A stretch of 34,257 nucleotides of DNA from Alphaproteobacteria bacterium (lineage in GTDB: Bacteria; Pseudomonadota; Alphaproteobacteria; RF32; CAG-239), in assembly GCA_017475525.1 (NCBI GenBank), contig JAFVFH010000061.1:1-34257 (forward strand), in the 5' to 3' direction. How positions within the stretch are numbered: position 1 is the stretch's first letter; each line of letters opens with the position of its first letter. Under the pieces are notes generated by a model. That model was not told the origin of the DNA. It ran no database searches and saw nothing but the letters and a program-made list of their open reading frames with translations. This document shows, piece by piece, positions 1 to 34,257 of this stretch. Both the position numbers and the translations under genes were made by a program.

Positions 1-351
1 AGAAAAATGACAAAACGAGTGACCGAAGAAAGCTTTAGCTTTCAAGAAGAGGTCTGGAGAGGGTGTCTTTATTGAATCCTCCCCCTTGCGTTCAGAATGA
101 ACGCTTCAGAGGGGGGAGGTACGGTGGGGGTGACAACAAAAAAGCCTTTTTTCCCGTCATCCTTCATAGTGCGCTTTCGCGTCACCCTTTTAGTGTCATC
201 CCTTGCGCTGTGCGGCGCATCAGCGCATCAAGGGATCTCAAAGCCGGCGTCGCGCTTACAGCGCACCCACGCCGCTACCATATAAAAAACAAACAAAAGA
301 GTCACCCCTCGCCGAGGCTTGAAAAGCCGAGCGCGTCAAGGGGTCTTAAGA
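1..351 (+). repeat. Composite palindromic intergenic repeat, left copy
   Basis: This stretch is a chain of hairpin-forming modules. Module a (11-52) holds the hairpin GAAAGC-ttta-GCTTTC at 28-43. A GC-rich hairpin follows at about 79-118. Module b (117-150) begins GGTACGGTGGGGGTGAC. Module c (196-277) holds an imperfect hairpin built on ATCCCTTG/CAAGGGAT and a nested hairpin at the GGCG end. Module d (about 281-351) holds CCCCT/AGGGG arms around a CGGCTT/AAGCC core. Modules a-d recur inverted at 33946-34193 and module c recurs inverted at 26611-26720. Small open frames here (from 63 and 97) look spurious because they run through the hairpins. No gene was seen in 1-427. Confidence 0.8.
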
Positions 352-427
352 ATTATTTTTTTATGTCCCTTTTTAAGGCGCACCCACGCCGCTTCTTAAA
401 TTAAAAAACAAAAACGCCCATCAATTA

Positions 428-1267
428 TCACTTATACCTGATTCTAAACGTATTACCTGTTTTCTTTGAAACCTTTTCCGCTTCGTCAAGAGTATATATT
501 CTTTTCATGCGAACGCCCTTTTTTTCACCGATACACCCAAGCGTTCCATACCTCATGTTGTCAACAATATAGCTGCCATCGCTTGTTTTTGTGTATAAAA
601 TCGGCGTTATCCCGAGCTTCTCTGCCGCCGCCCGACACATATCCATTTGCTTTGCCGAGCAATAAAGTTCTTTAATACCCGTTTTGCCATACGCAGCGAC
701 TCCTGCAAAAACATTAACATCCAAACTTTCAAGATTCTCCGGAATAATGAGCGCTTTTAGGTGAGAGTTGCCACCAAAGGAATATGAACCGGCACTTTCC
801 AAATCTTCAGATAAAACCAGACTTTTAATACCTGTATGCGAAATCCCCCAACTTCCGATTTCTTTTACCGTGCTCGGAAGCACTAAATTTTGTAGGCTAG
901 AACATGAGTGAAAGGCAAGAGCTCCAATACTTTCCAAGCCGTCAGGCAAATTCGCTTGCCGAATATAGAGCATATCTTCAAACGCGTCATATCCGATAGA
1001 CGTTATCCCCTTGCCGATATTTAAGCTCGTCACTTGAGAAACATAGCTTTTCCAAGGCGCCGAAGTTGTGCATTCCGTGTCGCAATTAACCCTTGTATAG
1101 TCTTTGATTGCACCGCTTCCCGTGATATTAAGCAGTCCCTCATCATTAATTTCCCAGTGACAATCCTCTCCGCAGTCATCACCTTGTGCAATGATATCAG
1201 CGTGTGCTCCGTTTATTGTCAGATTTATCCCAAACATCCATATCAGCAAAAAAATCAATTTTTTCAT
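428..1267 (-). CDS. Secreted BspA-like leucine-rich-repeat protein (LRR_5 type)
   Basis: A 279-residue protein with a signal peptide at residues 1-23, likely cut after AHA. Next comes a short Cys-containing domain (CGEDC) and then about four BspA/LRR_5 repeats of the form L..I..GITSIGYDAF and LVLPSTVKEIG. This repeat family usually forms solenoids on the cell surface or in the periplasm for adhesion or binding. The last 25 residues, with KRIYTLDEAEKVSKKTGNTF and a final IRYK, nearly match the C-terminus of the paralogue at 30800-31618, so the end is a conserved module. The start is ATG at 1267 with the ribosome site CAGGAG 8 nt upstream. The gene lies behind a structured leader (1341-1502, minus) that ends in a terminator. 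The ligand is unknown. Confidence 0.85.
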   Translation of the reverse strand: MKKLIFLLIWMFGINLTINGAHADIIAQGDDCGEDCHWEINDEGLLNITGSGAIKDYTRVNCDTECTTSAPWKSYVSQVTSLNIGKGITSIGYDAFEDMLYIRQANLPDGLESIGALAFHSCSSLQNLVLPSTVKEIGSWGISHTGIKSLVLSEDLESAGSYSFGGNSHLKALIIPENLESLDVNVFAGVAAYGKTGIKELYCSAKQMDMCRAAAEKLGITPILYTKTSDGSYIVDNMRYGTLGCIGEKKGVRMKRIYTLDEAEKVSKKTGNTFRIRYK

Positions 1268-1293
1268 TAGCTTTCTCCTGTTTTCTCGTTATT

Positions 1294-1320
1294 GTCATCC
1301 TGAATTTATTTCAGAATGAC
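1294..1320. repeat. Short palindrome in the leader of the LRR gene
   Basis: GTCATcCTGAA, then tttat, then TTCAGaATGAC form a near-perfect hairpin between the leader terminator and the start codon of the minus-strand LRR gene. It resembles the GTCAT...ATGAC boxes found in the other palindromic repeats of this window. Confidence 0.6.
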
Positions 1321-1340
1321 ATTTTTATTGTTAAGGTCAT

Positions 1341-1502
1341 CACAAAAAAATCCACCTTGAAAAATCCAAAGTGGGAGCTAGAAGAACTGCCTAGACACAG
1401 CCGAATTTATTCGCCATATAATATGCTTATTTCATTCACTCCCTTTATAAAGGAGCTGTCATCTAGGAAGTGCCTTCTAAGCACCATAACCGTTTCGGTC
1501 AT
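1341..1502 (-). ncRNA. Structured leader RNA, copy C (attenuator-like)
   Basis: Read on the minus strand, this starts GACCGAAACGGTT (1500-1488). It contains a stem TAGAAG/CTTCTA (1479-1474 with 1384-1379) extended across an internal loop by CCTAGA/TCTAGG (1467-1462 with 1395-1390). It also has an inner hairpin CTCCTTT/AAAGGGAG and the motifs GAAATAAG and GCGAATAA. It ends in a terminator hairpin (1374-1352) and a T run. Copies A and B near 26 kb keep the same order with different stem sequences, so pairing is preserved by compensatory change. It lies directly upstream of the LRR gene. The 5'-arm pairing that would compete with the terminator is weaker here than in A and B. No known family was recognised. 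Confidence 0.7.
1343..1374 (-). terminator. Intrinsic terminator inside the LRR leader
   Basis: On the minus strand CCACTTTGGA, a T-rich loop and TCAAGGTGG form a stem of 8-9 pairs followed by ATTTTTTT. It lies before the LRR coding region, so it would act as an attenuator. Confidence 0.7.
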
Positions 1503-1508
1503 ACTCTT

Positions 1509-1537
1509 ATTCTGCCTTATTCCCATCCAAAAGTCAA
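1509..1537 (-). promoter_or_regulatory. Promoter of leader RNA copy C
   Basis: TTGACT (1537-1532), a 17-nt spacer, then CAGAAT (1514-1509). It places the start near 1502, just before the first conserved element of the leader, as in copies A and B. Confidence 0.5.
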
Positions 1538-1720
1538 ATCAAAAATGAATATCGCTTCAGACGCCCTTATGCAAAACCAAAAGTTCAAAAAGATTCTGAA
1601 ATCAAACACTTACGCCTTCATCTTGAATCAGTACATTTAGAACAGTGTATTTAAATTTTTTTTCATACATACCTTCTTTTTCTTTTGACCTTCTGAGCAA
1701 AAAACAAAAAAAGAATCTAA

Positions 1721-1748
1721 AATGAAGAACCATCCGGCTAACGCCGGA
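1721..1748 (+). repeat. Half-copy of the palindrome at 8792-8829
   Basis: The 28 bases here are identical to 8791-8818, and include GAACCATCCGG and CGCCGGA. The second site completes a perfect 16-bp inverted repeat. Here the right arm is replaced by unrelated sequence. The 1502-1935 interval otherwise holds no convincing gene. Confidence 0.6.
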
Positions 1749-1935
1749 GGTATCTCCGTTCCCTCCAAGCTGCGCTTGCCAATCCGACTGAAAGTCGGCT
1801 TGGAATTCGCTTTCCACCGGCTGACGCCAGTGGTTTGCGAATTTGATGTTATCAAAACCTTAGAGAAACAACTTATTTTAAAAGATGTGAACGGCGTATT
1901 TAAAATAAAAATCATCGCTAAAAGCGCTTTTTCTC

Positions 1936-1963
1936 TTGAAATTTTGCATTAAAAGCGTATAGT
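1936..1963 (+). promoter_or_regulatory. Sigma70-type promoter of the mnmG operon
   Basis: TTGAAA (1936-1941), a 16-nt spacer and TATAGT (1958-1963). The predicted start near 1970 leaves a short leader with AGAGGA before the mnmG ATG. Confidence 0.7.
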
Positions 1964-1987
1964 GAGGCAATTTTAGAGGAAAGAACA

Positions 1988-3835
1988 ATGAACAAAACTT
2001 TTGATGTTGTTGTGGTCGGTGGTGGACATGCGGGTTGCGAAGCCGCGGCGGCAGCAGCTCGTATGGGCGCCAAAACCGCACTTGTCACACATAAGATTTC
2101 AACCATCGGCGAAATGTCTTGCAATCCGGCGATCGGAGGCTTAGGCAAAGGACACCTTGTGCGCGAGGTTGATGCGCTTGACGGCTTAATGGGCAAAGTG
2201 ATTGACAAAGCCGGCATTCAGTTTCGTATGCTTAACGCGTCCAAAGGCCCTGCCGTGCGCGGTCCGCGCGCCCAAGCAGATCGCGAGCTTTATAAAAAAT
2301 ATATGCTTGAAGCTCTGCAAGCTCAAGAAAATTTAAGCCTCATCGAAGGCGCGGTTGAAGGTTTGGTTTTTGATGAGTTCGGCATACATGGCGTCACCCT
2401 TGAAAACGGCGAGAACATTGTTTCAAAAGCCGTTGTCTTAACAACAGGAACTTTCTTGAACGGTGTTATGTTTATCGGTCACGAAACCTCTGTCGGAGGT
2501 CGTGTCGGCGATGTTTCCTGTAAAGGTATAACGGTGTATTTAAAACAGATGTCATTATCACTCGGCCGCCTCAAAACCGGAACCCCTGCCCGCTTAAACG
2601 GCGATACCATTAACTGGTCTGTTTTAGAAACACAAAGCGGTGATGAAAACCCTGAGCCTTTTTCATATTTGACAGAAAGCCTGCCTCAAAAGCAAATCAA
2701 TTGCTATATCACTCACACCAATGAAACAACGCACAAAATCATTCGTGATAATTTTTCAAAGTGCGCCTTGTTTTCAGGGTTGATTACAGGCGTCGGTCCG
2801 CGCTATTGCCCGAGTATTGAAGACAAGCTTGTTAAATTTGCTGACCGCACTTCACATCAAATCTTTTTAGAGCCGGAAGGTTACAATACAAACGTTGTCT
2901 ACCCGAATGGTATTTCAACCTCACTGCCGGCTGATGTGCAAGACGCTTTTATACACACCATCAAAGGTTTGGAAAATGTCGAAATTCTGCGTCCGGCTTA
3001 TGCGATTGAATACGACTTTGTCAGTCCGCAGGAACTAAACAATCGTTTAGAAGTCAAAAAAATGCCAAACCTCTTTTTAGCCGGACAAATCAACGGCACA
3101 ACCGGTTATGAAGAAGCGGCGGCACAAGGTTTGCTTGCCGGCATCAATGCCGCGCTCAATGCCGAAGGAAAGGGAAGAACGTTTACGGTTGATCGTAGCG
3201 AAGGTTATATCGGCGTGATGGTTGACGACCTTATCACCAAAGGTGTTGACGAACCGTATCGTATGTTTACTTCTCGCTCGGAATACCGTCTTTATTTAAG
3301 AGCGGATAATGCGGATCAACGCCTCACACAAAAAGGATATGACATCGGCGTTGTCGGCAAAGAAAGATATCAAAAATTCAAAGCCAAAAGAGAACAAATT
3401 GAATCTTTGCGCGAATATGCGCTTGCCACAAAATTGAATTATGCCGAACTCAAAAATGCCGGCATCAACATCAACCATGACGGCACCCCGCGCACACTTT
3501 TCAATTTGATAGGTTATAACAATGTTTCACGTGAAACAATCGCCGAAATATTCCCAAAAATCAAAGACTTCGACAAAAAGGCCGTTGAACAAATCGAAAT
3601 CGAATCCTCTTACGCCGGCTATATTAAACGCCAAATGGCAGATATTGAAGTTTTCAAAAAAGATGAAAACCTTAAAATCAGAGAAGACGTGGATTATAAT
3701 CATATCGGCGGCTTGTCACGAGAGATCGTTTCAAAGCTCTCAAAAGTCAAACCATCAACAATCGGTGAGGCCTCGCGAATCCCCGGAATGACGCCGGCCG
3801 CCATTACCGCCATTTTAGGATATTTGAAGAAATAA
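1988..3835 (+). CDS. mnmG: tRNA uridine-5-carboxymethylaminomethyl modification enzyme MnmG (GidA)
   Basis: A 615-residue protein of the usual MnmG length. It has the N-terminal FAD-binding [10 protein letters not shown] motif (residues 11-20) and family blocks including [23 protein letters not shown] and, late in the protein, [17 protein letters not shown]. With MnmE it installs the 5-carboxymethylaminomethyl group on wobble U34 of several tRNAs, using FAD and methylenetetrahydrofolate. The ATG follows the ribosome site AGAGGA. The coding sequence contains a perfect parS site at 3523-3538, read as N-V-S-R-E-T. The next gene starts one base after the stop codon. mnmE is not in the window upstream, where many alphaproteobacteria carry it. 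Confidence 0.97.
3523..3538. promoter_or_regulatory. parS: parS centromere site 1, inside mnmG
   Basis: TGTTTCACGTGAAACA is a perfect match to the 16-bp parS consensus bound by chromosomal ParB. Its frame encodes VSRET, the same peptide as in site 2. It lies about 3 kb upstream of parB, close to the expected position of the replication origin. Confidence 0.95.
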
Positions 3836-3836
3836 G

Positions 3837-4658
3837 ATGCAAAGATTCGGTTATCATACTCACACAACTTTTTCAGACGGCAAAAACTCAGTCGAAGAAA
3901 TGCTTGAGCAAGCCGTTCATTTAGGCTTTGAGCAAATCGGCATTTCCGATCATTTGATGGTGCACAAAAACATTACCCAATCACTTTCATGGGAAGGAAT
4001 CAAAGATAATGCGGCATTTGCCGATTTCGATAGCATTATTGATTTATGCAACCGCCACGCCGATGAAATCCGAAAATTCGGCAAAGAAAAAGGAATCAAA
4101 ACATTTGTCGGCTATGAGGTGGACTATTTTACATATAGCGGATGGGAAGAGGAGTTCAGAGCTTTTGCCAAACAAATCGACCACGACTATTTTATCAGCG
4201 GCAACCACTTTTTTATGAACGAAAACGGTGAAGAAATTTTTGACATCTGGCGTTTTAACAAACTGCCCGATGTGCCGAAAGAAGATGTAACGGTGTATTT
4301 AAAGCGCCATTTTCAAACCATGCAGCAAGCCGTTGAATCGGGGCTTTTTTTCTTTTTGGCACACATGGATTACGCGCAAAAAGCAGACGCTTATAACGAA
4401 GCTGATCACCTCAAAGAAATTGACGATGTTTTAATGGCTTTGAAAAAAACAGGCACCGGATGTGAAATCAGCACAAAAGGAATCCGCAAATTCGGACATT
4501 GTTACCCTTCTGAAAATATTTTAACAAGACTCATCAAGCAAAACACACCGATTATCATCAGCGATGATGCACACCATATTTCAGAGCTTGGCTCATATTT
4601 TGAAGACGCTGAAAACATCTTAAAGAGATTAAACTGCACAAACAGACTAAAAAGATAA
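3837..4658 (+). CDS. PHP-domain metal-dependent hydrolase (histidinol-phosphatase-like)
   Basis: A 273-residue protein with the PHP fold metal ligands in order: HTHTTFSD (His7, His9, Asp14), ISDH (residues 36-39), GYEVDY, SGNHFF, LAHMDY and ISDDAHH near the C-terminus. PHP proteins hydrolyse phosphoesters with a di- or trinuclear metal site. This layout resembles histidinol-phosphate phosphatases of the HisK type, but other phosphoesterase substrates are possible and no his genes are nearby. ATG 3837 lies one base after the mnmG stop, so it is in the mnmG transcript and probably translationally coupled. The gene sits between mnmG and rsmG, which are commonly adjacent. Confidence 0.85.
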   Translation: MQRFGYHTHTTFSDGKNSVEEMLEQAVHLGFEQIGISDHLMVHKNITQSLSWEGIKDNAAFADFDSIIDLCNRHADEIRKFGKEKGIKTFVGYEVDYFTYSGWEEEFRAFAKQIDHDYFISGNHFFMNENGEEIFDIWRFNKLPDVPKEDVTVYLKRHFQTMQQAVESGLFFFLAHMDYAQKADAYNEADHLKEIDDVLMALKKTGTGCEISTKGIRKFGHCYPSENILTRLIKQNTPIIISDDAHHISELGSYFEDAENILKRLNCTNRLKR

Positions 4659-4676
4659 AATTTTGTCAAAAAGACA

Positions 4677-4705
4677 TTGACTCCTCATCTCTTTCGTGAT
4701 ATAAA
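4677..4705 (+). promoter_or_regulatory. Strong sigma70-type promoter
   Basis: TTGACT (4677-4682), a 17-nt spacer and TATAAA (4700-4705). It places transcription start near 4712, about 20 nt before the small gene at 4733. Confidence 0.75.
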
Positions 4706-4732
4706 CGAATCAGATTATAAATTATTAAAGAT

Positions 4733-4963
4733 ATGAAGAATATAACTATTACGGAAAACCAAAAGTTCAATGATGTCATCGCCAAAATTGGCGAAAATGT
4801 AGAGATCCAAATCATTTACGACGACAAGAACAACCCAAAAAACGTCGTTGTTTACCTTGATGCAGACAGAAAAGACTCTCAAAGCATCAGAACCTATGTC
4901 GACATTGAGCTCACCAACAATGGACGGAAAGTCAAATCAATCAAAAACATCGATTCCGACTAA
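4733..4963 (+). CDS. Small conserved-looking protein of unknown function
   Basis: A 76-residue, charged, soluble protein with no signal peptide or membrane segment. The pattern of short strands (EIQIIYDD, NVVVYLDAD, YVDIELTNNGRKV) suggests a small beta-rich fold. It has its own strong promoter (4677-4705) and an intrinsic terminator (4978-5012), so it is a monocistronic unit between the mnmG-PHP pair and rsmG. No family was recognised. Promoter, tight terminator and codon pattern make it likely to be real. Confidence 0.7.
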   Translation: MKNITITENQKFNDVIAKIGENVEIQIIYDDKNNPKNVVVYLDADRKDSQSIRTYVDIELTNNGRKVKSIKNIDSD

Positions 4964-4977
4964 CCGAAGAAAAACTG

Positions 4978-5012
4978 AAAAAAGCAATTCTGAAAAAGGA
5001 TTGCTTTTTTGT
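4978..5012 (+). terminator. Intrinsic terminator after the small gene
   Basis: AAAAGCAAT and ATTGCTTTTTT form a 9-bp stem with an A-rich loop and a T run. Confidence 0.8.
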
Positions 5013-5083
5013 TTATAAAAAACGTTGTTCATAACTTACAAATGCGGTTTATATTCTCAAATTCATAAGCTATAAAAAGACTC

Positions 5084-5701
5084 ATGAATGAATTGATGCA
5101 AACATACAATGTTTCACGTGAAACATTTGCCATTTTATCACGATATGTCAATATCTTAACTGATTGGCAAGCCAAAATGAACCTTGTCAGCCCGAAATCT
5201 TTGGCTGAAGTATGGACAAGGCATATTGCCGATTCGCTTCAATTGTATCAATACCTAAACAGTGATATAAAAACAGTTTATGACATCGGCTCCGGCGCAG
5301 GCTTCCCTGCCATCGTTTTGGCTATACAGTCAATGGCTGAACACCGTGATACAAAGTTCAAATTGATTGAGAGCATCACAAAAAAAACAGTGTATTTAAA
5401 TGCGGTCAAAAACGAGCTCGGCTTAAAAAATGTTGAAATCATCAACGCACGCTCCGAAAGCTTGAAATTAGCGCCGGCAGATGTGATTACCGCGCGCGCG
5501 GTTGCCGCCCTTGATAAGCTTTTTGCTTTAGCCTTGCCGCTTGCGGGTAAGCACACTGTTTTGTTGTTGCCAAAAGGCAAAACCTATCAGACGGAAATTG
5601 ATGAAGCCTTAAAACACTGGTCATTTTATGTGAAGGTTCTGCCAAACAAAGTGGAGCCGGAGGGTGTGATTTTACAAATTGCAAATTTGAGGAAAAAATA
5701 G
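5084..5701 (+). CDS. rsmG: 16S rRNA (guanine527-N7)-methyltransferase RsmG (GidB)
   Basis: A 205-residue protein of normal RsmG length. It has the SAM-binding motif DIGSGAGFPAIVLA after TRHIADSLQL, and the later NARSE and ITARAVAAL blocks typical of the family. It methylates N7 of G527 in 16S rRNA, and loss gives low-level streptomycin resistance in other bacteria. A second perfect parS site lies at codons 10-14 (5110-5125), again encoding VSRET. The stop is followed directly by the parA ATG. A weaker promoter-like pair (TTGTTC 5025, TTATAT 5049, 18-nt spacer) precedes it. Confidence 0.96.
   Translation: MNELMQTYNVSRETFAILSRYVNILTDWQAKMNLVSPKSLAEVWTRHIADSLQLYQYLNSDIKTVYDIGSGAGFPAIVLAIQSMAEHRDTKFKLIESITKKTVYLNAVKNELGLKNVEIINARSESLKLAPADVITARAVAALDKLFALALPLAGKHTVLLLPKGKTYQTEIDEALKHWSFYVKVLPNKVEPEGVILQIANLRKK
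5110..5125. promoter_or_regulatory. parS: parS centromere site 2, inside rsmG
   Basis: A second perfect TGTTTCACGTGAAACA palindrome, 1.6 kb from site 1, also read in frame as VSRET. ParB would load here as a CTP-dependent clamp and spread to both sides. Confidence 0.95.
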
Positions 5702-6469
5702 ATGAAAATTATCTCGGTCACAAACCGCAAAGGCGGTGTCGGCAAAACAACAACAGCCATCAACATTGCAACAGCCATGGCAGCCATCGGCAAAAAAGTG
5801 GCTTTGTTTGACCTTGATCCGCAAGGCAACGCCACAACATCGCTCGGGATAAACAAAAAAGACATTGAATATTCATCTTATGATGTGTTGATCAACGATG
5901 CGGATATTCAAAGCGCTTTGCAAAAAACGCTTGTTCCGGAATTTTTTATTGTGCCGGCAACGGCAGATTTGGCTGCGGCGGAAATTGAGCTCATCAACAA
6001 AGAAAAAAGAGAATGGATATTAAAAAATGCGCTCAAAAATTTGGAAGGAAAGTTTGATTACATTTTGATTGACTGCCCGCCGTCGCTTAATCTTTTGACC
6101 GTCAATGCGCTTGTCGCATCCGATTCGGTGATTGTGCCTTTACAATGCGAATTTTTGGCCTTAGAAGGATTGACGGATCTCATCAAAAACATTGAACGCG
6201 TGCGTAAGAGCTTTAACCAAAATTTGAAAATTCAGGGTATTGTGCTCACCATGTTTGACAGACGCAATAATTTGAGCTTTATGGTTGAAAACGACGTGCG
6301 CGCTTATTTCGGCGATTTGGTGTATCAAACCGTTATTCCGCGAAGCGTGCGCATTTCGGAAGCACCGTCGCACGGCAAACCGATTATGATATACGATTTC
6401 AAAAGTGTCGGCGCGCAAAGTTATATCAGCTTGGCAAAAGAAGTTTTAACTCGTGAGGGAGAAATTTGA
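5702..6469 (+). CDS. parA: Chromosome-partitioning ATPase ParA (Soj)
   Basis: A 255-residue protein with the deviant Walker A motif KGGVGKTT (residues 10-17), the switch motif DLDPQGNAT and Walker B ILIDCPPSL. This is the standard chromosomal ParA without an N-terminal HTH. ATP-bound dimers coat the nucleoid and pull ParB-parS complexes apart. The ATG follows the rsmG stop with no gap. Its TGA (6467-6469) overlaps the parB ATG by one base, which indicates translational coupling. Confidence 0.97.
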   Translation: MKIISVTNRKGGVGKTTTAINIATAMAAIGKKVALFDLDPQGNATTSLGINKKDIEYSSYDVLINDADIQSALQKTLVPEFFIVPATADLAAAEIELINKEKREWILKNALKNLEGKFDYILIDCPPSLNLLTVNALVASDSVIVPLQCEFLALEGLTDLIKNIERVRKSFNQNLKIQGIVLTMFDRRNNLSFMVENDVRAYFGDLVYQTVIPRSVRISEAPSHGKPIMIYDFKSVGAQSYISLAKEVLTREGEI

Positions 6470-7176
6470 TGACAGATAAAAAACACGGCCTCGGCAGAGG
6501 CTTAGATGCTCTTTTCGGGGAAGAACCCGAAACGCTTGACTTTAATAAGCTCATGGGCGATGTTGCCACACCGAGCGGTATTGAAACAGCGGATATTCAA
6601 ACTTTAGTCCCCTGCCCTTATCAGCCGCGCAAAAACTTTGATGAAGAAAGCTTAAACGATTTGGTTTTATCCGTCAAAGAAAAGGGGATTTTGCAACCTC
6701 TCTTGGTGCGCAAGAAAAACGGCAAGTTTGAAATTATCGCCGGTGAACGCCGTTTTCGCGCCGCACAGCAAGCCGGTTTGAAAGAAGTTCCGATTATTGA
6801 AAAGAATTTGAGTGATGCCGAAGCTTTTGAGGTTTCACTCATTGAAAACATCATCCGTCAAAACTTGAACCCGATTGAGGAAGCCGAAGGCTTTGAAAAG
6901 CTCATTAAGGAATATCATTACACGCATGACACGCTTTCAAAATCCATCGGTAAATCACGCAGTTATATTTCAAACGCCTTGCGCCTTTTGGGGCTCCCGA
7001 ACACTGTTCAAAAAATGCTCGGTGAGGGAAAATTAAGCACAGGGCACGCAAGAACTTTGGTCGGTTTGCAAAATGCCGAAGACTTGGCGCAAAAAATTAT
7101 ATCCAAAGATTTAAGTGTTCGTCAAACAGAAGACTTGATTTTAAGAATAAAAGAGGGTAAAAAACCTAAAAAATAA
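6469..7176 (+). CDS. parB: Chromosome-partitioning protein ParB, ended early by an in-frame TAA
   Basis: 235 residues are read from ATG 6469, which follows GAGGGAGA and overlaps the parA stop; a TTG at 6466 would add one residue. Visible parts are the basic N-terminus HGLGRGLDALFG, the CTPase domain with GERRFRAAQQAG and ENIIRQNLNP, and the parS-binding HTH domain (SKSIGKSRSYISNALRLL, TGHARTLVGL). The reading frame then meets TAA at 7174-7176 inside an A-rich run. The same frame continues for 53 more codons that read as the ParB C-terminal dimerization domain. Chromosomal ParB is usually about 280-300 residues; 235 plus 53 would restore that size. A nonsense change AAA to TAA, a sequencing error, slippage on the A6 tracts, or a genuinely split ParB are all possible. 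Confidence 0.93.
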   Translation: MTDKKHGLGRGLDALFGEEPETLDFNKLMGDVATPSGIETADIQTLVPCPYQPRKNFDEESLNDLVLSVKEKGILQPLLVRKKNGKFEIIAGERRFRAAQQAGLKEVPIIEKNLSDAEAFEVSLIENIIRQNLNPIEEAEGFEKLIKEYHYTHDTLSKSIGKSRSYISNALRLLGLPNTVQKMLGEGKLSTGHARTLVGLQNAEDLAQKIISKDLSVRQTEDLILRIKEGKKPKK

Positions 7177-7338
7177 AAAATCAAACCCGAAAACATCGCC
7201 GAGATGGAAAGAAACTTAGAGCGCAAGCTTGACGTGAAAACGGAAATTTCTTTCAACCCGAAAGGGAAGGGGAGAATTGTTTTGAAATATAATAATTTTA
7301 ACGAACTTGAAAATTTGCTTAATAAACTTGAGAAATAA
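7177..7338 (+). pseudogene. parB: C-terminal dimerization domain of ParB, separated by the stop codon
   Basis: Read in the parB frame this gives KIKPENIAEMERNLERKLD, then GKGRIVLKYNNFNELENLL, ending in NKLEK. This matches the ParB C-terminal domain pattern of a helix, two strands and a leucine-rich helix. An internal ATG at 7204 could allow reinitiation, but no good ribosome site precedes it. The sequence looks intact, which argues for a recent event, a sequencing error or continued use. Confidence 0.85.
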
Positions 7339-7350
7339 AGGACTAAAAAT

Positions 7351-7599
7351 ATGGCAACAACAATTTTGGAAAAAATGCTCGCAAACTGCAAAAAAGCCGG
7401 TTATGAACCGACGGAAAACATTGAAAAAATCGCACGCGCCAAAAATATGATGTTCGGCGACAAGGAGTGGAAACGTTGTCCTTGCGACGGGCATAACGAC
7501 AACCGTTATTGTATTTCGGAGCTGTGCAAAAGCGACATTGAGCGCGACGGTATTTGCCACTGCAGATGTTATAAAAAAACAGGCACCGACGCAAAATAA
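7351..7599 (+). CDS. Small ferredoxin-thioredoxin-reductase-like Fe-S protein
   Basis: An 82-residue protein with a Cys pattern like the catalytic beta chain of ferredoxin:thioredoxin reductase: CPC (43, 45), C-x4-C (54, 59), CHC (69, 71) and Cys73. In the known enzyme such cysteines hold a 4Fe-4S cluster beside a redox disulfide, passing electrons to thioredoxin. Here the middle pair is CISELC rather than CPC, so the cluster geometry may differ. The ribosome site AAAGGA lies before ATG 7351, 12 bases after the ParB C-terminal fragment. It is probably in the parAB transcript and ends at the terminator at 7607. The assignment rests on the Cys pattern only. Confidence 0.75.
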   Translation: MATTILEKMLANCKKAGYEPTENIEKIARAKNMMFGDKEWKRCPCDGHNDNRYCISELCKSDIERDGICHCRCYKKTGTDAK

Positions 7600-7606
7600 T
7601 ATGAAG

Positions 7607-7629
7607 ACCTCCTTCAAGGAGGTTTTTTC
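7607..7629 (+). terminator. Intrinsic terminator of the parAB-Fe-S transcript
   Basis: ACCTCC, ttcaa, GGAGGT followed by a T run. Confidence 0.85.
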
Positions 7630-7671
7630 TTTGAACAAGAAGACAGCAAGAAAATAAAACATTTAGAATAG

Positions 7672-7715
7672 TCTTAAAATTCTTCACTCAATTTTAAGAT
7701 TATTGATTTATAGTG
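7672..7715 (+). promoter_or_regulatory. Inverted repeat and weak promoter before the junction RNA
   Basis: TCTTAAAAT and ATTTTAAGA form a perfect 9-bp inverted repeat spaced by 10 nt (7672-7699). A TATAGT (7710-7715) lies at the place expected for a -10 box, but no good -35 is seen at 16-18 nt. It may be an operator plus promoter or a weak terminator. Confidence 0.4.
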
Positions 7716-7985
7716 TCATCAGGCGCGAGAGTTTTCTCGTGCTTAGTACCTATAGAATGGTGCGGAGGACTTAACAATCCTTACCCAGTGCGGCGACAAG
7801 GATATACGCCGAAAGCATTGTCGGCTTAAAATAAAGCCCGATGATGTATATATCCCCGATTTATTGGTTCGGGGAGCTTCCAACGCATACAACAGGAGTT
7901 TTGCTCTAAAGGTTGGAAGGATCAACTCACTGGGATGATTTGTTAACTCTCCGACCGCCTTAATCAAAAGGTGGTCTTCTTTTAT
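7716..7985 (+). ncRNA. Structured junction RNA of unknown family, leader of the thermonuclease gene
   Basis: About 270 nt with a clear fold. A first hairpin GCGCGAGA/TCTCGTGC (7724-7743) is followed by a long closing stem: TTAACA/TGTTAA (7772-7777 with 7942-7947) and CCCAGTG/CACTGGG (7785-7791 with 7929-7935). Inside are four hairpins: CGGCG/CGCCG (7792-7812), a long stem at 7816-7848, TCCCCGA/TCGGGGA (7854-7876) and CTTCCAAC/GTTGGAAG (7878-7920). An intrinsic terminator ends it. It lacks the hallmarks of RNase P, tmRNA, SRP RNA and common riboswitches that I checked by eye. It may be a free small RNA or an attenuating leader of the nuclease gene, which starts 12 nt later. Confidence 0.65.
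7954..7985 (+). terminator. Intrinsic terminator of the junction RNA
   Basis: GACCGCCTT (7954-7962) and AAGGTGGTC (7969-7977) followed by TTCTTTT. It is placed directly before the thermonuclease start, as in attenuators. Confidence 0.8.
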
Positions 7986-7996
7986 GATAAGAGTTG

Positions 7997-8422
7997 ATGC
8001 AAAAAATAGTTTTTTATGCCCTATTGTTGGCAGATTTAATGATAACAAATGCTTTGGCGTACGAAACGACCGCCGTTGTGACAAACATCCAAGACGGCGA
8101 CACTTTCAGCATCATTTATTATGAAGAAGATACAAAAGTAAGACTTCTTGATGTGGATTGTTTTGAGGTCAAAAAACGTAAAAGAGCACGCATACAGCGC
8201 CAGCTTTACAATTTGTCTTTTGATGAAATCCTTCAAAAAGGAAAACAATCAAAGCGTAAATTGGAAGAACTGCTTGGAGAGCATCCGACCGTTCATATCA
8301 AATGGAGGAGAAGAGATGGTTTCGGCCGCCTTTTGGCTCAAGTCTATTTTGGAGACATCAATGTCAATCAATATATGTTAGAACAAGGCGGTTGCAACAA
8401 ATTTGTTGCAAAAAAGAAATGA
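7997..8422 (+). CDS. Secreted thermonuclease (SNase family)
   Basis: A 141-residue protein with a signal peptide (residues 1-21, ending NALA). The SNase/thermonuclease fold is shown by IQDGDTFSI (Asp33, Asp35), VRLLDVDCFE (Arg49, Asp54, Glu57) and DGFGRLLAQVY (Arg111). These match the calcium and phosphate ligands and both catalytic arginines of staphylococcal nuclease. It should cut DNA and RNA outside the cytoplasm, with a possible role in nucleotide scavenging. ATG 7997 is preferred to the TTG at 7994. The terminator at 7954-7985 stands just upstream, so expression may depend on read-through. The stop overlaps the start of the XRE gene. Confidence 0.9.
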   Translation: MQKIVFYALLLADLMITNALAYETTAVVTNIQDGDTFSIIYYEEDTKVRLLDVDCFEVKKRKRARIQRQLYNLSFDEILQKGKQSKRKLEELLGEHPTVHIKWRRRDGFGRLLAQVYFGDINVNQYMLEQGGCNKFVAKKK

Positions 8423-8757
8423 TGAAGTCCATTCAAATAGGTCTTAAAGTTCAAGCCTTGCGTAAAGCACAAAATATGACGCAGGAAGATTTGGCTGAGA
8501 TAACGGGCGTTTCGTGGCGGACAATATCCAATTTAGAAACGGGGCGTACGGTGCCAAAATTAGAGCTGATTTATAATATCGCACAAATCTTTCAAATCAG
8601 TATTGATGAGCTTTTGACGGGTAAAACGCAAACAAATAAACCGTTTTCACGCTTAAAACTTGAAAATCAAGTAATCGCAGATTTACAAAATTTGGATGAC
8701 AATATGCTTTATCACTTCAAAGAATACATTTTGCTCTTAAAGAAAGATTTTGATTAA
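8419..8757 (+). CDS. XRE-family HTH transcriptional regulator
   Basis: A 112-residue protein. Residues 8-66 are a Cro/C1-type HTH: IGLKVQALRKAQNMTQEDLA, then VSWRTISNLETGRTVPKLE and IAQIFQISIDELL. A helical tail follows (residues 78-112). It begins at ATGATG overlapping the TGA of the nuclease gene, so the two are coupled; ATG 8422 is an equal alternative. A longer open frame upstream is excluded because it runs through the nuclease coding region. It probably regulates its own operon, for which the inverted repeat at 7672-7699 is a candidate target. Confidence 0.88.
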   Translation: MMKSIQIGLKVQALRKAQNMTQEDLAEITGVSWRTISNLETGRTVPKLELIYNIAQIFQISIDELLTGKTQTNKPFSRLKLENQVIADLQNLDDNMLYHFKEYILLLKKDFD

Positions 8758-8791
8758 ATAACCGACAAATCGCTTGAAAAATTTTTCACGA

Positions 8792-8829
8792 ATGAAGAAC
8801 CATCCGGCTAACGCCGGATGGTTCTTCAT
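8792..8829. repeat. Perfect 16-bp palindrome
   Basis: ATGAAGAACCATCCGG, ctaacg, CCGGATGGTTCTTCAT. It follows the XRE gene and could stop transcription, but there is no T run. Its left arm and loop are repeated exactly at 1721-1748, which marks it as a dispersed element rather than a simple terminator. Confidence 0.8.
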
Positions 8830-8895
8830 AGTTATACAAAAAAATGTTTGATTTGCTCCAAAAAATTTTATGAAATGCAACTATCTGGAGAAAAT

Positions 8896-9036
8896 ATGAT
8901 ATATTCTTTTGATGATTTACGAATAGATGAGGACGAATTTTCAAAACTCAATAAGGATATATTGGAGAAACTTGCTCCATTGTATCACTCAACGAATCTC
9001 AATTTACTGGCAAAACTTATTAGGAGAAACAGATAA
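8896..9036 (+). CDS. Possible small protein, unknown
   Basis: A 46-residue frame starting at ATG 8896 with the good ribosome site GGAG 5 nt upstream. It is acidic at first (FDDLRIDEDEF) and basic at the end. The open frame extends upstream to 8818, but that part lies in the palindrome. It could be an N-terminal remnant of the ankyrin gene downstream. No family was recognised. Confidence 0.35.
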   Translation: MIYSFDDLRIDEDEFSKLNKDILEKLAPLYHSTNLNLLAKLIRRNR

Positions 9037-9056
9037 TACAGACAATTTTAACACAG

Positions 9057-9548
9057 ATGATGGCTATGCAGATAGAATACAAATATGATGCTAACGGTGA
9101 GACACTGGATCAAAAAAGAGCATTGACTATCAGTGGTGAGCAAGCAAGAATATTAATTGAGGCCGGTGCCGATGTTAACGCAAAGGATCAATATGGCAAT
9201 ACAGCTCTGACTTATGCTTACAATGCAGAGCATGCATTATTGCTTATACATGCTGGTGCTGATATTGAATATTTAGCAGGCAATCGCAATTTATCAAAGA
9301 GTGATGTTAAAATTATTGTTGACACATTACAAAAAGAGCGAGAAATTCAAGCTCAAATTGCTAAAAACAAGGAACGTTTGAAAAACGGCCCTAAACTGAA
9401 AGGTAAATCTGGTGTTGTGATTGCCGATGAAATTGCTAAAAGGCAAATTTCTGGTGAAGAAAAGCGTGTTATCACACCTGAGGTCGGCAAAGAATTACGC
9501 CAAGAGATTATGAAAGAATGGAGCACTAAAAAATCTCTCGGGGAATAG
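9057..9548 (+). CDS. Small ankyrin-repeat protein
   Basis: A 163-residue protein with about two ankyrin repeats: ARILIEAGADVNAKDQYGNT with ALTYA, then ALLLIHAGADIEYLAG. A charged helical tail follows from about residue 80 (KEREIQAQIAKNKERLK). Ankyrin repeats mediate protein binding and in host-associated bacteria can be effectors, but there is no signal peptide and no target is evident. The start is uncertain: ATGATGGCTATG has no good ribosome site, so translation may couple to the frame ending at 9036. It ends at the terminator at 9572-9605. Confidence 0.7.
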   Translation: MMAMQIEYKYDANGETLDQKRALTISGEQARILIEAGADVNAKDQYGNTALTYAYNAEHALLLIHAGADIEYLAGNRNLSKSDVKIIVDTLQKEREIQAQIAKNKERLKNGPKLKGKSGVVIADEIAKRQISGEEKRVITPEVGKELRQEIMKEWSTKKSLGE

Positions 9549-9571
9549 TTTTTTTCGCCACCCAAATCAAA

Positions 9572-9605
9572 CCCGCCTCAATAAATTCTTGGGGCGGTTT
9601 TTTTG
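9572..9605 (+). terminator. Intrinsic terminator after the ankyrin gene
   Basis: CCGCCTC and GGGGCGG arms around an A/T loop, followed by seven T. Confidence 0.8.
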
Positions 9606-9676
9606 CGTTTATTTGATGATTTTGGCTAAAGAATAAAAAAATCAAAAAAATGACGAAACAAAAAATATTTTTTTAA

Positions 9677-9705
9677 TTGACTGATTTAGCATGATATTTT
9701 ATGAT
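9677..9705 (+). promoter_or_regulatory. Strong sigma70-type promoter without a gene
   Basis: TTGACT (9677-9682), exactly 17 nt, TATGAT (9700-9705). No convincing coding region follows before the terminator at about 9998, so it appears to drive a non-coding RNA. Confidence 0.75.
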
Positions 9706-9711
9706 GTGGGC

Positions 9712-9998
9712 AAAGAATCCCTCAACATCAAAGTTTTCTGAAAGTCAATAACGACGGACCAAAATCGTCGTTAAAATGTAGCACCAGTGTAGCGCCGGAA
9801 AAATTTAAGGATTTCAGAATTTTCTGAAACCCTTGATTTTATTGGTGCTGACTTAAGAGACTTGCTCTTGCAAAAACAATTTTGTTTTTGCTTCGGTCAA
9901 CGCTTATGTAATACTTGTTACGTAACGCTTTCGCTTCTTGCAAACAAAACAGAAGCTACCGCTGCGGTAAAAAAACACTCATTTAAGAGTGTTTTTTT
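9712..9998 (+). ncRNA. Candidate small RNA of about 290 nt
   Basis: Bounded by a strong promoter and an intrinsic terminator, with no open frame of note. It is a series of hairpins: AACGACG/CGTCGTT (about 9750-9773); a stem AGCACCA/TGGTGCT enclosing AAGG..TTCAGAA/TTCTGAA..CCTT (about 9780-9851); GCAAAAACA/TTGTTTTTGC (about 9869-9891); GTTACGTAAC near 9919; TACCGC/GCGGTA near 9957; then the terminator. It does not match RNase P, tmRNA, 6S or SRP RNA by eye. It may be a novel sRNA next to tRNA-Thr. Confidence 0.5.
9969..9998 (+). terminator. Intrinsic terminator of the candidate sRNA
   Basis: AACACTC, atttaa, GAGTGTT followed by a T run, with A residues on the 5' side. Confidence 0.85.
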
Positions 9999-10044
9999 AT
10001 CCTCGCCCCGACCCAAGTAGGTCGAGAGTTCCTTTATTGACCTC

Positions 10045-10084
10045 AATTCAAAAAGAGCACCTTTCTAGGTGCTCTTTTTGAATT
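10045..10084 (-). terminator. Terminator of tRNA-Thr
   Basis: An 18-bp perfect stem (AATTC, A5, GAGCACCT) with loop ttct directly abuts the CCA end of tRNA-Thr. The same layout is seen after tRNA-Arg. Confidence 0.85.
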
Positions 10085-10159
10085 GGTGGCGACAGTGAGA
10101 CTTGAACTCCCGACCCACTGATTACAAATCAGTTGCTCTACCAACTGAGCTATGTCGGC
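10084..10159 (-). tRNA. tRNA-Thr (UGU), with two stem mismatches
   Basis: The cloverleaf is read on the minus strand: acceptor GCCGACA, D arm GCTC/GAGC, anticodon stem ACTGA/TCAGT with loop TTTGTAA (anticodon TGT), T arm GGGAG-TTCAAGT-CTCAC, and encoded CCA. Two pairs fail: C2 against C71 in the acceptor stem and G50 against A64 in the T stem. Both odd bases may lie in the 3' half, which could be altered. It may still function, but this is unusual for a standard elongator tRNA. Confidence 0.9.
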
Positions 10160-10234
10160 GTTGACTTGTGATAGCTATATAACGGAGTTTTTTTTTATTG
10201 TCAATAAAATATTTTAAAATCAGTGAAAAATTTG

Positions 10235-10262
10235 TTGACAAAAAATTATAAAAAACTATAAT
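10235..10262 (+). promoter_or_regulatory. Consensus sigma70-type promoter
   Basis: TTGACA (10235-10240), 16 nt, TATAAT (10257-10262): perfect hexamers. It drives the unknown gene at 10298. Confidence 0.85.
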
Positions 10263-10297
10263 TACCCTCAATAAAACCCTATTAATTATAAAGTATT

Positions 10298-11047
10298 ATG
10301 GATAAAAAAATTTTAATCAACGATTCGAAAGTCAGAGTTTATAACTTTGGCTTTGCAACCTACGCCGAGCTTGGCTCAACAAGCAGCCTCATCGGCCGAA
10401 ACATCTGTTCGCTCACCGCTCCCGAAAAGGAGAACACACTCATCCAAAAACTTTTGGGACGCATCCGCCTCCCGTCGAAAAGAGAGCTTGACGAGTTAAA
10501 CCGCAAATTTGAGGTTTATTCTCTCGGAGGTAAGGCACGTTTGATTGAAAAAGACCATGCGGATAAGGAGTATCCTGTCTACAATCTTGGCACAATCGAT
10601 ACGCCCGCCTTCTTCTACGACAAGTTCATCTTTGTTTTGAACAGAAGAGAAAGGGTGTTTGAGCCTCAAGACTTGAACGTTGTCTACTTTAACGACAATT
10701 ATGCTCTCCTGATGGTTGGTGAAAACCTTCTTATCACCTTTGATGTGAAAGGTTTGAAGTGTGTCGGAAACTTCATATCTGTCACCAAAGTACCGAGGGG
10801 CTATATCATTATGGCAAACGCTCCTGACAAAGACGATTATGATGATGTTGAAACGGTCTATGCCGCCAACAAAACCTTCCAGAAGCTGTTTGAAAACAGC
10901 GACTTCTCAGACTTTGATATTGATTATCAAACCGGAACTATTATGCATGAATACACCAATTTTTTTAGCATTCCGATAGGATGTGTGGTTGATGTTTATG
11001 TTCCGAGAGATTCCGGCTATATTTTGGTAAATCACCATATTGAGTGA
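10298..11047 (+). CDS. Protein of unknown function, strongly expressed
   Basis: A 249-residue soluble protein with no signal peptide, membrane segment or recognised motif. It is rich in short hydrophobic strands (VRVYNFGFATYAEL, LLITFDVKGLKCVG, GYIIMANAP) separated by acidic turns (DKDDYDDVE), which suggests a beta-rich fold. It has a consensus promoter and its own intrinsic terminator, so it is monocistronic and likely abundant. Codon use favours AAC, AAG and CTC more than in neighbours, in line with high expression. The ATG lies about 29 nt after the predicted transcript start, with no strong ribosome site. Confidence 0.8.
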   Translation: MDKKILINDSKVRVYNFGFATYAELGSTSSLIGRNICSLTAPEKENTLIQKLLGRIRLPSKRELDELNRKFEVYSLGGKARLIEKDHADKEYPVYNLGTIDTPAFFYDKFIFVLNRRERVFEPQDLNVVYFNDNYALLMVGENLLITFDVKGLKCVGNFISVTKVPRGYIIMANAPDKDDYDDVETVYAANKTFQKLFENSDFSDFDIDYQTGTIMHEYTNFFSIPIGCVVDVYVPRDSGYILVNHHIE

Positions 11048-11060
11048 GTTTCTTTCGCCA

Positions 11061-11096
11061 AACCCCCGAACTTTTGTTTCGGGGGTTGTTTTTTCC
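11061..11096 (+). terminator. Intrinsic terminator
   Basis: AACCCCCGAA and TTCGGGGGTT form a perfect 10-bp stem followed by a T run. Confidence 0.9.
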
Positions 11097-11134
11097 CTAT
11101 GCCCGTTTTATATTGAACTTTAAGGAGGAAGATT

Positions 11135-12064
11135 ATGGCTCAATACACCGCAAAAATCATTATTTTAGGTTCGGGACCTGCCGGATACACCGCCGCTATT
11201 TATGCTGCAAGGGCAGGGTTGAACCCTTGTCTTATTTCAGGCTTTGAAGAAGGCGGACAACTCACGATGACCTCCATGATTGAAAACTTTCCGGGGTTTC
11301 CTTTGGGTATTTCAGGTGTCGAACTCACCGACAAAATGAAGCAACAAGCCGTAAATGTCGGAGTGACAATCATCAATGACAAAATAAATGAGGTTGATTT
11401 ATCTCAAAAACCTTTTATTTTAAGCTCGGAAAACGGCAATTGCTTTCAAACCGAAAGTTTGATTGTGGCAACGGGCGCTTCGGCTAAATGGCTCGATTAT
11501 CAGGCGCATAAAAAATATATCGGCAAAGGGTTGTCAACCTGCGCAACCTGTGACGGCTTTTTTTATAAAAACAAAACGGTTGCCGTTGTCGGCGGTGGAA
11601 ATGCTGCCGCCGAAGAGGCGCTTTATTTGACAAACTTTGCTTCAAAAGTGATTTTGGTGCACAGGCGCGCAGAATTAAGAGCCGAAAAAATACTCCAAGA
11701 AAGGCTTTTTAAAAATCCGAAAATAGAAATTGCCTGGAACAACGTTGTGTATGAAATTTTTGGCGATAAACAGGTGAGCGGTGTAAAACTCAAAAATGTC
11801 ATCACCGATGAAATTAAAACCGTTGATTTGAATGGGGTCTTTTTAGCCATCGGATACAAACCGAACTCCGAAATTTTTAAAAAATATCTAAACCTTGATG
11901 ATGACGGATATATTTTAACAAAACCCGATTCGTCAGCCACGAATGTTGAGGGCGTTTTTGCCTGCGGTGATGTGAAAAACAAGTCTTTTCAGCAGGCTGT
12001 GATTGCAGCCGGAACAGGTGCTCAAGCCTCAATGGAAGCGCAAAGATATTTGACAAGTTTATAA
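11135..12064 (+). CDS. trxB: Thioredoxin reductase (NADPH)
   Basis: A 309-residue protein of typical bacterial TrxB length. It has FAD-binding GSGPAGYTAAIYAARAG near the N-terminus, the redox-active disulfide CATCDG, a central NADPH-binding GGGNAAAEEALYL and the C-terminal FAD block GVFACGDVKNKSFQQAVIAAG. It reduces thioredoxin with NADPH and so supplies electrons to ribonucleotide reductase and peroxide defence. The ATG follows the strong ribosome site AAGGAGG. It may act with the Fe-S redox protein at 7351, although the two are in separate units. Confidence 0.96.
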   Translation: MAQYTAKIIILGSGPAGYTAAIYAARAGLNPCLISGFEEGGQLTMTSMIENFPGFPLGISGVELTDKMKQQAVNVGVTIINDKINEVDLSQKPFILSSENGNCFQTESLIVATGASAKWLDYQAHKKYIGKGLSTCATCDGFFYKNKTVAVVGGGNAAAEEALYLTNFASKVILVHRRAELRAEKILQERLFKNPKIEIAWNNVVYEIFGDKQVSGVKLKNVITDEIKTVDLNGVFLAIGYKPNSEIFKKYLNLDDDGYILTKPDSSATNVEGVFACGDVKNKSFQQAVIAAGTGAQASMEAQRYLTSL

Positions 12065-12165
12065 AAAAGATAGACAAGAATGATATTAAGGCGTAAAAAT
12101 AATCCGTAAATCGCTGAACGTATCTGCCTGACGGTAAAGCAAGCGATGATTTTATAGGAAAAAAA

Positions 12166-14247
12166 ATGCGACCTGAAATATTAAACCCTTTGTTTTGTTC
12201 AATCGGTACCTTAAAAGGTGTCGGGGCGCGCTATTTGAAGCTCTTATCAAACCTTGCCGAAGGAGATAAAATCGTTCATCTTTTATGGCATTTGCCATAC
12301 AATGTTGTGGACAGGACGTATTCCTGCCCTTTAAGAAATGCTCAATCAGGTAAAATTTGGACGGGGATTGTGAGGATTTCCGCGCATTTGGAGCCTAAAA
12401 GCAAAAAACAACCGTATCGCGTGGTTTGTGGTGATGCAACGGGAGATATGATATTAAATTTTTTCAAATATTACAAGGACAGCTTAAAAAAACAACTGCC
12501 CATCGGCGCTGAAAAACTTATTTCAGGCAAAATTCAATGGTTTAACGGTCAAATTCAGATGAGCCATCCGGATTATGTGGCAGATCCATCTTTTGAAAAC
12601 ACTATCAAAGCTGTTGAACCGATTTATCCGCTTTGTGCCGGCGTTTCAAACAAAATGATGATTTCGCTTGCAAGGCAGGCGCTTTCAAAAATTCCGGATA
12701 TGCCCGAATGGCTCGATGAACGCTTCTTACAAGAAAAAAATTGGCCGAGTTTCAAAGAGGCTTTATACTTTCTGCATCACCCGCAATCAACAGCGGATTT
12801 TAGTATGATGAGCCCTCAAAGGCTAAGGCTTGCTTATGATGAGTTGCTTGCAAATCAATTGACTCTCTCTATTGCGCGTCTTCATCACAAAAAAGAGGCA
12901 GGGAGAAGCATTGAAGGAAATGGACATTTGAGGAAAAAACTTTCGGATTCGCTCGGCTTTGAACTAACAGGAGCGCAAAAAAAGGTTTTGGAAGATATCA
13001 TCAAAGACCAAAAATCAAAATATCAGGGATTAAGATTGGTGCAGGGTGATGTCGGGTGCGGCAAAACGGTTGTTGCCATGATGGCGATGTTAAACGCCGT
13101 TGAAGCCGGTTTTCAGGCGGCAATCATGGCGCCGACCGAAATACTCGCAAAACAGCACATGGAAACAATTTCGGCGTGGGCAGATATTGTGGGGATTAAA
13201 GCAGGTCTTTTAACAAGCAAAATTAAGGGCAAAAAAAGAGCTGAAATTTTAGAAAAATTAAAAAACGGCGAAATTGATATTTTAATCGGAACACATGCGC
13301 TCTTCACCGATGAAGTTATATTCAAAGATTTGGCTTTTATTGTGGTTGATGAACAGCATCGTTTCGGTGTTGAGCAACGCCGGAAATTGAGCCTCAAAGG
13401 CAATAAGCCAGATATTGTCGTGATGACGGCAACACCTATCCCGAGAACGATTGTTTTGACAAGATTCGGCGATATGGATTATTCTAAAATAGATGAGCTT
13501 CCAAAGGGGAGAAAGCCCGTTGAAACAGCTGTCATGCCTCTTTCGAAAATAGACAGTGTGACAGAGGCGGTGATGCGAAAAATAAAGGGCGGAGCAAGAG
13601 TATATTGGGTTTGTCCCTTGATTGAAGAGAGCGAAAAATCGGATTTGGCAGCCGCCATCAAACGTTTTGAAGATTTGCAAAAGATATTCGGCGCTGATGT
13701 GGGGCTTGTGCACGGTAAAATGAAAGAAAGCGAAAAAGACGCTGTCATGGAAAAATTTAAGACCGGCGAAATCAAAATTTTGGTGGCAACAACGGTCATT
13801 GAGGTTGGGGTCAATGTCAAAGAAGCTACGCTTATGGTTATTGAACAGGCCGAGCGTTTCGGACTCGCTCAACTCCATCAACTGCGCGGACGGATCAAAC
13901 GCGGATTTGAAGCGGGGTTTTGTGTGTTGCTCTATGCTCAGAATTTGAGCGAGACGGCGTATGAGCGCTTGAAAACCATGAAAGAAAGCGAAGACGGATT
14001 TTTCTTAGCCGAAAAAGATTTGGATTTGCGTGGCGGCGGCGAAATTTTGGGCACAAAACAATCCGGTTTTGAAGAATTTAAAATCGCTGATTTGGCGTTT
14101 CATAAAAATCTGTTGCTCACCGCCCACAAAGACGCCGAAATGATTTTAAATCTCGATTCGTCGCTTCAAAGCCAAAGAGGGCAGGCGCTCAAAAATCTGC
14201 TCTACCTCTTTGAACAAGATGAAGCTTTTTTGACCTATAAGGCTTGA
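12166..14247 (+). CDS. recG: ATP-dependent DNA helicase RecG
   Basis: A 693-residue protein of usual RecG length. It has an N-terminal wedge (OB-fold) domain and then SF2 helicase motifs: Walker A GDVGCGKT, APTEILAKQH, DEQHRFGVEQR (motif II DEQH), TATPIPRT, and C-terminal VATTVIEVGVNV and QLRGRIKRG. It regresses stalled forks and unwinds branched DNA in recombination and repair. The ATG at 12166 follows TAGGAA. The spacer from trxB is about 100 bases with no clear terminator, so the two may be cotranscribed. Confidence 0.96.
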   Translation: MRPEILNPLFCSIGTLKGVGARYLKLLSNLAEGDKIVHLLWHLPYNVVDRTYSCPLRNAQSGKIWTGIVRISAHLEPKSKKQPYRVVCGDATGDMILNFFKYYKDSLKKQLPIGAEKLISGKIQWFNGQIQMSHPDYVADPSFENTIKAVEPIYPLCAGVSNKMMISLARQALSKIPDMPEWLDERFLQEKNWPSFKEALYFLHHPQSTADFSMMSPQRLRLAYDELLANQLTLSIARLHHKKEAGRSIEGNGHLRKKLSDSLGFELTGAQKKVLEDIIKDQKSKYQGLRLVQGDVGCGKTVVAMMAMLNAVEAGFQAAIMAPTEILAKQHMETISAWADIVGIKAGLLTSKIKGKKRAEILEKLKNGEIDILIGTHALFTDEVIFKDLAFIVVDEQHRFGVEQRRKLSLKGNKPDIVVMTATPIPRTIVLTRFGDMDYSKIDELPKGRKPVETAVMPLSKIDSVTEAVMRKIKGGARVYWVCPLIEESEKSDLAAAIKRFEDLQKIFGADVGLVHGKMKESEKDAVMEKFKTGEIKILVATTVIEVGVNVKEATLMVIEQAERFGLAQLHQLRGRIKRGFEAGFCVLLYAQNLSETAYERLKTMKESEDGFFLAEKDLDLRGGGEILGTKQSGFEEFKIADLAFHKNLLLTAHKDAEMILNLDSSLQSQRGQALKNLLYLFEQDEAFLTYKA

Positions 14248-14254
14248 ATAAAAA

Positions 14255-14872
14255 TCAGATTAAACCGATTTTTTGAGCCGTGATGACGGCTTGGGTGCGA
14301 TTATTGACTTTGAGCGAGCGCAAAAGCGCGTTGATATGAAGTTTGACAGTTGCTTCGGAAACCCCCATTTCATAGGCAATTTGTTTGTTTGATTTGCCTT
14401 GTGCAATCAGGTCTAAAACCTGACTTTGGCGATTGGTCAAGGGTTTGCCGCTGATTTTGCCCAAGTTTTCGTTTTCGATGTCTTTTAGAGCCTCGGGAAT
14501 ATATTTTCGGTCTTGAAATATTTGTTCGAAAGCTTCTTTGATGTTTGAAAAATCCGTGCGTCTTAAAATATAGCCGTCAACACCCGAAAGAATGATTTTT
14601 TTGATTTGCAAAATATCTTCGGAAGTTGAAATCACAACAATTTTTAAGTTGTCGGAAATGCTCTTTAAATCATAAATCGTTTTTAAGGCTTCGACACCTT
14701 TCATATCAAGGTCTAAAACAACCATGTCAATGTTTTGCTCCTTTTTTAAGAGTTTTAACATTAACGGATAGCTCGAAACCTGCAAAACAACACTTTGAGG
14801 CTGAAGCTCGCTTAAAAAAAGCGCCAAATTATCACGAAACAAAGCATGGTCGTCCGCAATCAAGATTTTCAT
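14255..14872 (-). CDS. NarL/LuxR-family response regulator (orphan)
   Basis: A 205-residue protein. Residues 1-115 are a receiver domain with the acidic pair IADDH and the phosphoacceptor Asp in VVLDLDMKG. The C-terminal LuxR-type HTH (about 140-205) reads LTNRQSQVLDLIAQGKSNKQ, then IAYEMGVSEATVKLHINALL. It should bind DNA when phosphorylated. No histidine kinase lies in the window, so its partner is elsewhere. GATGGAG lies before the ATG. It converges with recG with only 7 bases between the stop codons. Confidence 0.93.
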   Translation of the reverse strand: MKILIADDHALFRDNLALFLSELQPQSVVLQVSSYPLMLKLLKKEQNIDMVVLDLDMKGVEALKTIYDLKSISDNLKIVVISTSEDILQIKKIILSGVDGYILRRTDFSNIKEAFEQIFQDRKYIPEALKDIENENLGKISGKPLTNRQSQVLDLIAQGKSNKQIAYEMGVSEATVKLHINALLRSLKVNNRTQAVITAQKIGLI

Positions 14873-14962
14873 TTTTTATACTCCATCGTCAAAACAAGAT
14901 GCGTTTGATATAATCGTTTACCAAAGCATTTAAAGTGCAAAAGAGTTAAAAAAGTCCAAGTC

Positions 14963-15415
14963 CTAAAGTTCGATATATTCCACACCGGCCTCTTCAAACA
15001 TTTGTGCGGAAATCATGAGTTTATCACGCCAAGTGTTTTTAGGGGTTGTTTCATCAATCACGATTTTGTTGGTCACAACCGTTTTGATGCCCGATTGGAT
15101 AATGGCACGCGCACAATCCACACAAGGCGCATGCGTTGCATACATCACACAACCCTTGACCGACACACCCGTTAAACAGGCATTATACAAAGCATTGCGT
15201 TCCGCATGTTCAAAAAAATCATATTTCGTCGGACGCTCTAAGCGCTCCTTGACGTCATCATTCACACCTCTGACGGGTCCGTTGTAGCCCGTGGCACGAA
15301 TTTCTTTGTCCGGTCCCACAATCACGGCACCTGTTTTTGTGGAAGGATCTTTCGACCAAGACGCCACCAAAAAAGCAAGTTCCATAAAGCGTTTGTTCCA
15401 TTTGTCAGAAAACAT
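14963..15415 (-). CDS. dCMP deaminase (ComE/cytidine deaminase-like family)
   Basis: A 150-residue zinc enzyme with the family motifs HAERNALY (zinc ligand His70, catalytic Glu72) and APCVDCARAI (Cys98, Cys101), and an N-terminal SKDPSTKTGAVIV block. dCMP deaminase makes dUMP, the substrate of thymidylate synthase. A broader deoxycytidylate or cytidine deaminase role cannot be ruled out. The start is ATG 15415 with ribosome site AAAGGA. It is separated from the response regulator by 90 bases. Confidence 0.92.
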   Translation of the reverse strand: MFSDKWNKRFMELAFLVASWSKDPSTKTGAVIVGPDKEIRATGYNGPVRGVNDDVKERLERPTKYDFFEHAERNALYNACLTGVSVKGCVMYATHAPCVDCARAIIQSGIKTVVTNKIVIDETTPKNTWRDKLMISAQMFEEAGVEYIEL

Positions 15416-15528
15416 GATTTTTTCCTTTATTTTTTTTTACTGAAATAAGATTAAAATATTTTTATTAATAAATAGCTAAATCTCTTGACTTTTAAGAAAA
15501 AAAGTCCCACTTTAACCCTAGTTTTTAA

Positions 15529-16833
<1,305 letters not shown>

Positions 16834-16852
16834 GAAATCGGGTAAGATTTGA

Positions 16853-16884
16853 AGAGCTTGCTTTAAGGCAAGCTCTTTTTTTTT
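16853..16884. terminator. Terminator after eno
   Basis: AGAGCTTGC and GCAAGCTCT form a 9-bp stem followed by eight T on the plus strand. It separates eno from the convergent ABC gene. Confidence 0.9.
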
Positions 16885-16895
16885 AAGGTTCGGTC

Positions 16896-18632
16896 TTATA
16901 CGAGTTTTTCACCGCTTTGGATTGCATAGAACTTCGCATATTCTCCCGATTTTTTTATCAGCTCATCGTGCGTGCCGATCTCTTTAATCCTGCCGTCTTT
17001 GAAAACGACCAACTCATCCATTTCATGAAGCGTTGAAAGGCGGTGTGCAATCGCAATGACTGTTTTGTTTTTCATCAGCTCCGCAAGAGATTTTTGAATA
17101 TAGCGTTCGCTTTCGCTGTCAAGCGCAGATGTTGCCTCATCCAAAATCAAAATCGGCGCGTTTTTCAAAATGGCTCTGGCGATGGCTACCCTTTGACGCT
17201 CACCGCCCGAAAGCATCACGCCACGCTCACCGACTTTGCTTTCATATTTATTTGGTAAGCTCATGATGAAATCATGAATATATGCCTTTTTAGCCGCTGC
17301 TATCACCTGTTTGTCGGTGGCGGTCGGTTTGCCGTAACGAATATTTTCCATCAGGGTGCGGTTGAAAAGTGTGCTTTCTTGAGGAATCATGGCAATTTGT
17401 GCGCGAAGGCTTTCTTGTGTGACTTTTGATATATCTTGACCGCTGATGCTGATTTTGCCACCCGAAACATCGTAGTAGCGCACAAGAAGTTTAATCAGGC
17501 TTGATTTGCCGCTGCCAGACGCCCCGACCAAACCGATTTTTTGGTTGGGCCTTATTTTTAAGTTGAAGTTTTTGAAAACGGATTTGCCGTTCGGATAGGA
17601 AAAATCGACTTTTTCAAACGCAATGTCATTGGTTTTTATTTTGAGTTTTTTGGCATTCGGAATGTCTTTGACATAGCAATCCATATCAAGAAGCGATAAA
17701 CAATCTTTTAAGTTGCCGTAGAGCTCCACAACAGAACCCGCCATCCAACCCATATGGCGAATTGCCATGATAAATGTTTGAACAAGTGATGTTGTCAAAA
17801 CAACACCTGCCAAATCGAGCCCGTAACGGTGCCACCACCAGAAAATTAAAATAAACGAAACAACCGTCATGATATCAAAAATAGTTTGCGAGAAAAAATC
17901 AACACGAACACGAGTCGTCATTGCCTTCCTTTCGGCAATGGCCGCTTTGCGAACAGCTTTGAAATAATGATGCTTCTCAAAAAAATAGTTTGAAAAGCTC
18001 TTAACCAAACTCGCATTCGTCACACCATCAACAAAAACACCGTTCGCAAGCGAATACATTTTTGAGCTGGCCGCCGAAAGCGGGGCAAGCTGGCGACGAA
18101 AATATATCGTGACAAACAAGAACACTGTATTTAAACACCCCAAAATCAGTGCGAGATATTTATCAGCCAACGCAATAAAGAAAAGACTTGTGATGATTTC
18201 CATCAAAGGACGGAAGCAACCGAACAAAATGTTGCCGTACATATTTTGAATTTGATTTAAGACGTTTGACACTTTGCCCGAAATGTTACCCGACATTTCT
18301 TCTTCAAAAAAGCGCATGGCGTGTTTGTGGACTTTGGAAAACAAATCTCTTGCCGAACGTGTATAAATAAACGGCAAAAATCTTGATTCCAAAAAACGGC
18401 GTGTCGCTTCGGATACGGTCAAAAGAACAACCGCTAAAACAAACAGGATAATATATTTTGTTAAAACACCGACAATTTCAGATTTTGAAACAGTGCTCAA
18501 GGCTCCGATCATTTGTGCCAAGAGCCAGTTATGACAGCGCAACAACACCGTTTCAATCGTCAGCATAAAAAAAAGACCGATGGTGATGTATTTTGCCTGT
18601 TTGATATATTTATACAAAAAGCGCCAAACCAT
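16896..18632 (-). CDS. ABC exporter, fused membrane and ATPase domains (MsbA/ATM1 type)
   Basis: A 578-residue half-transporter. An N-terminal six-helix membrane domain (about 1-310, for example ITIGLFFMLTIETVLL) is followed by an ATPase domain with Walker A GASGSGKSS, Q loop, signature LSGGERQRVAIARA, Walker B ILILDEATSALD and the H-loop IAHRLST. It should act as a homodimer exporting lipids, peptides or drugs; the substrate cannot be told. I chose ATG 18632 because TAGGAG lies about 10 nt upstream. A longer frame to 18728 adds 32 residues with no ribosome site. Confidence 0.93.
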   Translation of the reverse strand: MVWRFLYKYIKQAKYITIGLFFMLTIETVLLRCHNWLLAQMIGALSTVSKSEIVGVLTKYIILFVLAVVLLTVSEATRRFLESRFLPFIYTRSARDLFSKVHKHAMRFFEEEMSGNISGKVSNVLNQIQNMYGNILFGCFRPLMEIITSLFFIALADKYLALILGCLNTVFLFVTIYFRRQLAPLSAASSKMYSLANGVFVDGVTNASLVKSFSNYFFEKHHYFKAVRKAAIAERKAMTTRVRVDFFSQTIFDIMTVVSFILIFWWWHRYGLDLAGVVLTTSLVQTFIMAIRHMGWMAGSVVELYGNLKDCLSLLDMDCYVKDIPNAKKLKIKTNDIAFEKVDFSYPNGKSVFKNFNLKIRPNQKIGLVGASGSGKSSLIKLLVRYYDVSGGKISISGQDISKVTQESLRAQIAMIPQESTLFNRTLMENIRYGKPTATDKQVIAAAKKAYIHDFIMSLPNKYESKVGERGVMLSGGERQRVAIARAILKNAPILILDEATSALDSESERYIQKSLAELMKNKTVIAIAHRLSTLHEMDELVVFKDGRIKEIGTHDELIKKSGEYAKFYAIQSGEKLV

Positions 18633-18775
18633 GATGAAAAATCTCCTATGAGCAAAAAGAGTATATGAAATCATGAGATGTGTCAAGTGTTGATAGGTTT
18701 GAAAAAATGTTTGGCGCAAAAAACGCAAAGGTATATAACATATTCAACTTTTGAACTGTATGTGAGGTTTTGAAA

Positions 18776-19582
18776 ATGTCTAAAGTGAGTATCATCGGAG
18801 CCGGGCTTGTCGGCTCAACCATCGCTTATGCATTGAACTTAAAAGAAATTGCCGACACTGTTGCGCTTGTTGATTTAGATGAAAAACGTGTCAAATCAGA
18901 GGTTTTGGATTTGCGTCACGGACATGATGATTTGAGCAAAAGCCAAGTGATTGCCGGAACGTATGATGATTGCAAGGACAGTGATTTGGTGATTATCACG
19001 GCAGGACTGGCCAGAAAGCCGGGCGAAACACGTATTGAGCTCTTGGAAAAAAACAAAAAAATTATGCAGGACATTTGCCAGACCATCAATCAAACAGGAT
19101 TTGACGGCGTGGCGCTTATTGTTTCAAACCCCGTGGATGCCTTAACAAATGTGGCCTCAGAAGCGCTTAATCTGCCTTTAGGAAGAGTCTTCGGATCCGG
19201 ATGTGTGGTTGATTCGTCAAGGCTTGTGGCACTTTTAGCAGAAAAATTCAATACGCCTGTTCAAAATATAAAAGCAACGGTTGTCGGCGAACACGGCGAA
19301 AATATGAAAATCGACTGGGAAAACATCAAAATCAACGGCAAAAAATATATCTTCACGGATGCACAAAAACAAGAATTAAATGACGCTGTTCGATTAACGG
19401 GTATGCACATCATTGAGGGCAAAGGCAAAACATATTACGGCATTGCCACAAGTGTTGCCGAAATTTCAAATGCCGTGCTCAAAAACAAAAAAGCCGTTTT
19501 GAGTGTTTCGGTGCCGGATTTGGCAAAAGATGCCGCCGTTGTGAAATTAACAACCGTTGATGCAAACGGTATTAAGCTCTAA
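18776..19582 (+). CDS. Malate/lactate dehydrogenase family, short form
   Basis: A 268-residue protein. It has the NAD-binding motif GAGLVGS (residues 8-14), the substrate loop GLARKPGETR, VSNPVDALTN, GSGCVVDSSR (catalytic Asp and substrate Arg) and catalytic His in VGEHGE. The residue before KPGETR is Arg; LDH enzymes usually have Gln there and malate dehydrogenases Arg, so malate is the better guess. The protein is about 45 residues shorter than the family norm: the last strand and long C-terminal helix are missing after DANGIKL. ATG 18776 with GAGG upstream is preferred to TTG 18770. It is followed 15 bases later by the aminotransferase. Confidence 0.88.
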   Translation: MSKVSIIGAGLVGSTIAYALNLKEIADTVALVDLDEKRVKSEVLDLRHGHDDLSKSQVIAGTYDDCKDSDLVIITAGLARKPGETRIELLEKNKKIMQDICQTINQTGFDGVALIVSNPVDALTNVASEALNLPLGRVFGSGCVVDSSRLVALLAEKFNTPVQNIKATVVGEHGENMKIDWENIKINGKKYIFTDAQKQELNDAVRLTGMHIIEGKGKTYYGIATSVAEISNAVLKNKKAVLSVSVPDLAKDAAVVKLTTVDANGIKL

Positions 19583-19597
19583 GAAAGGAGATTTTGA

Positions 19598-20778
19598 ATG
19601 CAAGATTTAACACAAAACTTTTCACCGCTCGGCGGACTTTCACCTTCAGTCACTTTGAGTTTAGCCGCACGCGCCAAAGAAATGAAAGCCATCGGCAAAA
19701 ACGTTTATTCAATGTCGGTCGGTGAGCCCGATTTTGATACGCCTCAAACCATCAAAGACGCTTGTATTGACGCTATAAACAAGGGTATGACCGCTATATT
19801 GCCTCATCGGGACTGCCTGCTCTTAAAACAGAAATTGTGAATAAATTTGCCTTAAATAAGATTAAAACATCTGAACAAAACATCATCATTTCAACCGGTG
19901 CAAAATTTGCTTTGTTTCAAGCGATTACCGCCCTATGCGGCGCCGGTGATGAGGTGATTGTTTTGGCGCCATATTGGCTTTCGTATCTTGAAATGATTAA
20001 GGCATCGGGTGCTAAGGCTGTTGTTGTTGAAACAAAAATTGAAAACGGTTTTGAGCCATTAAAACAAGATTTAGAAAAAGCTATAACAGATAAAACAAAA
20101 TTGATTATTATCAACTCGCCGAACAACCCGACCGGCGCGGTCTATAGTCGTCAAACACTTGAGATGATTGCAGATGTTGCCGTTAAAAATAATGTGATGG
20201 TTTTATCTGATGAAATTTATGAAAAACTGAATTATAATAAAGAAAAACCTCATATCAGTCTTGCCTCACTCAATGATCAAATTGCAGATTTGACCATTAC
20301 TGTTAACGGATTTTCAAAAGCCTACGCCATGACAGGTTGGCGCTTGGGTTATCTGTCGGCCCCCGAATGGCTCGTTAAACGAATTTCAGCTCTTCAAAGC
20401 CACGCAACATCGAATGCTACAACCTTTGTGCAATATGCAGGAGTGGCTGCTTTACAAGGAAAAGCAGATGAAGATGTGAAAAAGATGGTTGCAACTTTTG
20501 CAAAGCGTCGCGAGCTCATTTGCAAGCGGCTTTCAGAGATTAAAAACATTGAATACTTCAAACCGAACGGTGCCTTTTATGTGATGTGTAACATCAAAAA
20601 AACAGGATTATCGGCAGATGATTTTGCCGCGCGTTTACTTGATGAAAAAGAAGTTGTCGTCATACCGTGCACATCATTTGGCACAAGTGAATATGTGCGT
20701 TTGAGCTATGCTTGCTCAAATGAAGTTATCGAAACGGCTGTTTCACGCATTAAAGAATTTTGCGAAAATAATAAATAA
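19598..20778 (+). pseudogene. aspC: Class I aspartate/aromatic aminotransferase, frameshifted
   Basis: Two overlapping frames together give one aminotransferase. Codons from 19598 read NFSPLGGLSPSVTLSLAARA and VGEPDFDTPQTIKDACIDAI. At about 19790 the correct frame moves by one base and continues YIASSGLPALKTEIVNKFAL. It then has IIISTGAKFALFQAI, INSPNNPTGAVYS, the PLP-lysine block NGFSKAYAMTGWRLGYLSAP (Lys in SKAYA) and C-terminal VRLSYACS. Loss of one C from CCC in a T-R-Y codon run would explain it. A second start (GTG 19837) overlaps the first stop as GTGA, so a split protein is formally possible, but the first piece alone lacks a fold. A sequencing error is a real alternative. Confidence 0.9.
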
Positions 20779-20808
20779 AAAAAACCGCCCCTTAAAAAAA
20801 GGAGCGGG
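20774..20808 (-). terminator. Intrinsic terminator of the SPFH gene
   Basis: On the minus strand CCGCTCC, an A/T loop, GGGGCGG and eight T. Confidence 0.8.
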
Positions 20809-20826
20809 AAAAAGTTAAACATTAGG

Positions 20827-21708
20827 CTACTTGGACGGTATATTGAGGAGGGCGTTTGCCTGACCGCCACTCATGATGACCGTCTGCCAACCTTTGGCGG
20901 ATTCAGCCATCTGAGCCTGAACGTCGAGCTTTTTGAGCTCGAGGTACTGGCTGTTGCGGCGGATGGCGGCACCTTCGATGTCCATCGCTTTGGCTTTGCC
21001 CTCTGCGGCAGCGATAGCGGCGTCAGCTTCGGCTTTCGCCTGAATCACCTTCTGGCGACCCTCTTCTTCGATTTGAACCGTGCGGTTCTTGGACTTCTGA
21101 GCTTCTTGCTCAGCTAAGACCTTGGCCTCGATGCCCTTTTCGAATTCATCGGAATAATCAATATTATTGAATTCTACCGATATATCCGTGAAAAAGGCTG
21201 AAGAAAGCTCATTTTTCAACCGCGCTTCAACCTCGGCTGTCGCCTCGGCACGATTGTCAACTAATTTAGTCGCCGTATACTTACCAATGACGTCTTTCAG
21301 GGCTGCATGAAGTTTCGGCTCAATGAGCTTCGATTCATAACCCTTACCAGCCGTCAAATAAAGTTCAGGTGCATTTTCTGACACAATTCGGTATGTGAAT
21401 ACATACTCAAATTGCGAGGTCTGAATATCATTTGTATATGTCGCGTCTTTCAAAACCATTTTTTGAATGGTCTTGTCAAACTTGACGAAGTGGGTTATTA
21501 AGGGCCACTTCATGGTCAGGCCGTATCGCGGCGTCTCGCCCACCTTGCCGAGGGTCACCGGAATACCGACTTCCTCGGCGGAAATCACCTTAAAGGAGCC
21601 GAAGATAAGAACAAGCGCCAAAATAGCAGCTACTGCCGTTAAGATGACGTTTCCAATGCGAGGATCGCCATACTCGTCAACAAAGAAAGTTTTCTTTTCC
21701 TGTGCCAT
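20827..21708 (-). CDS. Prohibitin-like SPFH/Band 7 membrane protein
   Basis: A 293-residue protein with one membrane segment (residues about 18-40, VILTAVAAILALVLIFGSF). It is followed by an SPFH domain (ISAEEVGIPVTLGKVGETPR, YGLTMKWPLI) and a long Ala/Glu/Lys-rich coiled coil (about 195-265, LAEQEAQKSKNRTVQIEEEG). Such proteins form large membrane-bound rings and often associate with FtsH-type proteases. The codon use is GC-richer than in neighbours (CTC, GAG and AAG in place of TTG, GAA and AAA), consistent with high expression or a different origin. The ribosome site before ATG 21708 is weak. The 360 bases upstream (21709-22069) hold no gene that I can support. Confidence 0.9.
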   Translation of the reverse strand: MAQEKKTFFVDEYGDPRIGNVILTAVAAILALVLIFGSFKVISAEEVGIPVTLGKVGETPRYGLTMKWPLITHFVKFDKTIQKMVLKDATYTNDIQTSQFEYVFTYRIVSENAPELYLTAGKGYESKLIEPKLHAALKDVIGKYTATKLVDNRAEATAEVEARLKNELSSAFFTDISVEFNNIDYSDEFEKGIEAKVLAEQEAQKSKNRTVQIEEEGRQKVIQAKAEADAAIAAAEGKAKAMDIEGAAIRRNSQYLELKKLDVQAQMAESAKGWQTVIMSGGQANALLNIPSK

Positions 21709-22016
21709 AGTTTTATTTTTTAGGAAAAGATAAAACCTTTTGATGTAAGCTTTTTTATTGTTTGTTTTTAACCGATTTCTTCTGGTCCCTAAGAAACGTA
21801 TTCTTATAACTGCAAAAGCAGCCGGGCGGTCCTTGTTGACGGACGTATTTCATCGATATCAAACGCACAAGTCTCAAAACTTATTTGCCATCTATGATTT
21901 TTATCTTTTAGTTATTAATAATTTTATATCTATATTCATTAGACATTTTTTAATCTATCACATTTTTAAGTCGGAGTCAATCATGTTTTGACAAAATAAA
22001 TTTCTTTTTTTTGTTC

Positions 22017-22044
22017 TTGACAAAATACTCAAAAAGTTTATAAT
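22017..22044 (+). promoter_or_regulatory. Consensus sigma70-type promoter
   Basis: TTGACA (22017-22022), 16 nt, TATAAT (22039-22044). The predicted transcript start near 22051 is only about 20 nt before the start codon at 22070. Confidence 0.85.
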
Positions 22045-22069
22045 GACAAGCAATCAAATTTTTATAATT

Positions 22070-22399
22070 ATGGATGATGATATTTTACTCGTTTTTGCCC
22101 TTTGTATGGGGATTTTGTTTGCGCTGTTGGCGTATAACAAAAAAGGAACTCTTGCCTCACCGATTGCCGGCGCGCTTGCCTGCATGGTATTCTGGGCGTT
22201 TTTTAACGCTTATTCTTTGAACTACACCGATTGGATTGTTCCTGCCTGGGATAATCATGTGTTATGGTCGGAAGCCTTGGCAACCTCGCTCATTGCCGCC
22301 ATTGTCGGTGAGAGTAACACCTATGAAAAACAGAGCAAACGCATCCCGAAAAGGATGATTGTTCCGGCAATCTTGCTCGTGATTACAATTATTTTATAA
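22070..22399 (+). CDS. Small inner-membrane protein, unknown
   Basis: A 109-residue protein with three predicted membrane segments: about residues 5-22 (ILLVFALCMGILFALLAY), 28-46 (LASPIAGALACMVFWAFFN) and the C-terminal VPAILLVITIIL; the middle part includes SEALATSLIAAIVG. I chose ATG 22070 because the earlier ATG at 22043 lies inside the -10 box. The mRNA would have a very short leader with no Shine-Dalgarno site. A strong promoter and a strong terminator make it a separate unit. No family was recognised. Confidence 0.75.
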   Translation: MDDDILLVFALCMGILFALLAYNKKGTLASPIAGALACMVFWAFFNAYSLNYTDWIVPAWDNHVLWSEALATSLIAAIVGESNTYEKQSKRIPKRMIVPAILLVITIIL

Positions 22400-22410
22400 T
22401 CTAAAACAAA

Positions 22411-22437
22411 ACCGCCTTGAAAGGCGGCTTTTTTTAT
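22411..22437 (+). terminator. Intrinsic terminator
   Basis: CCGCCTT, ga, AAGGCGG followed by CTTTTTTT. Confidence 0.9.
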
Positions 22438-22497
22438 TTATCTATAAAAATTACCCTTGGCGTCATAAAAAATATTCTCAGCAATGTTTTGCTTGAT

Positions 22498-22530
22498 TTA
22501 TCGTGCAATAAACGGATTTTTGCATGATAA
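22498..22530. promoter_or_regulatory. Candidate HipB operator
   Basis: TTATCGTGCAA, 11 nt, TTGCATGATAA is an 11-bp inverted repeat with one mismatch, just upstream of the hipBA promoter. HipB proteins repress their own operon through spaced palindromes, which fits. Confidence 0.6.
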
Positions 22531-22546
22531 ATAATGCAAATAGTGG

Positions 22547-22575
22547 TTGCTTTTCGTTTGAAATTATGTTATTAT
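22547..22575 (+). promoter_or_regulatory. hipBA promoter
   Basis: TTGCTT (22547-22552), 17 nt, TATTAT (22570-22575), about 30 bases before hipB. Confidence 0.6.
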
Positions 22576-22605
22576 TCTTTTGTGTTATAACTAAGAGAGG
22601 GAGCA

Positions 22606-22947
22606 ATGGCAAAAAAAAACATGTTAAATGAGAGCATTCCATATCAGGTGGAAAGCTTTATTCGAGAATTAGGACAGAATCTGAAAACAGCAAGATTACG
22701 CCGGAATCTATCTATTCAATCGGTAGCAGATAAAATCGGGGTTTCTCGTAATTTAGTTGCTGCTGCTGAAAAGGGTAGTTTAACTTCATCAATTTCATTG
22801 TATATAGCACTGCTATGGGCGTATGATTTACAAAGTACAGCGACAGATATAGCAAATCCGTTAAAAGATGAGGTGGGACTACAGCTTGCAAGATTAAAGG
22901 AACCTAAAAAAAGCAGAACAATAAAAGGGCTTGACAATGACTTCTAA
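22606..22947 (+). CDS. HipB-like XRE antitoxin
   Basis: A 113-residue protein whose middle (about 20-75) is a Cro/C1-type HTH: LGQNLKTARLRRNLSIQSVA, then IGVSRNLVAAAEKGSLTSS. The basic C-terminus ends RTIKGLDNDF. It lies directly upstream of a HipA-type kinase and overlaps it by 11 bases. In known type II HipBA systems HipB binds the operator and holds HipA inactive. The start is ATG 22606 with ribosome site GAGGGAG. Codon use is more AT-rich than in the housekeeping genes, suggesting transfer. Confidence 0.88.
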   Translation: MAKKNMLNESIPYQVESFIRELGQNLKTARLRRNLSIQSVADKIGVSRNLVAAAEKGSLTSSISLYIALLWAYDLQSTATDIANPLKDEVGLQLARLKEPKKSRTIKGLDNDF

Positions 22948-24208
22948 CAAAAAAGAATGCTTTGTATATATAACTCTTCCGAATCAAACGGAAATGGTTA
23001 CAGCCGGAAAATACGTCTTGGAACACATCGATCGAAATATTCATCAAGGACAATTTATTTATGGCAGATCATATCTTTCTCGTCCTGATGCTGTCGAAAT
23101 TGACCCGGTAGAACTTAAATTAACCTCAAATTCTTATGAGACTGTTCTTATGAAAGGTATCTTTGGCGCCATTAGAGATTCTTCTCCTGATTATTGGGGG
23201 AGACGAGTTATTGAAAACCATGTTAACATTTTGGATATGGATGAAGTAGATTATTTATTAAATTCTGCCGATGATAGAATTGGAGCTTTAGGCTTCGGGT
23301 TAAATCAAACGCCACCGGCTCCAAACAGAAATTTTAATCAAAAAATTCAGTTGGCCGCTTTACAAGAAGAAGCCGAGAAATACGTCAGAGATGATGTCAA
23401 ATCAGAAAAAAAAGACCCCATTAAAGCACAAGTCGCAGAACTTTTATTGGTAGGGACTTCTATGGGTGGCGCAAGGCCGAAAGCCGTTATAGAAGATAAT
23501 AACAAATTATGGGTTGCTAAATTTAATCGCTTTGATGACAAGTGGAATAATGCTCTTGTAGAACATGCGATGCTAAAATTAGCTGAAGCATGTGGAATTG
23601 AAACTGCTTTACATAAAATAGTGACCGTTGCTAATAAAGATGTCCTTTTATTAAAACGATTTGACCGTGAAAATGTTGAACAAGGATATTTGCGTTATCG
23701 TATGATGAGTGCTCTAACCGTATTAAAGGCCGGAGATGATTATACGCAAAGAGAGAAATGGTCTTATATTTCACTGGCAGAAGAACTCAGACGGATTTCT
23801 GAAAAACCGAAAGAAGATGCGAAAGAGCTCTTTAAAAGAATGGTTTTTAATGCCCTTATTTCTAATACGGACGACCATCCCAGAAATCATGCTTTTATTG
23901 CCAAAAACAAGACATGGAAATTATCCCCTGCTTATGATTTAACACCCAATCCATTGGTTAGTATTGAATCCAGAGATTTGGCTATGATTTGTGGTGATTA
24001 TGGCAGAAAAGCGAATAAATATAATTTGTTAACACAAGCTAAAAGATTTTTGTTATCTGATGATGAGGCAAAAGATATTATTAACAGGATGGAGAAAATA
24101 GTATCGTCCAAATGGTATTCTATTGCCAAATCCGCAGGCGTGTCAGAAAATGATTGTGAAAAAATCAGAGGGGCCTTTGTATATGAGGGGTTTAACTATA
24201 AACCATAG
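22937..24208 (+). CDS. HipA-like serine/threonine kinase toxin
   Basis: A 423-residue protein of HipA size. It has an N-terminal HipA_N-type region with GIFGAIRDSSPDYWGRRVIE. The kinase core has the flexible loop GTSMGGARPKAVI, ATP-binding Lys in WVAKF, VLLLKRFDR, the catalytic loop ISNTDDHPRNHAF and the metal motif SPAYDLTPNP (an equivalent of DFG). HipA enzymes phosphorylate aminoacyl-tRNA synthetases such as GltX and cause growth arrest. I chose ATG 22937 with AGGG upstream over TTG 22931; it overlaps hipB. All catalytic residues appear intact. Confidence 0.92.
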   Translation: MTSNKKECFVYITLPNQTEMVTAGKYVLEHIDRNIHQGQFIYGRSYLSRPDAVEIDPVELKLTSNSYETVLMKGIFGAIRDSSPDYWGRRVIENHVNILDMDEVDYLLNSADDRIGALGFGLNQTPPAPNRNFNQKIQLAALQEEAEKYVRDDVKSEKKDPIKAQVAELLLVGTSMGGARPKAVIEDNNKLWVAKFNRFDDKWNNALVEHAMLKLAEACGIETALHKIVTVANKDVLLLKRFDRENVEQGYLRYRMMSALTVLKAGDDYTQREKWSYISLAEELRRISEKPKEDAKELFKRMVFNALISNTDDHPRNHAFIAKNKTWKLSPAYDLTPNPLVSIESRDLAMICGDYGRKANKYNLLTQAKRFLLSDDEAKDIINRMEKIVSSKWYSIAKSAGVSENDCEKIRGAFVYEGFNYKP

Positions 24209-24255
24209 TCAATTAAAACAACGTTTATACAAAGGCTGTTTGACAGGTGTGTTTT

Positions 24256-24801
24256 TTATTTGGTGAGTGTAAACTGCAATTCTAACGGCGGTAGGACACG
24301 GCCTCTTATCACAATACCCGTTAATTTCAGGCGCATATTATCCACTTTTTCGCACGTCAACGGTGATAAAAACAGCAAAGAGCCGATATGCACAACAGAA
24401 CCTATTTTCGCAGGCGCGTTGTTTTTAAGCAGATTCGAGCCGTAAACCTTCTTTTCTTCCGAAATGCCTGAACCGGTAAAGTTTAGGCGCACACGCTCAA
24501 CCATCTTTGCCCAGTTTGTGTCGCCCTTTTGAACTTTTTTGTAAAAATCTATTTCAAACTTAATGTCTTTAATGCGCTTGTTTGACAAACATTGCGGAGA
24601 GTTGGGCATAAAGCTGTTGACATATAGCGTCAGCTCCAAATCATAGGTCGCATTATATGCCTTGATTTGTGCATTTTGTGTTTCAACTTCCCACGCTGAA
24701 GGGCTTTTGTTTTCAACATCAAAAGAGTGTATCTGCTCGGATATGCTCTCAAACCCGCAGGTTAGAAAAACAAAAGCACATAAGGTAAAAAATTTTTTCA
24801 T
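24256..24801 (-). CDS. Exported protein of unknown function
   Basis: A 181-residue protein with an N-terminal signal sequence (MKKFFTLCAFVFLTCG). The FLTC box could be a poor lipobox with Cys15. The rest is predicted beta-rich (YDLELTLYVNSF, MRLKLTGIVIRGRVLPP). It is the last gene of a three-gene minus-strand cluster and has ribosome site AAAGGA. No family was recognised. The spacer upstream contains one of the recurrent AACAGTGTATTTAAA motifs. Confidence 0.75.
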   Translation of the reverse strand: MKKFFTLCAFVFLTCGFESISEQIHSFDVENKSPSAWEVETQNAQIKAYNATYDLELTLYVNSFMPNSPQCLSNKRIKDIKFEIDFYKKVQKGDTNWAKMVERVRLNFTGSGISEEKKVYGSNLLKNNAPAKIGSVVHIGSLLFLSPLTCEKVDNMRLKLTGIVIRGRVLPPLELQFTLTK

Positions 24802-24841
24802 TTTTTTGTTCCTTTTGAAAAATGAACAGTGTATTTAAAGG

Positions 24842-25219
24842 TTATTTGAAACGTGTGACATACGAATCAAAACGTTTGGCATCTTCTTCTGACCAGCCCA
24901 TAATATAATGCGTTCCCATGCAAATCAGCGGAGTGCCGAGGGTGTTTTGACGCAGATTGAATTTTTGTGCACACTTCAAAAACAGATTGTAATTTTGCGG
25001 TACTCTCACATCAAGATTTATCATCTTCAAATTCGGATAATGATCTTTGATGTATTGCGCGGCATGGTGGCAATGAGGGCAGGTGTTTTGATAAAAAAAG
25101 TATATCTCATTGTTTGATACGGATTGCATGACAGATGCGTTCTCTTCACCCATTTCTTCATCACAGGCACTCAAAGAAAACATCAAAGCAACAAGCAATA
25201 TTTTCAAAAAGTTCTTCAT
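24842..25219 (-). CDS. Thioredoxin/glutaredoxin-fold lipoprotein
   Basis: A 125-residue protein. The signal peptide ends in the lipobox LSAC, giving a lipidated Cys19. The globular part has a redox CPHC motif (Cys47, Cys50) after IYFFYQNT and a probable cis-proline in LGTPLI, as in glutaredoxin and DsbA-like domains. It is likely a periplasmic thiol-disulfide protein held in a membrane. It starts 9 bases after the stop of the upstream gene, so the two are co-transcribed. Partners are unknown. Confidence 0.85.
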   Translation of the reverse strand: MKNFLKILLVALMFSLSACDEEMGEENASVMQSVSNNEIYFFYQNTCPHCHHAAQYIKDHYPNLKMINLDVRVPQNYNLFLKCAQKFNLRQNTLGTPLICMGTHYIMGWSEEDAKRFDSYVTRFK

Positions 25220-25228
25220 CTTTTTTCC

Positions 25229-25807
25229 TTATTCTATGCAACAATCAACCGCTTTTCTCACAAATGCTTTCATTTTAGAGAGCGCCACTTGCGGCTTTTC
25301 TTCCTTTTTTTCTTCTTTTAACGATACGGATTGTGTGATTTTATCCGCGAGCTTTTTCACATCTTCAACACTGTCTTCCATCCATTTCGCGCTGTCAACC
25401 GAAAGCATGTTCATATTCAAACCCCAAAAGAGGCAATACATATCATATGCTTTATTAAACAAATCGTAAGCTTGGGTCTTGTTGCCGAGAGATTGCTGTT
25501 TTGTGCCGACTTCCATCAAACGCATAGATGTAGCAAGAAGGTGCTTTGAAATACACCAAACTTCGCCTTCATAAGAAGGTATGATCTTTTGCATCAGGCG
25601 TTTGCGCGTTTCACGAACTTCTTCAATCAGATCATAAAAAGCTGTTTTTCCCGTTTTGGCGCCCGAAAAAACAAGATGTTCTTCAATCGAAATCAGGTTC
25701 ATAATGGCAATCGTTAAATCTTGATCGGATGAAAGATCTTTCGGGTTGACTTTTTTGGTCGCGTCAATGCGCTCAACAAACTCTTTGACACTTTCGGCTT
25801 TTTTCAT
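25229..25807 (-). CDS. Helical protein of unknown function
   Basis: A 192-residue protein, mostly alpha-helical, rich in Lys and Glu and without a signal peptide. The middle (residues 95-135) resembles a tetratricopeptide-like helix pair (KTQAYDLFNKAYDMYCLFWG), but the match is weak. The C-terminus carries a Lys/Glu stretch and a CC pair. It is the first gene of the cluster that continues with the thioredoxin-fold lipoprotein and the exported protein. No family was recognised. Confidence 0.75.
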   Translation of the reverse strand: MKKAESVKEFVERIDATKKVNPKDLSSDQDLTIAIMNLISIEEHLVFSGAKTGKTAFYDLIEEVRETRKRLMQKIIPSYEGEVWCISKHLLATSMRLMEVGTKQQSLGNKTQAYDLFNKAYDMYCLFWGLNMNMLSVDSAKWMEDSVEDVKKLADKITQSVSLKEEKKEEKPQVALSKMKAFVRKAVDCCIE

Positions 25808-25899
25808 TGGATATCCCTTTATAAAAAAATTGTTTTTTTACAGTATGGTTCTTTTTGGTGAAAACACAAGATGTTTTTTTGTGTTATCTTATTTTTTAT

Positions 25900-25927
25900 T
25901 TGACTTTTTTTTACCTTTTCACATAAT
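25900..25927 (+). promoter_or_regulatory. Promoter of leader RNA copy A
   Basis: TTGACT (25900-25905), 16 nt, CATAAT (25922-25927). It places the RNA start near 25934, two or three bases before the 5' arm of the conserved leader. Confidence 0.65.
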
Positions 25928-25933
25928 AGACCT

Positions 25934-26085
25934 GTAACCGAAACGGTTGCGGTGTTTCATAGATACCAACATATCAACTCCAGTTAAGGGGAGTAAGTGA
26001 AATAAGGCTCAGCTCGAATAAACTTATTTGCATGTTGCAATCTATGAACTCCCCGTTTTGGTTTTTAACTGAAACGATTTTTTTT
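25934..26085 (+). ncRNA. Structured leader RNA, copy A (attenuator-like)
   Basis: The 5' arm AACCGAAACGG (25936-25946) can pair over 11 bp with CCGTTTTGGTT (26053-26063). Inside is a 9-bp stem TTCATAGAT/ATCTATGAA (25956-25964 with 26040-26048), then AACAT/ATGTT, an inner hairpin ACTCC/GGAGT, and AAATAAG/CTTATTT. GGGGAGT (25988-25994) can also pair with ACTCCCC just after the main stem, as a pseudoknot. CGTTTTGGTT also pairs with AACTGAAACG (26067-26076) to form a terminator with a long T run. The two pairings exclude each other, as in riboswitches and attenuators. A GGAGG follows, but the start codon position reads ATA, so this copy has no gene of its own. Confidence 0.8.
26054..26084 (+). 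terminator. Switchable terminator of leader copy A
   Basis: CGTTTTGGTT, ttt, AACTGAAACG plus ATTTTTTTT. It competes with the 11-bp stem formed by the 5' end of the transcript. Confidence 0.75.
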
Positions 26086-26102
26086 ACGGAGGTTTTTTAT
26101 AC

Positions 26103-26131
26103 TTTACTTTTAATATTTCATCACATATACT
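26103..26131 (+). promoter_or_regulatory. Promoter of leader RNA copy B
   Basis: TTTACT (26103-26108), 17 nt, TATACT (26126-26131); start near 26138. Confidence 0.65.
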
Positions 26132-26137
26132 TAAACA

Positions 26138-26293
26138 CGTAACCGAAACGGTTGCGGTGTTACAACACACATCAGAACAATGCTCCATCAAAGGGGAGTT
26201 GAGGAAATAAGGGCTGTGCCGCGAATAACTCTGGCTGTGTTCTGCAGTTGTTGTAGCTCCCCGTTTTGGTTTTTAACTGAAACGATTTTTTTT
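26138..26293 (+). ncRNA. Structured leader RNA, copy B, upstream of the HTH gene
   Basis: Same design as copy A: AACCGAAACGG at the 5' end (26141-26151) pairs with CCGTTTTGGTT (26261-26271). The main stem is TACAACA/TGTTGTA (26161-26167 with 26249-26255) and CAGAAC/GTTCTG (26173-26178 with 26239-26244). These arms differ in sequence from copies A and C but stay paired. The motifs GAAATAAG (26204) and CGAATAA (26222) and the GGGGAG/CTCCCC pairing are kept. The terminator CGTTTTGGTT/AACTGAAACG (26262-26284) with a T run is followed by GGAGG and the ATG of the HTH gene. Confidence 0.8.
26262..26293 (+). terminator. Switchable terminator of leader copy B
   Basis: The hairpin is identical to that of copy A, followed by a T run 13 nt before the HTH start codon. 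Confidence 0.75.
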
Positions 26294-26305
26294 ATGGAGG
26301 TTTTT

Positions 26306-26542
26306 ATGTCAAAACTATGCAGAGATATTCAAAAAAAATTGGGATATGCTTTATGGCAAGAAAGAAGCAAAAGAAATTTAAATATTTTAGCCGTTGCCGA
26401 AAAAGTGAACTTAAATATTGATTCTTTTGATAAAATCGAAAAAGGAACTTTCAGCATATCTTGGCGGTCTTATCAGCGTTTGCTCGATTTTTATCATAGA
26501 GATATTGAGATTACGCTTGTCAGGAGAAATGAAAGGGAATGA
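26306..26542 (+). CDS. Small HTH (XRE-like) protein
   Basis: A 78-residue protein made almost wholly of a Cro/C1-like HTH: LGYALWQERSKRNLNILAVA, then VNLNIDSFDKIEKGTFSISW. The C-terminus is basic (VRRNERE). ATG 26306 has the strong ribosome site GGAGG. The longer open frame from 26180 runs through the leader RNA and is rejected. Its expression should be set by leader copy B. It could regulate the leader-linked LRR genes or itself; that is a guess from context. Confidence 0.8.
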   Translation: MSKLCRDIQKKLGYALWQERSKRNLNILAVAEKVNLNIDSFDKIEKGTFSISWRSYQRLLDFYHRDIEITLVRRNERE

Positions 26543-26610
26543 CAATAAAAAAAGACGGTAATTTGGGGAATGACAGGGAAAAAGAGCGCTAATGTTTTTT
26601 TCTGATTTGG

Positions 26611-26720
26611 AAGCGGCGTATGTGCGCCGTAGGCGCGACGCCGGCTTTGAGATCCCTTGATGCGCTGATGCGCCGCACAGCGCAAGGGATGACACTAAAA
26701 GGGTGACGCGAAAGCGCACC
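26611..26720 (-). repeat. Dispersed palindromic repeat, middle copy
   Basis: On the minus strand this is nearly identical to 170-277: the CGCTTTCGCGTCACCC stretch, the ATCCCTTG/CAAGGGAT hairpin and the nested hairpin, here GCGCC/GGCGC. It fills the gap between the HTH gene and the TatA-like gene. Frames across it are spurious. Confidence 0.85.
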
Positions 26721-26752
26721 TTAAAGAATGACAGTAAAAGGGAAGGGAACTC

Positions 26753-26929
26753 TTATTTAGACTTATTTTTCTTGACTTCGTTTAATTTTGATTCAGCTTT
26801 TTCTTTGCCTTTTTTTGCCACTTCTAACCCTTTATCGGCAAGCTCTTTCAAATCGCTTTTCAAAGCGGGGAGCTGGTCGGCAGAAAAAATAGCAATAACA
26901 GCAACAATAATCAGTAACCATGTCAACAT
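26753..26929 (-). CDS. TatA/TatB-like single-span protein
   Basis: A 58-residue protein. A hydrophobic N-terminal helix (LTWLLIIVAVIAIFS) is followed by an amphipathic helix starting QLPALKSDLKELADKG and a Lys/Glu tail. This is the layout of TatA. The usual F-G hinge is F-S here and the second helix is short of standard residues. In many alphaproteobacteria tatA follows nagZ and scpAB, and here it follows nagZ directly: the nagZ stop and this ATG are adjacent, with AGGAG upstream. The position therefore supports a twin-arginine translocase component. No tatB or tatC lies here. Confidence 0.7.
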   Translation of the reverse strand: MLTWLLIIVAVIAIFSADQLPALKSDLKELADKGLEVAKKGKEKAESKLNEVKKNKSK

Positions 26930-27991
26930 TTAACTTACTCCTTTTTGCAGTTGATATAAAACTTCCGTTGCATCATATTTGACGCTTTCTTCTTCAAACA
27001 GATTAAGTTGAGAATAATAGATTTGTTTGAAGAAATCAAGATTTGTTTGTGTGTTGTGGGTTTTTAAAATATTTTGAATTTTTGAAAAACGTTCAAGCGA
27101 AACATCTGTCAAAAAACGTTTGGTTGAAACAACTTCTTGAAGTCCGCTTAAATTGCCGAGGCAATAACATACGGCATCCAATCCGGCATCAAGAGATGTG
27201 TTGACGCGCTCGGATAAGCTCCCTTTTAAGGCGTGCATTTCCAAAGCGTCCGAAACTAAAAATCCCTCAAAGCCAATCGCTTTGCGAATGAGTTTTTGAA
27301 CCCCTCTTTTCGACATCGTCACCGGTGCTTTTGTATCAATTTGAGGGAGCAAAATATGCGCCGTCATGGCAGCCGGACAATCTTTATTATATATAAAAGG
27401 CAAAAAATCATTCTTTAATTCTTCAACCGAAAAATCGAGTACCGGAAGATTCAAATGAGGGTCTGTGTTTGCTCTGCCGTGTCCGGGCAAATGTTTCATA
27501 CACGGACAAATCCCGTTTTTGGCATACGTCTGCCACAAAACTTTGCCATGTTCAGAAATTTTGCGCACGCTTTTTGCAAAACATCTTGTTTTTAAGGCAT
27601 TTGTCGTTTCTTTGTATTCAACATCAAGACAAGGTGCAAAGTTAAAGTTGGCACCGACGGATCTCATATCCGAAGCAATCAGTTCGGCATGTGCTTTGGT
27701 GATGTTTTTGCGGTCTATTCTGCCTAAAAGTTTTTGAGAAGCATAATCACGAAAACCGGCGGATTTGAGGCGATTGACCCTTCCGCCCTCCTCATCTAAG
27801 GCAATCAAAACATCATCTCTGCCGATGACTTCTTTGATGGCTTTAATCAGATTTTTAACCTGTGTTTTGTTTTGAAGGTTTCGGGCAAACAAAGAAACGC
27901 CCAAAGGATTGCTCGTTTCAAGTAAGCGCTTTTCGTCATCCGTTAGAACGGTTGACGAAACAGAGAGTATGCCCGCAAAAATCGGCTTCAT
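26930..27991 (-). CDS. nagZ: Beta-N-acetylhexosaminidase NagZ (GH3)
   Basis: A 353-residue GH3 enzyme. It has the key block KHLPGHGRANTDPH, which carries the catalytic Asp/His region of NagZ, then LPQIDTKAPVTMSKRGV and the nucleophile segment VSDALEMHAL. NagZ removes GlcNAc from cytosolic anhydro-muropeptides during cell-wall recycling. ATG 27991 overlaps the stop of the upstream SPOR gene as TAATG, giving translational coupling. It is followed directly by the TatA-like gene. It lacks a signal peptide, as expected for a cytosolic enzyme. Confidence 0.94.
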   Translation of the reverse strand: MKPIFAGILSVSSTVLTDDEKRLLETSNPLGVSLFARNLQNKTQVKNLIKAIKEVIGRDDVLIALDEEGGRVNRLKSAGFRDYASQKLLGRIDRKNITKAHAELIASDMRSVGANFNFAPCLDVEYKETTNALKTRCFAKSVRKISEHGKVLWQTYAKNGICPCMKHLPGHGRANTDPHLNLPVLDFSVEELKNDFLPFIYNKDCPAAMTAHILLPQIDTKAPVTMSKRGVQKLIRKAIGFEGFLVSDALEMHALKGSLSERVNTSLDAGLDAVCYCLGNLSGLQEVVSTKRFLTDVSLERFSKIQNILKTHNTQTNLDFFKQIYYSQLNLFEEESVKYDATEVLYQLQKGVS

Positions 27992-28869
27992 TATTTTTCC
28001 TTCAAAATACAGGTTCCGCCGGCAGACTTAATTTTTTGACATAAAGCTTCTGCCTCGCTTTTCAAGGCATAAGCCCCGACTTTAAGCCGTGTCAAACCAT
28101 CGGAATGTACCTCGATTCGATAGGGCAAATTTGCAATAAAAGGATGTTGTTTTTTGAGCTCAATATAGCCTTTTTCAACCGCCTCTTTTTTAGACGACGC
28201 CATCATCTGTACACACCATGTGCCTTGAGGTTGGAGCTGGATTTGCGTAGCAGATTTTTCTTGAGCTTTTGGGGTCGGTTTTTCCGGCGTTTGTTCTTCT
28301 TTAACGATGCTCAACGGTTCATCTGTTTTGACAACAGTCACATCAATCACCGGTAATTTTTCGGGAATTTTCACTTTTTCGGTTGCCGTTGTGTGCACGG
28401 CATTGATGAGCTCATCCATTGTTTGTGCGTCATCTGTTGCTTCAATCGCAGGTTCAAGCGTTTGTTCTTCTGTTTCAATATCAGGCATTTGAGGCACTTC
28501 CGGCGGCGGTAACAGGCTTTCAATTTTTGTGTTGACTACCTCATTTTTTTCAACGAGCGCATACACCGCTTTGTCTTGATTTTGAATATCCATTCCCCCC
28601 GGTTCGTTCGGCCTGATTTTGACTTGCAAAATCGGTCTTCTGATAACGGGAATTTCTTTTTCTTGGTTAAAACCGAACTGCGGAAGCAATAAAAACCAGC
28701 TCACAAGCCCTGCCAAAACAATGCCCGACACAGCACCGATAAAGCCGTTGCGCGAGCGCTCCAAATCGTGTCGGCGCTCTAATATGTCAGCTTCCATTTC
28801 TTGTGCGATTTTCTGTTTGAACTCGCTTAAATATTCTTCTTCTTTGGGATTATTGAACAATTCTTTCAT
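27991..28869 (-). CDS. SPOR-domain membrane protein
   Basis: A 292-residue protein. It has a cytoplasmic N-terminus, one membrane segment (about 42-64, FIGAVSGIVLAGLVSWFLLL), a long Pro/Glu/Thr-rich periplasmic linker, and a C-terminal SPOR domain (about 215-292) that starts GTWCVQMMASSKKEAVEKGY and ends in GGTCILKEK. SPOR domains bind peptidoglycan stripped of stem peptides, at the division septum. I chose ATG 28869 with GAGG upstream over the longer frame from 28905. It precedes nagZ, which links division-site wall binding with wall recycling. Confidence 0.9.
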   Translation of the reverse strand: MKELFNNPKEEEYLSEFKQKIAQEMEADILERRHDLERSRNGFIGAVSGIVLAGLVSWFLLLPQFGFNQEKEIPVIRRPILQVKIRPNEPGGMDIQNQDKAVYALVEKNEVVNTKIESLLPPPEVPQMPDIETEEQTLEPAIEATDDAQTMDELINAVHTTATEKVKIPEKLPVIDVTVVKTDEPLSIVKEEQTPEKPTPKAQEKSATQIQLQPQGTWCVQMMASSKKEAVEKGYIELKKQHPFIANLPYRIEVHSDGLTRLKVGAYALKSEAEALCQKIKSAGGTCILKEK

Positions 28870-28968
28870 TTTTTTGCCTCTTTTGTTTTTTGTAAAATAG
28901 CGCAAAAAACTTTATAATGATTTAATATCAGGCTTGAATTTATCAAAAATTTCATTAAAATCGAAAAT

Positions 28969-29736
28969 ATGAAAATAGCAACGCTTAACATTAACTCCGT
29001 CAACGCAAGACTTGCCCCGTTTTTAGCGTGGCTTGATGATATAAAGCCGGATATTGTCTTGCTTGAAGAAATCAAAACGGAATACAACGGTTTTCCGTTT
29101 TTTGAAATCAGTGCCGCCGGTTATGAGGCAAAAGTTTTAGGTCAAAAAGGATATAACGGTGTTGCCGTGCTTTCTAAAATACCGGTCAATGTTTTGCATG
29201 AAAATCTGCCAAACTTTGAGGACACGCAAGCCAGATATTTGGAAGTTCAGGCGGGCGATGTTGTTATTTCTTCGGTTTATATGCCAAACGGCAATCCGAC
29301 AGGGTCTGAAAAATTTGAATATAAGCTCAAATTTATGGACGCTTTTAATGAACATGCCGAAAAGCTCTTAAAACAATATGACAAGGTCATTTTCGGCGGG
29401 GATTTTAATGTGATTTTAAGCGCCGACGATGTTTATGACGAAACGCTTTTTAAGGATAACGCACTATGCGCCGAAGGTGCGCGCCGAAGATTAACGGCTT
29501 TGAAATATTTGGGGTTTTATGATGTTTATAAAACGCTTCACGCCAAAGAAAACGGCTATACCTACTGGGATTACGGACCGACAGCTTTTGTTAACGATTT
29601 CGGAATGCGTATAGACTTCTTTTTCGCCTCGGCATCTATGATTCAAACTTTGAAATCCTGCGTGGTGGATAAAGATTTGCGAAAAATCGAAAAACCTTCT
29701 GACCACACGGCGCTTGTGGCAGAATTTGAAATATAG
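28969..29736 (+). CDS. xthA: Exodeoxyribonuclease III (XthA-type AP endonuclease)
   Basis: A 255-residue protein of the exonuclease III family. It has N-terminal LNINSVNARL, metal-binding Glu in LLEEIKTE, the catalytic block GGDFNVI, RIDFFFAS and the C-terminal SDHTALVAEF. It cleaves abasic sites and digests duplex 3' ends in base-excision repair. It is divergent to the SPOR gene and is followed 9 bases later by the S41 protease gene, so those two are probably cotranscribed. Confidence 0.95.
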   Translation: MKIATLNINSVNARLAPFLAWLDDIKPDIVLLEEIKTEYNGFPFFEISAAGYEAKVLGQKGYNGVAVLSKIPVNVLHENLPNFEDTQARYLEVQAGDVVISSVYMPNGNPTGSEKFEYKLKFMDAFNEHAEKLLKQYDKVIFGGDFNVILSADDVYDETLFKDNALCAEGARRRLTALKYLGFYDVYKTLHAKENGYTYWDYGPTAFVNDFGMRIDFFFASASMIQTLKSCVVDKDLRKIEKPSDHTALVAEFEI

Positions 29737-29745
29737 GAAAAAATA

Positions 29746-30798
29746 ATGAAAAAATATTTGTGCTTTTTGTTTTGTTTGTTTTTATGTTTGCCGCTTAAAG
29801 CTCAAACCGATGTGATTAAAGAGGTTTTTGAAAACTTAAATCAAGATTATATTGTTGAAATAACCAATAGAGAAATCGCTTTGAAGGGCTTAAAAGCCTT
29901 GAAAGAGGTTGATAAAAACATCAATATAAAAGCGTCTTCCGATGCTGTTTTCTTATATCAAAGCGGCAAACCCGCAGACAAATTTGAAATGCCTGAAGAT
30001 GAAGAAAATATGCAAGCTTGGATTGATTTTTGCAAAAAAATCATTGAAGCCGGAACAAAGGTTTCCGAAAAACTTGATGTGCTCGATTTTGAAATACCGG
30101 ATAGGTTTGCAAAAAATGTGTTTGAGGGGCTTGACGGCTATTCGCACTATTTCGGCGCCTTCACCGGCGTTGATGAAAATCCTGTCAAAGCAAGACGCCA
30201 GTTTGCCTCGCGCGTGATAGACGGTGTTTTGTTAATCAGGGTTTTGAGCTTTCAGAAAAATGTCAGTGAACGCATTAAAGAAGCCGTTGAAGAATGTTCT
30301 GCCTGCGAAGGTTTGATTTTGGATTTGCGTGGCAACCACGGCGGTTTTTTTGATGAAGCCGTCAAATCAGCGGATTTGTTTTTAGATGAGGGTATTATCG
30401 CTTATACGCTCTCTTTCGAAGACGCTACGCCCGAATATCAGATTGCAACTTCCGGCGATATTTTGCAATCTAAGCCGATGGTTGTTCTTTTAGATGGTTA
30501 TACAGCCTCTGCCGCCGAAGTTTTGGCCGCATCTTTGTCTGAGCAAAATCGTGCCACACTCATCGGCACCAAAACTTTTGGCAAAGGCACGGTGCAAGAT
30601 GTGAAAAAAATAGGCGATGAAAGAGCTATGGCCCTTACGACCTCGTTTTTTTACACCCCTTCCGGTATGAAAATCGATAAAATCGGTCTGACACCTTTTA
30701 TTTGCACAAGCGATGGTGAGGCTTGTGAAAGGGAAGACCGTCTCAATAAAGAAGAGGATATTGACCGCGCCGTTTTGTTCATCAAAACGGGTATGTGA
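29746..30798 (+). CDS. Secreted S41-family (C-terminal-processing-like) protease without a clear PDZ domain
   Basis: A 350-residue protein with a signal peptide (residues 1-19, ending PLKA). The catalytic S41 core has LILDLRGNHGGFFDEAVKSA, the nucleophile Ser in DGYTASAAEVLA and the general base Lys in GTKTFGKGTVQ. In CTP proteases a PDZ domain of about 80 residues lies between the GYSHY-type helix and the core. Here only about 25 residues separate GLDGYSHYFG from GVLLIRVLSF, so the PDZ appears to be lost. It probably degrades or trims envelope proteins. The next gene, on the other strand, ends two bases after its stop. Confidence 0.88.
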   Translation: MKKYLCFLFCLFLCLPLKAQTDVIKEVFENLNQDYIVEITNREIALKGLKALKEVDKNINIKASSDAVFLYQSGKPADKFEMPEDEENMQAWIDFCKKIIEAGTKVSEKLDVLDFEIPDRFAKNVFEGLDGYSHYFGAFTGVDENPVKARRQFASRVIDGVLLIRVLSFQKNVSERIKEAVEECSACEGLILDLRGNHGGFFDEAVKSADLFLDEGIIAYTLSFEDATPEYQIATSGDILQSKPMVVLLDGYTASAAEVLAASLSEQNRATLIGTKTFGKGTVQDVKKIGDERAMALTTSFFYTPSGMKIDKIGLTPFICTSDGEACEREDRLNKEEDIDRAVLFIKTGM

Positions 30799-30799
30799 T

Positions 30800-31618
30800 T
30801 TATTTATAACGCAATTTGAATGTATTGCCCGTTTTTTTTGAAACAAGTGAGGCTTCTTCTATTGAGTAGATGCGCTTGTTCTCTCGTCTGCCTGATGTTG
30901 TGACAAGTTTTCCTTTATTGTCAAACACATAGGTCACACCGTTGACGTGTTTTGTTGTCGCCTTGATTGATTTAAGCTCAGGGTAACCTGCGGCTTTCAA
31001 GTGGTCATCACATTTTTTTGTATCTCCCGTGCAATAGATTTTGAGATTTTGCGTATTGGTAGCAACAGTGTCAACACGATGTTGCTTAAAAATATCCTTC
31101 AAATCGGTTTTATCGCTAATTGTGAGTGTTTCTAAATCAAGGTTCAAACTAAAGGCATAATCATCAACTAAAGTTACATTATCCGGAACAACAATGTTTT
31201 TTAGATATCGCATTCCTCTAAGAGCCATATATCCAATAGATGTTACTGAATCAGGAATATCCAATGTGTTACCATAATAATGATCAAAAGCACTCTTCGG
31301 AATTTCTGTTATTGAGTTGGGAAGTTTTATTGGAGCCGTCAGAGTATAAAAACCATGTGAACCTAAATCTTTGACGCTATCTTCAAGCACAATGTTTTTG
31401 ACATCTTTATCAATCCAAGGTGAAATACCACGCCCGGAAGATGAATCATACCAGCTTCCGATATTGCCATTATTACCAACACCGCGAATCGTTAATGTGC
31501 CGTCAATGATTTGATATTCGCAGTTTGCCGTATTGCCCTCGGCATCTGTGCCGCAAGGCTCCCACGCGTTGGCATTAAAACTTGAAAGGATTCCTAAAAT
31601 TAAAACTGTTTTTTTCAT
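30800..31618 (-). CDS. Secreted BspA-like leucine-rich-repeat protein, paralogue of 428-1267
   Basis: A 272-residue protein with a signal peptide (residues 1-18, ending NANA), a Cys-containing N-terminal strand region (CGTDAEGNTANCEYQIIDGT) and LRR_5 repeats (IVLEDSVKDLGSHGFYTL, LPNSITEIPKSAFDHYYG, IPDSVTSIGYMALRGMR, IVVPDNVTLVDDYAF). It ends in the same C-terminal module as the first LRR protein: NKRIYSIEEASLVSKKTGNT with a final KLRYK. Ribosome site AAGGAG precedes ATG 31618. It is transcribed through its own structured leader with terminator, as the other LRR gene is. A surface or periplasmic binding role is likely. Confidence 0.85.
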   Translation of the reverse strand: MKKTVLILGILSSFNANAWEPCGTDAEGNTANCEYQIIDGTLTIRGVGNNGNIGSWYDSSSGRGISPWIDKDVKNIVLEDSVKDLGSHGFYTLTAPIKLPNSITEIPKSAFDHYYGNTLDIPDSVTSIGYMALRGMRYLKNIVVPDNVTLVDDYAFSLNLDLETLTISDKTDLKDIFKQHRVDTVATNTQNLKIYCTGDTKKCDDHLKAAGYPELKSIKATTKHVNGVTYVFDNKGKLVTTSGRRENKRIYSIEEASLVSKKTGNTFKLRYK

Positions 31619-31696
31619 AAGTTGAACTCCTTAAAATTCATATTGATATTATTGTTGTCACCCTCTCCTAACCTCTCCCCTCAAAGGGCGAGGAAA

Positions 31697-31724
31697 GAAA
31701 AAGAAAATCCGCTCGATTGAGCGG
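31697..31724 (-). terminator. Terminator within the second LRR leader
   Basis: CCGCTC, aatc, GAGCGG followed by ATTTTCTTTTTC, about 80 nt before the start codon. Confidence 0.75.
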
Positions 31725-31942
31725 CAGGGGAGTTCAGAAATCATGTTGCAAGTAATGACTATTATGACCTTTAGAAAAAAATCTTGAACATACGTCATAA
31801 TCTCCCCACCAATGCGGGGATTTTAAATACCAAAAAAGGCACCCAAAATGGATACCATTTCCGGTATCTTGCAACATAGAGCCTCTGACAGCCCCGAACC
31901 TCTCGGTTCTCGATAAAAAAAGTTATTCACTCTCTTTATCTG
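31697..31942 (-). ncRNA. Structured leader RNA, copy D (diverged), upstream of the second LRR gene
   Basis: On the minus strand: GAACC-gaga-GGTTC hairpin followed by GGGG; a 10-bp main stem ATGTTGCAAG/CTTGCAACAT; inside it ATACC/GGTAT, a CCCC/GGGG hairpin whose 3' side reads GGGGAG, and TATGAC/GTCATA. Right after the main stem comes GAACTCCCC, as in copy A, and then the terminator CCGCTC/GAGCGG with a T-rich tail. Element order matches copies A-C, but the primary sequence differs and the GAAATAAG box is not obvious. Family membership is inferred, while the structure itself is clear. Confidence 0.6.
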
Positions 31943-31948
31943 TGTTTT

Positions 31949-31977
31949 AGTATATGATAACCGCGAGGTGCTGTCAA
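31949..31977 (-). promoter_or_regulatory. Promoter of the second LRR leader
   Basis: TTGACA (31977-31972), exactly 17 nt, TATACT (31954-31949). Confidence 0.8.
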
Positions 31978-32020
31978 TAGGTTTTTTGGAAGGTTATGAC
32001 ATCAAAAGAGAAAAAACCTG

Positions 32021-32048
32021 TTGACAAGACGTTAAAAATATGTATATT
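32021..32048 (+). promoter_or_regulatory. rpmG promoter
   Basis: TTGACA (32021-32026), 16 nt, TATATT (32043-32048). It is divergent from the LRR leader promoter 44 bases away. Confidence 0.8.
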
Positions 32049-32092
32049 GCAACCAAATGTTTTATCAACTTTAAAAATAAGAGTGTATTAAA

Positions 32093-32260
32093 ATGGCAAA
32101 AGCAGTAAAAGTAAAAGTTAAATTAGAGAGCAGTGCCGGCACGGGCACATTTTATCTCGCTGAAAAGAATCCGAGAACTCATCCGGAAAAATTGGTCTTG
32201 AAAAAATATGACAAGAAATCCAAGAAACATGAAGAGTTCGTCGAAAAGAAATTAAAGTAA
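32093..32260 (+). CDS. rpmG: 50S ribosomal protein bL33
   Basis: A 55-residue protein, MAKAVKVKVKLESSAGTGTF then YLAEKNPRTHPEKLVLKKYD, ending KKLK. This is the cysteine-free bL33 typical of alphaproteobacteria. It binds 23S rRNA near the E site. It has its own promoter 45 bases upstream and a bidirectional terminator. The ATG lies after AATAAGAG. Confidence 0.95.
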   Translation: MAKAVKVKVKLESSAGTGTFYLAEKNPRTHPEKLVLKKYDKKSKKHEEFVEKKLK

Positions 32261-32285
32261 GTCTTTTCTTGAAGCGCTGTAAGAT

Positions 32286-32316
32286 AAAAAGAGATCTCTA
32301 AAAGGTCTCTTTTTTG
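32286..32316. terminator. Bidirectional terminator between rpmG and xerC
   Basis: AAAAAGAGA and TCTCTTTTT arms. T runs occur in both directions, and the hairpin overlaps the last codons of xerC. Confidence 0.8.
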
Positions 32317-33248
32317 TTTTCATTTTTTTGGTCTGGGTACGCCCTTTGATATTCTGTTTTTAATTTTTCGACCGAAACATTTGTATAGCGCTCGGTTGTT
32401 GCCAGCGAAGCGTGTCCCAAAAGCTCCTGAATGGAACGTAAGTCACACCCCTCATTTAAGAGATGAGTGGCAAAGGTGTGGCGGAGCGCGTGTGGCGTGA
32501 CGCTATCAGGCAAACCCATATAAGCGCGAATTTTTTGCATTTGGCGCTGAATAATACGGGGGGATAATCTTTCTCCCCGTGCGCCGACAAATAAAGCCTC
32601 CCCGTTTTTGAAGGCATACGGACAAACTTTGATATATTGTTCTATTGCTTTTTGAACGGCAGGCAATAAAGGCACCAAACGCTCTTTGTTGCCCTTTCCT
32701 TTCACAAAAAACGAATTTTGAGTTGAGCTCAAATCTCCGAAATTAAGCGACAAAGCTTCTGAAATACGGAGTCCCGCCCCATAAAGCAAAGTCATGACCG
32801 CCTTATCGCGCAAACCCTGCCAGTCCGATTTTGCAAAAAAAGGTGCTTGGTCCAAAAGCTCAAAAGCTTCGTCGGCATCAATGGCTTTCGGGAGCAATTT
32901 ATCGCATTTGGGATTAGAAACAAGGGAGATGGCGTCGTTTTTAAGACCGTGTTTTTTATAGAGCCAATGAAAAAAGTTTTTAATGGCGGAAATTTCTCTT
33001 GAAAGAGAAGATTTTTCAAGGCCTAAAGACGCACGATGGGAAATAAAGCGCCTGAAATCACGAATTTCAAGGTGAGCTAAAAAATCCGCACTGACATTTT
33101 CAAAAAAATTGATAAAAAAAGACAAATCGCGGCCATAGGCTTGCATCGTATGGGGCGAAAAACGCTTTTCTTTTGAAAGCCACGCCTGCCACTCTTCAAT
33201 GAAGGTTTGAACATCGGGGGTAGCTTGAAATGTGATTTTATTTTTCAT
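32298..33248 (-). CDS. xerC: Site-specific tyrosine recombinase XerC
   Basis: A 316-residue protein. The N-terminal SAM-like DNA-binding domain (SPHTMQAYGRDLSFFINFF) is followed by the catalytic domain with Arg in YGAGLRISEAL, HALRHTFATHLL (His-x-x-Arg), LGHASLATTERYT (His and the nucleophile Tyr). Size and order fit XerC, which resolves chromosome dimers at dif with XerD. It is adjacent to tRNA-Arg, but it looks like the housekeeping enzyme rather than an integrase. No strong ribosome site precedes ATG 33248. Confidence 0.92.
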   Translation of the reverse strand: MKNKITFQATPDVQTFIEEWQAWLSKEKRFSPHTMQAYGRDLSFFINFFENVSADFLAHLEIRDFRRFISHRASLGLEKSSLSREISAIKNFFHWLYKKHGLKNDAISLVSNPKCDKLLPKAIDADEAFELLDQAPFFAKSDWQGLRDKAVMTLLYGAGLRISEALSLNFGDLSSTQNSFFVKGKGNKERLVPLLPAVQKAIEQYIKVCPYAFKNGEALFVGARGERLSPRIIQRQMQKIRAYMGLPDSVTPHALRHTFATHLLNEGCDLRSIQELLGHASLATTERYTNVSVEKLKTEYQRAYPDQKNENKKETF

Positions 33249-33356
33249 ACATTCATGCTAACAAAAATTGGTTAATTTTTTATTTGAAATCATTTTTTTT
33301 GCAAAATCATATTGACAAAGCAGATAAAATATGAAAAAAGATGACTAATCTTTGTT

Positions 33357-33433
33357 GCGCTCTTAGCTCAGCCGGATAGAGCAACAGCCTTCTAAGCTGT
33401 GGGTCGGGCGTTCGAATCGCCCAGAGCGCGCCA
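33357..33433 (+). tRNA. tRNA-Arg (UCU)
   Basis: A complete cloverleaf: acceptor GCGCTCT/AGAGCGC, anticodon stem ACAGC/GCTGT with loop CTTCTAA (anticodon TCT), T arm GGGCG-TTCGAAT-CGCCC, encoded CCA. Antisense frames across it give spurious proteins. Confidence 0.97.
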
Positions 33434-33475
33434 ATACACAAAGAAGCCACCTTTTGGTGGCTTCTTTGTGTATTG
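33434..33475 (+). terminator. tRNA-Arg terminator hairpin
   Basis: ATACACAAAGAAGCCACC, tttt and its full complement form an 18-bp perfect stem directly after the CCA. Confidence 0.85.
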
Positions 33476-33581
33476 ATGCGTTTTGGTATGGTTCGAACGC
33501 AGTTCGGAATCGAAGTGCTTATCGGATGAAAATCGATAAGCGCTGAGATTACAGCGAATGAAATGAGCTGTGCATCGCTTA

Positions 33582-33632
33582 AGAGCGCGCCAATACAAAA
33601 AGCCCTCCTTTATGGAGGGTTTTTTGTATTGA
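33582..33632 (+). repeat. Second copy of the tRNA-Arg 3' end plus a terminator hairpin
   Basis: AGAGCGCGCCAATACA (33582-33597) repeats the tRNA 3' end and its flank. It is followed by CCCTCC/GGAGGG inside A5/T6 arms (to about 33630). No tRNA body precedes it. Confidence 0.75.
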
Positions 33633-33722
33633 GCGGTCGCCGTGCGAGGAGAACGCCTTCGGAACCGAAATCTTTGCCGACATTGGCGGCAAAGGTTGAG
33701 GTCATGAGAAAACCGAGAGGTT

Positions 33723-33800
33723 TTCGAATAATCGCCCAGAGCCTTTTTCTTTTTAAAGAAAAAGTTTGAAGGCGCCAATACAAAAAGACCGCGTTAGACA
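33723..33800 (+). repeat. Third, interrupted copy of the tRNA-Arg 3' end
   Basis: TTCGAATAATCGCCCAGAGC (33723-33742) resembles the tRNA T arm and acceptor. A hairpin CTTTTTCTTT/AAAGAAAAAG interrupts it, and GCGCCAATACAAAAAG then resumes (33772-33787). The 33434-34257 stretch holds no gene that I can support. Confidence 0.65.
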
Positions 33801-33945
33801 CGTGGTTCGGTGTAGCTTGTCGCGATGAACAGAAATAAAAAGAAGTTAAAGTGAAAAAAATATAAAAAAGGATAAGGTAGGGAGGAAAGTTTATTATCAC
33901 CCCCTTTCAGACCTTTCTTTTTTTGGGAATTTATTAATTCTTAAG

Positions 33946-34193
33946 ACCCCTTGGACGTGCTCGGCTTTTTAAGTCTCGGCGAGGGGTGACTCTTTTGTTT
34001 GTTTTTTATATGGAAGCGGCGTATGTGTGCCTGACGGCACAACGCCGGCTTTGAGATCCCTTGATGCGCTGATGCGCCGCACAGCGCAAGGGATGACAGG
34101 AAAAAGGAAAAGGCTTTTTTGTTGTCACCCCCACCGTACCTCTTCTAGAAACACCTGCGGTGTTTCGTCGGTCACTCGTTTTGTATTTTTTCT
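33946..34193 (-). repeat. Composite palindromic repeat, right copy (inverted to 1-351)
   Basis: Modules d, c, b and a of the left copy recur in inverted order. The nested hairpin of module c is GTGCC/GGCAC here. The module a hairpin is GAAACACC/GGTGTTTC at 34148-34166, in place of GAAAGC/GCTTTC. Flanks are nearly identical (ACAAAACGAGTGACCGA). Confidence 0.85.
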
Positions 34194-34257
34194 TGCGGTC
34201 GCTTTTCGCTTCCTTAGAAAAAAACAAAACGTCGCCGTTTGCGGTGAAAAATACCAT

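Follow-up and report, generated by a model that had tools for sequence, protein, structure and literature searches.

The two tandem elements at positions 25934 to 26293 of the window (the whole 34,257-nucleotide stretch of alphaproteobacterial DNA analysed here) probably belong to a so far undescribed family of 5' leader RNAs that act in cis on transcription read-through, i.e., by attenuation. The structure, covariation, alternative pairing, promoters, terminators and gene association of the family were determined by sequence, and from these we infer that the RNA switches, that read-through is its output, and in which direction it acts. The family, designated class I here, is an RNA family absent from Rfam. 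A scan of the whole window against Rfam returned two tRNAs only, and permissive scans of copies A and B, of six other class I loci and of three loci of a second leader class (class II, see below) gave nothing near the gathering threshold, which agrees with the original prediction of an attenuator-like leader of no known family. The best Rfam overlap for copy A, U4, reached 18.7 bits against a threshold of 46 bits and was dismissed as chance.

Architecture of the tandem leaders

Copies A and B are leaders of approximately 155 nt, each with its own promoter and intrinsic terminator, that lie in tandem upstream of a small helix-turn-helix (HTH) gene. Copy A (25934-26085, plus strand) matches the class I covariance model over its full length with 129.6 bits and has a fold z-score of −4.45, while copy B (26139-26293, plus strand) is likewise a full-length match (127.4 bits, z = −3.81); for neither copy did any of 200 dinucleotide shuffles fold as well as the native sequence. 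These limits are the ones originally predicted for A, whereas B had been placed one base too early, at 26138, its first base being G26139. The sequences given in that prediction are exact, with AACCGAAACGG at 25936 and 26141, CCGTTTTGGTT at 26053 and 26261, and AACTGAAACG at 26067 and 26275, and a copy C, which had only been implied, was located at 1344-1502 on the minus strand (122.5 bits).

Sigma-70-like boxes are present at a constant distance upstream of both copies. The promoter of A (25900-25927, plus strand) consists of a −35 box TTGACT (25900-25905) and a −10 box CATAAT (25922-25927) with a 16-nt spacer, and that of B (26103-26131, plus strand) of TTTACT (26103-26108) and TATACT (26126-26131) with a 17-nt spacer. 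Among 58 copies of the same genome with a recognised promoter, 53 have the end of the −10 box 6-7 nt upstream of the RNA, and the 5' end of the leader is therefore predictable.

All parts of copy A described in the following are on the plus strand. The RNA starts with a 5' hairpin, P0 (GTAACCGAAACGGTTGC, 25934-25950), a covarying helix whose sequence is exchanged in many copies. It is followed by a GGTGT box (25951-25955), which can form a hairpin, P1a, with an AxAC strand downstream, and the next base belongs to a pseudoknot pair (alignment columns 23-99); in the copy alignment the P1a pairs are 97-99% standard, and pair 23-99 is 99% standard with three pair types. Helix P1 joins TTCATAGAT (25956-25964) to ATCTATGAA (26040-26048), as indicated by inverted repeat I4 and by covariation (E = 0 in our own test), and P2, the strongest covarying helix, joins CAACAT (25967-25972) to 26032-26037. 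Within P2 lies P3, whose 5' arm ACTCC (25977-25981) has its partner at 25990-25994 in 89-99% of copies, and whose 3' arm GGGGAGT (25988-25994) is a shared strand with two possible partners, the P3 5' arm and the pre-terminator strand ACTCCCC (26048-26054). P4 (AAGT/ACTT, 25995-26025) is capped by P5; both covary, and they form a candidate recognition core with an internal loop, GAAATAAG (25999-26006) opposite CGAATAA (26015-26021), whose bases are almost invariant across 84 copies of the genome. The pre-terminator strand overlaps the base of the intrinsic terminator (26053-26085), a covarying helix of CCGTTTTGGTT and AACTGAAACG followed by T8; the median terminator fold over 196 copies is −11.25 kcal/mol. 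In copy B the P3 3' arm GGGGAGT and the pre-terminator strand GCTCCCC are found by sequence at 26194-26200 and 26256-26262. As originally noted, the main stem differs between A and B with its pairing kept, while GAAATAAG and CGAATAA are constant.

Covariation and the alternative pairing

Covariation was evaluated with an R-scape-like test rather than R-scape itself, using an APC-corrected G-statistic and a null in which Fitch substitutions were re-dealt along a FastTree tree. Among 83 copies of the genome 37 pairs were significant (E ≤ 0.05), most of them in P0, P1, P2, P4, P5 and the terminator, and including a few dependent pairs inside the terminator. An alignment of 99 copies from many genera again gave 37 significant pairs, including P0, P1, P2, P4, P5 and the terminator. 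The covariation that had been predicted thus exceeds phylogeny under a null that preserves it. Because the alignment was fitted to the model, it leans to the pairs of the model, and two pairs outside the model were significant all the same. One of them, 23-99, is a pseudoknot because it crosses P1, and in the 99 copies from many genera it is C-G in 68 and T-A in 22, with 98% standard pairs. The other, 58-127, occurs in five types (G-C 52, A-T 24, G-T 10, T-A 4, C-G 3; 97% standard).

Pair 58-127 is part of a helix of 6-9 bp formed by the P3 3' arm (RRGGAGU) with the RCUCCYY strand directly before the terminator, so that the P3 hairpin and the pre-terminator helix use one and the same 3' arm. 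Over 196 copies, the variable position of this helix is paired in 98%, compared with 71% after shuffling (maximum 77%), and at least six contiguous pairs are formed in 187 copies. Native pairings surpass permuted ones by 2 kcal/mol, with none of 2000 permutations as good, and in 160 of the 196 copies 1-3 nt of the terminator base are part of the helix. Covariation between the two arms of P3 itself is modest (89% vs. 80% shuffled, maximum 85%), because most of P3 is invariant. Judging from these sequence comparisons, the exclusive pairing that has been kept in evolution appears to be that of the P3 3' arm with either the P3 5' arm or the pre-terminator strand.

This is not the switch that had been proposed originally, in which the 5' arm of the leader competes for the terminator. 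The complementarity on which that proposal relied is indeed present in A and B. However, in about 18 of the 84 copies of the genome, or 24 when all starts other than AACC are included, the terminators are unchanged but the 5' hairpin is an unrelated one (ATCAAACGAT, GCGACGAGTTGTCGC, CTATCTGAAATAGATAG and others), with little or no complementarity between the two, and unrelated 5' hairpins are also found in other genera. Therefore, pairing between the 5' arm and the terminator cannot be the mechanism of the family, and it was rejected as such. In AACC-type copies the native pairs of 5' arm and terminator have a slight advantage over permuted ones (matched by 7 of 2000 permutations), and a role in that subfamily is therefore possible.

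P1a (GGTGT with ACACC) and a CTG/CAG hairpin near the 3' strand of P2 have central pairs that are 97-100% paired, with a few compensatory changes. P1a, the CUG/CAG hairpin and P1/P2 cannot all coexist. P1a and the CTG/CAG hairpin may be folding intermediates or alternative states.

Taken together, we propose that the transcript from the leader's own promoter would fold into a pseudoknotted core of P1, P2 and P4/P5 with its GAnATAAG/CGAATAA loop, in which the pseudoknot pair would join the GGTGT box to the P4 side, and that the leader would end in its intrinsic terminator, with the ribosome-binding site of the downstream gene close behind. Pairing of the P3 3' arm (RRGGAGU) with the P3 5' arm would leave the terminator free, whereas its pairing with the RCUCCYY pre-terminator strand would take 1-3 nt of the terminator base, and a signal sensed by the conserved core would select one of the two states; this signal may be a small molecule, or a protein, for instance the small HTH protein. 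We slightly favor the state with the pre-terminator helix as the one in which the gene is ON. As the overlap with the terminator is only 1-3 nt, the helix, rather than competing with the terminator, could also stack on it.

Distribution of the family and the genes behind its members

A BLAST search with copy A gave approximately 44 matches in its own genome, an 85%-complete MAG of 1.44 Mb. The class I covariance model, R1, which was built from 29 BLAST-found copies of this genome, recovered 84 full-length copies above 95 bits and fragments, i.e., approximately 86 in total, a density of about one in 17 kb. Across the order, at least 111 of 153 genomes and at least 14 of 17 genera have a class I match at E ≤ 1e-4, these counts being lower bounds with about 20 candidates scored per genome. 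Named relatives are the MAGs RUG13121 and RUG11221, which we take to be rumen-derived, and alphaproteobacterium UBA9814. By contrast, in a sample of 299 genomes from the phylum, none of the other 298 matched the class I model, leaving the genome under study as the only one. A conserved 20-mer was absent from the viral contigs searched, and its occurrences in Oscillospiraceae, Treponema, Thermoplasmata and others lack a covariance-model match and were taken as chance. Class I copy number differs widely inside the genus: the leader was not found in G003 and G007 (86% and 59% complete), and G000 has 86. Searches of the literature yielded no description of these leader RNAs or of the C-terminal tag described below.

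In the genome under study, 74 of the 80 copies with an assignable ORF have a start codon on the same strand within 130 nt downstream (median gap approximately 30 nt), mostly with a Shine-Dalgarno sequence. These genes mostly encode exported proteins, comprising BspA-type LRR_5 proteins, YD-like repeat proteins and nine pilin-like proteins (RSMVEMLGVLAI). Copy C, for example, precedes an exported BspA-type LRR_5 protein (428-1267, minus strand; LRR_5 E = 6.2e-21). Whatever their body, 48 of the 68 complete leader-linked ORFs end in a common 25-residue tag, KRIYT(V/I)xEAxxxSKxTGNTF(K/R)LRYK, which occurs at approximately 110 places in the genome and, in the window, at 431-505 and 30803-30877 (both minus strand), the former in the protein behind copy C. 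Pilin-like proteins with the N-terminus RSMVEMLGVLAIIGVLSAGALAGYSKAM, behind class I leaders L003, L096, L118, L119, L121 and L125, are without the tag. In the proteins scanned, the tag is covered by no Pfam or NCBIfam model; it probably serves as a signal for sorting or anchoring in an export route that has not been described before.

Many of the remaining tagged genes follow class II leaders, which have no match to the class I covariance model. In the window, a class II core (31701-31825, minus strand; 124.1 bits with its model, R2) precedes an exported LRR_5 protein (30800-31618, minus strand) that carries the same C-terminal tag at 30803-30877, and another (7848-7979, plus strand; 68.1 bits) lies upstream of an exported protein from 7997. 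The latter protein (plus strand, start MQKIVFYALLLADLMITNALA) resembles a secreted thermonuclease, as judged by eye only. R2 describes the core only, the 5' part of class II (GCGCGGAGCTTT..AAGCTT, CAGTGATGGATAACACTG) being outside the model, and it has 52 matches in the genome, most of them upstream of exported proteins with the tag. Among 98 tagged ORFs located off contig ends, 58 have class I directly upstream and 33 class II, together 91 of 98. Class II also has a P3 hairpin; its 3' arm, GGGGAG, has a complementary pre-terminator strand, CUCCCC or CUCUCC, with a compensated change (GGGGUG/CACUCC) at loci L247 and L259. In addition there is a UCAU/AUGA hairpin with a loop able to pair upstream, as in the class I CTG/CAG hairpin. 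The class II helices covary, with 99.6% of cells paired and 49 double-sided changes, compared with 17 in shuffles. Class I and class II may be homologous.

The gene behind A and B themselves (26306-26542, plus strand) encodes a small XRE/HTH-like protein of 78 amino acids (HTH_19, E = 0.0055). It belongs with a family of 28 small HTH proteins that matches Pfam HTH_3/HTH_25 and solved XRE repressors (best E = 4.5e-11). Further class I copies of the genome also precede HTH genes. In other genera nearly all class I leaders precede small (70-113 amino acids) HTH proteins with LLKFYGKKLEF-like ends; approximately 45 distinct ones lie directly behind a leader, some with tandem leaders as in A/B. These proteins have diverged to 12-33% identity with that of the window, while the RNA core is constant. 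From this partnership in other genera, the pairing of leader and HTH gene seen in A/B and 26306-26542 is probably ancestral, with the regulon of exported proteins as an expansion in this genus. The coherent gene sets behind the copies are in line with what a covariance-model search had been expected to reveal.

Elsewhere in the window, a HipA-like kinase gene (22606-24208, plus strand) is preceded by a small gene that weakly matches the HTH protein behind A/B, and the two are possibly a HipBA-like toxin-antitoxin pair. The 3' side of the HTH gene adjoins an intergenic dispersed palindromic repeat (26535-26740; GGAATGACA.., GCGCCGTAGGCGCGACGCC), and similar sequence is also found after several other leaders.

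Candidate signals, rival explanations and known systems

The class I leader is conserved, structured and located in cis, and it carries an expression platform, as a riboswitch does. A riboswitch proper, in which the core would bind a small molecule or ion by analogy with GEMM/c-di-GMP-I before surface genes, is a serious possibility, if somewhat short of an even chance. The pseudoknot pair, the near-invariant loop bases, the tandem and numerous copies per genome and the surface and pilin-like targets are all aptamer-like, and a strong GGDEF protein, one per genome, is present in every genome of the genus except an incomplete one, so that a cyclic dinucleotide is conceivable, though no more than that. 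However, none of the known aptamer models matches, the GGDEF protein is retained in G003, where the leader was not found, and the commonest targets across the order, small HTH genes, indicate no metabolite. A protein-controlled attenuator is a plausible yet rather doubtful reading, in which the small HTH protein encoded downstream of A/B, or one of its paralogues, would bind the leader and set its own read-through, and would later have come to govern the exported-protein genes in the genus. The approximately 45 HTH proteins of other genera lie directly downstream, often of tandem leaders; the HTH association is wider across the order than the surface-gene association, and the genome under study retains HTH genes behind A/B and other copies. 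On the other hand, the HTH family resembles DNA-binding XRE repressors, its members are 12-33% identical to the protein of the window although the RNA core is fixed, and RNA binding would be only an analogy with Aca2. A leader-peptide attenuator is unlikely because of the indels and the freely changing stems.

Explanations without attenuation are less convincing. With an own promoter and a strong terminator, each unit should yield a discrete RNA of approximately 155 nt, which might act in trans as a stand-alone small RNA and end before genes by chance. This is improbable given that 74 of 80 copies are followed within 130 nt by a start codon on the same strand, in most cases with a Shine-Dalgarno sequence, and that the variable strands are complementary within the RNA and are therefore not free target-pairing regions. 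The dispersal of about 86 copies in one genome and the restriction to a single order would suit a mobile or selfish repeat of the REP/MITE type, a possibility that had been raised originally. Instead of near-identical recent copies without gene orientation bias, we found highly diverged copies with compensatory changes, in which promoter spacing, orientation and the gene behind are kept, and no viral contig with the conserved 20-mer; this explanation is very improbable and was rejected. Scarcely credible is a retron-type VI ncRNA, in the order RNA, HTH gene, reverse transcriptase. Its PADLOC model HTH_VI matches 21 of the 28 small HTH proteins (best 4.3e-11), and A and B have complementary 5' and 3' ends, but this end complementarity (a1/a2) is not conserved, being lost in about 18 of 84 copies, and in two dozen loci no reverse-transcriptase-sized frame follows the HTH gene on the same strand; the HTH gene ends the unit, and the retron was rejected. 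On our best reading, class I leaders are neither mobile repeats nor retrons, and they correspond to no known riboswitch.

Returning to an attenuating leader family, these data suggest that one RNA switch controls much of the cell's surface proteins. Tentatively, and with somewhat less than even confidence, we envisage a riboswitch-like class that was ancestrally associated with HTH genes in an order of uncultured gut Alphaproteobacteria, that was amplified in one genus, together with class II, to approximately 135 leaders, and that may now govern nearly all tagged exported proteins, so that one RNA-sensed signal would set the surface proteome. Few bacterial RNA elements are known at such density with so coherent a target set, and if this picture is true, a single signal sensed by RNA chooses the surface proteins of an uncultured gut lineage. 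The family also provides paralogous switches in large numbers (84 in one genome and hundreds in the order) as a natural library for studies of ligand, fold and evolution, and the C-terminal tag linked to it marks a probable new export or sorting route.

Among known systems, ZTP and fluoride riboswitches of the ON type have a pseudoknot that overlaps the terminator base, and class I resembles them in that a 3' strand of the aptamer doubles as terminator base. However, the overlap in class I is only 1-3 nt, the fold is different, and there is no Rfam match. Retron type VI (PADLOC HTH_VI) likewise has an RNA directly 5' of a small HTH gene, but the class I unit is without a reverse transcriptase gene. 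GEMM/c-di-GMP-I and c-GAMP riboswitches (RF01051) are known for many and tandem copies per genome, for surface and pilin genes as targets and for a terminator platform, all of which are found in class I. By contrast, class I has no covariance-model match to them, possesses its own core (GGTGT, GAnATAAG/CGAATAA) and a pseudoknotted P3 platform, and has small HTH genes as its main targets across the order. GEMM-type riboswitches occur in both ON and OFF forms (PMC9262584). In the ANTAR/EutV (PMC3369931) and BglG/SacT systems, too, a single regulator acts on many operons through hairpins in the leader ahead of the terminator, whereas in class I no ANTAR or RAT motif was seen, the core is larger and pseudoknotted, and the candidate regulator is an XRE-like HTH protein.
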